Origin: an uncultured Verrucomicrobia subdivision 3 bacterium
GTDB lineage: Bacteria > Verrucomicrobiota > Verrucomicrobiia > Limisphaerales > UBA11358
Direction: 5' to 3'
Assembly: GCA_903875465.1 (NCBI GenBank)
Contig: CAIQWB010000007.1
Location: 1 to 56,389 of the forward strand
Length of the DNA: 56,389 nt
Positions 1 to 56,389 of the stretch are shown one piece after another (position 1 is the first letter of the stretch; each line of letters begins with the position of its first letter). Position numbers and translations under genes: made by a program. Under the pieces are notes generated by a model, which saw only the letters and a list, made by a program, of their open reading frames with translations, searched no databases and was not told the origin of the DNA.

Positions 1-69
1 CCCCCCCCAAAGTACCCCCTGGAAAATCCAGAAAATCCCCCCCCCCTTAAAAAGAATGCTTTTTTGGGT

Positions 70-83
70 AAAAGCATGCTTTT
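70..83. repeat. GCATGC palindrome with A/T arms, copy 1
   Basis: A perfect 14-bp palindrome, AAAAGCATGCTTTT, followed by more T residues. Two imperfect copies occur at 1388-1409 and 1513-1529, on the other side of the DUF72 gene. It could act as a small terminator, a protein-binding site or a mobile repeat; the sequence alone does not decide. Confidence 0.6.
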
Positions 84-104
84 TTTGTGAGTCCAAAAGT
101 TCCT

Positions 105-118
105 TCGTGAAAATTCAC
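105..118. repeat. short inverted repeat (CGTGAA-AA-TTCACG)
   Basis: A perfect inverted repeat with 6-bp arms and a 2-bp centre upstream of the DUF72 gene. The word AAATTCAC recurs just downstream near 126. It may be an operator or part of the repeat-rich left end; no function can be assigned. Confidence 0.35.
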
Positions 119-189
119 GCCAGAAAAATTCACTTTTAGGTGGCTTCGCCGCGCTGGTGCTTTAATCAGTGCTCCGCTTCTTCAGTAGC

Positions 190-215
190 GCTGGCGCGCA
201 AATCCACGGCTCAGG
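190..215 (+). repeat. direct repeat A, copy 1
   Basis: The 26-nt stretch starting GCTGGCGCGCAAATCCA recurs at 1574-1599 with one mismatch. Weaker similarity extends upstream in both copies (CTTTTAGGT, then CCGC and CTGG words). Together with repeat B it frames the DUF72 gene. Confidence 0.7.
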
Positions 216-276
216 GCGTGTTCGCCGTCGGTTGGATGGTCGTCCAGCTAGACGCCGCAGCGCCCGCCAATCCCCC

Positions 277-1266
277 ATGGCCAGCCGCCCAATTCCGGGC
301 TATCCTGTCCCCGTGCCGTTCGACCGTGACCAAATAAAGGCGAAGGTGGCCGCACTGGCCGCCGAGGGAGTGTTTATCGGGACTTCCTCCTGGAAATACC
401 CCGGCTGGCGGGGGATGCTTTACGACGAATCCCGGTATATTTACCGCGGCAAATTCGCCGAAACCCGCTTTGAACGGGATTGCCTGGCCGAATACGCCGA
501 GATTTTCAAAACCGTGTGCGTCGATGCCGCCTATTACAAGTTCCCCGACGAAAAATATCTGACCGGCTTGGCGGCCCGGGTGCCCGCCGACTTCCAATTT
601 GCCATGAAGGTGACCGATTACGTCACCATCAAACATTTTTCCAACTTGCCGAGGTTTGGCGTCCGCGCCGGCAAACCCAACGACCATTTTCTGGACGCCG
701 CCCTGTTCACCCAGGCATTTTTGCGCCCGTGTGAGCCGTTCCGGTCGCAAATCGGCCTGCTCATGTTCGAGTTTTCCCGGTTCTACCCGACCGACTACAA
801 GCACGGTCGCGACTTCGTGGCCGACCTCGATCGATTTCTGGCCGCCCTCCCGGCCGGCTGGCCCTACGCCATCGAAATGCGCAACCAGACTTGGCTCCAG
901 ACCGATTATTTCGCCTGCCTGGCCCGCCATGGCGTCGCCCACGTTTACAACTCGTGGGAAGCCATGCCATCCGTCAATGAGCAGATAAACATTCCCGGCA
1001 GCCAGACCACCCCCAACCTGACCGCCGCCCGTTTCCTGTTGAAACCCGGCCGGAAATACGAGGATGCCGTAAAGGCCTTCGCGCCCTACGACCGGACCCA
1101 GGAAACCAATTACCAAGCACGCTTCGCTGGCCGCACCCTCATCGGCCGCGGCCGGGCGTCCGTCGGCCAGAGGCGAACCTTCATTTACGTAAACAACCGC
1201 CTGGAGGGCAACGCCCTCGAAACCATCGCCGGCATGCTGGATCCTCTGGCCGGTTGGTCTCATTGA
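277..1266 (+). CDS. DUF72 (YecE-like) family protein
   Basis: A 329-residue protein of the DUF72 family, predicted TIM-barrel-like, with no established reaction. The family signature IGTSSWKYPGW lies near the N-terminus, followed by the AAYYKFP region, FAMKVTDYVTIKH and a central EMRNQTW segment. The frame stays open upstream to 169, but residues before the ATG at 277 are arginine-rich and lie over repeat A, so 277 is preferred. The stop codon at 1264-1266 lies inside repeat B, which is unusual. The gene stands alone with no cotranscribed neighbour. Family membership is clear; biochemical function is unknown. Confidence 0.88.
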   Translation: MASRPIPGYPVPVPFDRDQIKAKVAALAAEGVFIGTSSWKYPGWRGMLYDESRYIYRGKFAETRFERDCLAEYAEIFKTVCVDAAYYKFPDEKYLTGLAARVPADFQFAMKVTDYVTIKHFSNLPRFGVRAGKPNDHFLDAALFTQAFLRPCEPFRSQIGLLMFEFSRFYPTDYKHGRDFVADLDRFLAALPAGWPYAIEMRNQTWLQTDYFACLARHGVAHVYNSWEAMPSVNEQINIPGSQTTPNLTAARFLLKPGRKYEDAVKAFAPYDRTQETNYQARFAGRTLIGRGRASVGQRRTFIYVNNRLEGNALETIAGMLDPLAGWSH

Positions 1267-1298
1267 CCAAGTCAGCCTGGAGTCGTCCTCAGGCGGCC
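1263..1298 (+). repeat. direct repeat B, copy 1 (contains DUF72 stop codon)
   Basis: A 36-nt segment that begins TTGACCAAGT and ends AGGCGGCC. Copy 2 at 1663-1698 has the same two conserved ends at identical spacing, with a diverged centre. Copy 1 carries the TGA of the DUF72 gene. Confidence 0.6.
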
Positions 1299-1387
1299 AC
1301 CCGTCCGTTACTGGCCGAGACCGCCCGCAAAAACAACCCCCGCGAAAATCGCGAAAGCATCCCGGCGTTTCACCCGTTCCCACTTTG

Positions 1388-1409
1388 AAAAAAAAGCATG
1401 CCTTTTTGA
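1388..1409. repeat. GCATGC palindrome, copy 2
   Basis: A run of A, then AGCATGCC, then a run of T: an imperfect version of the palindrome at 70-83. Confidence 0.5.
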
Positions 1410-1512
1410 ACCCGCCGATTGACCGCGGGGAAATCCCCGGCCGGCAATCCCTGGCAAATCCGGGACCCGGTATTAATCAAAACCCTTACATTCGCAAGCC
1501 GGGCCGCCGTGG

Positions 1513-1529
1513 AAAAAACATGCTTTTTT
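1513..1529. repeat. ACATGC palindrome-like motif, copy 3
   Basis: AAAAAACATGCTTTTTT is the third A/T-armed copy, with one change from the GCATGC core. Confidence 0.5.
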
Positions 1530-1573
1530 GCATTCCCCCGCCAAATTAGCTCGCTTTTAGGTAACCCCGCCAT

Positions 1574-1599
1574 GCTGGCGCGCAAATCCAGGGCTCAGG
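1574..1599 (+). repeat. direct repeat A, copy 2
   Basis: Matches 190-215 at 25 of 26 positions. Only 63 nt separate it from repeat B copy 2, whereas about 1.05 kb carrying the DUF72 gene separates the first pair. Confidence 0.7.
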
Positions 1600-1662
1600 A
1601 AGTGCGTGTAGTCTGCCAGCCACTTCGCCCGCGCTGAACCAGGCAGGCAATGCATGTTTACC

Positions 1663-1698
1663 TTGACCAAGTCCGTTTAGGATTGCCCCCAGGCGGCC
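1663..1698 (+). repeat. direct repeat B, copy 2
   Basis: Shares TTGACCAAGT at its start and AGGCGGCC at its end, at the same distance, with 1263-1298. The centre has diverged. Confidence 0.6.
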
Positions 1699-1723
1699 GG
1701 TGTGATCAGATTCCCCGGCCACA

Positions 1724-1948
1724 ATGAGCCAGGCAACCCCGGCGCCCATGAAGACCATAAACTACAACACCAACCGCCGCACACGCCGGGAAACCTTCCC
1801 CGATGGCAGCCAGTTGGTCCGCCGGCCTGGCGGTGGATACGAGATCATCGAGGCCCAGCCGAGATATGGGGTGCCTATGCCCCCGATACCGCGCAAAGCC
1901 CAGCCAAAAAAAACTCCCAAGGCAGGGCAGGGGGGAAGTAGAAAGTAA
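1724..1948 (+). CDS. small basic hypothetical protein
   Basis: A possible 74-residue protein rich in Arg, Lys, Pro and Gly, with a central segment FPDGSQLVRRPGGGYEI that looks more protein-like than the shadow frames around it. A second in-frame ATG lies at 1748 and could be the real start. I do not recognise a family. It sits between the repeat cluster and the tRNA-end fragment at 2093. There are no transmembrane segments and no signal peptide. It may be a real small cytoplasmic protein or a chance frame. Confidence 0.35.
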   Translation: MSQATPAPMKTINYNTNRRTRRETFPDGSQLVRRPGGGYEIIEAQPRYGVPMPPIPRKAQPKKTPKAGQGGSRK

Positions 1949-2092
1949 TTTGGCCTGAAATTCTATCTTTTTCTATCATCCTCCCGGACTTTTCCTGCAT
2001 TTTCCTGCATGTTGCTGAAATTCTAAAACCATTGTAACCATTGATTCTATTGGCTTTCGTGTGTTTAGGTGTATTACGCTTTTTGCCGTAAC

Positions 2093-2118
2093 GAGTTCGA
2101 ATCTCACCGCCCCGACCA
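2093..2118 (+). other. tRNA 3'-end fragment (attachment-site-like)
   Basis: The 26 nt read as the T-loop, 3' acceptor strand and CCA of a tRNA (GAGTTCGAAT, then CGCCCCGACCA). They match the 3' end of the tRNA-Pro at 13916-13993 at 24 of 26 positions. No matching 5' acceptor strand, D arm or anticodon arm precedes it, so it is not a complete tRNA. Such 3' fragments are typical of sites left by elements that integrate into tRNA genes. The source tRNA may lie left of the window. Confidence 0.6.
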
Positions 2119-2437
2119 TTTTTTCTTCAAATATCAGGCTGTCTCGGTTGGTAATTTAGCCAGTTTGCTTGGAGCTTCCGCCTAAAAAGCTTGTGGTTTT
2201 TAGCTTGATAGAATTATTTCTTGCTTCAGTAAACAATTTCCAGACACAGCCCGGAGAGCTGTTTTTTAAAAACGCTTGCAATTAACGAGAATGGTGTTAA
2301 CGTTTCTTTGTCTGTTAGCTGGCTTAGCGGATACACGGCATGGTAAATCCTCAGGTGAACTTGGTTCATTGACGATTTGAAATCCGATTAACGGGAACAG
2401 TCTGGTACAAGCAAGTTTAGTTCGGACAGTAGTATAC
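2119..2437 (+). promoter_or_regulatory. long gene-free leader upstream of the RRM gene
   Basis: About 320 nt without a gene. It contains an inverted repeat, CTAAAAA with TTTTTAG (about 2182-2204), and a near-palindromic GTTTTTTAAAAAC around 2260. Its A/T content is higher than the flanks. A long structured 5' UTR would fit a cold-responsive RNA-binding protein gene, but I could not identify a convincing promoter, so this is inference. Confidence 0.35.
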
Positions 2438-2788
2438 ATGAGTAACAAATTGTTCGTCGGGAATCTTTCCTTCGACACCACAGAGAACGAACTCCAAGAC
2501 GCGTTTGCCGCCCACGGCACCGTTACGGAAACCAACCTGATGATGGATCGTACCACGGGTCGTCCCCGCGGTTTTGGTTTCGTCACCATGAGCTCCCCCG
2601 CAGAGGCCCAGAAGGCCATCGACGCCCTCAACGGCGCCCAGCTCGGCGGTCGCGCCTTGACCGTGAACATTGCTCGTCCCCGCGAAGATCGTCCTCCTGG
2701 CGGCGGCGGCGGCGGCGGCCGTGGTCCTCGTCGTGAATACGGCGGCGGCGGCGGCGGTAACGGCGGCGGCGGTCGCAACCGTTATTGA
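2438..2788 (+). CDS. RRM-domain RNA-binding protein with glycine-rich tail
   Basis: A 116-residue single-RRM protein. RNP2 is LFVGNL at residues 5-10 and RNP1 is RGFGFVTM around 44-51, both with the usual RNA-contacting aromatics. From about residue 85 the chain becomes almost pure glycine and arginine. This architecture matches cyanobacterial Rbp and plant glycine-rich proteins, which act as RNA chaperones in the cold. The gene is monocistronic, has a long leader and ends at a strong terminator, suggesting high regulated expression. Family is certain; the cold role is inferred. Confidence 0.93.
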
Positions 2789-2816
2789 TCTGTTTTAGAT
2801 CATTTGAATTTTACAC

Positions 2817-2847
2817 GGGGCTTGGTTTAACCAAGCCCCCTTTTTTT
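2817..2847 (+). terminator. rho-independent terminator of the RRM gene
   Basis: A perfect 9-bp stem, GGGGCTTGG with CCAAGCCCC, closes a TTTAA loop and is followed by seven T residues. It lies 28 nt after the stop codon. Confidence 0.92.
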
Positions 2848-3086
2848 GTCCCTGGCCGACAAGCCTCGGCCGATAATTAGGCAGTAAGTATAGCGTCAAC
2901 GTGGTTGCTCCCCGGCGAACGACGGGAGTTTCCGGGAAATACGGGCTTGGGGGCCACGTCGTGGGCCCGCAGCACACGGAATGGAATAGCGACCAAAGCC
3001 CAAACGGCCCGTGGTAAAATGGGGAAGGGGACGGGCAGCATTTCCTAACTAAAACAACCAGGCGAATACTGGTAGTTTTTGCCCGT
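2848..3086. other. intergenic stretch, no feature recognised
   Basis: Between the RRM terminator and the end of the next minus-strand gene I see no convincing coding frame, RNA or repeat. Confidence 0.5.
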
Positions 3087-3293
3087 TTATTCTTTTGCGA
3101 CAGCCTTGGGCGCTTCCAACAAAGTCGCGCCCTTTAGCAAGCGGCAGAAGTCTTTTTTGCTGGTGTGCTGGTGTACGCCCTCGGGGGATTTGAGGGTTTT
3201 AAAGGATTTGTAGCCTACTTCGAGACGTTCCAAATGAACAATGCGAACGAATTCGTTGGCGCACTTCCAGATTTGGCCTTGTTGCAATTTCAT
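3087..3293 (-). CDS. conserved-looking small hypothetical protein
   Basis: A 68-residue protein starting MKLQQGQIW; four more codons upstream (ATG at 3305) are possible. The sequence is rich in Lys, Leu and Val, with a WKCANEFVRIVHLERLEVGYK segment that resembles a small beta-barrel or SH3-like fold with alternating hydrophobic residues. No signal peptide or membrane segment is seen. It lies upstream of nothing obvious, and downstream of the small lysine-rich protein on the same strand. I do not recognise a named family. Composition is convincing for a real gene. Confidence 0.6.
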   Translation of the reverse strand: MKLQQGQIWKCANEFVRIVHLERLEVGYKSFKTLKSPEGVHQHTSKKDFCRLLKGATLLEAPKAVAKE

Positions 3294-3405
3294 AGTCGCC
3301 AGCATAAGTGCCGGATGAGAGAGTGGCCAGCGCTATTGTCTCCGGCCGGGCCAAATCCGGCACCCCTGATTGCTCAAGGGTGCCAGGATTGACCCGAGAG
3401 AAGGC

Positions 3406-3522
3406 TTACTTCTTCTTGGCGGCCGACTTGGCTGGCGCAGGAGCGGCTTTTTTGGCCGCGACTTTGGTTTTCGTTTTTTGAACGGCTTTTTTGTTAGTGG
3501 ATTTAGGGGATTTGTCGCCCAT
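3406..3522 (-). CDS. tiny Lys/Ala-rich basic protein (MGDKSPKS type)
   Basis: A 38-residue protein that starts MGDKSPKSTNKKAVQK and ends in an Ala-Lys-rich tail. The N-terminal MGDKSPKS word matches, from memory, a small family of uncharacterised basic proteins found in many bacteria. Almost half of the residues are lysine or alanine, like the tails of histone H1-type nucleoid proteins, so nucleic-acid binding is plausible but not shown. A weak purine stretch, AGAAAG, precedes the ATG. It lies about 110 nt upstream of the 68-residue gene on the same strand and may share its transcript. Confidence 0.7.
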   Translation of the reverse strand: MGDKSPKSTNKKAVQKTKTKVAAKKAAPAPAKSAAKKK

Positions 3523-3749
3523 AGTGCTTGTCTTTCTGGTTTGTTTTTACTGTTCACCGGGATATAAGTTTCCCCGGAGATGTTGGTAACATGCACTTAT
3601 CGGGCGGTCGTTGTCTACTCTCGGTTGCAATTATTTTGCATTTTTCTGACGTTTTTGGCCCAAACCTGCCAAAAAAGGGACAATTAACCCGGCGGCCTCC
3701 CTATGGGCAGGCCGCCGGGCGGGGTTTATCTCCTAAATATACATCGAGC

Positions 3750-4328
3750 TCAGGCCTTGATTTGCCAGCGTTGGGCGGCTTCTGCCACCCGACGGCCGAG
3801 GAGTTCCCCGGTTAATTTATCGGCCGCATTAGGGGCCACGTCTGGCGATTCATTTCCGGCCTGGGCCATGACACCGCTGTAGCTGCTGAGGCGGTTGATG
3901 CCTTGGGCGTTCATGGGTGTCTCTGGCATGCCGACCCAGATCATTCCGTGCTGCATGGCCAAGGTAAAGAAGTACTGAAGGGTGCTCAATTTATCCCCGC
4001 TGGGGCCGTTGGAAACAGTGAAGCCGGCCGCCAGCTTATCCCGCCAGGCGCTGCGATACCATCGTTCCCCGGTGGCATCCGCAAAGGCCTTGAATTGCGC
4101 CGCCGGCCCCCCCATGTAGGTTGGGCTGCCAAAGATCACAGCATCGCTGGCATCCAGCGTAGCCAGCACCGTGTCGTTTTTATAACGGCCTTTGACAATG
4201 TCATCGCCATTGATGCCGATCAAGTGGGTGGTTGTCCCGACCACCGCCGCTGCCCCCTGATGGACCGCCTCGGCTTCTTTTTGGGTATGCCCGGTGCCGG
4301 AGAAATAAATTACGGAAATAGTGCTCAT
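3750..4328 (-). CDS. flavodoxin-fold NAD(P)H:quinone oxidoreductase-like protein (WrbA/flavodoxin family)
   Basis: A 192-residue flavodoxin-like protein. The FMN-phosphate loop reads YFSGTGHTQKEA (about residues 8-19), and the flavin-contacting FGSPTYMGGPAAQFKAF matches the GSPTxxG motif of WrbA-type quinone reductases. It probably reduces quinones by two electrons using FMN. The ATG at 4328 is preferred over an extended start at 4424 because the flavodoxin beta strand begins right after it. It is the last gene of a minus-strand unit with pirin, a membrane protein and YceI, 28 nt after the YceI stop, all divergent from a LysR regulator. Confidence 0.88.
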   Translation of the reverse strand: MSTISVIYFSGTGHTQKEAEAVHQGAAAVVGTTTHLIGINGDDIVKGRYKNDTVLATLDASDAVIFGSPTYMGGPAAQFKAFADATGERWYRSAWRDKLAAGFTVSNGPSGDKLSTLQYFFTLAMQHGMIWVGMPETPMNAQGINRLSSYSGVMAQAGNESPDVAPNAADKLTGELLGRRVAEAAQRWQIKA

Positions 4329-4356
4329 AATAAAATTTTGTTTGCTGTGATTGAAG

Positions 4357-4977
4357 TTACGGTTTGGGGGAAGCTCCGGCAATAGCCAAATAGAGCTCAA
4401 TGGTAGGTGACACCTTTTCCTCATACTGGCCCGGTTGGATGTTATATTCTTCCCGGTTGATCGTGAAATTGGCCCGAATTACGAGCAAATCGCCCTGCTG
4501 GTTGGGCACCCGGGCGCTGAGTTTGTCTTTCAGATAAGTGATTTTTACCGGGGTGATGATTTCTTTAGCCACCCCTTTAAGGGTGAATGTGCCCGTCAGA
4601 TCGCCAGTAGTCACACTTTCCATTGTTTTCACATTCGCCAGGGATTTGGCTTCAAACGTGATTTGCGGAAATTGGGTCGCATCCAGCCATGTGGCACTGT
4701 GCATGTGGGTGTTTTGCATCGGGTTCGGGACGGTCAGGGAAGCCGTGGTCACGATGATCTTACCTTGCACGGCGGCGGGATTCTCTGGATCAAAAGTGAC
4801 GGTGCCGCTGATCCCATTGGCACTCCCGTTAATCGATTCCAAAGGGGCGTCCAATTTGAACACCGCATTGTTCACACCCTTGGGATCTTTGAAATCAAAG
4901 GTTTGGGGGGCGGCCTGAAGGGTTCCGGCCATAATGGTTAAAAGCCCGGTTGCCAGAAGGTGGTGCATTAATTTCAT
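4357..4977 (-). CDS. YceI-family lipid-binding periplasmic protein
   Basis: A 206-residue YceI-like lipocalin-fold protein with a Sec signal peptide of about 22 residues ending in a TLQAAP-type cleavage site. The family traits TFDPENPAAVQGKI, HMHSATWLDATQFPQITFEAK and GTFTLKGVAKEI are visible. YceI proteins bind isoprenoid or quinone-like lipids in a beta barrel. Here the protein sits between a small membrane protein and a flavodoxin quinone reductase, which supports a link to quinone or isoprenoid chemistry at the inner membrane. The exact ligand is unknown. Confidence 0.9.
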   Translation of the reverse strand: MKLMHHLLATGLLTIMAGTLQAAPQTFDFKDPKGVNNAVFKLDAPLESINGSANGISGTVTFDPENPAAVQGKIIVTTASLTVPNPMQNTHMHSATWLDATQFPQITFEAKSLANVKTMESVTTGDLTGTFTLKGVAKEIITPVKITYLKDKLSARVPNQQGDLLVIRANFTINREEYNIQPGQYEEKVSPTIELYLAIAGASPKP

Positions 4978-5015
4978 AATTTTATTTGTTGGTTTCGAGT
5001 GTTTGATTTTAATGG

Positions 5016-5282
5016 TCAGTTGGTCTTGGTTGAATGTTTGGATTTGCGGAAAAAAAATGAGCTTCCTCCCAGCGCCAGGGCAACCAGGGAACCCGCCCCG
5101 AGGAAATCCAGGCCCGGCATGAATTTTTTCTGATAGCTGATGCCCTCGATTCCTGTCACGTCATCGAGGGTTTTCACGGCCATACTGGTCTTGGTCCAGC
5201 CCCGATTGGCTCCGGAGAACAGCCAAGTGCCCACCGTGGCCAGCAGCAGTATGAGGGATATAATTTTCAAGGTGCGGTTCAT
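5016..5282 (-). CDS. small two-span membrane protein of the pirin-YceI unit
   Basis: An 88-residue protein with two predicted membrane helices, at about residues 5-23 and 58-78, joined by a loop of about 34 residues, and a Lys/Ser-rich tail. No named family is recognised. It starts 13 nt after the pirin stop and ends 38 nt before YceI, so it is very probably cotranscribed. It could be a membrane partner for YceI or the flavodoxin, but this is inference from position only. Confidence 0.75.
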   Translation of the reverse strand: MNRTLKIISLILLLATVGTWLFSGANRGWTKTSMAVKTLDDVTGIEGISYQKKFMPGLDFLGAGSLVALALGGSSFFFRKSKHSTKTN

Positions 5283-5295
5283 GGTGGCGGTTGGT

Positions 5296-5994
5296 TTAGT
5301 TCAAGTCAAACAACAGCACTTGTGCGGCTTTGATTCCCACCAAATTGAGCATGCCAGGGCCAGCCAATGCCGCTGCATCGCCGGGGCCAAGTGACTGGCC
5401 GTTCAGGGTGACTTCACCTTCGGCCACGTGCAGCCAGACATGGCGTTCGGCCTCCAGGTTGTGCGTCACAGATTGCTGCGGGTCCAGTTTGGCCAGCCAG
5501 AGATCAGCATCCTGATTGAGGGCGAGGGAACCAGCCCGACCGTTTTTGCTGGTAATCAGTTGCCATTGTCCTGTCGGGAGCGCGGTGGCTGATTTTTCGG
5601 CATAGGCAGGCTTGGCATTTTTGTGATCGGGCATGACCCAGATTTGCAGGAAATGCACGGCCTCGTCCTGGGCTGGGTTAAACTCACTGTGGACCACGCC
5701 GGAGCCTGCGGCGATGTATTGAAATTCCCCGGGGTGAATAATGCGGCCATTGCCCAGGGAATCCTTGTGCTCGAGCGCGCCGCTCAATACGTAGGTAATG
5801 ATCTCCATGTCGCGGTGCGGATGCTGGCCAAAGCCCTGGCCGGGCATAACCAAGTCGTCATTGATAACCCGCAGTGAGCGGTAGCCCATCCACTGACGAT
5901 CGTAATAATCCGCAAAACTGAAGGTGTGATAACTATCCAACCATCCGTGGTTGGTGTGGCCCCGTTCATTGGCATTTCGAATCATCATTTTCAT
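5296..5994 (-). CDS. pirin family protein (YhhW-like)
   Basis: A 232-residue bicupin of the pirin family. The metal ligands of the N-terminal cupin are visible: HPH at residues 58-60, His102 and Glu104 (in GVVHSEF). The DYYDRQWMGYRSLRVINDD and HRDMEIITYVLSG segments are highly characteristic of YhhW. Family members bind Fe or Ni, and some show quercetinase activity; others act in redox regulation. It is the first gene of the minus-strand unit, divergent from the LysR gene with an 86-bp intergenic space holding an inverted repeat. Electrophile or quinone stress is the likely setting. Confidence 0.93.
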   Translation of the reverse strand: MKMMIRNANERGHTNHGWLDSYHTFSFADYYDRQWMGYRSLRVINDDLVMPGQGFGQHPHRDMEIITYVLSGALEHKDSLGNGRIIHPGEFQYIAAGSGVVHSEFNPAQDEAVHFLQIWVMPDHKNAKPAYAEKSATALPTGQWQLITSKNGRAGSLALNQDADLWLAKLDPQQSVTHNLEAERHVWLHVAEGEVTLNGQSLGPGDAAALAGPGMLNLVGIKAAQVLLFDLN

Positions 5995-6002
5995 GGGATT
6001 AA

Positions 6003-6024
6003 TTTACTGTATTTTTCTAGTAAA
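6003..6024. promoter_or_regulatory. candidate LysR operator between pirin and LysR genes
   Basis: TTTACT (6003-6008) and AGTAAA (6019-6024) form a perfect 6-bp inverted repeat with a 10-bp A/T-rich centre. It lies in the 86-bp divergent space, where LysR proteins usually bind a T-N11-A dyad. Binding is inferred from position and symmetry. Confidence 0.5.
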
Positions 6025-6080
6025 AGGTAAATATCAAGTTTCTTGCCTGACGATAACTTTAAGGTATGCTCGCCACCATT

Positions 6081-6974
6081 ATGGAATTACGCCATTTACG
6101 CTATTTTGTGGCGGTTGCGGAAACCGAAAATGTCACCCGGGCCGCAACTCACCTGCATGTTTCGCAGCCGGCGCTAAGCCGGCAAATCCATGATCTGGAG
6201 GCGGAAATGGGGGTGTCACTGCTGCACCGAAACGCCAAATCGGTTCGGCTCACCGAGGCAGGCCGGGTGTTTCTCAGCGAGGCGCGCGCGGTGTTGCAGC
6301 GCGCGGAGCAGGCGGTCAGCGCCGCCCGGGCGGTCGCCAGCGGACACAGCGGCGAGATTCATGTCGGGTACTCGCCCTCGCTCACCGTGCAGATTTTGCC
6401 GCAGGCGTTGCGCGCGTTTCAAGCCGAATTTCCGCGGGTGCGGGTGGCCTTGTACGATTTGGCGGCGGGCGAAATGCTGGCACAATTGCGGGCCGGCAAA
6501 CTGGATGTGGCGCTGCTGCCGCGCGAACCGGAAAAGAGCAAACAGGGGCTGCACCTCGATGAACTGGCCCGGTATCCAGCCTGTGTGGCCGTCGCGCCGC
6601 ATCACCGGTTTGCCCGGATGAAGGTGGTGGAATTGGTCCAAGTGGTGCGCGAGCCCTTGATTATTTATAGTCGCGCGGAATATCCCGAGTATCTGGCCGC
6701 CATCGAGGCGCAATTTGCCACCGTCGGGGCCCGGCCGCAGGTGGCGGAGGAACATGAGGGGGTGACCGGATTGATCGCCGCAGTGGAGGCGGGGCAGGGG
6801 ATCGCCTTGGTGGCTAGTTGTTTGGGTTGCATGGTCGGGCCCCGCCTGAAATTGATTCCGTTGCATCCCGCACCGCCCCACCTGATCGTGGTGGCCGCCA
6901 GCCGGCCGGACCGAGTGACCGCCACGGTTAAAAAATTTATCGCTGCCGCCGAGTTGCCAGTGAAGATGCCTTGA
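6081..6974 (+). CDS. LysR family transcriptional regulator
   Basis: A 297-residue LysR protein with the winged HTH at residues 1-60 (MELRHLRYFVAVAETENVT, then AATHLHVSQPALSRQI) and a type 2 periplasmic-binding effector domain from about residue 85. The ATG at 6081 is chosen because LysR proteins begin MELRHL; five extra codons from 6066 are not needed. It is divergent from the pirin-YceI-flavodoxin unit and most likely controls it and itself. The C-terminal region keeps two conserved-looking cysteines (SCLGCM), which could sense oxidants or electrophiles; this is speculative. Confidence 0.93.
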   Translation: MELRHLRYFVAVAETENVTRAATHLHVSQPALSRQIHDLEAEMGVSLLHRNAKSVRLTEAGRVFLSEARAVLQRAEQAVSAARAVASGHSGEIHVGYSPSLTVQILPQALRAFQAEFPRVRVALYDLAAGEMLAQLRAGKLDVALLPREPEKSKQGLHLDELARYPACVAVAPHHRFARMKVVELVQVVREPLIIYSRAEYPEYLAAIEAQFATVGARPQVAEEHEGVTGLIAAVEAGQGIALVASCLGCMVGPRLKLIPLHPAPPHLIVVAASRPDRVTATVKKFIAAAELPVKMP

Positions 6975-7047
6975 AACCGACGACGCTTGGGATTATTCCG
7001 GCCTTTTGCTTGCCGGTGGCTTGCCGAATTTACTACTTTGAGGGCTC

Positions 7048-8709
7048 ATGAATGAAGTATTGGTTATGGGGCATCGAAACCCCGATACGGACGCCATTTG
7101 CTCCGCGATTGGCTATGCCGAGTTTAAACGCCGCACCGGCATGCCGGAGGCGGTGGCGGCTCGGTGTGGCGACACCAATGACCGCATAGATTTTGTGTTG
7201 CGTACCTTTGGCGTGCCCTCCCCCCGTTTCGTGGCCGATGTGTCACCCAAAGTCCGCGACGTGATGGAGCCCCAAGTCTTGAGTGTGGCTCCCGAAGCCA
7301 CCGCCTCCGACGCGCTCAGTTTGATGGATCAGCATAATGTCCGCATCCTGCCGGTGCTGAACAGCGACCGGCATTGCGTTGGTCTGCTGTCACTTTTTAA
7401 ATTAAGCAAGTTTCTGTTTCCCGCGACCAATCGTTTGATTGATTCACGAAGGGTGCTCTCATCGTTAACGAATCTCGCGAAAACCCTGGGCGGCCAGTTG
7501 CTTGTGGGACCGGAGCCGCGCCGGGAGGAAGAGCTGTTTCTGACGATCGGAGCCATGTCGTTTGAAAGTTTCACGAAACGGTTGGAACGTTACAAACGCG
7601 ACAAACTGGCCGTGGTAGTGGGCGACCGCGTCAATATCCAGCGCCACGCGATTGAAGAAGGGGTTCGGGTGCTGATCGTTACCGGGGGGCTGCCCGTGGA
7701 TCCCGAAATCATTCACCTGGCCGAACGCCGGCGCGTGGGGCTCATTTCCTCACCGCATGATACCGTTACCACGGCGTCCTTGTGCCGCTCGGCGGTAGCC
7801 ATTCGTCACATGCTAAATGAGGAGTTTCTGAGCCTGCGCGATGACGCTCCTCTCACAGTGGTGCGCGCGGCGGCCCTGGCCTCGGGTTACGCGGCTTTTC
7901 CAGTCACGGACGCCACCGGCCGCACCGTGGGCATCCTGTCCAAGACCAACTTCCTGAAACCGGTGGAACGCAAGTTGATCCTCGTGGATCATAACGAGCT
8001 GTCCCAGGCCGTGCAGGGGGCGGATGAGGTGGAGATTGTGGAAATTATTGACCATCACCGACTGGGCTCGATCACCACCCAGCAACCGATACTTTTTCGC
8101 AACGAGCCAGTCGGATCGACCAGCACCATCGTAGCCGATTGCTTTTTCCGGCACGATGTCGAATTGCCGCCGCCGATAGCCGGTTTGCTGCTGGCGGGCT
8201 TGGTTTCGGACACACTCAATTTGACCTCGCCCACCACCACAGCGCGTGACAAGGAGATCCTGCTCCGGCTGGAAAAAATTGCCGGGGTCAACGCCCGCGA
8301 ATTTACCGACAAACTCTTTGCCTCCGGCTCCGTTCTCACCCTTAAGCCTGCGTGGCAGGCTATTACCATCGATTGCAAGGAATACGCCGAAAAAGGAGAC
8401 ACGTTCAGCGTGGCCCAAATTGAGGAAGTCGGCTTCGATCAGTTCTGGAAGCGCAAAGACGAGTTGCAGTTGGCCCTTGAGGAATATGCTCGCAACCGCA
8501 AATACTTGTTTGCCACCCTTCTCATCACCGATGTGGTACTGCAAAATTCGCTCATGCTCGTGGCGGGTAGTAAGTCGTACATTGATCAGATTGATTATCC
8601 CTCCACCGCGCCGGGGGTTTTTGAACTGCGGGATGTCGTCTCTCGCAAAAAGCAATTGCTCCCGTACCTGACGCACTGCCTCCATAAGATGAAAGCCGCC
8701 GGCAACTGA
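7048..8709 (+). CDS. ppaC: CBS/DRTGG-containing manganese-dependent inorganic pyrophosphatase
   Basis: A 553-residue family II (DHH/DHHA2) inorganic pyrophosphatase that hydrolyses PPi to phosphate. Metal motifs are GHRNPDTDAI at residues 8-17, DHNE near 313 and DHHRLG near 333. Between the first and second motifs lie two CBS domains, around residues 65-125 and 250-305, flanking a DRTGG domain; this arrangement is inhibited by AMP/ADP and activated by diadenosine polyphosphates in known members. The C-terminal DHHA2 domain is complete. It follows the LysR gene by 73 nt on the same strand and probably has its own promoter. Confidence 0.93.
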   Translation: MNEVLVMGHRNPDTDAICSAIGYAEFKRRTGMPEAVAARCGDTNDRIDFVLRTFGVPSPRFVADVSPKVRDVMEPQVLSVAPEATASDALSLMDQHNVRILPVLNSDRHCVGLLSLFKLSKFLFPATNRLIDSRRVLSSLTNLAKTLGGQLLVGPEPRREEELFLTIGAMSFESFTKRLERYKRDKLAVVVGDRVNIQRHAIEEGVRVLIVTGGLPVDPEIIHLAERRRVGLISSPHDTVTTASLCRSAVAIRHMLNEEFLSLRDDAPLTVVRAAALASGYAAFPVTDATGRTVGILSKTNFLKPVERKLILVDHNELSQAVQGADEVEIVEIIDHHRLGSITTQQPILFRNEPVGSTSTIVADCFFRHDVELPPPIAGLLLAGLVSDTLNLTSPTTTARDKEILLRLEKIAGVNAREFTDKLFASGSVLTLKPAWQAITIDCKEYAEKGDTFSVAQIEEVGFDQFWKRKDELQLALEEYARNRKYLFATLLITDVVLQNSLMLVAGSKSYIDQIDYPSTAPGVFELRDVVSRKKQLLPYLTHCLHKMKAAGN

Positions 8710-8798
8710 AAGGTGCATATTCATTGACAAAATCGTCCCGAATTCACACCATACGACCTACAGATTTTTAACAAAAAACGTCAACCATCGAACCATCT

Positions 8799-9278
8799 AT
8801 GCCTATCGCCACCGGATCCACCGCTCCTGACTTCACCTTGAAATCCAAAACGTCCACTGGCCTGGTGGATGTCAAACTCAGCGCCAATTTTGGTGCCAAG
8901 AATACCGTGCTGCTGTTCTTTCCCCTCGCTTTCACGAGCGTGTGCACCAAAGAATTATGCGACCTCACCGCCGGTCTGAACGCCTACGCGGACCTCGGTG
9001 CCACGGTCATTGGTGTGAGTGTGGACAGCCCCTTCGCGCAGGAAGCCTGGGCGCAAAAGGAAAAAATAAGCATCACGCTCGCCAGCGACTTGAACAAGGA
9101 AGTGATCAAGCAGTACGAAGTTGTGTTCCCGTTGCTTGCCGGTATTGGCGACACGGCTGCCCGGGCCGCATTTGTCATCGACAAGGCCGGCGTTGTTCAA
9201 TATTCCGAACAGACTGCCACGCCCAAGGATCTGCCGAATTTCGACGCCATCAAGGCCGTGCTGGCCAAGTTGAATTAA
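8799..9278 (+). CDS. peroxiredoxin (AhpC/TSA family, AhpE-like)
   Basis: A 159-residue peroxiredoxin that reduces peroxides through a cysteine. The active site PLAFTSVCTKE matches PxxxTxxC, with peroxidatic Cys49, Pro42 and Thr46. A second cysteine five residues later (Cys54, in ELCDL) may act as the resolving residue, as in some atypical or AhpE-like members. No signal peptide is seen, so it is cytosolic. It is monocistronic, with a terminator downstream. It lies near the flavodoxin/pirin locus but is not part of that operon. Confidence 0.93.
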   Translation: MPIATGSTAPDFTLKSKTSTGLVDVKLSANFGAKNTVLLFFPLAFTSVCTKELCDLTAGLNAYADLGATVIGVSVDSPFAQEAWAQKEKISITLASDLNKEVIKQYEVVFPLLAGIGDTAARAAFVIDKAGVVQYSEQTATPKDLPNFDAIKAVLAKLN

Positions 9279-9307
9279 TTTCAGTTTCTATTTTGCATTC
9301 GCACTCA

Positions 9308-9335
9308 AGCCGCTCCTCCTCGGGGCGGCTTTTTT
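9308..9335 (+). terminator. rho-independent terminator of the peroxiredoxin gene
   Basis: The stem AGCCGCTCC pairs with GGGGCGGCT (one G-T pair) around a TCCTC loop, followed by six T residues. It is located 29 nt after the stop codon. Confidence 0.88.
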
Positions 9336-9454
9336 AGGTTCAGGTTTTTCGAAAAGCCGGGATTTTTCCCAGTTGGAGGCAATGACATTCTGCTATCGCT
9401 AACAGATGATTAGCTTTTTGTGTGTGATTAGCCTCCTCAGGCCTAACAGCCAAA

Positions 9455-9844
9455 CTAGCCTGACCTTAATGACTTTGGCTCGGTGGGCATCGGCGGTTTC
9501 GCTAGCGCCGGGTCGTTCATACTGGGGATGGAGGGCGCAGCCTGATCCCGTTTTCGCAAAGCAATCACGGCCACCACACAAGCGGTCCACGTCGGCAGCT
9601 CTTCCGCCACCGGCACCAGTTTCACGACAAAGGTCGGCAGCAAAAGAAGGTGAAATCCCAAAATCCAAGTGGTCAAAACCATGGCAACGGCATCCAATCC
9701 ATCGTCCACGATCCATCCCAGCGGACCGAGTGCGCCCAGCACGAATTGCAGCACGTCCGTGACAATGGCCACGGCCAGAGACAAAATCATCCGCACCGGT
9801 GTGATGCGGGGTGGCTGGAGGAGCTTGGACAAACATTGGCTCAT
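9455..9844 (-). CDS. hypothetical membrane protein
   Basis: A 129-residue protein with about three hydrophobic segments (roughly residues 18-42, 50-78 and 84-97) and a Pro-rich cytoplasmic tail. No family is recognised. It is divergent from serS with about 135 bp between the starts. Hydrophobicity and residue use look coding; the alternative frames here do not. Confidence 0.65.
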   Translation of the reverse strand: MSQCLSKLLQPPRITPVRMILSLAVAIVTDVLQFVLGALGPLGWIVDDGLDAVAMVLTTWILGFHLLLLPTFVVKLVPVAEELPTWTACVVAVIALRKRDQAAPSIPSMNDPALAKPPMPTEPKSLRSG

Positions 9845-9978
9845 ACGGTGCGCTAACCCGGGTTAAATTACCACAGGGGGGTGAAGGCTGCCATGCATAA
9901 TCCAAAATCGGTTCTTCAAGCTGGCAGTTTCATTGCCTTGAACCTTGCCGCTGGCGGGATAATTCTTATAATTCCGGG

Positions 9979-11286
9979 GTGCTCGACATAAAATTAATTC
10001 GTGAAAATCCCGATTTTGTGCGGGAGCGGCTGGCATTACGTGGGGCAGGGGACGAAAGTCACATCGCCCCTTTGCTGCAATTTGATGAAGCCCGACGCAC
10101 CGCACTGGCCGAGGTGGAAACACTTAAAGCCACCCGGAATCGGGTCTCCAAGGAAATTGGCGCTTTGATGGGCCAAAAAAAACTGGCTGAGGCCGAGGCG
10201 AAAAAGCAGGAAACCCGCGACTTGGGCGATAAAATTGCCGCGCTTGACAAGGTGGCCGCACAAGCGGAATCCGCACGCGACCAATTAATGCTCCGGCTAC
10301 CCAATTTACCACATGCGTCGGTAGTGCCGGGAAAAACCGCCGAGGACAACCCTGAGATTCGCGTACATGGGGCCAAACCAGAATTTGGGTTCAAACCCAA
10401 AGGTCACGTGGAATTATGCGAATCCCTCAAGCTGGTGGATTTTGCCAGGGCCACCAAGCTCTCAGGCAGCGGATTTCTGCTTTATACCAACTGGGGCGCT
10501 CGCTTGGAACGAGCCCTGATTCAATTTTTGCTGGATTTGCACATTACTGACCATGGCTACACCGAGATCGCGCCGCCCTTGATGGTGGGACCGCAGTGCT
10601 TGGAAGGAGTGGGGCAGTTTCCCAAATTCAAGGACCAATATTATGGTGTGGCTGAAGGTGATGATGCCGGCAAGCTCGGCAAATTATATTTGATTCCCAC
10701 AGCAGAAACCCCGGTGGCCAATATCCACCGTGACGAATTGCTGAAGGAGTCCGATTTGCCAGTGCGTTATTGCGCCTATACGCCTTGTTTTCGTGGCGAG
10801 GCGGGGGCCGCGGGCGTGGGCACCCGCGGGATGATCCGCGTCCACCAGTTCGACAAGGTGGAGTTGATTAAAATCGTCAAACCGGAAGATGGATACGCCG
10901 AACTCGAAAAAATGGTGGGTAATGCCGAACGTGTGTTGCAATTGCTTGGCCTGCATTACCGGGTGATTATGCTCTGCACGGGTGACATGGGCTTTGGGAG
11001 TGCCAAAACCTATGATATTGAGGTTTGGGCACCCGGGCAGGGGACTTATCTTGAAGTTTCCAGTTGTTCCAACTGCGAGGATTTCCAAGCCCGCCGCATG
11101 AACCTCCGCTTTAAATCGGAAACGGCCGGAAATTTATTTCCCCATATTCTGAATGGCAGCGGCACCGCGCTGGCCCGCTTGTTTGTTGCCTTGCTGGAAA
11201 CCCACCAGCAGGCCGATGGCAGTGTGCTGATACCAGAGTCCTTGCGGCCTTATCTGAAAGCTGACCGGATTGCTGCGGTGTCATGA
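9979..11286 (+). CDS. serS: seryl-tRNA synthetase
   Basis: A 435-residue class II aminoacyl-tRNA synthetase charging tRNA-Ser. The N-terminal long coiled-coil arm (residues about 30-100) binds the tRNA variable arm. Class II motif 2 is visible as FRGEAGAAGVGTRGMIRVHQFDKVE and motif 3 as NGSGTALARLFVALLE. The start is GTG at 9979, giving the conserved MLDIKLIRENPDFV. It lies 25 nt upstream of glgA on the same strand, so the two may be cotranscribed. Length and motifs are normal. Confidence 0.97.
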   Translation: MLDIKLIRENPDFVRERLALRGAGDESHIAPLLQFDEARRTALAEVETLKATRNRVSKEIGALMGQKKLAEAEAKKQETRDLGDKIAALDKVAAQAESARDQLMLRLPNLPHASVVPGKTAEDNPEIRVHGAKPEFGFKPKGHVELCESLKLVDFARATKLSGSGFLLYTNWGARLERALIQFLLDLHITDHGYTEIAPPLMVGPQCLEGVGQFPKFKDQYYGVAEGDDAGKLGKLYLIPTAETPVANIHRDELLKESDLPVRYCAYTPCFRGEAGAAGVGTRGMIRVHQFDKVELIKIVKPEDGYAELEKMVGNAERVLQLLGLHYRVIMLCTGDMGFGSAKTYDIEVWAPGQGTYLEVSSCSNCEDFQARRMNLRFKSETAGNLFPHILNGSGTALARLFVALLETHQQADGSVLIPESLRPYLKADRIAAVS

Positions 11287-11311
11287 TTGATTTCCGCATG
11301 AGCATGCACCC

Positions 11312-12775
11312 ATGAAAATTCTGCTAGCCAGCAGCGAGGTCCACCCCTACTCCAAAACTGGCGGCTTGGCGGACATGGTCGGCGCTCTGGGAAAAGCATT
11401 GGCGGTGGCCGGTCATGAGGCCGCCATTGTCACGCCCTTGTATCGGGGGCTGCGGGAGAAGTTTCCCGAAATGCGGCACGTGGATTGGTACCTGAACCTG
11501 CCGATGGGCCAGCGCATGGTGACTGCCCAATTATGGATGCTGGTGCCGCAGCCTGGCCTTGTCATTTATTTTGTGGACCAGCCCGCCTACTTTGACCGGG
11601 CGGGGATTTACCATGAGGATAACATCAGTTATTTGGACAACGCGGAGCGCTACGTGTTTTTCTCCAAATGTGTCGCCCATCTGGCGCGGTATCTGCCATG
11701 GCAGTCCGACTTGGTGCATGTTCACGACTGGCAGGTGGGGTTGGTTCCACCACTCATGTTGCAGCAGCAAAGGGAAGGGTGGGTCAAACCGCCGCCGACC
11801 TGCCTGACGATCCACAATCTGGCTTATCAAGGAGTCTTCGCGCCCGAAGCATTTGCGCTCACCAATTTGCCGGAGGAATTTTTCGGGGTTGAGGGGGTGG
11901 AATATTACGGCCAGCTTAACTGCCTCAAGGCAGGGATTGCCTTCGCCGATCGCATCACCACCGTCAGTCCCCGTTATGCCCGGGAAATTACCACCGAAGA
12001 ATTTGGCTGCGGATTGGACGGTTTTTTGCGCAACCGTCAAGGGCGGTTAACGGGAATTCTTAATGGGGTGGATTACGGCGACTGGACCACCACTAAAAAC
12101 CGTTTCCTCAAAGCGTCTTATTCTGCCTCCAGCATCCGCGGCAAGGAGCGAAACAAGCTCGAATTGCAGCGGGAAATGGGTTTGCCGGCGGATCGCAAAA
12201 TTCCATTGTTTGGGACGGTTTCGCGCCTGGCCGAGCAAAAAGGCGTGGACATCCAGCTCGGAGCCCTCGAGGAAATGTTGTATACTGGGCTGCAATTTGT
12301 GCTGTTGGGGAGTGGTTCGCCGGTTTTTGAACGGGCTTATGTGGATCTGGCCCGCCGATTTCCCCTGCAAGTAGCGGTGCGGATAGGATTTAATGAAGGA
12401 TTATCCCATCGGATTGAGGCGGGTTGTGATTTTTACCTGATGCCATCCCAGTTTGAGCCGTGTGGCTTGAATCAAATGTATAGTTTGCGCTATGGCACGA
12501 TCCCCATCGTCCGGGCGGTCGGCGGACTGGACGACAGTGTTGTGGATTACATCGCGAATGCCGAACTGGCGGACGGTATTAAATTTCGTGAATACTCAGC
12601 CGTGGCACTTGCCAAGGGCATCCGTAAAGCTCTGGCGCTGTATCAGGAACCAAACTTGCTAAGACATTACCGGCGCAACGCCATGGCGGTGGATTTTTCA
12701 TGGGAACGAACGGTTGAGGATTATTTACGGGTGTATCGAAGTGCATTGGGCATGGTCACGCCGGTTAAAGCTTAA
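11312..12775 (+). CDS. glgA: glycogen synthase (ADP-glucose type, GT5)
   Basis: A 487-residue GT5 glycosyltransferase that elongates alpha-1,4-glucan from ADP-glucose. The ADP-glucose loop KTGGL is at residues 15-19, HDWQ lies near 138, and the C-terminal GT-B domain has PSQFEPCGLNQMYSLRYGTIPIVR, which contains the retaining-enzyme Glu. Full length. It lies close behind serS. A GH57 branching enzyme at 35761-37335 would provide the branch points, so glycogen storage is likely. No glgC or glgP is seen in the window. Confidence 0.96.
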   Translation: MKILLASSEVHPYSKTGGLADMVGALGKALAVAGHEAAIVTPLYRGLREKFPEMRHVDWYLNLPMGQRMVTAQLWMLVPQPGLVIYFVDQPAYFDRAGIYHEDNISYLDNAERYVFFSKCVAHLARYLPWQSDLVHVHDWQVGLVPPLMLQQQREGWVKPPPTCLTIHNLAYQGVFAPEAFALTNLPEEFFGVEGVEYYGQLNCLKAGIAFADRITTVSPRYAREITTEEFGCGLDGFLRNRQGRLTGILNGVDYGDWTTTKNRFLKASYSASSIRGKERNKLELQREMGLPADRKIPLFGTVSRLAEQKGVDIQLGALEEMLYTGLQFVLLGSGSPVFERAYVDLARRFPLQVAVRIGFNEGLSHRIEAGCDFYLMPSQFEPCGLNQMYSLRYGTIPIVRAVGGLDDSVVDYIANAELADGIKFREYSAVALAKGIRKALALYQEPNLLRHYRRNAMAVDFSWERTVEDYLRVYRSALGMVTPVKA

Positions 12776-12891
12776 GACCGAAAACTCTGGCAAGGATAAA
12801 TTTTGCTCGCTAGCTTAAGACTTAGTAAATATAACAAACATTGTGCAGCTACAATAGAACCGATAATCAATCCCCAAACCTTCAATACCAT
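12772..12891 (-). CDS. possible 39-residue single-span membrane peptide
   Basis: A short frame from ATG 12891 to TAA 12772-12774, overlapping the glgA stop in a convergent arrangement. The peptide starts MVLKVWGLIIGSIVAAQ and is mostly hydrophobic, then ends in a basic, Cys-containing tail, like small bitopic membrane proteins. No ribosome-binding site is seen. It lies in an unusually AT-rich stretch, where chance hydrophobic frames are common, so confidence is low. Confidence 0.25.
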   Translation of the reverse strand: MVLKVWGLIIGSIVAAQCLLYLLSLKLASKIYPCQSFRS

Positions 12892-13036
12892 TTTAAGGAA
12901 ATTCACAATTTTTTAAAGATTTCTTGCTTTTATATAATTCTGTTATATTTCTACCTCGGCTCTAATGTGAAGTTAGAGAAATACAATCTGGAGAAGAAAA
13001 AATAAATTGGGAATTAAACTTAGCTTACCTATATAT

Positions 13037-13690
13037 ATGAAAAATAAAATCATTGCCACTGCCGGAGTGATCGCCTTGCTGGCCGCCAAATCAAACGCTG
13101 ATGACATCATTTACAACACTACTTATCCTGATCATTGGGATGGTTATGGCTTGCAAGGCTTAGGAATAGCCGTGCAGTTCAATACGATGAACGACACGCA
13201 CCTCACCTCAGTTACCTGGGAAGGAGCTTTGAAGGCGGACTCATCGGTACCCCTTTATTTGTATGGTGACAACGCTGGCAAAATTGGAGACGCTATTAAT
13301 TACCTTGGCGATGCAACCCTGGCAAAAGCCACTGGAACCTATGGCGATCAATCGGTTACCTTCACAACTGATATAATGGTAAATCCAAACACCGAATATT
13401 GGATTTTTGCCAATCCCAATCAATTGAATACTGGCGCGGGTAGCGCATGGACATCGATATTTAGCAGCCTAAACCTGCCTGGAATTGTACTCCCGCCAGG
13501 ACAGGAAACTTTTTTTATAAATGCCTCTGGATCATCATATTCTAATACCGGAGTCAATCAGGAGGATTTTCACCTGCAAGTCACAGGCACTTCCCCTGTC
13601 CCCGAACCGTCAACCTGCGGCATGCTCATCGCAGGCGCATGGCTTTTGAATGCCTCTCGGCGCGGCCAGTTCTGCCGTAAAATGGTTTGA
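13037..13690 (+). CDS. PEP-CTERM sorting-domain exported protein
   Basis: A 217-residue exported protein. A Sec signal peptide (about residues 1-21, MKNKIIATAGVIALLAAK) leads to a mostly beta-type, Asn/Thr/Gly-rich domain. The C-terminus shows VPEPST, a hydrophobic stretch and a basic end (NASRRGQFCRK), the PEP-CTERM signal recognised by exosortase. An upstream TTG at 13007 has a GGAGAAG at 12990-12996, so a 10-residue longer product is possible; the ATG fits the signal peptide better. Its GC is distinctly lower than neighbours (27 of 60 in 13321-13380). Ligand unknown. The exosortase must lie elsewhere. Confidence 0.88.
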   Translation: MKNKIIATAGVIALLAAKSNADDIIYNTTYPDHWDGYGLQGLGIAVQFNTMNDTHLTSVTWEGALKADSSVPLYLYGDNAGKIGDAINYLGDATLAKATGTYGDQSVTFTTDIMVNPNTEYWIFANPNQLNTGAGSAWTSIFSSLNLPGIVLPPGQETFFINASGSSYSNTGVNQEDFHLQVTGTSPVPEPSTCGMLIAGAWLLNASRRGQFCRKMV

Positions 13691-13915
13691 TTAAATTAAT
13701 CTCTTTATGGCGCGTTTGTTCCAGTACATCAGATTCGACGGCTGGCGCCTTTTACGAATTCTATTTTCTGCTTCAATAAGCAGTTAATGAAAACTGCGGT
13801 AAAACGGACCGGGGAGGAATTGAAACCACCATGGTAAACAGCACTATTCGGGGCATCTGTCCGATAAACTTGAAGCCCGATTGAAAAGTTTCAATTCTGG
13901 ATTTTACTGAGAAAA

Positions 13916-13993
13916 TGGTCGGGGCGGAGAGATTTGAACTCTCGACCTCTTGCACCCCAAGCAAGCGCGCTAGCCAGGCTACGCTACGCCCCG
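13916..13993 (-). tRNA. tRNA-Pro (GGG anticodon)
   Basis: The reverse strand folds as a full tRNA. The acceptor CGGGGCG pairs with CGCCCCG, followed by discriminator A and an encoded CCA at 13916-13918. The anticodon stem CTTGC/GCAAG closes the loop TTGGGGT with anticodon GGG. The T loop is TTCAAAT. The last 26 nt resemble the fragment at 2093-2118. Confidence 0.95.
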
Positions 13994-14070
13994 AACCATT
14001 GGAGTGCGAATTGTAACGCATTCACTTCTTAATTCAATCACGAATCACATTTTTATTTGAGTCCGTGAAT

Positions 14071-14985
14071 TTAAGAAAGATCTCGGCCCACAATGCGAGG
14101 ACGGATGGGGGGCGGCAGTGGCTTTTTACTGGAATTTTCACCGGTTTTTGCCTTGCCGGGTCTTACCCATTCGGTGGGCGGCGGCAGTGGCCAGCGGGGT
14201 TCAGTTTGGGGGTCAAGGGGGGCGGCATTAGGCAATGTCGACGGTTTGGCCATGGGAGCGGATGACGAAATCATGGGTTTGATGTCGCCTAAATCGCGCT
14301 GACCGGCGGCATCGCCGATGCGCTGGCCAGGAAATTTCATCTCTCCCATATCAAAAGGAGCCATGGAACCCATGGCTCCGATGGCCGGGGCACCAGACTG
14401 GCTAAAGTCAATCAAACCGGGCTTTGGTAGGGTTTGCCACGTCTCGTAACCATTGACAATCCACTCCAGCCGGCCATTTATAATATCCACGACCAAACCA
14501 TGCACGGGAATTTTCGGACCGATCAGGGGGCTTTCCCGGACGAGGCCGCAGGCCTTGATGACATTCTGGTGTTCCGAGGCAAAGGTGCCAAAGAATTCAT
14601 TGATATTCTCCGGCAAATGGCTGCGCTCCACGCCCAACTTTTTGAGTTTGTTCAGCAACAGCATGGTGGAGGTCTGGCTGACATGACAATCCGTGTGGCC
14701 GATGATGGCAATTTCCCGCCCTTCCTTGACGGCGCAGGCCAGAGCCAGCGAGCGCATGGTGCTGGTCATGCTGCCGGTGACAATGTTGCCGGCGTTGCGG
14801 AGCCAAATGAATTGATCCGCTGGAATGCCCAGCACATTCGGAAAAAAGGCATTTAAGCGGGGATCAATACAGGTCAGGGTAATGACCGGTAATTCGTCCG
14901 CGAAATCAACAGGATGCAGCCCGGCGGTGGGGTCCCCGGCCACCGCCCGATGGTTGGCATCCACGATGGCTTCAAAGAGGCGCAT
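14071..14985 (-). CDS. beta-class carbonic anhydrase with proline-rich C-terminal extension
   Basis: A 304-residue protein. The first 195 or so residues form a beta-carbonic anhydrase converting CO2 and bicarbonate. Zinc ligands are Cys39 (CIDPR, with Asp41-Arg43 dyad), His97 and Cys100 (GHTDC). Residues about 200-304 are a Pro/Ser/Ala-rich tail with repeated PLPPP-like words and no recognisable fold, probably disordered. Beta-CAs are usually near 200-220 residues, so the tail is an add-on of unknown role. It is the last gene downstream of the flotillin group on the same strand, just after a PLDc_N membrane protein. Confidence 0.9.
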   Translation of the reverse strand: MRLFEAIVDANHRAVAGDPTAGLHPVDFADELPVITLTCIDPRLNAFFPNVLGIPADQFIWLRNAGNIVTGSMTSTMRSLALACAVKEGREIAIIGHTDCHVSQTSTMLLLNKLKKLGVERSHLPENINEFFGTFASEHQNVIKACGLVRESPLIGPKIPVHGLVVDIINGRLEWIVNGYETWQTLPKPGLIDFSQSGAPAIGAMGSMAPFDMGEMKFPGQRIGDAAGQRDLGDIKPMISSSAPMAKPSTLPNAAPLDPQTEPRWPLPPPTEWVRPGKAKTGENSSKKPLPPPIRPRIVGRDLS

Positions 14986-14995
14986 AAGGAAAACA

Positions 14996-15208
14996 TCACC
15001 GACCGTGATCCCGTATCCGTTCCGGCCGGCGGATCAGAAAATAAAGCAACGCTCCCACCCAATGGGTGAAAAGAATCACCAATATCCAGACCACCTTGTC
15101 ATTGCCCTGGTCGGGTTCCTTGGTGGCACAGTCCACCAGCATCCAAACCCAAAAGATACTGGCAATGAGGATGATGGGCAGCACCACCGGGAGGCAACAA
15201 AAGATCAT
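14996..15208 (-). CDS. PLDc_N-type small membrane protein
   Basis: A 70-residue two-span membrane protein of the phospholipase D/nuclease N-terminal (PLDc_N) family. The conserved order is hydrophobic helix, FWVWMLVDCATKEP, then KVVWILVILFTHWVGALLYFLIRRPER. The catalytic PLD domain is absent, as usual for these short members. It lies between flotillin (15 nt downstream of its stop) and carbonic anhydrase (10 nt ahead), so the genes are likely cotranscribed. Role unknown. Confidence 0.88.
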   Translation of the reverse strand: MIFCCLPVVLPIILIASIFWVWMLVDCATKEPDQGNDKVVWILVILFTHWVGALLYFLIRRPERIRDHGR

Positions 15209-15223
15209 AAGGTTAAGGTTGAT

Positions 15224-16750
15224 TCACGCTTTGGCTTCTGGATCATTTGGTCCCATCGCTTTTTTAAGCGCGGGAACTTGTTCCATGAGTTTCTCAAATT
15301 TCACCCCGGTTAGGCTTTCAATGATCGGCGGCAGTTGGCTGATAATGGTGGTCACGTCGCTGGTTAATTTGCTGGCTCCGCCGCCCGGTCCGTTGCCGGC
15401 ATTGATAATAACCATCTTCTCGGTCTTGGAAAGCGGCTCGCTGATTTTGCCGGCAACTTCAGGCAGCACACGCATGATCATTTCGATAACAGCCGCCTCA
15501 TTGTATTGCTTGAACGATTCCGCCTTGACGCGCATCGCTTCGGCGGTGGCTTTCCCTTGCGCTTCAATTACAGCGGCTTCGGCCAAGCCGCGGGCCCGGT
15601 TGGCATCGGCTTCGGCCAACCCAGTGGCTTTCACGACATCAGCGCTGGCAAAACCAGTGGCCTTGGTGGCTGAAGCCGTGCCGGAAGCCTCGGTTTCCAA
15701 TTGAAATTTACGGGCATTCGCCAGCGTTTCCACCCGGTAACGTTCGGCATCGGCGGGCTTCTGTACGGTAGCTTCCAATTCGCGCTGCCGACGTAATATT
15801 TCCTGCTGTTGCAATTCAATCTGCTTTTGCTTTTCCACAATGCTGACCTGGACTTCCTCAGCCTTGACGAGTTGACCAGTTTTGAATTTTTGGAGATCGT
15901 AGGCCAGGTCGGCCTGGGCTTTTTGCACGTTAACTGTGGCTTGGTATTGGGCCACGTTGGATTGATAATCGCGTTGAGCTTCCGCAATCTTAGTGTCCGC
16001 CGCGAACTGGGCCTCCTGCCCGGCCTGTTTGGCCTGCGCAGAACGAATTTGCGAATCCCGGTCAGCCTCGGCCTGAGCGATGACGGCGTCCCGCTTGACC
16101 TGGGCAATCCGTGGTTTGCCGAGGGCGTCCAGGTAACCCTGGGTATCGCGAATATCGCGGATGGTGAAGCTGACAATCGTCAACCCCATGTTCGCCATGT
16201 CGCCAGCCGCCACCTCCTGCACCTTGGAGGCGAAGGCATCCCGGTTCTGGTAAATTTCCTCCACCGTCATGGTGCCGAGAATTGCACGCAAATGGCCTTC
16301 GAGGGTTTGCATGGCGATGTTCCTGATATCATCCACGCCCTTGCTCAAAAACTGCTCTGCCGCTGTGGCAATGGATATGTCATCGCCCTTGACCTTGATC
16401 TGAGCCACGCCATCTACTTTCACTGGCACCCCCTTGCTGGTATAAACCTCAGGGGTCTGCACATCAATGGTGAGCAGTTCCAGCGACAGGATGTCCACCT
16501 TTTCAAAGATCGGCCAGACGAAACGGCCGCCACCCTTGACGATGCGAAAGCCCACTTCGCGGGTGGTGCCATCGGCCTCCAGCATGGTGCGCTTTTTCCC
16601 GGAGATTACCAGCACCTGATTGGGCCCGCTTTTCGTATAGCGACTGGCATAAATGATGACAAAGACGAAGAAGACGAACAGGATGGCGGCGACGCCTAGG
16701 ATGATCGTCGTCAGCACCGGAATTTCCGCCAGCATGGGGGTGACAGTCAT
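15224..16750 (-). CDS. flotillin-family SPFH/band 7 protein
   Basis: A 508-residue flotillin (FloT/YqiK-like) that organises functional membrane microdomains. There is an N-terminal membrane helix (about residues 11-34), an SPFH domain (about 35-215), then a long coiled coil rich in Ala/Glu/Gln with EAEASG- and AEA-like repeats, and a Gly-rich GPGGGASK near the C-terminus. It follows the NfeD-like gene by 38 nt in the classic NfeD-flotillin operon. Length and layout match the family. Confidence 0.95.
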   Translation of the reverse strand: MTVTPMLAEIPVLTTIILGVAAILFVFFVFVIIYASRYTKSGPNQVLVISGKKRTMLEADGTTREVGFRIVKGGGRFVWPIFEKVDILSLELLTIDVQTPEVYTSKGVPVKVDGVAQIKVKGDDISIATAAEQFLSKGVDDIRNIAMQTLEGHLRAILGTMTVEEIYQNRDAFASKVQEVAAGDMANMGLTIVSFTIRDIRDTQGYLDALGKPRIAQVKRDAVIAQAEADRDSQIRSAQAKQAGQEAQFAADTKIAEAQRDYQSNVAQYQATVNVQKAQADLAYDLQKFKTGQLVKAEEVQVSIVEKQKQIELQQQEILRRQRELEATVQKPADAERYRVETLANARKFQLETEASGTASATKATGFASADVVKATGLAEADANRARGLAEAAVIEAQGKATAEAMRVKAESFKQYNEAAVIEMIMRVLPEVAGKISEPLSKTEKMVIINAGNGPGGGASKLTSDVTTIISQLPPIIESLTGVKFEKLMEQVPALKKAMGPNDPEAKA

Positions 16751-16788
16751 AGGATTGTAAGGTTTATGAAATAAAACTGAGGCAAGGT

Positions 16789-17343
16789 TCAGGAAACCGG
16801 TTCGACAAAAAACTGGGAGCCAACGATGCGGGTGATTTTAACGGTCTGGCCGTTGGCCACGGGCTGACCGTGTTCTTCGCGCGCTGGGGCCGAGTAACGC
16901 GAACCTGCTTGCGTGTAAGAAATCTCCCCCACCCCATTCACGGGAATCGGCGAAACAATGGCCGCCCGCTGGCCGACCAGTTGGGATACCCGTGATTCAC
17001 TAGATCCTTCGGTGCGCTTGAACATGGCGTTAAATAACCACAGCACCACCACGGCCACCGCCAGACCACCCACAAAGGCCAGCGGAGAATTCACCCAGGG
17101 ACTGCTGGTGGCTTTGATGTTGCTCAGGATGAGGCCAAAAGCGCCAAAGGCAGTGATAAATGTTGCCAGCACGGTGGGGCTCAACAGCGAAATTCCTGGA
17201 ACTCCGTCGCTTCCCAAACCGCTATCGGCCTGGCCAGCTGTACCCACTGGAGCTTCGCCATGACCGCCGAAAAGATGACCCGCCACAGCGCTAAACAAGG
17301 TGAAGATCAATCCAGCAACCAAGCAGATAATGTAGATGATCAT
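16789..17343 (-). CDS. NfeD-like membrane protein (YqiJ type)
   Basis: A 184-residue membrane protein with three predicted helices (residues about 3-24, 55-78 and 88-108) and a C-terminal OB-fold domain (SQLVGQRAAIVSPIPVNGVGEISYTQAGSR and following). NfeD-OB proteins partner with flotillins. The protease domain of long NfeD is missing, as expected for the YqiJ subtype. It is the first gene of the NfeD-flotillin-PLDc_N-carbonic anhydrase run; the 250 bp before it are shared with a divergent HTH gene. Confidence 0.9.
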   Translation of the reverse strand: MIIYIICLVAGLIFTLFSAVAGHLFGGHGEAPVGTAGQADSGLGSDGVPGISLLSPTVLATFITAFGAFGLILSNIKATSSPWVNSPLAFVGGLAVAVVVLWLFNAMFKRTEGSSESRVSQLVGQRAAIVSPIPVNGVGEISYTQAGSRYSAPAREEHGQPVANGQTVKITRIVGSQFFVEPVS

Positions 17344-17593
17344 AATTGACTCACTGGTTATTGCTGTACTGAGCTAAGACCCAACCCTGCGGAATTGCAA
17401 GCACAAAAGCAAAACTTATACGCAGCGCGTCCTTAAACGCAAAGCCATTAAACCCCCTTTGCCAGCGGCATTCATTTACAATATCCGGACTAATTTATAA
17501 CGGAACCTTAATTTGATGTCTGGCGAATCTTGGGGCGTCATCCTAACGCCTTACGGCTTTACTTTCCCCCTGCCCTTGCGCCATTTTGCCAAC

Positions 17594-18061
17594 ATGCAAT
17601 CCTACGAGTTGTTGCGAGAAGTATTTGTCAGGACCCCGCCCAAACAGGTGGCCGCCGCCCTCGGCCTGTCCCCTTCGATGCTCTACAAATGGGCTGAGCC
17701 ACCCGACCACGCGGCGGGCAGCGGAACCGTCAACCCCCTGGACCGTTTGGAAGCCTTGGTGAAAAGCACTGGTGATGAGCGTCTCGTCCAATGGGTATGC
17801 CAGCATGCCGGTGGATTTTTCATCAGGAACCCCCGTAATGCCCCACATCCCAACCTGCTGATGCCAGCAACGAACCAGATTGTACAGGAATTTGCCGAAT
17901 TATTACACGTCATTGCCGCCGCCACAGCTGATGAAAAAATCACTCCCACGGAGGCCCGCCAGATTCGCACCCGCTGGGAGGAACTCAAAACGGTGACGGA
18001 GGGCTTTGTGGCCTGCTGCGAAGAAGGCAATTTCGGACCTCTGCGACAGGCTCACAAATAA
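17594..18061 (+). CDS. HTH (phage CII/Cox-like) DNA-binding protein of unknown role
   Basis: A 155-residue protein. The first 60 residues resemble the phage regulatory CII-like HTH: SYELLREVFVRTPPKQVAAALGLSPSMLYKWAEP. The remainder is mainly helical, with a conserved-looking WVCQHAGGFFIRNP patch. The ATG at 17594 is preferred; the upstream extension from 17513 encodes a Pro/Phe-rich stretch that does not fit. It stands alone and divergent from the NfeD operon. There are no other phage genes nearby, so it may be a chromosomal regulator rather than a prophage remnant. Confidence 0.7.
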   Translation: MQSYELLREVFVRTPPKQVAAALGLSPSMLYKWAEPPDHAAGSGTVNPLDRLEALVKSTGDERLVQWVCQHAGGFFIRNPRNAPHPNLLMPATNQIVQEFAELLHVIAAATADEKITPTEARQIRTRWEELKTVTEGFVACCEEGNFGPLRQAHK

Positions 18062-18180
18062 TTCCAATCGGTTTCTGCGGCCCCCACAGCCGAATAATTC
18101 GCAGGCAGGCCATGGCCATGAGTGGAACATTCGAGCAACGGGCAAACAGCTCCCGGCCGCCTCGTGCTTAACGACTTAGG

Positions 18181-19431
18181 CTAAAAGGCCGGTGGAATAA
18201 CCCAACGGCCATCAATCATCGCACAGTGCACTGGGCCAGTATGGGCGATGATGGCCGCATGGACCCCGGCCTTTTTGCCGGAATAGGGGATGGCAATGAA
18301 ATCAGCCTGGGCACGGGGAGTCACTTCTCCAATTTTACCAGCCATCCCGAGGGCCCGGGCGCCATTGATGGTGGCCATGCGCAGGATGTGCTCTGGTCGC
18401 AAGGCGGGATCCTTGGACGCTAGCTGGCGCATTTCTTCAAACATGTCCAGACCGAGCTTTTGCCGGCCGGTTTTGCGCATGGTGGCAAGGCTATCGGTGC
18501 CGAGACATACGTTAACACCCGCCCGTTCCAGGCTCGCGCGCTGAAATGGTGAATGACGGAAGTATTCATGACTGCGCGGACAATGAACCACATGAACCTG
18601 GTGCTGGCCCAGCAGTTGGGCATCGCCCCGGGCCAGGTAATTAACATGAATGGCCAGCAGGTGATCGCTGAGGAGCCCATGACGGGCCAAATGCTGAACG
18701 GGCGAGCCAAGACCACAATCAGAATTGTCGCGTTCATTTCGACGCAGCCAGTCATGCATGGCTCCCCGGCCGTGCCGGAACATATCATATTCCTGCTCGG
18801 ATTCGGCCACATGCGTGCACACCCGCCAGCCACGCTTGCGGGCCAGCCGGCCGGTCAGCCGCAGCAACTCGGCCCGGGTGGAATAGGGCGCATGCGGGGA
18901 AAGTCCCAGCCGATTGCGCGAGTGGGAGAGCGACTGGATTGTATCCACTGCTTCATGCAATATTTCCGAAGGCTCCCGTCGTGCTTTGATGCCGGTCATT
19001 TCCAAGAAGGACAATATGCGCAGAGGTGTGGCATCCCACACCTCCGGTAACAAATCGGGCATCGCCTCAACATCGGCCACGGTGGTGGTGCCACTTTTCA
19101 GCAGCATGTGGGCACCATTCAGCCAGGACGCAGCATAATCGGAGTAGCTCCAGCTGGCCTTGGCTGCCGTGATCAGGGGAATCCAGTCCAGGAAAGTTTT
19201 GGGCGGGGGCAGTTGCCCACCCATGTCGGTATAATCAAGATGACAATGGGCATTAACGAGCCCGGGCAGCAAAACAACATCTTTTAAATCCACCAAACGA
19301 CGACGGGTGGCTTGGGACCGCAATTCGCGCCAGGTACCCACGGCGCGAATTCGATTTCCAGCCAATAACACCGCGCCATCCTCGATGGGTGGCCGGGAGA
19401 GGCAAACTACCGCACGGGCTCGAATAATCAC
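18181..19431 (-). CDS. amidohydrolase (TRZ/ATZ, aminodeoxyfutalosine/cytosine deaminase-like)
   Basis: A 416-residue metal-dependent hydrolase of the amidohydrolase superfamily. Metal motifs are HCHLDYT near residue 62, HAPYS near 200, THVAESEQE near 227 and GTDS near 315; a PRSH motif is also present. This pattern fits deaminases of nucleoside-like substrates; aminodeoxyfutalosine deaminase of the futalosine menaquinone route is one candidate, S-adenosylhomocysteine or cytosine deaminase others. No other menaquinone genes are in view. It follows the hibernation factor gene by 16 nt, so the two may share a transcript, although their functions are unrelated. Confidence 0.85.
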   Translation of the reverse strand: MIIRARAVVCLSRPPIEDGAVLLAGNRIRAVGTWRELRSQATRRRLVDLKDVVLLPGLVNAHCHLDYTDMGGQLPPPKTFLDWIPLITAAKASWSYSDYAASWLNGAHMLLKSGTTTVADVEAMPDLLPEVWDATPLRILSFLEMTGIKARREPSEILHEAVDTIQSLSHSRNRLGLSPHAPYSTRAELLRLTGRLARKRGWRVCTHVAESEQEYDMFRHGRGAMHDWLRRNERDNSDCGLGSPVQHLARHGLLSDHLLAIHVNYLARGDAQLLGQHQVHVVHCPRSHEYFRHSPFQRASLERAGVNVCLGTDSLATMRKTGRQKLGLDMFEEMRQLASKDPALRPEHILRMATINGARALGMAGKIGEVTPRAQADFIAIPYSGKKAGVHAAIIAHTGPVHCAMIDGRWVIPPAF

Positions 19432-19447
19432 CAGGCAGCTCCGTTAC

Positions 19448-19801
19448 TCACTCTTCGGCTTCTTGTTTGGATTTCTTCAGCTTCGCGGCCACCTTGTGTT
19501 TGTCGGCCTTTACTTTGCTGTGGCGGGTGCGAATTTGGGTTTGAATTTTCTTCGTCACCCGGTCAATCGCCGCGTAAAGATCGCTTTCAGTGTCTTCGGC
19601 AAACAAGTCCGGGCCGCGCAAGCTCAACCGAATCGAGCAGCTAAATTGCTTCTTAGAAACCTTGGTATGATCATGCTCCAGGGTCACCCGCGCATCAATG
19701 GCGCGCTTGTCAAAATGTTCAAGCTTTTCTATCCGGCCGATGACGTGGTCCTCAATTGCCTGAGTTAGCGTCACATTATGTGTGGAGAGAATCAGTTTCA
19801 T
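19448..19801 (-). CDS. hpf: ribosome hibernation promoting factor (short HPF/RaiA)
   Basis: A 117-residue short-form HPF that binds the 30S decoding region in stationary phase. Conserved features are MKLILSTHNVTLT at the start, VTLEHD in strand 2, and DLYAAIDRVTKKIQTQIRTRHSK around residue 75-97. The tail is Lys-rich. The long-form dimerisation domain is absent. It is divergent from rpoN with 120 bp between the starts. In many Proteobacteria hpf lies directly downstream of rpoN; here the association is kept but inverted. Confidence 0.93.
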   Translation of the reverse strand: MKLILSTHNVTLTQAIEDHVIGRIEKLEHFDKRAIDARVTLEHDHTKVSKKQFSCSIRLSLRGPDLFAEDTESDLYAAIDRVTKKIQTQIRTRHSKVKADKHKVAAKLKKSKQEAEE

Positions 19802-19921
19802 GTCTTCAAGATGCTAGCGGGTCAAAACAAAATCCAGTTTTTCCTTCAAAATTTGCCAGCAGAGCGAAAATCATGCCAATTTTCTTGGAGCTGGCGAATC
19901 ATTTTGATACTTTTTGGGCCC

Positions 19922-21421
19922 GTGGGACCTGGTTTACAACTATCTCAGCGACTCAGCCAAACACTGGTTTTGTCGCCGCAAATGCAGCAATCGCTCGCCT
20001 TGCTTCAAGCTCCAACCCTGGAACTCAAAGCCTTGGTGGAACAGGAGCTGCAGCAAAATCCTGTCCTCGAGGAAGTTTCCCATGAGGATGGCGACCTGCG
20101 CGAAAAATCCGAGCGGGATTCGGATGAAATTGCGGCGGCTCCGGATGCGGCGGAACCGCCGCAGGATGTCATTCTCGATCCGGCAGTGGATGTATCCGCC
20201 GAGGGGCCAGTGGATGATTTTCAGGCGGAGTTTGAAAAGCTTATTCAAATGGATCAGGACTGGCGCGATCATTTTGCCCAGACCAACATCCCTATTCGCC
20301 AGTCCGCTGAAGATGAGGAACGCCGGCAGTTCATGTTTGACTCGCTCACCGCCGGCACTTCTCTGGCCGAATACCTCATGGACCAGTTGCGCGAGGCGAG
20401 TCTGAATGCCAAGCAGCGGGAATTGGGGGAATTGATCATTGGGAATATTGATGATTTTGGTTATCTGAAAGCCACGCTGGAGGAACTGGCAACCATGGGT
20501 AATGCGCCGGTGGAGCAACTGGCCGGGCTGCTCAAACTAATCCAAACATTCGACCCGGTGGGCGTGGGGGCGCGGGATTTGCGGGAATGCTTGATGTTGC
20601 AGTTGGAGCGCGCCGGGTTGCAGGACACCCTGGAATATCGCATTGTCCGCGATTTCATGGAGGCGCTGGGCAGACGCAAAATCCCCGATATCGCCCGCGG
20701 GACTGACCAGGAAATTGAGGATGTTCAAGAATCCCTGGCTCGCATTGGCCGCCTGGAACCGCGCCCGGGGCGGGCTTTTCTGCCGGATACCCAGCAGTTT
20801 GTCCTGCCCGAGGTGTTTGTGCAAAAGTCGGGCGACGAATTCGTCGTCACGACCAACGATGAACAAATCCCGCATCTGCGCATCAGCAATGTTTACAAGG
20901 ACCTCATGTCCCAGGGGGAGAATGCCGCTGAGGTTAAAAACTACATTCGCGAAAAGATCCGAGCCGGGAATTTTTTGATTAAAAGCCTGCATCAGCGCCA
21001 GCAGACGATTTTGAATATTGGCCGTGAAATAGTGAAACGGCAGCATGACTTTATGGAAAAAGGGGTGGCGCATCTCAAGCCTCTCACGATGGTGCAGGTC
21101 GCGGAGGTCGTGGGCGTGCATGAGACCACGGTCAGTCGGGCGGTCTCCGGCAAGTACATGCAAACTCCCCAGGGCATCTTCGAGATGAAGTATTTTTTCA
21201 CGAGCGGACTCCAGTCGTCCTCGGGCGAAAATATTTCCAACACCAGCGTGAAGGACATGATCGCGGATATTTTCAAAGCGGAGGACCTCTCCCATCCGCT
21301 GTCCGACCAGGATGTCGTCAAAATGGTCGCGGAAAAGGGCATTGTGATTGCCCGGCGGACGGTGGCTAAATATCGCACCGAGCTGAATATTCTCCCCTCC
21401 AATCTGCGCAAAGTTTATTGA
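19922..21421 (+). CDS. rpoN: RNA polymerase sigma-54 factor
   Basis: A 499-residue sigma-54. Region I begins LQLSQRLSQTLVLSPQMQQSLALLQ, a Gln/Leu-rich activator-interacting motif. An acidic region II follows (about residues 60-100), then the core-binding domain, an HTH near LTMVQVAEVVGVHETTVSRAV, and the RpoN box ARRTVAKYR near residues 477-485. I chose GTG at 19922 because it places region I at the extreme N-terminus; a frame open from 19778 would add 48 residues that resemble nothing. Sigma-54 needs ATP-dependent bEBP activators; none lies here. Confidence 0.95.
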   Translation: MGPGLQLSQRLSQTLVLSPQMQQSLALLQAPTLELKALVEQELQQNPVLEEVSHEDGDLREKSERDSDEIAAAPDAAEPPQDVILDPAVDVSAEGPVDDFQAEFEKLIQMDQDWRDHFAQTNIPIRQSAEDEERRQFMFDSLTAGTSLAEYLMDQLREASLNAKQRELGELIIGNIDDFGYLKATLEELATMGNAPVEQLAGLLKLIQTFDPVGVGARDLRECLMLQLERAGLQDTLEYRIVRDFMEALGRRKIPDIARGTDQEIEDVQESLARIGRLEPRPGRAFLPDTQQFVLPEVFVQKSGDEFVVTTNDEQIPHLRISNVYKDLMSQGENAAEVKNYIREKIRAGNFLIKSLHQRQQTILNIGREIVKRQHDFMEKGVAHLKPLTMVQVAEVVGVHETTVSRAVSGKYMQTPQGIFEMKYFFTSGLQSSSGENISNTSVKDMIADIFKAEDLSHPLSDQDVVKMVAEKGIVIARRTVAKYRTELNILPSNLRKVY

Positions 21422-21437
21422 GTTTCTCCGGTCGGTT

Positions 21438-21460
21438 GGCGTCCCGTTCCGGGCGACGCC
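21438..21460. terminator. hairpin between convergent rpoN and def
   Basis: GGCGTC pairs with GACGCC; the inner bases CCG/CGG can extend the stem. There is no U-tract on either side, so it may be a weak bidirectional terminator or a repeat. Confidence 0.35.
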
Positions 21461-21574
21461 ATATCCTAATCTGGCTTAAGGGTCTCCGTCGGCAACCTTG
21501 AATGACAGCCTGACTGGCCCAGCGGGTTAAGCAACCGGTCTACCGACGATCATCCGCAGGACTAGCCAACCGAA

Positions 21575-22150
21575 CTACTTCTTCGCCGATTTCAATTCCG
21601 CCTTGGTTTGCACCTGCAAATCGTCCAATTCGGGTTTTAGGTCCGCCTTGGTTTGTTTGTCCATGCGATCGATGAACAAGAGCCCGTTCAAGTGGTCGGT
21701 TTCGTGCTGCACGGCGCGGGCCAGGAGGCCGCCGCAGCGGAATTCAATGAGCTGGCCTTTTTGATTCAAGGCTTTGACATCCACGATTCCAGGGCGCTCG
21801 ATGTCCGCGTAAATTTCGGGGAAGCTCAGGCAGCCCTCGCCGCCCTTGGCAATTTCGCCCGCCGGGGTGACCTCGGGATTGATTAACACCAAAGGCATGA
21901 GGGCGGAAACATCCGTGGGCTGGCCGTGGAGTTCCAAGGTGGAGGGGCGGTCGGTGATGCCGGTGACATCAATCACGGTTAATTGCAAGGCATGGCCCAC
22001 CTGCTGGGCGGCCAGCCCCACACCGTGGTTGGCTTCCATGGTTTCAAACATGTCCTGAACGAGCGTCAGGATTTCCGGGGTGATGTTTTCAATCCGCGCG
22101 CCTTTTTTGCGCAATACCGGATGGCCGTATTTAACAATGGGGAGGATCAT
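21575..22150 (-). CDS. def: peptide deformylase
   Basis: A 191-residue peptide deformylase removing the N-formyl group of new proteins. Motif 1 is GVGLAAQQVG (residues 43-52), motif 2 EGCLSFP (105-111, metal ligand Cys107) and motif 3 HETDHLNG (149-156, His149, Glu150, His153). Motif 2 has Phe where most enzymes have Val (EGCLSVP), a tolerated change in some lineages. It is 15 nt downstream of parB on the same strand, so it probably shares its transcript with parB and perhaps the ABC exporter. Confidence 0.95.
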   Translation of the reverse strand: MILPIVKYGHPVLRKKGARIENITPEILTLVQDMFETMEANHGVGLAAQQVGHALQLTVIDVTGITDRPSTLELHGQPTDVSALMPLVLINPEVTPAGEIAKGGEGCLSFPEIYADIERPGIVDVKALNQKGQLIEFRCGGLLARAVQHETDHLNGLLFIDRMDKQTKADLKPELDDLQVQTKAELKSAKK

Positions 22151-22165
22151 GGCGTGTGGGGGGCT

Positions 22166-23089
22166 TCAGTCAACCTGCACATTGAGCAGTTGTAAAATGC
22201 GTTCAAGGTCGTCATCGGTGAAGAAGGCAATTTCCACCGCGCCCCTGCCCTGACTATAGCGGAGATTGATTTTCGTGCCAAAACGTTCGCGCAATTTATC
22301 TTCCAGACGCGCCACGTGCGGGTCCCCGGCCACCGGGGCGATGGTTTCCAAGGTACGACTTTTGGGGTCGGACGGCCGCTGCCATTTGGCCACCAAACCT
22401 TCGGTTTGGCGGACGTTCAGACCTTCTTTTAGGACGCGTTCGGCGGCGGGCAGGCGCAAGCTTTCATCCGCCAGGCCAAGAATTACCTTGGCGTGACCGA
22501 CAGAGAGCCGGCCATCCCGGATATAACCCAGAACCGGGGCGGGTAATTTGAGCAAGCGGGTGGCGTTGGCCACCGCGGTGCGGCTCTTGCCGACTTTGAG
22601 CGCCACTTCCTCCTGGGTGAGCTGAAACTGATCGGCGAGCTGGGCGTAACCGAGGGCTTCTTCCACCGCATTGAGATTCTCACGTTGCAGATTCTCGATG
22701 AGCGCCAGCTCCAGCACCGTGCGGTCATCGGCCTCGCGGCTGATAATCGGTACTTCCGCCAGTTGCAGCAACTGGGCGGCACGCCAGCGGCGCTCCCCGG
22801 CGATCAATTCGAAAAAGCCGTTGCGCTCGCGCACAATGAGCGGCTGCACGATGCCCTGCTCCCGAATGGAATCCGCCAGTTCGCGGAGGGAATCCTCGGA
22901 AAAATCCTTGCGCGGTTGCAACGCGGAGGCCTGGATGCGGTTCAAGGGCACCCGTTGCACCCGTTCCCGGAGATCGGGAGCTGGTGCCGGTGCTGTGATT
23001 TGCGGGGATGCCACCGGCGCGGGTTGACCGACAGTAGGGCTGCCACCCAACAATGCGCCGAGACCACGCCCCAAAGCAGGTTTCGCCAT
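22166..23089 (-). CDS. parB: chromosome-partitioning protein ParB/Spo0J
   Basis: A 307-residue ParB-family CTPase and DNA clamp that binds parS. It begins MAKPALGRGLGALLGG, as in many ParB proteins, and has box I (VQPLIVRERNGFFELIAGERRWRAAQL), box II (IENLQRENLNAVEEALGYAQL), an HTH (LTQEEVALKVGKSRTAVANATRLL) and a C-terminal dimer domain. The ATG at 23089 is preferred over an upstream ATG at 23143, which adds 18 unrelated residues. No parA lies beside it, although ParA-ParB pairs are usual. I found no perfect 16-bp parS in the window. Confidence 0.94.
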   Translation of the reverse strand: MAKPALGRGLGALLGGSPTVGQPAPVASPQITAPAPAPDLRERVQRVPLNRIQASALQPRKDFSEDSLRELADSIREQGIVQPLIVRERNGFFELIAGERRWRAAQLLQLAEVPIISREADDRTVLELALIENLQRENLNAVEEALGYAQLADQFQLTQEEVALKVGKSRTAVANATRLLKLPAPVLGYIRDGRLSVGHAKVILGLADESLRLPAAERVLKEGLNVRQTEGLVAKWQRPSDPKSRTLETIAPVAGDPHVARLEDKLRERFGTKINLRYSQGRGAVEIAFFTDDDLERILQLLNVQVD

Positions 23090-23181
23090 GTCACCAGAGT
23101 GTCGCAGCAACGCGCGGTTGTCAATGTGAAGCGTTTGGGGCATGGCGGAAACTCCCCGATGCCAACTTCATCATTCGCTGC

Positions 23182-25050
23182 TCAGGCCGGCTCGTCGACT
23201 GCGGCCAGGGTCTCCTCGATCAAGGCGTTGCTTTGAATTTTAACCAGGCGGGCGTAGACGCCGGCTTGCTGGAGGAGTTCGGCATGGGTGCCGCGTTCGA
23301 CAATCCGGCCCTGGCTGAGCACCAGAATTTGGTCGGCGTTGCGGATCGTGCTCAGCCGGTGGGCAATCACAAAACTGGTGCGGTTGGTCATGAGGTGTTC
23401 CAAGGATTCCTGGATGAGTTTCTCGGTGGCGGTGTCCACGCTGGCGGTGGCTTCGTCCAGCAACAGAATGGGCGCATTTTTCAGCAGGGCGCGGGCAATG
23501 CTCACGCGCTGCTTTTCGCCGACACTGAGTTTGACGCCCCGTTCGCCCACGCGGGCGTCGTATCCCTCCGGCAGGCGGCTGATGAATTCGTGACAATTTG
23601 CCGCGCGGGCGGCGGCCAGCATTTCGGCCTCGGTCGCGGTGAGCTCGCCGTAGAGGATATTCTCCCGGAGGGTGCCGTTAAACAGAAATGGTTCCTGGCT
23701 GACCACACTGATCTGCGCGCGCAGGGAGGACAGTTGAATGTGGCTGATGTCCTGGCCATCGATCGTGATGCGTCCGCCGGTGGGTTCATAGAAGGCTGGG
23801 AGGAGATTCACGAGGGTGGATTTGCCGGCGCCGGTGGTGCCGACCAGGGCAATGATCTCGCCGGGCCGGGCGTGGAGAGAGACGCCGTGCAGCACCAGGA
23901 TGTCTTTTTGATACCCAAATTGCACCTGGTCATAGACCACCTCACCCCGGACGGGCAGGCGCAAGACCTCTCGACGACGGGCATCCTGGACTTCCATGGT
24001 GGCGTCGAGAATATCAAACACCCGTTCGCCCGAGGCGCGGGCGGATTGCAACATTTGGTTGAGGCTGTGCAACCGGCTGATGGGTTCGTAAAATAGCGCC
24101 AAATACATAATAAAAGCGATCAATTGGCCAATGGTCAGGGTGCCCGCCTCCACCTGCCGGCCGCCGACCCACAGCACGAGCACCGTCCCCAGGGCGGCGG
24201 CGAAACTCATGGCAGGCGAGTAGGTGGCCCACACGCGCATGACTGTGAGCATGCCCTGGCGCGAGTCATCCGCCCGGCGGGCGAAGCGTTCATCCTCGTG
24301 CGGTTCGCGGCCGAAGGCCTTGATTTGGCGGACCCCTTGCAAATTGTCCATGAGCAGGGCATTCAAGGCACTGGCGGCTTCCCGCTGGGCCCGGTAACGC
24401 CGATGCGCGGTCAGCGTGTACCAAAGCGCCCCGGCCCCCAGCAACGGGAGGGGCACCATGGCCACCAAGGCCAGCCAGGGGTTGGTGGCGAATAAAATCA
24501 GCAGCACGCCCACCACGCTCAGGATGGCCACGGAGCCCTGCTCGGTGCCGTCAATCAGCAGGCGCTCGACATTGTTGACGTCCTCAATCACGCGGGTCAT
24601 TAAATCCCCGGAGGCCCGCTGGTCAAAGTAACCGGCTGGCAGGCGTTGCAGCCGGGCATAGATCTGGCAGCGCATGTCAAAAACCACATTTTGCTCCAGT
24701 TGGTTGTTCACCCGGATGCGGAGGCTATTGAACACATCCCGCAGCAAATACGCCGCTAGCAGGGCCAGCATGGCGGGGACCAGGAGGGTCGACCGGTGCT
24801 GGCCGATGACGTCGTCAAAGACAAACTGGGTGATCCGCGGGAAGGCGAAGGAGAAAGCCAGCGACAAAATGGCGCAGCCCACCGTGGCCAGCGCCAAGGT
24901 ACGATAAGGGCGCAAGTAAACTGCCACTCGCCGGATGATCTCGGTGGAGGAACGCGCTTTGGCCTTGAAGGTTGGATCCCCGTCGCTGGCCCCATGTGAC
25001 CGTGAATGATGCACGCGACTATTTAACCAGAGTTCTGACCAAAGGGACAA
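23182..25050 (-). CDS. ABC exporter, fused membrane and ATPase domains (MsbA-like)
   Basis: A 622-residue half-transporter that dimerises. Six membrane helices occupy about residues 50-340, followed by an ATPase domain with Walker A GTTGAGKST, Q loop VSQEPFLFNGT, signature LSVGEKQR and Walker B ILLLDEATAS. The signature is LSVGE rather than LSGGQ, common in lipid/multidrug exporters. The 5' end is uncertain: TTG at 25050 or GTG at 25014. Substrate unknown; lipid A or drugs are candidates. It is upstream of parB with a 92-nt gap. Confidence 0.92.
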   Translation of the reverse strand: MSLWSELWLNSRVHHSRSHGASDGDPTFKAKARSSTEIIRRVAVYLRPYRTLALATVGCAILSLAFSFAFPRITQFVFDDVIGQHRSTLLVPAMLALLAAYLLRDVFNSLRIRVNNQLEQNVVFDMRCQIYARLQRLPAGYFDQRASGDLMTRVIEDVNNVERLLIDGTEQGSVAILSVVGVLLILFATNPWLALVAMVPLPLLGAGALWYTLTAHRRYRAQREAASALNALLMDNLQGVRQIKAFGREPHEDERFARRADDSRQGMLTVMRVWATYSPAMSFAAALGTVLVLWVGGRQVEAGTLTIGQLIAFIMYLALFYEPISRLHSLNQMLQSARASGERVFDILDATMEVQDARRREVLRLPVRGEVVYDQVQFGYQKDILVLHGVSLHARPGEIIALVGTTGAGKSTLVNLLPAFYEPTGGRITIDGQDISHIQLSSLRAQISVVSQEPFLFNGTLRENILYGELTATEAEMLAAARAANCHEFISRLPEGYDARVGERGVKLSVGEKQRVSIARALLKNAPILLLDEATASVDTATEKLIQESLEHLMTNRTSFVIAHRLSTIRNADQILVLSQGRIVERGTHAELLQQAGVYARLVKIQSNALIEETLAAVDEPA

Positions 25051-25602
25051 TTTTTCCGAGGCAAAGGGGGAGGGGGGCTTGACGAGCCTTTACGCGATTT
25101 TTGATGAATTTATTGCAACTCATTTTTTGGCAATGAATTGCTTCCATTTTAACCCCTAGACTGGGGGTTGACGGGACACGACGAAGAGGAAGCAGCCCGC
25201 GCCAAGCTCCCTGCTCTCTCCGCCGATGGACCACCTGATAATCCCCAATCGCCAGACGGGCCATGGCTATTGCGTGGGATTCCACGTTAGCATTGGGCTG
25301 GAATGAAAGGACGTGGATTGGGGGAGGCGGAAACGCATGAAGGGCACGATTAGGCACGATTGGCTTGGATCTGGTTGGATCCGCCGAGGCTTTCAACCGG
25401 CTTACCGGGGTGTCAAAATGGCGCAAATTCAGGCTCGGCGGATTGGGCGCCTGGACCAGCGAAGGACTTGTTTCCAAACGCCACCAGAAGGGCAGTATTT
25501 CAAAGAACCTCATTTTGGACTCGGCCATGGCGGACCCGAACCGAGCCACTGGAGATAATAGCAATGGAAGGCCGACTGTCAAATGGCGGATAGGCGGTGT
25601 GA
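25051..25602. other. gene-free stretch with unusual multi-frame openness
   Basis: About 550 nt with no recognisable gene or RNA. Over roughly 25365-25558 all three forward frames and one reverse frame lack stops, although none shows normal coding composition or a known motif. It may be a dispersed repeat or a degraded element. Confidence 0.4.
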
Positions 25603-25848
25603 TCATCGCTTGTGCAACGCCAGAATCATGATGACTAAATTTACAAGGCCGATGGCCAGGAAAAGCATGATCGCACCAATATTGACTGGCTTGCTCCAAC
25701 TGGGACATCTACCCATCAAACGGCAGGTTGCCGGCTTGCCGCCGCCGCCGATAATCCCCTTACGCCAGCCGTAAATCTTGATGAGTCCGAGCGACAGAAA
25801 AGTGACTCCGACCAGAGCGTTGGGAAACCAATCGGAAAACGCAATCAT
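25603..25848 (-). CDS. small membrane protein, conserved-looking
   Basis: An 81-residue protein with two hydrophobic segments (about residues 9-26 and 55-77) around a cytoplasmic or periplasmic loop that contains YGWRKGIIGGGGKPATCRLMGRCP. The loop has two cysteines, which could be redox- or metal-active. I do not know a named family, although the strong Gly/Cys pattern looks conserved. It stands alone between two long gene-free stretches. Confidence 0.65.
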   Translation of the reverse strand: MIAFSDWFPNALVGVTFLSLGLIKIYGWRKGIIGGGGKPATCRLMGRCPSWSKPVNIGAIMLFLAIGLVNLVIMILALHKR

Positions 25849-26354
25849 ACCGAGTGGCCTAAAAGGGATTCGACCGCAGTTTGGTTTTAATCGCTTTCAG
25901 CATAGGGCGATGCTAATTCAGACTTTTTGGCGTATCAAGCCTGGTTCAATCTGGTTTGCCGATGAATATTGAGCCGGGAAAAACAATAGTCGGAGGGTGC
26001 AAGTTGATCCCCAATCCAAGATGAATCTCATCTGCCCGTAGCCGGTGCAAGGGAAACCGCGAATAACGCGGAAAAGGGGTGGGAATTGTTATCAAAGAGA
26101 ACAAACAGAACGAAAGGCATCGCGGGTTTGGCCACGGATGGTCAACGCGTCAACCGCTCCCTTAGCGCCAACGCGCAACTCATGACCCCGAACATTTGGG
26201 GCGCAGGTTGGATAGGCTGGTATGGGGCGGGCCTTTGGCCCTTTGGAAAGGTATTGTGGCGAAGTTTGCGGAGTTGCAAGTGCGCCGGTGGAGGGCCTGG
26301 GGCAGGAAAACCAAGGGTTCAATACGCTCCCACGCCCGGCCTAGAGCCAAGGGA
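25849..26354. other. gene-free stretch before the degP terminator
   Basis: About 500 nt between the small membrane protein and the terminator-like hairpin of the protease gene. Several frames are open but lack family resemblance. No promoter, RNA or repeat was recognised. Confidence 0.45.
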
Positions 26355-26396
26355 AACCCCTCCGGCAGCGCTTCCGTGGAGCGGGCCGGAGGGGTT
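26355..26396 (-). terminator. strong hairpin downstream of degP
   Basis: The 12-bp arms AACCCCTCCGGC and GCCGGAGGGGTT are perfectly complementary around an 18-nt loop. On the minus strand the stem is followed by only a short T/C run. It begins 17 nt after the protease stop codon. Confidence 0.7.
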
Positions 26397-26412
26397 CCTT
26401 GCAGTTGTACCA

Positions 26413-27921
26413 TCAACTATCTTGCTTGCTCTCGTCCACCACCAGGTAATGGCTGGAGCCGTTGGTCCAGACACGCACGAGGGTGTGCTTATTGTTAGTG
26501 CTCTTTTCGGTGAGGCGGACGGCTTCGTCCGCATTTTTCACCGGATGATGATTAATGTCCTGGATGACGTCGCCCGGTTTGAGGCCGGCCTCGGCAGCGG
26601 CCGATCCGGGATCCACCTGGGTCACCACGGCGCCTTTAACCGTATTGGGCACGTGGAACTGCTCCCGGACGGACGGATCGAGATCGCCCACGCCCACGCC
26701 GTTCAAGGTGCCGGTGTCGGTGCCATTGGCATTGCCATTTTGCGCCAAGGGTTCACTACCGGGCTGGGGTTGCACGGTGACTTCCAGCTTTTGGCTGCTG
26801 CCATTCCGCAATATTTCCACGGGCACCTTGGTGCCGGGCCGGACTTGCGTCACGGCGAGTTGCAGGTGGCGGCTGTCGGCCACGGCATGGCCATTGAAGC
26901 TTAGCACGACGTCGCCGTTTTTAATGCCGGCCTGGTCGGCGGGACCGCCCGAGACCACGTCTCCGATCAGAGCGCCCGAGGTGTCCTTGAGTTTAAAGTC
27001 CTCCGCCAGGGCCGGGGTGATGTTTTGAATCATCACGCCCAGGTAACCGCGGGTGACGTGGCCATCCTGAATCAAGCTTTCCATTTCGGAACGGACGAGG
27101 TTGGAGGGAATGGCAAAGCCCATGCCCTGGCTGCCGCCGGAATGGCTCATGATGGCGGTATTAATGCCGATCAGGCGGCCGCTAATATCCACCAGCGCCC
27201 CGCCGGAATTGCCCGGGTTGATCGCGGCGTCGGTTTGAATGAAGTTCTCATAGTCCTCGATCCCCAGGTTGCCCCGGTCCTTGGCGCTCACAATGCCCGA
27301 GGTGACGGTCTGCCCCACACCAAAGGGATTGCCGATGGCCAGCACGACATCCCCGACTTGGACTCTTTCGCTGTCCGCCATGGCGACCACCGGGAGGTCT
27401 TTGGCGGAAATTTTGACGACCGCAATATCGGCTTTGGGATCGCGCCCGGTGACTTTGGCCGTGAAGGCCCGGCCGTCTTGCAAGGTGACGGTGACTTCTT
27501 TCGCGCCATCCACCACGTGGTTATTGGTCAGGATGTAGCCGTCCTTGGTGACAATGACCCCGGAGCCAAGCCCGTGTTCATACTGCGGGGCGGACTGCAT
27601 CTGCGGAATCTGATTGCCAAAGAATTGGCGCCAGAAGGGATCATTGATACCGGGAAAGGCCTGCCCCACGGGATTGTTCCGTTGGATTTTGACTTCAATC
27701 TTGACCACGGCCGGGGCGACCATTTTTACCACGGGCGAGAAACTGCCGCGCGGCAGGCCGGTGCGATCCACGGGCGATTCGTCCAGCGGCACGGTCGGCA
27801 CGGGGACGCCAGGCTTGTCTTTCACCAGGTCGAAGGCCACTGCTGAACCGGCGAGGGCCAGACCACTGGCCAAAGTGACGCTGGCCACGCGCATTTTCCA
27901 AGGAGTGTTGTTATTATTCAT
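26413..27921 (-). CDS. periplasmic serine endoprotease DegP/HtrA-like
   Basis: A 502-residue HtrA-type protease-chaperone for envelope proteins. There is an N-terminal signal or anchor (about residues 10-30), then a trypsin-like domain with the triad His135 (TNNHVVDG), Asp165 (KADIAVVK) and Ser239 (GNSGGA). Two PDZ domains follow at about 290-375 and 420-495, joined by an Asn/Gly-rich linker. Normal Do length. It is monocistronic, with a strong hairpin downstream and 450 bp of repeat-containing DNA upstream. Whether it is DegP- or DegQ/MucD-like cannot be told by eye. Confidence 0.95.
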   Translation of the reverse strand: MNNNNTPWKMRVASVTLASGLALAGSAVAFDLVKDKPGVPVPTVPLDESPVDRTGLPRGSFSPVVKMVAPAVVKIEVKIQRNNPVGQAFPGINDPFWRQFFGNQIPQMQSAPQYEHGLGSGVIVTKDGYILTNNHVVDGAKEVTVTLQDGRAFTAKVTGRDPKADIAVVKISAKDLPVVAMADSERVQVGDVVLAIGNPFGVGQTVTSGIVSAKDRGNLGIEDYENFIQTDAAINPGNSGGALVDISGRLIGINTAIMSHSGGSQGMGFAIPSNLVRSEMESLIQDGHVTRGYLGVMIQNITPALAEDFKLKDTSGALIGDVVSGGPADQAGIKNGDVVLSFNGHAVADSRHLQLAVTQVRPGTKVPVEILRNGSSQKLEVTVQPQPGSEPLAQNGNANGTDTGTLNGVGVGDLDPSVREQFHVPNTVKGAVVTQVDPGSAAAEAGLKPGDVIQDINHHPVKNADEAVRLTEKSTNNKHTLVRVWTNGSSHYLVVDESKQDS

Positions 27922-28097
27922 AAAATATTGGTTTTAATTTGTGTTACCGGAGATATAGAGCCAAACCACCATGACGGGAAAATTACCGGAGCATTACAGA
28001 TTTGTAATGGAGGCCGGTGGGAGTGGCGAGTGACGAGGGCTGCGAAGGGTCGTGGTCCATTTACCATAGGTATGGCTGCATCGGGTACTGGCTTGAG

Positions 28098-28113
28098 GCG
28101 TCCTGAAGGACGC
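28098..28113. repeat. 7-bp-arm palindrome GCGTCCT-GA-AGGACGC
   Basis: A perfect inverted repeat with a 2-nt centre, in the degP-valS space. It could be a REP-like element; no second copy is in the window. Confidence 0.5.
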
Positions 28114-28237
28114 GCTCCGGAGAATGGGTGCCGTGCCGATTTTATCCGCGGGGGGATCTATTTGAAATTCCAGTGAAACCCGACATTTAACCAGTGGACA
28201 CCCCCGGTTTGGACGATAAAGGATGCCGCTTGACCGC

Positions 28238-28278
28238 TTCCCCCTCACCCCTGCCCTGTCCCCAAGGGCAAGGGGGAA
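28238..28278. repeat. REP-like palindrome (CCCCCTCACCCCTGCCC type)
   Basis: TTCCCCCT pairs with AGGGGGAA, with inner arms GCCCT and AGGGC. Read in frame it would give a LTPALSPRARGN-like peptide, a well-known spurious translation of a dispersed repeat. It lies 95 nt before the valS start and explains why the valS frame is open upstream. Confidence 0.7.
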
Positions 28279-28372
28279 TTCACCAAAGACTCACCGCGGT
28301 GCTGGCGTTATCGTTTTAGCCCACGCAGAGTTGCGCAAGGGCGGGTTTCCCGTTAAGATTGCGGTTCCTAAA

Positions 28373-31279
28373 ATGGCCGAATTATCCAAAGCTTACGAAC
28401 CTCAGCTGGTTGAGGACAAATGGTACGACTTCTGGCTGAAGCAGAACTGCTTCACCGCCAATCCGAAGTCGGCCAAACCCGCGTATTCCATTGTCATCCC
28501 GCCGCCGAATGTCACGGGCATGCTGCACATGGGGCATGTGCTCAACAACACGATCCAGGACATTCTCGCCCGCAAGGCGCGCATGGATGGCAAGGAAGTG
28601 CTGTGGCTGCCGGGCACGGATCACGCCGGCATTGCCACGCAGGTAATGGTGGAAAAGCAGCTCAAGAAGGAGGAAAAGAAACCGCGGCACGACCTGGGAC
28701 GCGAGGAATTCTTGAAGCGCGTCTGGCTCTGGAAGGAGAAGCACGGCGACATCATCATCAATCAGCTTAAGAAGCTGGGCAGTTCCTGCGACTGGACGCG
28801 GGAACGCTTCACCATGGACCCGGAGTATTCCCGCTGCGTCCAGAAGGTGTTCGTGGAGCTCTACAAAAAGGGCCTGATTTATCGCGGCAAACGCATGGTG
28901 AACTGGTGCCCGGTTTCGCAGACGGCGCTCTCCGACGAGGAAGTCGAAATGAAAGCGCAGAAGGGCTTCATGTACCATTTCAAGGTGGAAGTGGCGGAAC
29001 TGCCCGGCACGTGGCTGACGATTGCCACCACGCGGCCCGAGACGATTCCCGGCGACACGGCCGTGGCAGTAAACCCGAAGGACCCGCGCTACACGCACCT
29101 TATTGGAAAGCACATCGTGCGCCCCCTGCCCGCCGAATTGCCGCGCGAGCAAAAGCTCATCCCCATCATCGGCGACGAGCATGTGGATTTTGAATTCGGC
29201 ACCGGCGTGCTGAAAGTCACCCCGGCGCATGACAAGGCGGATTTTGATATCGGCACGCGCCACAAGCTGCCGCTCATTGAAGTGATCAATGCCGATGGCT
29301 CGATGAACGACCTGGCCGGCGCGGATTTGCGCGGCCTGGACCGTTTCAAGGCCCGCAAAGTGGCCGTGGAAAAACTCACTGAGCAGGAAGCCCTCGTGGA
29401 GGCCAAACCCTACGAGAACAACGTCGGCTACAGCCAGCGGGCGGATGTGCCCATTGAACCGCGCCTGAGCGAGCAATGGTTTTTGAAATATCCCGCCGTC
29501 GAGCAGTCCAAGGCGTGCGTGGCCGAGGGCCGGATGAAATTCCATCCCGACCGCTGGGCGAAGGTGTACGACCACTGGCTGACCAACATCCAGGACTGGT
29601 GCATCAGCCGGCAACTGTGGTGGGGGCACCGGATTCCGGTGTGGAGCAAACGGTGGCAGGGAAACCTGAGGGATATTTTGACCGATATCGCGGGATTAAT
29701 TATCAAAGACGTATATCCCCAGCCGGCAGGATTTGATTCTCAAGATTTAGCTATAACAATTAATGGCAAACAATATCTTGCTGACTCGGTAGCTTTACAG
29801 AAGCTGGCTAACTCAATTGATAAATCGTTTGATCAAACCAGTGAATACTATGTTCAAATTGCTACTGTTAATCCATCAATTCAAAAAAATCTCGAATTAG
29901 CTGGTGTTGAGTTTAGCCAGGACTCTGACGTTCTCGACACCTGGTTCAGCTCTTGGCTGTGGCCCTTCGCCACGATGGGCTGGCCCGAGCAGACCGAGAC
30001 GCTCAAGAAATTCTATCCAACCACCGACCTCGTCACCGGGCCGGACATCATTTTCTTCTGGGTCGCGCGCATGATCATGGCGGGCTATGAATTCATGGGC
30101 GAGCCCCAGTTCGGCCTGCCGGACGCCCTGCCCTTCCAGAACGTCTATTTCACCGGCATCATCCGCGACAAGCAGGGCCGCAAGATGTCCAAGACCCTCG
30201 GCAACTCGCCCGACCCCATCGAACTCATCACCAAGTACGGCGCCGACGCCCTCCGCTTCGGCACCATGCGCGGCGCGCCGCTCGGCCAGGACGTGATGTT
30301 CGATGAAAAGGACGTGGAACTCGGCCGCAATTTCTGCAACAAACTCTGGAACGCCTGCCGTTTCCGCCAGATGCAGGGCGGCGAGGTGCAGGGCGAAATC
30401 AACCCCGCCCTCCTCACCAACGACGACAAGTGGATTCTCTTGAAGCTTGATGCGGCCATTCGCGAGCTGGACACCGCCTTTGCGGCCTATAAATTCAGCG
30501 ACGCGACCGCCGCGCTTTACCGTTTCTTCTGGAACGAGTATTGCGACTGGTATGTGGAAGCCAGCAAGGCGGTGTTCTACGGCACGGATGACGCGCTCAA
30601 GGCGAACACTCTGGCGGTGATTGATTTCGTCCTGTCGCACACGCTGCGCCTGTTTCATCCGTTCATTCCGTTCATCTCGGAGGAACTCTGGCACGGCATG
30701 GGTTACAGCACCGAGATGCCGGCCGACCAAGGCGGTGAGACGATCATGTACGCCCACTGGCCCAAGCCGTTTGATGCCGAATTCACCGCACATTACGGCT
30801 TGGAAGCCTGCTGGCTGGACATCGTCAATGCCCGGAACGAATTCGTGACCCAAGGCCGCAACCTCCGCCGCGAGGGCAACATCCCCGCGAACAAAAAGGT
30901 GAAGTTCCAGTTCCAGCCCGCCGCCCAACCCGCGCCGCAGGACTTGGAAGTGCTCAAGATTCTGCTCAATGCGGAATCTTTGGAAGTGGTGCCGGCGGAC
31001 TTCCAACCGCGCAAAGGCACCCCGACCCTGCGCGGAGCCATCGGCGAACTCTTCATGCCCCTCGAAGGTCTCATCGATGTGGACGCGGAAAAAGGCCGGC
31101 TCCAAAAAGAGATCGAGAAGTTCGACAGCGAAATTTTGAAGGTGGAACAAAAGCTGGCCAATCCTAATTTCACCACGAAAGTGCCGGCCGCGGTGCTGGA
31201 AGATCACCGGAACCGGTTGATTGAGTGGCAGGCCAAGCGGGAGCATGCGCGGGCGGCGCTGGCCGCCTTGGAAGGTTGA
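28373..31279 (+). CDS. valS: valyl-tRNA synthetase with AT-rich in-frame insertion
   Basis: A 968-residue class Ia synthetase. The HIGH motif is HMGH at residues 52-55 (PPNVTGMLHMGH), the editing domain is present (TIATTRPETIPGDTAVAVNP), KMSKT is at 604-608 and a C-terminal coiled coil ends the protein. Start ATG 28373 (MAELSKAYEPQLVEDKW) is chosen because earlier codons lie in a REP-like repeat. Between WWGHRIPVW and DVLDTWFSSWLWPF, bases about 29660-29925 form a block of roughly 85 codons with much lower GC and AT-ending codons (42 of 120 G+C in 29761-29880, against 38 of 60 in 30121-30180). Most ValRS have a shorter loop here. The frame is intact, so the enzyme is probably functional. Confidence 0.95.
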   Translation: MAELSKAYEPQLVEDKWYDFWLKQNCFTANPKSAKPAYSIVIPPPNVTGMLHMGHVLNNTIQDILARKARMDGKEVLWLPGTDHAGIATQVMVEKQLKKEEKKPRHDLGREEFLKRVWLWKEKHGDIIINQLKKLGSSCDWTRERFTMDPEYSRCVQKVFVELYKKGLIYRGKRMVNWCPVSQTALSDEEVEMKAQKGFMYHFKVEVAELPGTWLTIATTRPETIPGDTAVAVNPKDPRYTHLIGKHIVRPLPAELPREQKLIPIIGDEHVDFEFGTGVLKVTPAHDKADFDIGTRHKLPLIEVINADGSMNDLAGADLRGLDRFKARKVAVEKLTEQEALVEAKPYENNVGYSQRADVPIEPRLSEQWFLKYPAVEQSKACVAEGRMKFHPDRWAKVYDHWLTNIQDWCISRQLWWGHRIPVWSKRWQGNLRDILTDIAGLIIKDVYPQPAGFDSQDLAITINGKQYLADSVALQKLANSIDKSFDQTSEYYVQIATVNPSIQKNLELAGVEFSQDSDVLDTWFSSWLWPFATMGWPEQTETLKKFYPTTDLVTGPDIIFFWVARMIMAGYEFMGEPQFGLPDALPFQNVYFTGIIRDKQGRKMSKTLGNSPDPIELITKYGADALRFGTMRGAPLGQDVMFDEKDVELGRNFCNKLWNACRFRQMQGGEVQGEINPALLTNDDKWILLKLDAAIRELDTAFAAYKFSDATAALYRFFWNEYCDWYVEASKAVFYGTDDALKANTLAVIDFVLSHTLRLFHPFIPFISEELWHGMGYSTEMPADQGGETIMYAHWPKPFDAEFTAHYGLEACWLDIVNARNEFVTQGRNLRREGNIPANKKVKFQFQPAAQPAPQDLEVLKILLNAESLEVVPADFQPRKGTPTLRGAIGELFMPLEGLIDVDAEKGRLQKEIEKFDSEILKVEQKLANPNFTTKVPAAVLEDHRNRLIEWQAKREHARAALAALEG
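29660..29925 (+). other. AT-rich in-frame block within valS
   Basis: This block encodes roughly residues 430-517 of ValRS, between the WWGHRIPVW and DVLDTWFSS catalytic-core motifs. G+C falls to about 35 percent in its centre while both flanks are above 60 percent, and codons such as TTA, ATA, AAT and TCA appear. The encoded segment has no zinc knuckle, and no intein, integrase or other mobile-protein motif that I can see. Confidence 0.75.
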
Positions 31280-31393
31280 GGGGGAAACCTCCAAATCCCA
31301 AACTCCAAGCTCCAGAGGACATCCAAACCGGCCAAAAGTGACAATCACCTTGCCTCGCGACGAGTTAGCGGGGGTCGCTGGCATCGATCAGGT

Positions 31394-31611
31394 TTACATG
31401 TTGGTCTGGCCTTCGGCGGTTTCATCACTGAGCCGTTTGGCCATGCCAAGGGCTTTGGGGAAAATGCCCAGAGCCAGGGCGGCCAGGATCCCGATGATGG
31501 CGAGGGCGCAGAGCAGTTCCAGCAAGGTAAAGGCTCGGCTTCCTTTGGGGCGCAGGGGCCAAGTGAGGCACGATGCGGGTAGCCAGCAAATTCTTTTTGG
31601 GGCTTTGTCAT
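31394..31611 (-). pseudogene. frameshifted type IV prepilin-like (type II secretion pseudopilin) gene
   Basis: From TAA at 31394-31396 upward, the reverse strand encodes GSRAFTLLELLCALAII and then GILAALALG, a textbook prepilin cleavage/methylation motif (mature FTLLE, Glu5) and helix. That frame has no ATG, GTG or TTG upstream. A Met-start leader (MTKPQKEFAGYP) lies in another frame at 31611, and a single-base shift in the G/C-run region around 31540-31560 would join the two. The protein ends only about 45 residues after the cleavage site, so it is also short. It may be a decayed gene, a real programmed or sequencing frameshift, or a non-standard start. Confidence 0.55.
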
Positions 31612-31676
31612 CTTCGTTGCCACGGAAGCCAAGTCCGTGACTGTGCGGTTTAAGCCGGGTGGAACGCAGGATGAAC

Positions 31677-32519
31677 TCAGCCCCACCAGGCTTTCAGCCG
31701 CCGGGCGGACGTCATGACCGCTTCCCGGCCAACGATTTCCAGGGTGGTTGCCCCATCAAAGCCAGCCGCCTGCAAGGCTTGCACCAGCGCCGGTATGCCA
31801 ACCACACCATCGCCGAGCGCAATGGTGCCCATGCCGCAACCATAGAGCTGGCCACGCTGGGGCTGCATTTCCGCCGGCAGGTCCTTCCAGTGGACGTGGC
31901 CGATGCGCGAGCCAAATTCCCGCACATAGTCGAGGGGTTCGGCGCCCCCCAGCCAGGCGTTGCCGGTATCCAGGCAAATGCCCACGGTTTGCGGATGGCC
32001 CAGTTGCTCGAGCAACCGCCCCATGCCAGCGATGGTGCCGGTGACCCGGCCGTGGGGTTCGAGCAGCAATTTCACCCCCAGTTCCGCAGCCCAGGCGACG
32101 GGCGAGCGCAGTTTCTCGACAGTGGCGAAAATCTGCTCGTCGCGGGTCAAGTGTTCGCCAAAGTGGGTTTTGGGGTCGCCCTCGGTGGTAATGACCTCGG
32201 GGAGGCCGAGCAGCGCGGCCAGGCGGATGGCTTTGATGATTTCATTCGTCCCGTAAATGTCCGGCGCGGGGGGGTCGAGGAGATTGGCATGCGCGCAGAA
32301 GGCGGTGAGTTCAATGCCGGCGCGCCCGGCCAGTTCGCGGATTTTGGCGGGGTGGCTGTCGAGGCTTACCGAAGCGGAAAAGCCGTATTCTACCCCGAGC
32401 ATGCCGCCCTGGTGGTTGTCCGTGAGGTCGGCGTAGTCCAACCCCATTTCTTTAATGGCTTGAAACTGCCGGTCCAGCGCGCGGAACGGTTCAACGAGGG
32501 CAAAACAACCAATTCTCAT
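31677..32519 (-). CDS. sugar-phosphate isomerase/epimerase (xylose isomerase-like TIM barrel)
   Basis: A 280-residue cytosolic TIM-barrel of the AP_endonuc_2/xylose-isomerase-like superfamily. Metal-site residues are seen in ITTEGDP, LLLEPHG, CLDTGNAWLGG, GHVHWKD and TLEIVGRE, each at a strand end. Members isomerise or epimerise sugars, keto sugars or inositols. It is the last gene of the ThuA-Gfo/Idh-isomerase operon, 3 nt after the Gfo/Idh stop. The exact substrate is unknown; keto-glycoside breakdown is a plausible pathway. Confidence 0.88.
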   Translation of the reverse strand: MRIGCFALVEPFRALDRQFQAIKEMGLDYADLTDNHQGGMLGVEYGFSASVSLDSHPAKIRELAGRAGIELTAFCAHANLLDPPAPDIYGTNEIIKAIRLAALLGLPEVITTEGDPKTHFGEHLTRDEQIFATVEKLRSPVAWAAELGVKLLLEPHGRVTGTIAGMGRLLEQLGHPQTVGICLDTGNAWLGGAEPLDYVREFGSRIGHVHWKDLPAEMQPQRGQLYGCGMGTIALGDGVVGIPALVQALQAAGFDGATTLEIVGREAVMTSARRLKAWWG

Positions 32520-32522
32520 AAC

Positions 32523-33860
32523 TCAACTTTGCAACCAATCGCCCCGGATGGGCGTGTGCATTTGTTCGGCCAGGCCGGCCGGGGATATAATCTGGTATTT
32601 GCGGGGATCCCACACGACTTCCTGACCGGTCTTGATGGCCATGAGCGACAGATGACTGATGGCATCCGAGCGCAAGGCATCCTCGAGGGGCGCCACCGAG
32701 GGGGTGCGATCGCGCACACTCTCGACGAATGCCTGATAATATTTGTTGTGATACCGCACCCGGTGATGGCCGGCGCATTGCTTGAGCTTAAACCAGTCGG
32801 GATTGCTCGCGGCATAGGTGCCCCGGCCGACACTGACCCAGCCGCGGGAGCCAAAAAAGGTGGTGCCGTTGTTTTCCCAGTTGTCGGCGCGGTAGGGGGT
32901 GACGACGGGTTTGGCCACATCATCGCTCATGAAGTGGAGGATGACACCGTCATGGAACCGGGCATTCACGTCCCAGGAGGAACAGGTGTTGAACAGCGCA
33001 TTGGGCGTGCGAACAGTGCCCTTGCCGTGAAAGGACGTCCGGCCCTTTTTATCGGAGTCCATGCCCCAAATGGCGATATCCAAGGGATGGGCCCCCCAGC
33101 CGGCGATGAAGCCCAGGGCATAGTCCGCGCAATGCCAGGAGCCCTTGCTGGTGATGCGGTCCTTGGTGCAGGGGCGCACCGGCGCAGGTCCGAGGTATAA
33201 ATCGTAGTCGAGGCCCTCGGGCACGGGGATCTCGTCCAGGGAGCCGCCGCCCTGCCCGGCCGGGGCCCAGGCATCGATCCGCTGCAAGTCGCCAATGTAA
33301 CCATTCAACACCAGTTCCACGCAGCGCTTTACCATCTCCTCCGCCCGCTGCATGGTGCCGTATTGGAAGATTTTGCGGTGTTGCTGGCAGGCGGCCAGCA
33401 TGGCCTGGTTTTGCGCCAGACTGTGGCCCAGGGGCTTTTCAATATACACATCCTTGCCGGCGCGGACGGCGGCCAGGCCAATGGGCACATGCCAGTGATC
33501 TGGCGTGGCAATGACCACGGCATCAATGGCCGGGTCGGCGAGCAACTCACGGAAGTCATTGTACAATTTGGGCACCACCTGGCGCCGCTGGGTGACCACT
33601 TTGCCAGCGGCTTCGCGGCGCTGGCGAAACGGGTCGCAGATGGCCAGGGAAACGGCTGCATCCACATTTTGGAAATTGTTGAGCAGGCTGGTGCCCTGTC
33701 CGCCCACGCCAATATGGCCCAGCTGGATTCGTTTGCCGGGTGTAGTGTCCCCGGCCAGGAGGCGCAGGGGCACCAGGTTGGGGGCGGTGGCCGCAAAGAG
33801 GGCGGCCTGGAGCAGTCCACCGGCAAAACGCCGGCGGGTGATGTGATTGGTGGTTTTCAT
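32523..33860 (-). CDS. Tat-exported Gfo/Idh/MocA oxidoreductase
   Basis: A 445-residue NAD(P)-dependent sugar dehydrogenase-like protein. A twin-arginine signal, HITRRRFAGGLLQAALFA, is at residues 6-23. A Rossmann fold follows (HIGVGGQGTS), with the EKPLGH motif and a C-terminal alpha/beta domain. Family members in this context oxidise sugars, often 3-keto-glycoside chemistry. ATG at 33860 is chosen because it overlaps the ThuA stop by four bases (ATGA), so translation is coupled. Exported Gfo/Idh proteins with bound cofactor are known in Planctomycetota and Verrucomicrobiota. Confidence 0.93.
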   Translation of the reverse strand: MKTTNHITRRRFAGGLLQAALFAATAPNLVPLRLLAGDTTPGKRIQLGHIGVGGQGTSLLNNFQNVDAAVSLAICDPFRQRREAAGKVVTQRRQVVPKLYNDFRELLADPAIDAVVIATPDHWHVPIGLAAVRAGKDVYIEKPLGHSLAQNQAMLAACQQHRKIFQYGTMQRAEEMVKRCVELVLNGYIGDLQRIDAWAPAGQGGGSLDEIPVPEGLDYDLYLGPAPVRPCTKDRITSKGSWHCADYALGFIAGWGAHPLDIAIWGMDSDKKGRTSFHGKGTVRTPNALFNTCSSWDVNARFHDGVILHFMSDDVAKPVVTPYRADNWENNGTTFFGSRGWVSVGRGTYAASNPDWFKLKQCAGHHRVRYHNKYYQAFVESVRDRTPSVAPLEDALRSDAISHLSLMAIKTGQEVVWDPRKYQIISPAGLAEQMHTPIRGDWLQS

Positions 33861-34633
33861 TTGAATGATTGGTTGGGAGACCTTTCGGCGACGCGGCCAC
33901 TCGCCGCCCATTCGGTGCCGCGCCGCAATAAGCGCTGGAAGCCGGGAGCGGACATGGCCCGGGCATCGTGTCCGAGCAACAGGGTGAAACCGCGGCCGGC
34001 ACCGAATTGAGTGGCGAGCGCGATGGGTTCAGGCTGGCCGCTGCCGCCGAACGCCGGCTGCGGCGTCACCGTGGCGAGGACCTGCGCGCCCGGGGCCAGT
34101 TGCGCGCCCTGCCAAAATTCATCAAAGGTTGAAAAACCGACCAGGCCGGCGGTAATCGGATGGGGTGCCGCAGTGATGACCACCTCATTGGTGTGCATGC
34201 GGCCATGGTGGGTATGCGGGCCCCAAGTTGCGCCGGCGATTTGCTGAAACTCAGGCCAGTTATAAAACACCGCACTGCCAGCATGCACCACCACCAGGCC
34301 GTGGCCCGCCCGGATGAATGCCACAAAGGCCGCGCGCATTTGGGGATTCCACACCTCGCCGGGCGCTTTCATCCCAAACGTGTTAAAGTTGCTGAGAATG
34401 GCGTCATAGCCGGAGAAGTCCGCCGGGGACAAGCCGGCCACATTGGTCGACACGTCCACCGCAAACCGGCCATCGTGGGCCAGCACGGCTTGCAAGACCG
34501 GCGTGGTGGCGCGCCAGTCATGGTTGTTGGCCCCCGCCAGCAACAGCACGCGCCAGGGCGCCGCCAATGCCCCGGGCTGGGTGGCCAGCAGGACGACCAC
34601 GACCCAGGCCGCGAGGCAACGAAGATTGGTCAT
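33857..34633 (-). CDS. ThuA-domain (trehalose-utilisation-like) exported protein
   Basis: A 258-residue ThuA-like protein (class I glutamine amidotransferase-like fold) with a Sec signal peptide of about 24 residues (MTNLRCLAAWVVVVLLATQPG). The core shows RVLLLAGANNHDW, then FIRAGHGLVVVHAGSAVFYNW, PHTHHGRMHTNEV and HPITAGLVGF. The enzyme activity is unsettled in most members. It is first in the operon and overlaps the Gfo/Idh start. The promoter lies in about 67 bp shared with a divergent AraC-type regulator. Confidence 0.92.
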   Translation of the reverse strand: MTNLRCLAAWVVVVLLATQPGALAAPWRVLLLAGANNHDWRATTPVLQAVLAHDGRFAVDVSTNVAGLSPADFSGYDAILSNFNTFGMKAPGEVWNPQMRAAFVAFIRAGHGLVVVHAGSAVFYNWPEFQQIAGATWGPHTHHGRMHTNEVVITAAPHPITAGLVGFSTFDEFWQGAQLAPGAQVLATVTPQPAFGGSGQPEPIALATQFGAGRGFTLLLGHDARAMSAPGFQRLLRRGTEWAASGRVAERSPNQSFK

Positions 34634-34700
34634 GATTTGACTTTAGCAATTTCCCCGGCTAGCGTCGTTCACTTTCACTGATTGGTAAATATTGAACAAA

Positions 34701-35729
34701 ATGTTACAAGTTAAACCGGCGACCTTTCGCTCTCCGGCCGAGCTGTATCACGCCGATGCGTGCGAGCCCCTGAAACAGGCGGCCGCCCAGGGCCGTTTGC
34801 GGCTGGCCGCCTTTGGCCGGGGGACCTATCCGGGGGTGCGCCTGCCGCGCAACGACCTGCGCGAAGTGATGATGGCGGGTTATTGGGACGCTCCGGAAGA
34901 CCAGGCCTGGGGTTTGGACTGGCATCGGAACGAGGGGCTGGAACTGGCGTATGTGGAGGCCGGCCAGCTCCCGTTTGCCATGGCGGGTGGCGGTGAATTG
35001 ATGCTGGGCCCGGGAAGTCTGACGATCACCCGGCCGTGGCAGCGCCACCGGGTGGGCAACCCCAAGGTGTCGGCCTCCCGTTACCACTGGGTAATCATGG
35101 ATGTGGGAGTCCGCCGACCCAACCAGCCGTGGGTCTGGCCGCGGTGGTTATTGTATCCCCGCCGACGTTTGCAACAACTGACCACGATCTTGCGCCAGAA
35201 TGAGCAGCCGGTCTGGCGGGTGGATGAGGAAGTGGCCCGGTGTTTCCGCCAGCTCAGCCAAACCGCCCGGGGCGGGAAGGTGACGGATGAAGCCCTGACG
35301 CGGCTGAAAATCGTGCTCAACGAGCTGGTCATCGCGCTGGCGGAAATGCTCGAACGGCGCAAGCCGCGGCTGGATGAAAGCCTGTCCACCAGTGAACGAA
35401 CCATACGGATGTTTCTGCGAGAACTCCCGGGACGGCTGGATGAGCCCTGGACGTTGGAATCCATGGCGGAGAATTGCGGGCTGGGGCGCAGCCGGTTCGC
35501 CGCGTATTGCCATCGGATCACGAATGTGGCGCCGCTGGAATTTCTCATTCGCCAGCGGGTGGCGGCGGCGGCCAGCTTGCTGGTGGAGCAGCCGGGGCTG
35601 AGTATTACCGAGGTGGCACTGGCGTGCGGCTTCCAGTCCAGCCAGTATTTTGCCACGGTGTTTCGCCGGCGGGTGGGCGAAGCGCCCCGCGAATGGCGGC
35701 GGCATCCCAACCTGCGGAAGGGGCACTGA
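34701..35729 (+). CDS. AraC family transcriptional regulator
   Basis: A 342-residue AraC-type protein. The N-terminal cupin (about residues 50-150, with GSLTITRPWQRHRVG) would bind an effector, and the C-terminal pair of HTHs (WTLESMAENCGLGRSRFAAYCHR, then LSITEVALACGFQSSQYFATVFRRRVG) binds DNA. ATG at 34701 is preferred over TTG at 34692. It is divergent from the ThuA/Gfo-Idh/isomerase operon, so it is its probable sugar-responsive regulator. Confidence 0.92.
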   Translation: MLQVKPATFRSPAELYHADACEPLKQAAAQGRLRLAAFGRGTYPGVRLPRNDLREVMMAGYWDAPEDQAWGLDWHRNEGLELAYVEAGQLPFAMAGGGELMLGPGSLTITRPWQRHRVGNPKVSASRYHWVIMDVGVRRPNQPWVWPRWLLYPRRRLQQLTTILRQNEQPVWRVDEEVARCFRQLSQTARGGKVTDEALTRLKIVLNELVIALAEMLERRKPRLDESLSTSERTIRMFLRELPGRLDEPWTLESMAENCGLGRSRFAAYCHRITNVAPLEFLIRQRVAAAASLLVEQPGLSITEVALACGFQSSQYFATVFRRRVGEAPREWRRHPNLRKGH

Positions 35730-35760
35730 ACGGACGGGGTTTGGTGCCCGGGACAGTGGG

Positions 35761-37335
35761 TTACAACCAGTAACGCCAGTCCACGTCGGGAAACAGGGGG
35801 TCTTTGGCTTCGATTTCGGCGAGCCAGGCTTCATCCACGCCGGTGGCGGTTAACTGGTCGTGCAGGGCGATGAAGCGCAGGAGATGGTCCTTGACCCGGC
35901 GGCGGGCGTAGGCGGGGCTGGTATCGGCGCGCAGAATGAAGGGCCAGTCGCTGGACTGGGCGAGGAGCAGTTCGCGGGCGGCCTGGCGCAGGGCGCGGGC
36001 GGTGAGGCCGGTGGCCTGGGGAAATTTTTGGGCGAGTTCCGTGAGCCGTTCCTGGGCGATTTGGAGGTGGGGGTAAATCCACTCATTTTTGTCATTTAAC
36101 CACACGCGCCAGTAGCCTTCCTCGCCCCAACTGGAGGCGCTGGGGGTGGCGACCTGGTTGGTCGGGTGGCGGCGGAGGTATTCGCCGGGGGTAATGAGAG
36201 TGAGGGATTTTTGCTCGTTGAAAGTTTTGCGTGCGAGAAAATCGAGGAATTCGGGGCCCTCATACCACCAATGGCCGAACAACTCGGCATCGTAGGGCGC
36301 CACAATCAGCGGCGGGCGGTCCATCAGCCCTTCGAGTTTTTGGAGCTGGGCCATGCGCTCGTCCAGGAAATGGGCGGCATGTTCGCTGGCGGCCTTGAGG
36401 GCGTGATCGCGCTGATAGATTTCCTTGGGCCCCCGCCCGCCGGTAATGCGGAAATACTTTATGCCCGTAAAACCGCGATGGTCGGGCGACGGCAGGTGCG
36501 GCTTGACGTAATCGAAATCGAGGTCGAAGCCGACGTCGCGGTAGAAATCACGGTAGCGGGGATCGCCGGGATAGCCCTCGTGCTTGCTCCAAACCTGCCG
36601 GGAGGAATCGTAGTCGCGGCCAAAGGCGGCGATGCCATTGGGCGTGTAAATGGGGGCAAACGTGCCGTAGCGCGGCCGCGGGGTGGCGTGCAGGATACCG
36701 TGGGTATCCAGAATAAACCACCGGATGTCGGCCTCCTGCAAATAGGTTTCAATGCCGGCCACGTAGGCGCATTCGGGGAGCCAGATGCCGCCGGGATCGC
36801 GGCCGAAGCATTGGCGGTAATGATCCCGCGCGGTAAGAATTTGCCCGCGTATGGAGGCGGGATGGCCGGACATGAGGGGCAGCAGTCCGTGCGTGGCGGC
36901 GGTGGTGATGATTTCGATGCGTCCGGCATCTTGAAACAGGCGAAATGCCGACACCAGATTGCCCCCGTAAAACCGCCAGGTTTCGCGCGCCAGGGTCAGC
37001 TTGTGATGGTACATCCAGGCGAGCTCGCGGTACGGCCGGTCCCAATGGGTGCGGTGAATTTCTTTTTCCGCCAGGTCAATCAGACTGTCCAGGTGGCGTT
37101 CGAAGCGGGCGCCCAGGATGGGGTCCAGCAACATGGAGCACAGCGTGGGCGAGAGGGAAAGGGTGAGGTTGGCCGTGACCCCGTCGCGCTGCCAGTTTTC
37201 CAGGATCTGGATGATCGGGATGTAAGTTTCGGTGATGGCCTCGTACAGCCAGCTTTCCTCCAGAAACTTCGCATGTTCCGGATGGCGCACGTAGGGCAGA
37301 TGCGCGTGGAGGATAATGGATAAATAGCCGGGCAT
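35761..37335 (-). CDS. GH57 1,4-alpha-glucan branching enzyme (DUF1957 family)
   Basis: A 524-residue GH57 enzyme that introduces alpha-1,6 branches in glycogen. It begins GYLSIILHAHLPYVRHPEH, with HAHLPY as GH57 motif 1, has GIWLPECAYV (nucleophile Glu in the WLPECAY motif), FGHWWYEGPEFL and a DUF1957 C-terminal helical domain. It would complement GlgA. It lies 20 nt after the small membrane protein and downstream of the DUF4912 gene, forming a three-gene unit read on the minus strand. Confidence 0.93.
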   Translation of the reverse strand: MPGYLSIILHAHLPYVRHPEHAKFLEESWLYEAITETYIPIIQILENWQRDGVTANLTLSLSPTLCSMLLDPILGARFERHLDSLIDLAEKEIHRTHWDRPYRELAWMYHHKLTLARETWRFYGGNLVSAFRLFQDAGRIEIITTAATHGLLPLMSGHPASIRGQILTARDHYRQCFGRDPGGIWLPECAYVAGIETYLQEADIRWFILDTHGILHATPRPRYGTFAPIYTPNGIAAFGRDYDSSRQVWSKHEGYPGDPRYRDFYRDVGFDLDFDYVKPHLPSPDHRGFTGIKYFRITGGRGPKEIYQRDHALKAASEHAAHFLDERMAQLQKLEGLMDRPPLIVAPYDAELFGHWWYEGPEFLDFLARKTFNEQKSLTLITPGEYLRRHPTNQVATPSASSWGEEGYWRVWLNDKNEWIYPHLQIAQERLTELAQKFPQATGLTARALRQAARELLLAQSSDWPFILRADTSPAYARRRVKDHLLRFIALHDQLTATGVDEAWLAEIEAKDPLFPDVDWRYWL

Positions 37336-37355
37336 GGATCAACAAATTTATGGGC

Positions 37356-37598
37356 TTAGTTGTCCAGCAAGTCGGCGATCCAGGCGGCCAGGGCCCGCAA
37401 TTTTACCAGCATGAGGATGCCCAACCAGGCCGGCAATGATTTGAGCACGCACGAGAGTATGGTCACCGGGATTTTCGCCTCCAGGGCAAAAGTCAGGGCG
37501 ATTTCAGCCACGCTCACGCCAATCAGCGAAATGGCGACAAAGCGAACGAGCATGACGGCTCCGCGTTCGGACGCATCCATAAATCGTCTATAGGTCAC
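37356..37598 (-). CDS. small two-span membrane protein between DUF4912 and GH57
   Basis: An 80-residue protein with two hydrophobic segments (about residues 17-37 and 44-64) and a short soluble end. No family is recognised. The start is GTG at 37598, whose bases overlap the DUF4912 stop (GTGA), a strong hint of coupled translation; an internal ATG at 37580 is the alternative. Its place between a DUF4912 protein and a glucan branching enzyme suggests a membrane link to carbohydrate metabolism, by inference only. Confidence 0.7.
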   Translation of the reverse strand: MTYRRFMDASERGAVMLVRFVAISLIGVSVAEIALTFALEAKIPVTILSCVLKSLPAWLGILMLVKLRALAAWIADLLDN

Positions 37599-39523
37599 AG
37601 ATTCGTGGGCAGGCTATCAGGCACCGGGGGTTTTAGCGAGGGATCTTGTGGATGGGTGCCCACATTTCCCAAGTAATTGGTTTCCCGGGCAAATTTGAGT
37701 TCGGCGGACCGGCCATCCGTGCCATCCGCGGAAACGGCGATGGCGGGCAGTTCATATTTGCCGTCGGGAAGGGCGAAGCGATAGCTGAAGGTGCCGTCGG
37801 GGCGCAACTTGATTTCATGGCCGCCCAAAGTAACCTTGGCGCCCGGTTCGGTGGCCCCATAGACAATGAGTTCGGCATTGACGTTGAACCAAAAACTTTT
37901 CGCGACCGGCGAGCCCGATCCGAATGGCTGGGCCGGGCTGCTGGCAGTATCCCGGACCGGCAAGCCAGACTGGGTGGCGGCGGGCCAGCCCATTTCCGGA
38001 CCCGGCCGGCCAAATGCCTGCATGGGGGAACTGGCGGTGGGGATGACTTCCTGGGTCAGCCGACGGCGGATCAACTCGGTGATTTCCAGGGAACCCATCC
38101 AGATCCGGCGGCTTTGATCAATGCTAATTACCCGGGCAAGTGCTTGTTCCTGCTGGGGTGTCCAGGTGATGGGTGGGACGACCGGCGTGGAGCCAGGGTT
38201 CGACGCGTGCCCGGTGGGGTCCGAGTGGTACGCCTGGGAAAGTACCGGTGCCAGGGAAGCCGCCACGGGCTTTAATTTGGGCAAATCCGGGTGTCCGGCC
38301 CGGCGCAATTCCTCGATAGCCTGCACCAGTGGCAAATTTTCGCGGACGGCTTCCTCAATAATATGCATTAACTTGGGGAAGGGAATTTCGGTGGGAATGG
38401 TGGCAAATTCCACGTCCGTTTCCGGGGAGGCCGCATCGGGTGGCGTGACCGTGGCGCTGGAAACGGAGATGCGCATCCATTTGCCAACGGGGGAATAATA
38501 CCCCAGTTCCGCGCAGTAGGAATTGCCGGCCCGCTCAACATGGATAAACCAATGGCGGGAATCGGGATGCACATGAATTTCGTAAAGGGGGTGTCCTTCG
38601 ATGCGGGCCGCATAAACGCGCAGCACCAGATGGCCATCGGAGGAACCGGCATTGTATTCGTGTTGTTGGTGGAGGGTTAAATCCCAATGCGCATACAGCC
38701 AGTGAGGATCGCGCGCGGTGAGAAACAATTTTTTGGTGCCGTAAGCTTCCGGCAATTCCCCCTCGGCGGGGTCCGTTCCCCGTGTGGACGGAGTGCCTCC
38801 CAGGGCGAATTTTTGGCCGGGACCGGCAGGCCCAGGCTCCGGAGCCTCATCCGCATCCTTTAAGATTGCCGGCACATCATATTTTTTGCGTTGAGTATAA
38901 GTGCGGCGCACCACCGTGCTGCTGGTGACCCGGGTTTTGTGTTCCTTGACCGGTTGGTCAGAAAACGGGCTCACCGGCGCGGCGGGCTGGGTGGTTGCCT
39001 CCGAAATCACCACGGCTTGGGGGGCGGGCACGACCGGCACAGTCGCCACAACCACCTTGGCCGGTTCTGGTTGTTTGTTGGAGATCACCGGATTGACCTC
39101 CGCCGAAGCCACTCTGGGGGAAATGGGGTGGGCGCTAGCGGATGGTTTTTTTGGTTCGGACATCGGGGTCGGAGCCAGGGAAACGGCAGCCGCAATGGAC
39201 TTGCCGGGAGAGGCTTTAACCGGCGCAGGAACTTTAACGGGCGCATCCGGTTCCAAGGTAGCAACGGCAGCGGTGGGGGCGGGACTTTTGGTGCCGCGGG
39301 TGGAGGCTTTAGGTTTCAATACTTTTTTGACGGCGGTGGTCACGGTGGGAATGTTCGATTTGCGGGAGGAGCGTTTGGGCGCGGGGGTTGGAATTGTTTT
39401 TGAAGAGACGGGCGCGGACGCGGTCACCTCGGGAGGGGGTGCAGCTTGAACGATTCCAGCGGACTTAGGCTCGCGGAGCGGAGTTTTCTTTTTCTCTGGC
39501 GTTGACGCGGTCTTTGATTTCAT
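37595..39523 (-). CDS. DUF4912 protein with long Ala/Pro/Lys-rich N-terminal region
   Basis: A 642-residue protein. Residues about 1-245 are Ala/Pro/Ser/Lys-rich and probably disordered; DUF4912 begins near 265 with KLFLTARDPHWLYAHWDLT, then HLVLRVYAARIEGHPLYEIHVHPDSRHWFIHVERAGNSYCAELGY. After an extended linker, residues about 550-620 form another beta domain (FWFNVNAELIVYGATEPGAKVTLGG). DUF4912 is often found near glucan-active GH57 genes, so sugar binding or scaffolding is plausible. It overlaps the membrane protein start by 4 nt. No signal peptide is visible. Confidence 0.85.
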   Translation of the reverse strand: MKSKTASTPEKKKTPLREPKSAGIVQAAPPPEVTASAPVSSKTIPTPAPKRSSRKSNIPTVTTAVKKVLKPKASTRGTKSPAPTAAVATLEPDAPVKVPAPVKASPGKSIAAAVSLAPTPMSEPKKPSASAHPISPRVASAEVNPVISNKQPEPAKVVVATVPVVPAPQAVVISEATTQPAAPVSPFSDQPVKEHKTRVTSSTVVRRTYTQRKKYDVPAILKDADEAPEPGPAGPGQKFALGGTPSTRGTDPAEGELPEAYGTKKLFLTARDPHWLYAHWDLTLHQQHEYNAGSSDGHLVLRVYAARIEGHPLYEIHVHPDSRHWFIHVERAGNSYCAELGYYSPVGKWMRISVSSATVTPPDAASPETDVEFATIPTEIPFPKLMHIIEEAVRENLPLVQAIEELRRAGHPDLPKLKPVAASLAPVLSQAYHSDPTGHASNPGSTPVVPPITWTPQQEQALARVISIDQSRRIWMGSLEITELIRRRLTQEVIPTASSPMQAFGRPGPEMGWPAATQSGLPVRDTASSPAQPFGSGSPVAKSFWFNVNAELIVYGATEPGAKVTLGGHEIKLRPDGTFSYRFALPDGKYELPAIAVSADGTDGRSAELKFARETNYLGNVGTHPQDPSLKPPVPDSLPTNL

Positions 39524-39787
39524 AACCGAAAAACCCTTGTATCATGACGCAGACTGAACTGCCGGCGTAAGAGAGTATGAATTCAGCACCCGAGAAGCAA
39601 TGATAAATTCCGCTAAAACAGCTGCCTGGGAGAGCCGGAGTATAAGCCCCAAAACAAACTTGCCACCGGCGTTGTCCCGGTGTTTCCTAGGTAATGATCG
39701 GTTGCTAATCGCCGCCGGCCAATGGCCGCGAAATCCGGTCAATGACGTGGTTGAATCACAAAACATCAGCAACCCAAGCATCAATTT

Positions 39788-40585
39788 ATGAAAATAAAAA
39801 AAATCCTGTTGTGGAGTGGAATCGCCCTGGTCGTCCTCGTCGCCGTCACCTTGCTGGTGGTGGGGATTTTCCTGGATGGCATTGTAAAAACGGCGGTGAA
39901 TACGGTCGGGCCCAAAATTGTCCAGGTGCCCCTCACCTTGGACAGCATTCATATTGGCGTTTTGTCAGGCTCCGCCACGGTTAAAGGCCTGGTGATCGGG
40001 AATCCCGAGGGTTATAAAACGGCGAGTGCGGTGAGTGTTGGCCTGGCGGAGGTGAGCGTGGATGTCGCCTCGGCGCTGTCGGACAAAATCGTCATTCACA
40101 GCGTGCGCGTGGAATCACCGGAGATTACTTTTGAAGGCGGGTTGAGTGGGAATAATTTGAGTAAAATTCAGGCCAATCTCAATGACACGGTCAAAAGTTT
40201 GACCGGCCCGGGCAGCACCAATGCCCCGGCTGCCCCGAGCACCCCGGCCACCGGCAAACCGGCAAAAAAACTGGAAGTGGATGATTTCCTGATCACCGGA
40301 GCCAAGGTGCATGTCAGTCTTACCGGCCTGGGCGGGAAAGAAATGACCCTGCCCCTGCCCGATATTCACCTGACCGATTTGGGCAAAGGCAACGATGGCC
40401 TGACCCCGGCGGATCTCGCCAGCCAGGTATTCAAAGCCATTTCGGATTCCACTTTGCATGAGGTCACCGCCGCCATTGGCAACTTAGGCAAAGACGTGGG
40501 CAATCTGGGCAAGGATGCCGGTAAAGCGGCGGTGGATACGGTGAATAAAATCACTTCCGGACTGGGCGGTTTGTTTAAGAAATAA
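39788..40585 (+). CDS. AsmA-like membrane-anchored protein
   Basis: A 265-residue protein with an N-terminal membrane helix (about residues 5-30) and a periplasmic AsmA-like domain (LDGIVKTAVNTVGPKIVQVPLTLDSIHIGVLSGSATVKGLVIGNPEGYKT). An Ala/Pro linker near residues 135-160 leads to a second beta part, and the C-terminus has KDVGNLGKDAG-type near-repeats. AsmA-like proteins have roles in envelope lipid handling. It is alone, convergent with the XylR-like gene. It is much shorter than typical AsmA (600 or more), a mini-form that I have seen in other Verrucomicrobiota. Confidence 0.75.
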   Translation: MKIKKILLWSGIALVVLVAVTLLVVGIFLDGIVKTAVNTVGPKIVQVPLTLDSIHIGVLSGSATVKGLVIGNPEGYKTASAVSVGLAEVSVDVASALSDKIVIHSVRVESPEITFEGGLSGNNLSKIQANLNDTVKSLTGPGSTNAPAAPSTPATGKPAKKLEVDDFLITGAKVHVSLTGLGGKEMTLPLPDIHLTDLGKGNDGLTPADLASQVFKAISDSTLHEVTAAIGNLGKDVGNLGKDAGKAAVDTVNKITSGLGGLFKK

Positions 40586-40601
40586 GCCGGAAATTGGGGC
40601 A

Positions 40602-41825
40602 TCAGCGCAGTCCCTGGGCGGCGCTGGGCGAAACGTCGCTGGCGCGGCTGGTCTCGCGAAAATGGCCGGGGGTGGTTTTGAGGCGGGCACGAAACAAGCG
40701 GCAAAGCTGGCCGGCGGTACCCAACCCGGAACGCCGGGCGACTTCGTCGATCCGCAAATCCGTCTGGCGGAGCAAGCTGCGGGCCCGCAGCAGGCGCTGC
40801 CGCACGATTTCGGTGCGCACGCTCGTTTGCAAATGCCGGTGGAAGCGGTTTTCCAAGTCGGTGCGGGAACGACCGACTTCCGCAAGCACTTCCTTCACCC
40901 CAATCCCGCCGGCCAGTTGATCGCGAATAAAGCGCAGGGCCCGCACAACAATCGGGTCGGCCACGGAAATCACATCGGTGGAATCGCGCTCAATGATACC
41001 CAACGGCTGGAGTTGCTGAATTTCTGCCGGAGGGGAGCCGCCGCGGATCAGGTGGTGCAGGCAGGCAGCGGCGGCAAAGCCGAGTCGCTCGGTATCCGGC
41101 TGGATGCTGGTCAAGGAGGGCTCGCACAAACTGCATAACACATCGTCATTGTCCACGCCCATCACCGCAATCTCCTCCGGGACCCGGAGTCCCTGCTCGC
41201 GGCAGGCGTTAAGCACCTGCCGGGCGCGGACATCATTGCAAGCGAACAAGGCGAGTGGCCGCGGCTGTTTGCGCAGCCAGTCCGCGATCACTTTTTCGGT
41301 GGTCATGCCGGATTGTTCCACCGCTTGAATGTGGCGGGCGAAGGACCCGGCTGGTTTGGGCGAACACACGAGCAACCGGCGGCCTTGCCGGGCCAGGTGT
41401 GCGGCTAAAGCGCGTTCCCGGCGATCGGAGAAAGGAATCCCCCGGTAACCGCAGAAGGCAATCGCGCGGAAACCGGCGGCCGTGAAAAATTCACCGGCCA
41501 GCCGGGCCACGGTCACGGCATCCGTGTCAAAACCGGCAATGGCAGGATAAGGTTCATTGCCCAGCACATCCACCACGGGCACGCCCCAGCCTAGTAATTC
41601 GCGCGCCATCCGCCGGTTTTCAATGCGGGCAATGATGCCGTCGCCCTGCCATTGCTTCAAGGCCCGTGGAATACCGCCATGCAGTTCGCGTTCTTCGGAG
41701 AAAATGGACCACGGACCGTGCGCGTGCGCATAATGGGCAATGCCCCGTAGAATCCCCCGGCCATAGGTGCGGGAACTTTCAATCAGCAAGGCAACCCGGG
41801 GGCTGGTGGTGGACGCTTTTTTCAA
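40602..41825 (-). CDS. XylR-like regulator (LacI-type sensor fused to AraC HTH)
   Basis: A 407-residue regulator with an N-terminal LacI/PBP1-type sugar-binding domain (RVALLIESSRTYGRGILRGIAHY through IQPDTERLGFAAA) and a C-terminal AraC HTH (IDEVARRSGLGTAGQLCRLFRARLKTTPGHFR). The layout matches XylR of xylose genes. The start is TTG at 41825, overlapping the GH2 stop by four bases (TTGA), so it is translationally coupled. It closes the minus-strand GH27-SGNH-MFS-GH2 run and probably controls it in response to a sugar. Confidence 0.93.
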   Translation of the reverse strand: MKKASTTSPRVALLIESSRTYGRGILRGIAHYAHAHGPWSIFSEERELHGGIPRALKQWQGDGIIARIENRRMARELLGWGVPVVDVLGNEPYPAIAGFDTDAVTVARLAGEFFTAAGFRAIAFCGYRGIPFSDRRERALAAHLARQGRRLLVCSPKPAGSFARHIQAVEQSGMTTEKVIADWLRKQPRPLALFACNDVRARQVLNACREQGLRVPEEIAVMGVDNDDVLCSLCEPSLTSIQPDTERLGFAAAACLHHLIRGGSPPAEIQQLQPLGIIERDSTDVISVADPIVVRALRFIRDQLAGGIGVKEVLAEVGRSRTDLENRFHRHLQTSVRTEIVRQRLLRARSLLRQTDLRIDEVARRSGLGTAGQLCRLFRARLKTTPGHFRETSRASDVSPSAAQGLR

Positions 41826-44626
41826 TTTTGGCTCAAAGCGGTCACGGCGGCCTCGGTTAATTCCGTGGCCGGGGCAAAGTGGTCGCTGGCGGCATAGTCT
41901 GCCAGGCTCCTCCGCATTTGTTGCGAAACGGGATCGCCAGCCTCGCGGGTAAGGTCAAAACCACAGATAATTATTTTACCCGCACCCACCCGCCCCTCGA
42001 CGACCAATCCCAGCGGCCGGGCGGTGACCCAGTCGTCAATCACGCGCACCATGGGTTTCAAATCCCGGGGCAGTAAATCCAACCGGAGAGCGCCGGCCCG
42101 ATGGACCAGATACCACCATTGCCAGTTGCTGTACTCATCCGTGGGAAATTCTGCCAAGGCCGGCTGCCGGGGGTCGCAAACAATACCCAGCGTGGTGGGA
42201 GCCTGCCGGCCGGTCCAGGCGGTGTTCCAGAAAATGCTGGAAAAACCGAGTTGAACCGGATCGTGGTCAAAGTTGCGGACCGAACGCCCAGGCAGCGTCA
42301 GCAAGACTTTGCCCCCAGCATGCAATACGTTACGGGCGGTAGCATCAAACGAATCAGTCACCAAGAGCCCCGGCGGGGCCGCCGGGGTGGCGAGGGCGGG
42401 ATAAACCCAGATATCCCAGTCATTGTTAAACTCGGTTCCCGGGAGACCAACAACCAGCTTGTAGCGCGCGGGGGCGGGAAAGTTTTGCAAAGCCACATTG
42501 AGGGACCCCAGTGGAGTGCCGTTGCCAATGGGTATATCTTGGGTTGCCAGCGTCCCGGCCGCGAGGGTCCGGCCCTGATCATTCACAAGCTTCCACACGG
42601 GCGTCACACCATGCATGGGCTGCGGGCCAAAGTGCGCGATTTCCACTCTGGCCACCAGGTTTTCCGTTACCGTAAACACCCGTTTCGCCAACCGGGCAAG
42701 CGGCACGGTTTGGTTGCAAAAGCGGCGATATTCGGGCGCCGTCACATACCCTTTGTCATCCCAGAAAGGGTCCAACACCCCTACGAGCGCCGTCCCCTGA
42801 CCGGGAAAATCATGGAGATCCAACAATTCAAAACCACCCATGCCTGGCGAGCGCAAGGCGGATTCAATGTCCTCTTTGTAGCACAGCAGTTGCAATTTGC
42901 CGGACGCCAGCAGAAATTGCCGGGCCAGACCATCCAAGCCACTCGCCGCGAGGCGGTCATGGAAGATTTCAAAATTTTTCGGATGCAAATAACCGGTGTA
43001 CTTTTTGATTTCATCAAAATTAGGATAAACGCACCACTGGCCAATTTCGTGGCTGATCACCGGCACGGTGCGTTGGGCAAGGTAGTGACGGTAATCGGTG
43101 GTGGTTTCCGGCGGCCGGGCATTGATGCGGGATTTCAGCCCGTCACCCCAGGCCTGAATCCGGGGATCCGGCGTGATATGAAACTGATTCTGGGGCAACT
43201 GAGGCCAGCCGCTGGCACTGGTGTAAAGCCGGCGGGGATCGCGGCTTTGCCAATGCGTTACCCAGCGGGCGAGCCAGGCATTGGACTCCTTGCCAGCGGG
43301 CTCGTTGCCATAGGGCATGAGCACAAAGCTGGGATGATTGCCATAGGCTCTGAGGATTCGTTCTGCCTCGGCATACAGCCAGGCATCCACCGGCTGCCCC
43401 GCGCCCAAAGTCGTGGACTGATTGGCCCAAGAGGCGATTTCGACCTGGTAATAAAATCCCAATTCATCCGCCGCCACGAAAGCTGCCTCCGGCGGGCACC
43501 AGGAATGAAACCGAATCAAGTTGAGCCCATGGGCTTTGGCCACCCGGATAATTCGTTTCCAAGCGGCCACATCGGTGGGGGGATGGCCGGTCCGGGGAAA
43601 AATACAGCATTCCAGCGTTCCCCGAAGAAAAGTCTTTTGGCTATTGATGGTAAATTGGGTGTCTTCGGTGGCGATTTCCCGCAGTCCAAAGGAGACGCGT
43701 CGCTCGTGGTTATCCAGCCGCACGGTGAGTTGCAGGAGGGCCGGATGAAATTCGTCCCAGAGCGGCACCTTTTCACCAAGCGGGATTTCGTGGGTAAACG
43801 TGCCGCCGTTCGTGGTCCAGGTCACGGCCAGGGTTCCGGCCGCCTGGCGGCCCATGGAGAATTGAATCTCCCCTGCTCCGTTGGTGCCGGTCACATTCCC
43901 GATTTGCCCGGTAACTGTAACGGACCGTCCGGCCAAATGGGGATACACTTGTAAATCGGCCAGCCAGACCGGCGGAGTTGCGCTCAGATGAAGATCGCCC
44001 ACCAAGCCATTCCAATTGCCCTGGGTATGGTCAGAAATGCTGTGGGAATTTTCGCCAATATCAACAATGCGGCGGTTGTCCACCCGGATGGTCAGGGTAT
44101 GGCGGCCCGGGGTCAGCCGGCCCAAGTCATACTCGTGCGTCGTCGATAAACTGTTGTTAGTACCCAAGCAATTACTGTCCACCCAGACCCGGGTTTCCCA
44201 ATGCGGCCGCTCCAAGGAGAGCAGGATCCGCTCGCCCGACCAGGCGGGCGGGATCGTAATGTCGCGTTGAAACCAGGCCGCCCCGGCGTAATAGGTGTCC
44301 GGCTGCAACCAGAAAGGTACTTTGACATTACCGCTCTGGCGATAAGGAGCATACTCTGGCGCGGCAAACCAGGAACGATCCACAATACCGCCCGTCCAGA
44401 CGGTATTGGTGGTCACCGGGTCGCCAATCCCCTGCCCCGGCAGCGAGCCGGGCAGCGCAATTTTGCCGGTTAGCGCCTGCTTGAACCAACGCTCACTGAT
44501 GCCGGTATCGTGTCGATCCAGGGCAAACCGCCACTCGCCTTTCAATGACACAACATTGGCCGCTGGCAAGTTGATGGCGAGGAGGAGAACCCAATGTAAA
44601 ACCAACCATTTGACTGAATTTTTCAT
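41822..44626 (-). CDS. glycoside hydrolase family 2 (beta-galactosidase/glucuronidase-like)
   Basis: A 934-residue exported GH2 with a Sec signal peptide (about residues 1-23). The N-terminal sugar-binding jelly roll (about 30-220), an Ig-like domain and a TIM barrel are seen. The acid/base Glu lies in YGNEPAG (about residue 442) and the nucleophile Glu in VISHEIGQW (about 527). Substrate specificity is not decidable by eye; beta-galactoside, mannoside or glucuronide are options. It follows the MFS transporter by 39 nt. Confidence 0.92.
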   Translation of the reverse strand: MKNSVKWLVLHWVLLLAINLPAANVVSLKGEWRFALDRHDTGISERWFKQALTGKIALPGSLPGQGIGDPVTTNTVWTGGIVDRSWFAAPEYAPYRQSGNVKVPFWLQPDTYYAGAAWFQRDITIPPAWSGERILLSLERPHWETRVWVDSNCLGTNNSLSTTHEYDLGRLTPGRHTLTIRVDNRRIVDIGENSHSISDHTQGNWNGLVGDLHLSATPPVWLADLQVYPHLAGRSVTVTGQIGNVTGTNGAGEIQFSMGRQAAGTLAVTWTTNGGTFTHEIPLGEKVPLWDEFHPALLQLTVRLDNHERRVSFGLREIATEDTQFTINSQKTFLRGTLECCIFPRTGHPPTDVAAWKRIIRVAKAHGLNLIRFHSWCPPEAAFVAADELGFYYQVEIASWANQSTTLGAGQPVDAWLYAEAERILRAYGNHPSFVLMPYGNEPAGKESNAWLARWVTHWQSRDPRRLYTSASGWPQLPQNQFHITPDPRIQAWGDGLKSRINARPPETTTDYRHYLAQRTVPVISHEIGQWCVYPNFDEIKKYTGYLHPKNFEIFHDRLAASGLDGLARQFLLASGKLQLLCYKEDIESALRSPGMGGFELLDLHDFPGQGTALVGVLDPFWDDKGYVTAPEYRRFCNQTVPLARLAKRVFTVTENLVARVEIAHFGPQPMHGVTPVWKLVNDQGRTLAAGTLATQDIPIGNGTPLGSLNVALQNFPAPARYKLVVGLPGTEFNNDWDIWVYPALATPAAPPGLLVTDSFDATARNVLHAGGKVLLTLPGRSVRNFDHDPVQLGFSSIFWNTAWTGRQAPTTLGIVCDPRQPALAEFPTDEYSNWQWWYLVHRAGALRLDLLPRDLKPMVRVIDDWVTARPLGLVVEGRVGAGKIIICGFDLTREAGDPVSQQMRRSLADYAASDHFAPATELTEAAVTALSQN

Positions 44627-44665
44627 GCGATCAAGTTATTAACGGATTCCGACAATGATCGGGCA

Positions 44666-46087
44666 TTAATCCACCAATTCCCGTTCCAGCTCCTCCAGCG
44701 ATTTGCCCTTGGTTTCCGGCAGCTTGCCCAGAATAAAAACGAAGCCCAGCGCACAGACTACCGCGTAGAGCCAAAATGTACCGGCGGCGCCCAGCGTGGC
44801 GTTGAGGATCGGAAAGGTGTAGGTAAGAATGAAACAGGCAATCCAGAGCGCACACACCGCCACTGACATAGCCGCGCCCCGGATGCGGTTGGGAAAAATC
44901 TCCGAAATGACCACCCAAGTCACTGGTGCCAGGGACATGGAATAGCAGGCAATCGCCGCCAGCACGAGCAACAGCACCGGCAAACCGGTCATCCCATGCG
45001 CGTAACAGGCCCCCATGATCGTGTAAATCACCGCCAGTCTGGCGGCCCCAAAAAGCATCAAAGGCCGCCGGCCCAGGCGGTCGACCGTGCCCAAAGCCAC
45101 AAAGGTAAAGCCCAGGTTCACCGAACCGGTCCAGGCAATATTGCTCAGCACGCTGGCAATGTCGTAACCGGCCGCCTTGAAGATTTCTTCCGCGTAATTG
45201 AAGATGACATTGATGCCGCACCATTGTTGAAACACCGCCAGCGTCACCCCCAAAACCAAAACCCGGATAATTTTCGGTTCGAGCAACTCACGAAATTGAA
45301 CCCGTTGAATTTCGCCGGCCGCCAGGGTGGACTGAATTTCCGCCATGGCGGCGCGACCGTAAGCGACACCGCCAATCTTCGTGAGAATGGCGAGCGCCTG
45401 CTCCGGCCGGTGATTTTTGGCCAGCCAGCGAGGGCTTTCTGGCACGCCAAGCATGCCCAGAAAAAAGAACACGGCCGGAACCGCGGTGAGCCCAAACATC
45501 CAGCGCCAGCCCGCCTGGCCAAACCAAGAGTTGCGAATAAATTCATCCGTCGCTCCCGCTGGCAGGCCGCGAACCAACGACCAATTGATGATTTGTGCCG
45601 CCAGCACGCCAATGACAATGGTGAGCTGGTTGACGGAAACCAGCCGGCCGCGCATGGCCGCCGGGGCTACTTCCGCGATATACATCGGTGAAAGGTTGGA
45701 AGCCAGGCCGATGCCCACGCCGCCGAGCATGCGCCAGAAAATAAAGATGGAGAAATTGGTGGCCAACGCATTGCCGACCGACGTGACGGCGAAGAGGCAG
45801 GCGGAAATAATCAGCAGGCGTTTGCGGCCAAACCGGTCGCTCAAAGTGCCAGCCACCATGGCTCCCACCAGGCAGCCGACGAGCGCGCAACTATTGGCCC
45901 AGCCAATCTGGGCCTGACTGGTGAGTTCAAAATACCGCTGAAAAAATGGCTTGGCCCCGCCGATGACCACCCAATCCCAGCCAAACAAAAGCCCTCCCAG
46001 AGCGGCCACTCCGGAAATGAGCCACAGATAGCGCCAATTTATATCCGCCTTAAAATTGGCGTCGCGGGAGGAGACAGGTGTGATCAT
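44666..46087 (-). CDS. MFS sugar porter (SP family, proton symporter-like)
   Basis: A 473-residue 12-helix MFS transporter. The sugar-porter signatures DRFGRKR (after helix 2), PESPRWLAKN (after helix 6), DRLGRRPLM (helix 8-9 loop) and PETKGKSLEEL at the C-terminus are all present. It would import a monosaccharide, probably galactose, xylose or a related sugar released by the neighbouring glycosidases. It begins 7 nt after the SGNH hydrolase stop and lies upstream of GH2. Confidence 0.95.
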   Translation of the reverse strand: MITPVSSRDANFKADINWRYLWLISGVAALGGLLFGWDWVVIGGAKPFFQRYFELTSQAQIGWANSCALVGCLVGAMVAGTLSDRFGRKRLLIISACLFAVTSVGNALATNFSIFIFWRMLGGVGIGLASNLSPMYIAEVAPAAMRGRLVSVNQLTIVIGVLAAQIINWSLVRGLPAGATDEFIRNSWFGQAGWRWMFGLTAVPAVFFFLGMLGVPESPRWLAKNHRPEQALAILTKIGGVAYGRAAMAEIQSTLAAGEIQRVQFRELLEPKIIRVLVLGVTLAVFQQWCGINVIFNYAEEIFKAAGYDIASVLSNIAWTGSVNLGFTFVALGTVDRLGRRPLMLFGAARLAVIYTIMGACYAHGMTGLPVLLLVLAAIACYSMSLAPVTWVVISEIFPNRIRGAAMSVAVCALWIACFILTYTFPILNATLGAAGTFWLYAVVCALGFVFILGKLPETKGKSLEELERELVD

Positions 46088-46094
46088 AAAACAT

Positions 46095-46865
46095 TTAATT
46101 TACGGGAAACCATTTTAACAATTCGGCCGCCACCAAAGTGTGGCCGGCAGCATTCGGGTGGTTGAATTGCGCCATTAAATCCACCAACTGGCCACCCTGG
46201 TGAACGTAATTTTTAAAGGCCGCCAGGCTATCCACGAGCCCCGTGTGATATTCACCCGCCAGGCGCCGGATCAGTTCAGCCTCCTGATTCAAGGGATCCT
46301 GGGGATCATCGAGTCGCGCCGATAGATCAGCGGTGGGGGTGAGCAAAATAATTTTTACCGATTGCTTTTGGGCGGCCGCAATCATCGACCGCCAAGCCTT
46401 TTCGGAGCGGGCCAAGCCAATGCGGCGGTCATTTAAACCATAATCCAAGGTCACCACATCCGGCTGCAAACTCAGCACATCCCGGGCAAACCGCACGGCC
46501 CCCTGCTCGGCATCTTCGCCACCGATGGCGGTGACGATGACATTGAGCACGGCATGCGGGAAGCTTCCGGCGAGGCCGCGACGGAGCAAGGCAGGGTAGG
46601 CCTCGAGCAGGTGGACCTCGGGGGTTTTGAAATAGCCAGCGACCACGCTGTGTCCGTGGCAAACGACGTTAACCATATGATTTGTGGGCCAGGATTTTTC
46701 CAAAGCGGCGGTCACCCCGGCCAGGTAGGCATGGGGGTCGGCAACGTAGGGACTCTCCGCGGCGGCGGGCAATATCAGCAAGCCCCAAAGAGCCAGGAGC
46801 GCGGCGATGTCCCGCAGAAAACGAGTCGGAAAAAGGATGCTTGATCCCATGGGGAGATGCTTCAT
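46095..46865 (-). CDS. SGNH/GDSL-type exported hydrolase
   Basis: A 256-residue exported hydrolase with a signal peptide of about 36 residues. The SGNH blocks are visible in altered form: CHGHSVVAGYF holds block I with Ser, GLNDRRIG contains the block III Asn, and HPNAAGHTLVAAELLKW contains the block V His. Such enzymes are often esterases that deacetylate plant polysaccharides. It lies 4 nt after GH27 and 7 nt before the MFS gene, so it is firmly in the operon. Confidence 0.85.
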   Translation of the reverse strand: MKHLPMGSSILFPTRFLRDIAALLALWGLLILPAAAESPYVADPHAYLAGVTAALEKSWPTNHMVNVVCHGHSVVAGYFKTPEVHLLEAYPALLRRGLAGSFPHAVLNVIVTAIGGEDAEQGAVRFARDVLSLQPDVVTLDYGLNDRRIGLARSEKAWRSMIAAAQKQSVKIILLTPTADLSARLDDPQDPLNQEAELIRRLAGEYHTGLVDSLAAFKNYVHQGGQLVDLMAQFNHPNAAGHTLVAAELLKWFPVN

Positions 46866-46869
46866 GAGA

Positions 46870-48411
46870 TTAATGGTTTTGAGTCTGCACGCGCAGCAAT
46901 TGCACGCCGTGCGGGGTAACTTCGGCTGTCAACAGGCCGTTGCACGGGCCAAGGTTCTGCTGCCGCCAGAGGTCACGAACGATCGGGTGGCCAGCCAATC
47001 CCAGTTCGCCCAAGGGGACGGCAACCGTGCGGGTTTGGCCGGAAAGGTTGAACAAACCGACAGCGCGGGAGCCATCCGCCAGTTGGCGCACCAGCACATA
47101 TTCATCGGCCGTCTGGCGAAAAATGCGGCCCTGCCGTCCCAACGTGTCCTGATCCACATCAATTACCTCGGCATTGCACAGGACATTGAGGGTGAACGCA
47201 TCCAACCGGTCCATGTCCCCGCTGAAAATAAGCGGCGCGGCCATCAGCGCCCAAAGACTCATGTAACTATACTGCTCATTACGCGTAAGGGTGGTGGGGT
47301 GGCTGCCATGCGAACCACCGACCCAGCCCAGGAGCAGGTAATCGGGATCATTCCATGCGCCCGGACGGGCATAGGCGGAGAGTTTGGCATTGCGAAAGGC
47401 AATGTGATAAAACCCCGGCAAATCAGTGTCGTGCTCATTCCCCAAATCCCCGGTGGTGCGCCAGCATTGCCCCATCTCGCCACCCCATTGCCAGACATCC
47501 GCCATGCCGTACTGGCAGAGATTGAAGACCAGATCACGCGGTTGCTTTTTTAATTCGGCGGACATCACCCGGTAAGGTTGCTGGAAATAGTCCAGGGTTT
47601 TCGTGCTGGCGTGATCCCCATAGCTGCACCAGTCGTATTTAAGAAAATCAAAACCCCAGCCGGCAAAGGTGCGGGCATCGGCCGCCTCGTGCCCCCGGCT
47701 GCCGGCAAAACCGGCGCAGGTGGTGGGGCCGGGGGAAATATAAATGCCGGCTTTTAGTCCCCGGCCGTGCAAGTAATCCACCATGCCTTGGATATCGGGG
47801 AAATTTTTGTTGGGGAGCAAATGGCCCTCCGCGTCGCGCGTGGGCAGGTCGGCGGGAGAGTTCTTGTTTCCAGGTTTGATATTCCAGCCATCATCAATAT
47901 TCACATACTGGTAACCGAAGTCGGCCATGCCGCTGGCAATCATGGCATCGGCCGCATGCCGCATGGTCGCCTCCGTAACGTGGGAGAAATGAATATACCA
48001 GCTGTTCCAGCCCATGGGTGGGGTAAGCGCCAGTTGGTCGCCCACCTTGATACAAAAATTCCGCTGGTCGCCGCCACGCGCGTTGCGGGCAAACAAGGTC
48101 ACCGGATAATCGCCGGGCTGCTGAATTTCGCCGGTCAGGATACCATTGGTGGGATTAAGCGTGAGGCCCGGCGGCAAATGCTCGGCACGGAATTCCACGG
48201 GGCGTTCGCCGGTACAGGGAATTCGGTACAGCAATGGCGACCCGGGCCGCACCCCGTAAACTAAGGGCCCGTGCAGACGCGCTTCCCGGGCGGGCGGCGG
48301 GGTTAGGAATTGGTCAAGACCAGCGGAGAGGTTGGTATCGGCGTGGGAAAAAACCACCGTGCCCGGCAACACGAGCAGGGCGAGCAGGACGTGGGCATAG
48401 TTACATTTCAT
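46870..48411 (-). CDS. GH27 alpha-galactosidase with N-terminal Ig-like domain
   Basis: A 513-residue exported GH27 with a signal peptide (about residues 1-24). A putative Ig-like domain at about 45-122 (LPPGLTLNPTNGILTGEI) precedes the barrel. GH27 motifs are PPMGWNSW (131-138), NIDDGW (171-176), LKYDWCSYG with nucleophile Asp260, and the acid/base in WNDPD (353-357). Substrates are terminal alpha-galactosides (galactomannan, raffinose type); some members cleave beta-L-arabinopyranosides. It starts the tight part of the operon, 79 nt after the DUF5107-TPR gene. Confidence 0.94.
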   Translation of the reverse strand: MKCNYAHVLLALLVLPGTVVFSHADTNLSAGLDQFLTPPPAREARLHGPLVYGVRPGSPLLYRIPCTGERPVEFRAEHLPPGLTLNPTNGILTGEIQQPGDYPVTLFARNARGGDQRNFCIKVGDQLALTPPMGWNSWYIHFSHVTEATMRHAADAMIASGMADFGYQYVNIDDGWNIKPGNKNSPADLPTRDAEGHLLPNKNFPDIQGMVDYLHGRGLKAGIYISPGPTTCAGFAGSRGHEAADARTFAGWGFDFLKYDWCSYGDHASTKTLDYFQQPYRVMSAELKKQPRDLVFNLCQYGMADVWQWGGEMGQCWRTTGDLGNEHDTDLPGFYHIAFRNAKLSAYARPGAWNDPDYLLLGWVGGSHGSHPTTLTRNEQYSYMSLWALMAAPLIFSGDMDRLDAFTLNVLCNAEVIDVDQDTLGRQGRIFRQTADEYVLVRQLADGSRAVGLFNLSGQTRTVAVPLGELGLAGHPIVRDLWRQQNLGPCNGLLTAEVTPHGVQLLRVQTQNH

Positions 48412-48490
48412 GATTTAGAATTGTTATTGCACTGGTTTTGCGCGTTCAGCCGTCGGGGCAGAAAGGTGAGCTGGTAATAAATGAGTGTAT

Positions 48491-51400
48491 TCATTTGCTG
48501 GCGGCAAAAGCAAAGGACATTTGCTGCCATTCCAGGGCAAGGGCATGGTTGGGATCGCGCTGGAGAACTTGGGCGAGCAGGGCGCGGGATTTTTTGACCT
48601 GGCCCCGACCCTGCCAGGCCTGGGCTTGCAAAAATAATGCGGTGGTTTGCTGCCGGGCATTCAGGTCATCGGCAAACAGCAGCATGGTGGGCAGTGAGGT
48701 GGCAAAAAACTCAATGGTGGCAGGAGTGCGGGCCAGGTTTTTGGCGTAAGCGAGCAGCGCTTGGAACAACTGGCTGGCTTTCTGCTTTTGACCTAGCCGG
48801 GCGAGGGCCAGGGCAGAATAAGCGGTCATTTCTGAAAAGTTGCGGACTTGCATGCCTTGAAAATCGCCTTTGAAATTCGCCGCAGCGCGCCACTGGGCCC
48901 GGGCCAATTCACGTTCCCTGCGTTGTGCCAGGGCGCACCCCAGCCAGTAGTGAACATCGCTCTGGTTGGCGAGCAAATGCCGGGCTTCTCCGAGATTGCA
49001 CGGTGCGGCCAGTGCTTTTTCAAAGTGGCCGGAAGCACCGGTCGCATCCAACCGGGCGAGGGCGGCGCGGCCCAGGGCCAGCTGGGTGCGCACATGCTGG
49101 CCCAAAGCTGCCCCTTCCCCGCCCTCCCAAGGCTGGAAATGCCGCCGGGCCAGCAACGCCTCCGCCGCTTCAGGCTGGCCTGTTTGGTTGAACAAGGCGC
49201 ACAATTCCACACTCAAATCATCCCGCTGCGCCACCAGGTGCGGATATTTTTGCAATTCCCGTAACCGCCGCGCAGGGCGTTCGCCCAGCCGTTTCCACAG
49301 CTGGTCGCGTTCATACAACAGTCGCGCATCGGCGGGATTGGCTTGGAAAGCCCGGTCGTAAGCCTGCCGGGCGCGGGCGGGTTTTTGTTGAATGTTAAAA
49401 TAGGCAATCCCCAGATTACGCCAGACGATGGCAAAATTTTTGTCCAGCCGCGCCGCGCGCTCCCAGAGTTGGATGGCCTCGACCTGCCGGCGGCGGTCGT
49501 AAAGCAAATTCCCCAGGTAATAGGGTGCCCGCGCGTCCTGCGGGTTGGCGCGCCGAGCCGCTTCCAAGATAGCCACATCTTCCAGGCGGGATGGAAAACA
49601 GTAATCGGGCGGCAGCGCGGCGGCCCGCTGGCAGGCCTTGAGCGCCGCCGGGGCATTGCCGGCCTTTTCCTGCAACCAGCCAAGGGTATAATGCACCATG
49701 GGCATCACGCCCCAGCTTTGATCGGGCAAATCCCCTTGTTTCACGGCGATTTGTTCCAACAAGGCAATCGCCTCCCGTAGTAATCCCGCGCCCGCCAGGT
49801 CATGGGCCAAATCCAGCCCAGTGGGCAAATCACACGTCATTTCCCGGCCGGCCAGGTGCCGTGCCCACCAGTCGAGCGGATCCAGGGCGAGGGTGCCGGC
49901 CAGCAATGCGTTCGCTTCGACGTCACGCGCCAGCCGGCGCAACACCAGTACGAGCAAATTGCGCGCCCGCAAATTGTCGGTGTTTAAGCGCAAGGACCGC
50001 TCCAAATGATCCCGTGCCGTGGACCATTGGGATTTTTTACAATCCAACTCCGCCAGGGAATGATAGCCGGCGGCCTGCCAGGCTTGATTCCAGATGGCCT
50101 TGTAAAAAGCGCCATAAGCCTCGTCATCGCGTCCCAAATAACGCAAACACAGTCCCAAATTGTAATAGGCTTCCCCATCCGCAGGGTTCGCATTCCGGGC
50201 AGTCAGTCTGGCGATGGCCCGACGGAAATGGGTTTCCGCCAGGGCAAACTCACCGCGCCGGACATGCCACATACCGAGGGCATTGTTGCAGCGCGCATCG
50301 CCGGGATCGCGCCGCAATGCCTCGCGCCAATAGAGTGTCGGACAGCGGGTCGCATGCCGGTATTGGTCCAAATGCAACCCCGTAAGGTACAGTTCATCGG
50401 CACTGGCCAACTTTTCCGGCGGGCGGGGCTCGCTGGCGGGCGGCGGCACGGTCCCCTGCCCCCGGGGTTTTGGCTGATAGGCAATGACTTCCGCGCCGGG
50501 GGGATCGATCACCACCAACCGAAGATCGGTGTCCCCTGCCCCCGGCGGCAGGGAGATTTCCCGGAGGAGTGGCACCCCGGGGGCCAGATCCAAGGTGAGC
50601 GCCCACAGTTGCCTGCCCCGCACAGTGAGTTTCACTTCCGCTTGGGCAATGGCACGGGTAACTGCCACGCCCAGCCGAATCGTGCCGCGGGTGACCCGGA
50701 GACTGATGGCCGCGGATAGATTCGCTTGCTGGGCCGGACCGATCTTCTGGATGGGATACCAGTACTGGCTCCACGCCTTGGTTTCGCCCGGTTGTAGAAA
50801 ACTGAAATCCGGCTGATTGTCCGTATAGACACCCGCCATGATTTCGATGTAAGGACTGGACTCTCCCCGGGCATCTGGATCCGTTAGATTCCGGTCCCAA
50901 GCATAACCAAACTCATGATTCCCCCAGGTCCACTGCTTTTTGCCGGGGGCGATATGATGATTGGCAATGTGCACCAACCCTGCTTGAGCGCGATAATCAT
51001 AGCCGCCAAAAAAGTCCTCCTGGCTACCCATGCACATGTACGAGGTAGGCACGGGTATATTGGCGTAGAAGGACAGGTCATTGGGTGCATAATCCGGCAG
51101 GCCGGATAAAGCGCTTTTGGGTTGGTGCGGCTGGCAGTGAGCGGGGACAAACTGATCCGGAATTTCGTCGGTCGGAATGCCGTGCCGACCGCGTGAGCCA
51201 TAATCCACCCCGTAATAATGGCCTTTGGCCAGGGGATATTCGCTCATGGAGCGCCGGGCGTGGTCAGCCACGTAGTAAACATCCGGCGGAAAAAAACTCT
51301 GGTAGGCCTCATGCACGCGCGTGGCCACATTGGCCCACCACAGAAAAGTCTGGGGCAGCTGGGTGCGGTTGTGCACACGCACTTTTAGTTCCACCAGCGA

Positions 51401-51943
51401 CTGACCGGGATGCAGGCAGATGCCATGCATTCCCTTCATCCGCAGCATGGGATCATGGTCACCACACCAGATGGTCTTGGATCCATCCGCATGCTCCTCA
51501 ATTTCAAAATCCACCGGCAAAAACGTGGCGGGACGGTGGTGTTGCGGCCAGTTGAATTCGATGCCGCCTGAAGCCCATGGACCGGCCAGCCCGACCAGTG
51601 CGGGCTTGATCACGGGCTGATTGTAAATCAAATCGTAGCCGTTCGTCCGGTCCTGGATCGCGTGGATGCGCCCGCCGAGTTCCGGCAGTACCAGCACGCG
51701 GATAAATTCATTCTCAATCCACACGGCCCGCCACGCCCGGTCCACCGGAGTTTCGGCAATGCGATCTGTGAACGGGAGCGGATACACCCGGCCGCTGCTG
51801 CCTTGATAAACCCGCTTCTCCAAGAACATGGGATTCTTGTCCGGCGTGGCGGGCAAGTAGGTGGGCAAGACCATCACCCCCACCCACGCGCGAACGGCGA
51901 CAGTGGCGGGCGCGACAGGCTGGCTGGAGCCGATGGTGTTCAT
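48491..51943 (-). CDS. DUF5107 protein with long C-terminal TPR array
   Basis: A 1150-residue protein. Residues about 20-480 form DUF5107, with GGRIHAIQDRTNGYDLIYNQPVIKPALVGLAGPWASGGIEFNWP in a galactose-mutarotase-like beta fold, then an Ig-like segment. From about 510 to 1150 there is a run of TPR-like repeats (DARCNNALGMWHVRRGEFALAETHFRRAI and others). The ATG at 51943 is preferred; an extension from TTG at 51979 is weak. DUF5107-TPR proteins recur beside glycosidase genes, and sugar binding or hydrolysis by the mutarotase-like domain is inferred. No signal peptide is obvious, so it may be cytosolic. Confidence 0.88.
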   Translation of the reverse strand: MNTIGSSQPVAPATVAVRAWVGVMVLPTYLPATPDKNPMFLEKRVYQGSSGRVYPLPFTDRIAETPVDRAWRAVWIENEFIRVLVLPELGGRIHAIQDRTNGYDLIYNQPVIKPALVGLAGPWASGGIEFNWPQHHRPATFLPVDFEIEEHADGSKTIWCGDHDPMLRMKGMHGICLHPGQSLVELKVRVHNRTQLPQTFLWWANVATRVHEAYQSFFPPDVYYVADHARRSMSEYPLAKGHYYGVDYGSRGRHGIPTDEIPDQFVPAHCQPHQPKSALSGLPDYAPNDLSFYANIPVPTSYMCMGSQEDFFGGYDYRAQAGLVHIANHHIAPGKKQWTWGNHEFGYAWDRNLTDPDARGESSPYIEIMAGVYTDNQPDFSFLQPGETKAWSQYWYPIQKIGPAQQANLSAAISLRVTRGTIRLGVAVTRAIAQAEVKLTVRGRQLWALTLDLAPGVPLLREISLPPGAGDTDLRLVVIDPPGAEVIAYQPKPRGQGTVPPPASEPRPPEKLASADELYLTGLHLDQYRHATRCPTLYWREALRRDPGDARCNNALGMWHVRRGEFALAETHFRRAIARLTARNANPADGEAYYNLGLCLRYLGRDDEAYGAFYKAIWNQAWQAAGYHSLAELDCKKSQWSTARDHLERSLRLNTDNLRARNLLVLVLRRLARDVEANALLAGTLALDPLDWWARHLAGREMTCDLPTGLDLAHDLAGAGLLREAIALLEQIAVKQGDLPDQSWGVMPMVHYTLGWLQEKAGNAPAALKACQRAAALPPDYCFPSRLEDVAILEAARRANPQDARAPYYLGNLLYDRRRQVEAIQLWERAARLDKNFAIVWRNLGIAYFNIQQKPARARQAYDRAFQANPADARLLYERDQLWKRLGERPARRLRELQKYPHLVAQRDDLSVELCALFNQTGQPEAAEALLARRHFQPWEGGEGAALGQHVRTQLALGRAALARLDATGASGHFEKALAAPCNLGEARHLLANQSDVHYWLGCALAQRRERELARAQWRAAANFKGDFQGMQVRNFSEMTAYSALALARLGQKQKASQLFQALLAYAKNLARTPATIEFFATSLPTMLLFADDLNARQQTTALFLQAQAWQGRGQVKKSRALLAQVLQRDPNHALALEWQQMSFAFAASK

Positions 51944-51975
51944 GCACCCATTGTTTCCGCTCCCCACCCGGATCG

Positions 51976-52215
51976 TCAATTGTCGTTTTTGCCAATTTGG
52001 TTGGCAAATTTAACACTAATTTCATCCGCTGGATAAGGATGCCGGTAAATTCCTGGATTGGTCAGCAGCCGGATAAATCCCAGCACGGCCACCCAAGACA
52101 AACTATTCATCGGCGAACCATTCAACTGGCTTTCCCAGCATTGCCGGGCCGGACCATGCCGCCGGGAGCTGGCGGCGCTGGCATAAACCAACAAATTCAC
52201 TTCCAGCAAGATCAT
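51976..52215 (-). pseudogene. truncated VapC-like PIN-domain toxin
   Basis: A 79-residue remnant of a PIN-domain toxin. It begins MILLEVNLLVYA, where family members have MILLDVNLLVYA, and continues with RHGPARQCWE and SWVAVLGFIRLLTNPGIYRHP, typical of VapC. Normal VapC is about 130-140 residues; the C-terminal half with further acidic active-site residues is missing, cut where the DUF5107 gene begins. The first catalytic Asp is Glu. It is almost certainly inactive. The matching antitoxin remnant lies 20 nt upstream. Confidence 0.8.
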
Positions 52216-52235
52216 GTCACCGATAGGTTTCGGGC

Positions 52236-52436
52236 CTATTCTTCGGATTCCAATTCATCCACCAGTTGGTTGACTTTATCCGGATCATACCCCGGCTTCA
52301 GACCAAGTGGCTTGGCCACCACGGACACAGAGGGACGCCGGAGAGCCACCACACCATTCGCGGCAAGACCGGAGCGCCAAAGATCAATCACTAACTGTTT
52401 GAAGGAATGATATGCCCTGTTACTCGCCGGAGGCGG
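52236..52436 (-). pseudogene. N-terminally truncated VapB-like antitoxin remnant
   Basis: On the reverse strand an open stretch ends at TAG 52236-52238 with the typical VapB tail PGYDPDKVNQLVDELESEE and contains SFKQLVIDLWRSGLAANGVV upstream. There is no ATG; only a GTG at 52391 could start it, and the usual N-terminal ribbon-helix-helix strand is missing, replaced by the end of the RND operon. It sits 20 nt before the VapC remnant, in the standard toxin-antitoxin order. Confidence 0.6.
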
Positions 52437-52446
52437 CTAAGATCCA

Positions 52447-53916
52447 TTATTCATTGGCGGATTCCCAGCCGGCCCCCAAGGCTTTCACCAAATTGATCGT
52501 GGCCACCAATCGCGCCCCGCTGAGTTGCACCAGGGTGCTCTCGTGCGTCAGCGCATCGTTCTGGGCCGCGGCCACATCCAGGTAGATGACTAAACCAGCA
52601 TGATAACGGTTATTGGCAATGACCAGGGCTTTTCGTGAGGAAGCCAGGGCGGCATTCTCCGCGGACCACTCCTCGGCCAGCCAATGCTCGGCGGCCAGTG
52701 CATCCTGCACCTGGGTAAACGCCGTCAGCACAGTCTGCCGGTAATTCGCGACGGCTTCGTTATAGGCATCGCGCGCGGCGGCAAGGTTCGCGCGGTTGAG
52801 ACCGCCAGTGAGGATGGGCAAGGTTACGGACGGACCCACGGACCAGAAATGATTCGGCCAGTCAAACCACGTGGCGGCATCCACGGATTGGAAGCCAGCC
52901 ACCCCGTTAATCCGCACCGTGGGGAAAAAAGCGGTTTTCGCCACCCCCACGCTGGCATTGGCGGCGGCCATACGGCGTTCGGCAGCAGCGATATCGGGCC
53001 GGTGTTCCAGTAATTCACCCGGCAGGCTGGCCGGCACCACCGGAAAGGCTGCGGGCGCAAATGCATTGGTGGCCACGGCAAAATTCATGGCGGGCTGGCC
53101 ACACAACAACGCGAGGGCGTTTTGCAATTGCTCGCGTTCGAGTTCAATGACCGGCAAACGCGCCGCTGCCGAATGCAGTTGGGTGGCGGCCTGCGCCACG
53201 TCCAGATCGGTTACCACGCCACCGCGCCGACGGTTTTGCACGAGCTCGAGCGAGCGTTGATAAGTGGCAATGGTGTCGACCAACAAATTTCGCTGATTGT
53301 CCAGTGCCCGCAAGGTGAAATAGTCAGCGGCCGTTTCCGCGGCGAGAGCGAGCCGGGCGGAAGCCAGGTCATCGGCCGCAGCGGCATACCGGGCGCGGGC
53401 GGCACTGGACTGGTTGCGCAGGCGGCCCCACAAATCCGGTTCCCAGCCCAGGTACAGCGGGGCGGTAAAGGTATTGTAAGTATGCGTCACCCCGGCCCCG
53501 TGGCCGGATACCGGGGCGGCCGCACTGGTGCGCTGCCGGTTCACTTCCCCACCGGGCGTGCCACCGGCAGTGAGCGTGGGATAATATTCCGCGCGCGCGG
53601 CGGCGGCCAGGTCACGGGCCTGCTCCAAACGGGCGGCAGCGGCGACTAAATTTTGGTTGTTGGTAACCGCCAGAGATTCCAAGGAATTGAGTTTCGCATC
53701 TTGAAACAAGCGCCACCATTCCCCCCGGGGTTGGTGGGCGGCCGGCGAGGTAATTTTCCAGACCACGGCCCCGTGGTTCGTTACCGCCGGATCGGCAAAG
53801 GCTGCGGGTACCACTCCAGTGGCTTGCACCGGGGGACGTTGGTAGTCTGGTCCCATTTGGCAACCGGCCATGCCCAGGGCGCACAATGGCAGCAGTAATA
53901 AGGGAAGCTTGCTCAT
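52447..53916 (-). CDS. RND efflux outer-membrane lipoprotein (OprM/NodT family)
   Basis: A 489-residue outer-membrane factor. A lipoprotein signal (LCALGMAGCQMGPDYQRPP) has lipobox Cys19, followed by two OEP repeats with YPTLTAGG-, YLGWEPDLWGRLR- and TVRINGVAGFQS-type segments. It forms the trimeric export channel of a tripartite pump. ATG at 53916 overlaps the MFP stop by four bases (ATGA), so translation is coupled. It is the last gene of the operon. Confidence 0.95.
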   Translation of the reverse strand: MSKLPLLLLPLCALGMAGCQMGPDYQRPPVQATGVVPAAFADPAVTNHGAVVWKITSPAAHQPRGEWWRLFQDAKLNSLESLAVTNNQNLVAAAARLEQARDLAAAARAEYYPTLTAGGTPGGEVNRQRTSAAAPVSGHGAGVTHTYNTFTAPLYLGWEPDLWGRLRNQSSAARARYAAAADDLASARLALAAETAADYFTLRALDNQRNLLVDTIATYQRSLELVQNRRRGGVVTDLDVAQAATQLHSAAARLPVIELEREQLQNALALLCGQPAMNFAVATNAFAPAAFPVVPASLPGELLEHRPDIAAAERRMAAANASVGVAKTAFFPTVRINGVAGFQSVDAATWFDWPNHFWSVGPSVTLPILTGGLNRANLAAARDAYNEAVANYRQTVLTAFTQVQDALAAEHWLAEEWSAENAALASSRKALVIANNRYHAGLVIYLDVAAAQNDALTHESTLVQLSGARLVATINLVKALGAGWESANE

Positions 53917-55097
53917 TTGACCGGGGTGGTTTCGGTTGGGGCCGCCACCTGCACCGTCATGCCTTCACTAATGGCGTCGGGAGGATTGACAATGACTCGA
54001 TCAGAGGTGGTCAAACCCGCCAGGATCTCTACGTAATTCCCGAAATCACGGCCCAGCGTGAGGTTGCGCAAGTGCACCCGGCCATCGCTGTCCACCACCG
54101 CCGCCTGCACCCCCTGGGCCCGGGTGATAAGCACGTTGTCGGAAACGCGCAGGACCGAAGGACCGGCGGTGTCATTAAACCTAACCTGGGCATAACTTCC
54201 GGCGAAGATTTCCCCCCGGGGATTCTGCAACTGCAATTCCACCAACAGGGTCCGGGAAGCGGCATCCACGGCTCCGGCGGAACGGGTGACCACGGCGGTG
54301 AATTTGCGGCCGGGCATTTCCTGGAAAATCATTTCCGCCGTCTGGCCGGGCAACACGGTGTGAATCAGCGTTTGCGGCACCCGCACGTAAACCCGGAGCG
54401 GATCGGTTTGCGCCAGCCGGAACAACTCCCGGCCGGCGTCCGCGGTGATTAATTGTCCAATGTCGGTGTTGCGCACGGTGATGACCCCATCGAACGGCGC
54501 GGTGACCCGGTCGAAATTTTTTAAGGTGGACAACCGGTTAAGGTTGGCCTGCGCGGCATCCACCAGGGCTTTTTTCAGCGCCAGATCGGCCGATTTTTCC
54601 GCCGCATCCTGATCGCTGACACTGGCAGTTTTTAAGAGTTCCGCCCAACGTTCATCCGTGATTTTAGCCAGGTTCAGCGCTGCTTGGTTTTGTGCCAGTT
54701 CAGCCCGGGCTTGCTCCAGTTGTTGGTCTAGTTCCGGGGTAACAATTTCCGCCAGCACCTGGCCGTTGGTCACGTGATCGCCCAAGTCGGCCGACCAACT
54801 TTTTAAATAACCACTCGCCCGGGCATAGATGGGTGCTTCCACAAAAGCTTGCACCTCGGCCGGAATGGGTGCTCCCAGATCGGCCCGTGTCGGGACTGGT
54901 GAAACCACCGCCACCAGGGTGACGTCGTCGGCCGCCCGGGTTTCCGCCACCAACTGGCGGCGCGCCAGCCAGCGGGGCACAAAACCGATGGCCAGCCCGA
55001 GGACAATCAACAGGCAAATAATCCATACCGGACGACGCAAGTTGACGGCCGACGCTGGACTGGCGGGCGGAATAGAGGGAGGCGGGTTTGGGTTCAT
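53913..55097 (-). CDS. RND efflux periplasmic adaptor (MFP/HlyD family)
   Basis: A 394-residue membrane-fusion protein that links the inner-membrane pump to the outer-membrane channel. There is an N-terminal Pro-rich leader and membrane anchor (about residues 24-44), a lipoyl half motif (YLKSWSADLGDHVTNGQVLAEI), a helical hairpin (about 115-180), the second half motif (VTAPFDGVITVRNTDIGQLIT) and a C-terminal beta barrel. It overlaps both neighbours by four bases (ATGA), so all three operon products are coupled. Confidence 0.94.
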   Translation of the reverse strand: MNPNPPPSIPPASPASAVNLRRPVWIICLLIVLGLAIGFVPRWLARRQLVAETRAADDVTLVAVVSPVPTRADLGAPIPAEVQAFVEAPIYARASGYLKSWSADLGDHVTNGQVLAEIVTPELDQQLEQARAELAQNQAALNLAKITDERWAELLKTASVSDQDAAEKSADLALKKALVDAAQANLNRLSTLKNFDRVTAPFDGVITVRNTDIGQLITADAGRELFRLAQTDPLRVYVRVPQTLIHTVLPGQTAEMIFQEMPGRKFTAVVTRSAGAVDAASRTLLVELQLQNPRGEIFAGSYAQVRFNDTAGPSVLRVSDNVLITRAQGVQAAVVDSDGRVHLRNLTLGRDFGNYVEILAGLTTSDRVIVNPPDAISEGMTVQVAAPTETTPVK

Positions 55098-56389
55098 GGC
55101 AGTGCAACGGGTGGGGTTGGCACCGTCAAACTACGACGGTGCAGCAGACTAAATACAATCGGCACAAAAAACAATGTGGCCACGGTGGCAAAGATCAAAC
55201 CGCCGATCACCGCCCGGCCCAGCGGGGCGTTTTGCTCGCCACCCTCGCCCCACCCGAGGCTGAGGGGGAGCATGCCGATTACCATGGCCAGGGCCGTCAT
55301 TAAAATCGGCCGGATGCGACCGGCGCCGGCTTCCAGGGCGGCCGTAACCGGGTCCATTCCCCGCTGCAAATTTTCCCGGGCAAAGGTCACCACCAGCACG
55401 GAGTTGGCCGTGGCCACGCCCATGCTCATGATGGCGCCCATCAACGCCGGCACGCTCAAGGTGGTCTGGGAGAGCCACAAACCCCAAACCACACCGGCCA
55501 GCGCACCCGGCAGAGCGGTGATTATAATAAAGGGATCCAGCCAGCTTTGAAAATTAACCACGAGCAGAAAATAAATCAGCACAATGGCACCCACCAATCC
55601 CACACCCAGCCCCCAATAACTGGTGTACATCGTCTCGGCCTGCCCCCGCACGATAATACTATGGCCCCGGGGCAGTTGCTTTTGAATCCCCGCCACCAGC
55701 GGTTTTAGGTCGGCCAAGACACCGCCCAAGTCACGACCATCCACGTTGCCATAGACATCAATCACTGGCTGAATATTATAATGAGAAATCACGGGTGGAA
55801 TATTGACGCGGTCCACCCGGGCGAGGTTTTCCAGAATTTGGGCACTGGTGTGCCCCGGTTGATTGACGCTAATCGGCATGGAGCGAAGCTGCTGGACCGA
55901 ATCCAAGGCATATTCCGGCGCGCGCACGTTGATCAAATACTGCACCCCAATCGCGGGATTCAGCCAGTAGGCCGGTTGTACCTGGCCGCTGCCACTCAGT
56001 CCCAGCAGCACGGCATTCGCCACATCCCGGTCGGTCAAGCCCTGGTCGGCCGCCTTGGAACGGTCCACCGTGACGCGCAGTTGGGGCAGGTTGTCCGGTT
56101 GGTTTACGCGGAGATCGGTCGCGCCGGGAATGCGTTTGATGGCAGCGACCAGTTGGGTGGCCAGCGCCCGGTTCGTGGCCTGATTACGCCCTACAAATTG
56201 AATGTCAAACGGCGCCGGCAGCCCGAAGTTGAGTGTCTGGCTGACAATGTCCGCCGGCAGGAAATAAAACAGGGTGCCAGGAAAGTCATGATTCAATCGG
56301 GCGCGCAACCGGCGCACGTAATCGGCCGTGGGGGCATGCCCCGGCTTGAGGGAAACCATGACATCCGCATCCCCGGCGCCAATGACACC
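55094..56389 (-). CDS. RND efflux permease (AcrB/HAE1-like), 5' end outside window
   Basis: The C-terminal 431 residues of a proton-driven RND pump; the frame runs to the window edge, so the N-terminal half or more is missing. The visible part shows a periplasmic docking segment (NARVPEYALDSVQQLRSMPI-like), VDRVNIPPVISHYN, then the C-terminal helices with GALAGVVWGLWLSQTTLSVPALMG, ENLQRGMDP and LPLSLGWGEGGEQNAPLGRAVIGGL. The substrate is unknown. It is first in the operon and overlaps the adaptor gene by 4 nt. Confidence 0.95.
   Translation of the reverse strand, partial: GVIGAGDADVMVSLKPGHAPTADYVRRLRARLNHDFPGTLFYFLPADIVSQTLNFGLPAPFDIQFVGRNQATNRALATQLVAAIKRIPGATDLRVNQPDNLPQLRVTVDRSKAADQGLTDRDVANAVLLGLSGSGQVQPAYWLNPAIGVQYLINVRAPEYALDSVQQLRSMPISVNQPGHTSAQILENLARVDRVNIPPVISHYNIQPVIDVYGNVDGRDLGGVLADLKPLVAGIQKQLPRGHSIIVRGQAETMYTSYWGLGVGLVGAIVLIYFLLVVNFQSWLDPFIIITALPGALAGVVWGLWLSQTTLSVPALMGAIMSMGVATANSVLVVTFARENLQRGMDPVTAALEAGAGRIRPILMTALAMVIGMLPLSLGWGEGGEQNAPLGRAVIGGLIFATVATLFFVPIVFSLLHRRSLTVPTPPVALP

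Follow-up and report, generated by a model that had tools for sequence, protein, structure and literature searches.

A valyl-tRNA synthetase gene with an AT-rich module

The window (the whole stretch of 56,389 nucleotides analysed here) contains valS, the gene for valyl-tRNA synthetase (ValRS), within which a short in-frame block departs sharply in composition from its surroundings. The features discussed below are the following.

28223-31279, forward strand: valS open reading frame, valyl-tRNA synthetase, 1018 aa as listed, assigned by matches to curated ValRS models
29522-29533, forward strand: second slot, after ORF residue 435 (between ...SKACVAE and GRMKFHP...), empty in the window gene
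29618-29644, forward strand: left edge of the main slot, conserved WWGHRIPVW
29645-29926, forward strand: exchangeable module, 94 codons, G+C 39.0%, GC3 0.33, type T00, long class
29927-29953, forward strand: right edge of the main slot, conserved DVLDTWFSS

By its profile matches, the open reading frame is a valyl-tRNA synthetase: full-length matches were given by NF004349 (1104.7 bits; cut-off 704) and TIGR00422 (987.9 bits; cut-off 612.1), the NCBIfam models PRK05729 and valS both scored above cut-off, and the catalytic (PF00133), anticodon-binding (PF08264) and C-terminal arm (PF10458) domains were all matched. The true start is likely the ATG at 28373 (MAELSKAYEPQ...), since homology to relatives begins near ORF residue 50.

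The AT-rich block between WWGHRIPVW and DVLDTWFSS that an earlier note had pointed out is real, with 110 G+C bases out of 282 (39.0%) over the whole of 29645-29926, though it spans 94 codons between the two motifs and not about 85; the count of 42 G+C bases among the 120 of 29761-29880 was reproduced exactly. In windowed G+C the block stood alone, as none of 780 sliding 282-bp windows in the rest of valS fell below 55.3%, and GC3 was 0.33 in the block vs 0.81 in the remainder of the gene. The composition step is sharp at both edges, and only two other places in the window, one starting at 1957 and one lying within 12658-13212, match its AT-richness over such a length. The codons TTA, ATA and TCA are indeed rare in the rest of valS (1, 0 and 0 of 875 codons), but they do not dominate the block (4, 1 and 2 of 94). 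A search of the window's genome for a second copy of the module returned the module itself as the sole match, which rules out a repeat or mobile copy within the genome.

AlphaFold2 modelling of the block (mean pLDDT 79.4, pTM 0.70) predicts a compact, small alpha/beta domain with a ferredoxin-like order of elements, b1-a1-b2-b3-a2-b4 plus a3, the likeness being one of element order only. The predicted elements are listed by position.

29639-29713, forward strand: strand b1 (model residues 8-15) and helix a1 (17-32)
29747-29815, forward strand: strands b2 (44-48) and b3 (51-53) and helix a2 (57-66)
29840-29899, forward strand: strand b4 (75-83) and helix a3 (86-94)

A first AlphaFold model of the whole ValRS was mediocre (pLDDT 70.1, pTM 0.51). 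The pattern V.VAT....A..LE..GFTQDP at b4/a3 is retained in many long modules, and the C-terminal strand-helix is conserved across many module types. Foldseek found no match to the module in the PDB at E <= 0.001, and no BFVD viral structure matched at that threshold; VIA structural comparison gave best Z scores of 5.3 (NiaR) and 4.8 (HPr). Sequence searches with the module were likewise unconvincing against Pfam (best E 0.025) and PHROGs (best E 0.041), and the best solved-structure sequence relative of T00 had an E of 0.69. No intein family appeared among the Pfam matches of the window ValRS, and 94 aa is too short for a usual intein.

Variability and exchange at the slot

Close relatives do not share a block of the same length and low G+C: across the 38 of 49 genus genomes (the window's included) with a readable slot, the others having partial genes or a missed motif pattern, slot length ranged from 22 to 202 aa, the sequences were mostly unalignable, and most of these congeners had a module of their own. 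Mean pairwise identity among 29 congeneric ValRS was 0.03-0.07 in the slot (ORF residues 481-555), mostly 0.7-0.95 in the catalytic regions that flank it, and 0.53-0.64 in the C-terminal fifth. Slots take either a short default form of ~21-54 aa, usually Y....V.CG.E.P...W.QD, whose default spacer is a loop of about 22 aa, or one of many mutually unalignable long modules. When slots were classed by length (55 of >=50 aa and 35 shorter), 47 of the 55 long slots had low G+C, which is therefore a property of the module class. Profile comparison linked the long modules mostly via the last strand-helix; homology of all of them over their full length was rejected because the variable parts mostly failed to match.

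The window's own type recurs outside its genome, in that G038 has a 94-aa module of this type, sharing 40 of the 64 residues in the variable part, and the T00 profile matched 13 of 320 genomes of the order, all 13 inside ValRS and none elsewhere in that sample; in a phylum sample of 387 it matched the window's own genome only. Order-wide, 78 slot regions were picked by hand among matches listed by similarity, a sample that leans to closer relatives; among the matches listed, at least 262 of 313 genomes had a match, at least 40 of them in the genus. A survey of 90 loci that used these regions, classing by length alone, yielded 88 slots from 87 genomes (G581 twice), no slot being recovered from two loci (L229 and L258). 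Dozens of assemblies have an open frame running across the slot and conserved motifs at its edges. The slot is fixed in the catalytic half of the single-copy ValRS of one verrucomicrobial order of uncultured freshwater bacteria ('Verrucomicrobia subdivision 3' / Limisphaerales). In G581 and in G037, valS is present twice, whole or in pieces, and the two slots differ. Other ValRS loops accept GC-rich low-complexity inserts, opposite in composition to the slot modules.

Sister enzymes with nearly identical cores carry different slots. Over well-filled core columns, L098 and L105 are 98.3% identical with slots of 93 vs 32 aa, L008 and L019 are 97.9% identical with slots of 94 vs 55 aa, and L019 and L047 are 97.9% identical with slots of 55 vs 202 aa; the window gene and that of G043 share 95% identity in 792 anchored columns and only 17% in the block. 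A FastTree phylogeny of 843 core columns and 90 rows (117 of 146 loci had full-length ValRS, and 90 were left after duplicates were dropped), in which several forks are weak, implies at least 19 changes between short and long classes and at least 50 subtype changes, with two Y-starting spacers (51 and 54 aa) put in the short class and the LPD3 row L047 (see below) counted as short. The same tree splits each of the types T00, T11, T13, T05, T07, T12, T03 and T25 among separate clades. Since short slots share a conserved sequence of their own, a long form would be unlikely to revert to one by deletion. Of 55 valS ortholog pairs, 46 showed an internal replaced block, against 0 of 222 other ortholog pairs on the contigs around valS of 11 hand-chosen congeneric genomes (277 of 435 reciprocal-best ORF pairs passed filters, some antisense shadow ORFs among them). 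In an IleRS control (14 of 30 fetched loci had usable ORFs), the lowest identity window was 0.30, near the C-terminus, unlike the ValRS slot. Module exchange at the slot is well supported by sequence comparison.

Hitch-hiking flanks were considered as proof of recombination and set aside, as they were unseen across 14 pairs and weak and mixed in the 7 closest. In a test of 14 different-module and 12 same-module pairs chosen by hand, synonymous divergence beside the slot was not raised in the 14 different-module sister pairs (ratios 0.82-1.05 within 30 codons), and the 7 closest of these had one bin with a ratio of 1.48 (z 2.0) and a second with 1.26 (z 1.3). Synonymous divergence was lowered (0.55-0.60) 31-101 codons downstream of the slot. 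A sliding profile showed just a mild dip downstream of the slot and further dips at other conserved stretches, and was given no weight.

Codon comparisons show modules of one type to be under purifying selection, of mixed strength relative to the core. For the six same-type pairs in which it could be computed, block dN/dS was 0.05-0.43: it lay below the core value in L008/L010 (0.05 vs 0.19), L087/L098 (0.07 vs 0.22) and L031/L128 (0.11 vs 0.17), and above it in L081/L084 (0.15 vs 0.08), L029/L043 (0.24 vs 0.06) and L003/L009 (0.43 vs 0.09). Block dS was saturated in four further pairs, where dN exceeded that of the core (e.g., L001/L003, 0.36 vs 0.12).

A phage-type domain in ValRS

Among 293 genomes of the order, 18 had the LPD3 domain (PF18798) above its curated cut-off, and in 17 of these 18 it lay inside the ValRS ORF, either in the main slot or in a second slot ~40 residues upstream, with two genomes carrying it in both. 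The slot occupant matches PF18798 in G039 (E 2.7e-18) and G486 (E 1.2e-18); LPD3 occupies the second slot in 9 of 293 genomes, and other genomes have GC-rich low-complexity sequence inserted there. When 57 slot sequences were scanned against Pfam, LPD3 alone was convincing (next best DUF4946, E 0.006). The window's module is not LPD3, as there was no PF18798 match in the window ValRS and no LPD3 match in its genome (G000).

In PMC5512222, LPD3 is described as a domain of the polyvalent proteins of phages and conjugative elements, whereas in this order it is almost always embedded in host ValRS. Related copies are present in phage records, and 21 of the 51 LPD3 matches listed elsewhere in the phylum lie in open frames of >=2000 aa. 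The window gene does not itself resemble a phage polyvalent protein, carrying ordinary ValRS domains and not several conflict domains. Copies in ValRS slots and in phages have conserved residues in common, with R18, G41, P70, K115, Y124 and H126 invariant in a chosen set of 11 (8 from ValRS, 2 from phages and 1 from another non-ValRS ORF). In a fuller set, whose profile was built from sequences found within that same set, several ValRS copies judged by eye are without the Y or the H (e.g., L329, L319, L320 and L315). No sequence relative of LPD3 was found among solved structures in the PDB. Polyvalent proteins bearing LPD3 can also carry predicted RNases, and the consulted part of the same source assigns LPD3 itself no activity (PMC5512222).

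Conflict with mobile elements as a candidate explanation

One module probably gives way to another by homologous recombination in the highly conserved flanks, with donors from a mostly AT-richer pool that would be common to several species. With less certainty, the slot may be kept changing by frequency-dependent selection from phages or other mobile elements, through early proteins that would bind host ValRS or modify it. The module would then act as a guard or decoy surface, open to exchange, that keeps such a factor from contacting the enzyme, and embedded LPD3 could be a captured element domain turned against its own kind. The block itself is best taken as an allele of a module that can be exchanged, and not as a lone insertion or an unconstrained loop. 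That exchange is driven by conflict with presumed antagonists that target ValRS is the reading we favour, and the account as a whole seems to us about as likely as not. More tentatively, and with some doubt, ValRS might serve as a defence hub, in which a polymorphic, horizontally exchanged guard or decoy domain, together with LPD3 captured repeatedly in two slots, blocks parasites of tRNA-Val charging. Phage T4, whose gene vs is annotated 'valyl tRNA synthetase modifier' in NC_000866, offers a precedent for such pressure, with no homology claimed. The Vs protein is recorded as binding or modifying host ValRS in E. coli. Searches for an antagonist came up empty: three scans of viral contigs, with the window ValRS, T00 and one LPD3 (starting from short peptide patterns), confirmed no relative; PADLOC reported 0 families for the window's module, for its complete ValRS and for a 202-aa LPD3 slot; and a crude test, swamped by antisense ORFs, found no gene near valS specific to the long class.

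Tuning of the enzyme, with a module that affects how ValRS binds tRNA-Val, edits or forms complexes and that differs among lineages as their translation machinery adapts, would suit a slot between conserved motifs of the catalytic half, the purifying selection within types, and the relation of variable synthetase segments to tRNA interaction proposed in the portion of PMC387263 consulted. We nevertheless think it unlikely, as unrelated modules, or the short form, are found in sisters that do the same job and whose core columns are 97-98% identical, the default is a loop of ~22 aa, and tuning to tRNA would not lead one to expect a phage-type domain in the slot. It seems rather improbable that ValRS is a built-in abortive-infection switch whose module is an active effector or sensor, LPD3 and possibly the small domains too acting on RNA once the enzyme is disturbed: the six residues invariant in the chosen 11 sequences and the RNases predicted in some LPD3-carrying proteins (PMC5512222, in part) are in keeping with this, but the Y or H is missing from several ValRS copies in the by-eye comparison, inspection by eye likewise reveals no catalytic pattern in the small long modules, and LPD3 has neither an activity in the part of that source consulted nor a PDB sequence relative or PADLOC match.

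The earlier note had put forward three possible origins: an insertion acquired recently, recombination involving a distant ValRS, or a loop that evolves fast in this lineage. Recombinational replacement fits best, yet as a recurrent process across the whole order and not as one event here. A hypermutable surface loop that tolerates anything and diverges neutrally could produce very high divergence and length variation, and the inserts tolerated in other loops, as well as block dN/dS above the core in three of ten pairs, lean that way; it is nonetheless very unlikely given the dN/dS of 0.05-0.43 in the six computable pairs (the other four being dS-saturated), the compact predicted fold with its widely conserved C-terminal strand-helix, the recurrence of types in distant clades, and a composition opposite to that of the tolerated inserts. 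The sharp composition step at both edges would suit a single recent insertion or recombination peculiar to this genome, a reading made highly improbable by the same 94-aa type in G038, the T00 matches in 13 of 320 genomes and the modules that most readable congeners have of their own. An assembly or binning artefact is scarcely credible: the relatives are nearly all metagenome-assembled, and G581 and G037 with their paired, differing slots might indicate chimeric MAGs, but open frames with conserved edges recur in dozens of assemblies and, within the neighbourhood compared, valS alone shows the pattern.

The exchange of modules at the ValRS slot resembles that of HsdS target-recognition domains, in which many unalignable alternatives are exchanged by recombination in a fixed slot with conserved flanks; HsdS exchange serves restriction, whereas the carrier here is an essential translation enzyme. 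The slot may lie at the place equivalent to the connective-peptide or zinc-domain slot of class Ia enzymes (IleRS, LeuRS and MetRS), though those domains are conserved within each enzyme and the ValRS slot here is hypervariable. Segmentally variable genes, aminoacyl-tRNA synthetases included, likewise combine a conserved enzyme with one strongly variable segment, which the part of PMC387263 consulted interprets, for the ProRS insertion among others, as a domain for editing or related to tRNA; here the segment is swapped between 97-98% identical sisters. We recognised no report of a hypervariable or LPD3-bearing ValRS in the literature searched.

Aminoacyl-tRNA synthetases are usually cited as slow, universal genes. 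In this order, the slot should be masked whenever ValRS trees are built or MAGs are studied through marker genes. The short form, the many long types, LPD3 and double LPD3 provide a natural panel for asking which parasites target ValRS and how, and the same panel bears on what T4 Vs does and what LPD3 does. If the conflict explanation is true, core translation enzymes can be front lines of phage-host conflict.

An AT-rich block and its slot in ValRS

The window's valS (28223-31279) is intact and houses an AT-rich block:

29645-29926, AT-rich block of 94 codons between WWGHRIPVW and DVLDTWFSS, 39.0% G+C, GC3 0.33

GC3 is 0.81 in valS outside the block, where every 282-bp stretch has at least 55.3% G+C, and composition steps abruptly at either edge. 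The whole ORF bears out the earlier note's claim of a block within an intact enzyme, and its G+C count (42 of 120 bases) was exact on recount. As far as our searches show, ValRS is single-copy in this genome: a 56-residue ValRS query had a single match, and the sole other match among those listed for the whole-ValRS query was ~30% identical and lay at the place of IleRS. REP-like sequence occurs in the extended N-terminus of the window's ORF (28223-28372; PLTPALSPRARGN) and as an insert in one relative's ValRS (L023; LTPALSPKGGEG). Relatives' ValRS loops at ORF residues ~262, ~435, ~720 and ~790 carry in-frame, low-complexity inserts, mostly GC-rich, a composition opposite to that of the block. 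Elsewhere in the window, G+C falls to 27% within 12658-13212, ahead of and into ORF 13007-13690, whose end resembles that of a PEP-CTERM anchor protein.

The place between the two motifs (hereafter the slot, its occupant being the module) was readable in 38 of 49 genus genomes, 48 having been searched besides the window's own; modules were 22 to 202 aa long and mostly unalignable. In an alignment of 29 congeneric ValRS, mean pairwise identity was 0.03-0.07 at ORF residues 481-555; elsewhere the catalytic part mostly stood at 0.7-0.95, and the C-terminal fifth at 0.53-0.64. IleRS from 14 genus genomes contained nothing like this slot (the lowest alignment window, near the C-terminus, was 0.30).

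Two genomes yielded more than one valS sequence. In G037, two pieces at contig ends (L013 on C132, L065 on C93) both cover the slot but with different modules (86 versus 22 aa); a mixture of strains that vary at this place could account for them. G581, a single MAG, has two different valS (L225 on C89 and L251 on C125, the same records as L075 and L087) with modules of types T05 and T00 (T00 being the window's type); either the bin is mixed or the second copy is genuine. In G459, from another family of the order (L202/L310), the sequence immediately ahead of the slot matches the window's at 56 of 56 positions, nearer than most congeners; its slot nonetheless holds a 22-aa short spacer.

Module classes and exchange between lineages

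Among 90 distinct full-length ValRS, short slots (22-54 aa) usually begin with Y and frequently end in V.CG.E.P...W.QD, and long slots (55-108 aa) usually begin with another residue and frequently end in V.VAT....A..LE..GFTQDP; one 202-aa slot combines a short-type start and end with LPD3 (PF18798, large polyvalent protein-associated domain 3) between them. Slots of at least 50 aa averaged 50.4% G+C, valS outside them 59.4%, and the slot was the lower of the two in 47 of 55; slots under 50 aa did not differ from their genes (0.556 versus 0.554, 35 rows). With their last 28 residues removed, 53 long slots formed 35 clusters, only 24 of 1378 pairs exceeding the shuffled-sequence background. Short spacers of 41-42 aa were the only kind in a separate clade of 20 rows, some of whose titles name Akkermansiaceae or Verrucomicrobiales. 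An ORF that by eye resembles a citramalate/isopropylmalate synthase neighbors valS in 20 of 52 flank sets (including L072), beside 15 long and 5 short modules.

Outside the genus, 88 slots from 87 genomes of the order, picked from a similarity-sorted list, comprised 59 short, 28 long and 1 LPD3; they spanned 32 families, with a long or LPD3 slot in 17 and both states in 9. The T00 profile matched 13 of 320 genomes of the order, always in ValRS, and the window's genome alone among 387 in the phylum sample.

Close relatives carry unrelated modules: L098/L105 (93 versus 32 aa), L008/L019 (94 versus 55 aa) and L019/L047 (55 versus 202 aa) share 97.9-98.3% identity over core columns (well-filled columns of the ValRS alignment). 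Among long-long pairs at 80-99.5% core identity, only 9 of 162 had a module type in common. A FastTree tree built from 843 core columns required at least 19 changes of short/long state and at least 50 of module subtype, and types T00, T11, T13, T05, T07, T12, T03 and T25 were each found again in separate clades. As a background test, reciprocal-best ORF pairs were compared on the valS contigs of 11 congeneric genomes, 277 of 435 pairs passing the filters. An internal block scored as replaced if it lay between conserved anchors, had <35% identity and reached at least 40 residues in one or both genes; such blocks occurred in 46 of 55 valS pairs versus 0 of 222 other pairs. The window's valS and that of G043, for example, differ by a 17%-identical block amid 95% anchored identity.

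Since short modules have conserved sequence of their own, partial deletion of a long module is unlikely to re-make a short one, and replacement from other alleles appears the simplest account. Across 14 pairs of sisters that differ in module, slot flanks showed no extra synonymous differences; among the 7 closest of these pairs, two flank bins were weakly raised (1.48, z 2.0; 1.26, z 1.3).

LPD3 within ValRS

The 202-aa module of G039 matches Pfam LPD3 (E 2.7e-18) and PHROG 18222 (E 8.7e-18), and that of G486, from another family, matches LPD3 at E 1.2e-18; 89 of 202 aligned residues are identical between them. A PF18798 search of the order found the domain in 18 of 293 genomes, in 17 of them within the ValRS ORF, either in the slot (10 genomes) or at a second site that follows ORF residue 435, ~40 residues upstream of the slot (9 genomes). 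Both sites are occupied in G482 and G518; the one occurrence outside ValRS was a 257-aa ORF in G644. In these doubly occupied enzymes (L315/L332 in G482, L319/L331 in G518) the paired LPD3 copies are distinct, and by eye each resembles same-slot copies of other genomes.

In a wider phylum sample, LPD3 occurred in 32 of 288 genomes, and 21 of the 51 matches listed lay in open frames of at least 2000 aa. Our own LPD3 profile re-found the domain at 12 of 20 phylum-sample loci, and none of these 12 ORFs matched ValRS. Conserved residues are common to ValRS and phage LPD3 copies, several ValRS copies being without the late Y or H (by eye). The domain owes its name to the polyvalent proteins that phages and conjugative elements encode (PMC5512222).

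Constraint, predicted fold and possible roles of the modules

Selection was measured in ten same-type module pairs. Module dN/dS was below that of the core in L008/L010 (0.05 versus 0.19), L087/L098 (0.07 versus 0.22) and L031/L128 (0.11 versus 0.17) and above it in L081/L084 (0.15 versus 0.08), L029/L043 (0.24 versus 0.06) and L003/L009 (0.43 versus 0.09); in four pairs module dS was saturated and dN exceeded core dN (for example L001/L003, 0.36 versus 0.12). These mixed results therefore indicate constraint within types, at times above the core's, with fast longer-run divergence.

A model of the window's block by itself, made with 14 related modules, predicted a compact b-a-b-b-a-b-a domain (pLDDT 79.4, pTM 0.70), its modelled element order being that of a ferredoxin-like fold plus one extra helix. 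Canonical ValRS generally has only the final strand and helix of this series at the slot. The model had no match at E 0.001 in PDB or BFVD; VIA Z-scores of 4-5 to NiaR, HPr, Cas6 and PII proteins probably reflect a common arrangement, nothing more.

Several explanations can be set beside these data. That modules tune the enzyme is possible, at rather long odds, and that they serve as built-in effectors is somewhat less probable. A relaxed loop is unlikely. A single recent insertion is very improbable, and an artefact is the least credible of all.

Conserved enzymes with variable segments have been described before (PMC387263); to our knowledge, an essential synthetase with a slot that swaps domains and has captured phage-type ones is a new form of this pattern. 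Among the papers searched we found no report of a domain-swapping or LPD3-bearing ValRS slot. Because the slot is fixed and its allelic diversity extreme, types recur across lineages, purifying selection acts within types and a phage-type occupant recurs, we infer that an antagonist or partner maintains the diversity of the module. Phage targeting of ValRS is on record in at least one case, T4, which has a gene annotated 'valyl tRNA synthetase modifier'; we therefore favor a reading in which the modules may act as exchangeable guards or decoys that counter ValRS-binding factors encoded by such elements.
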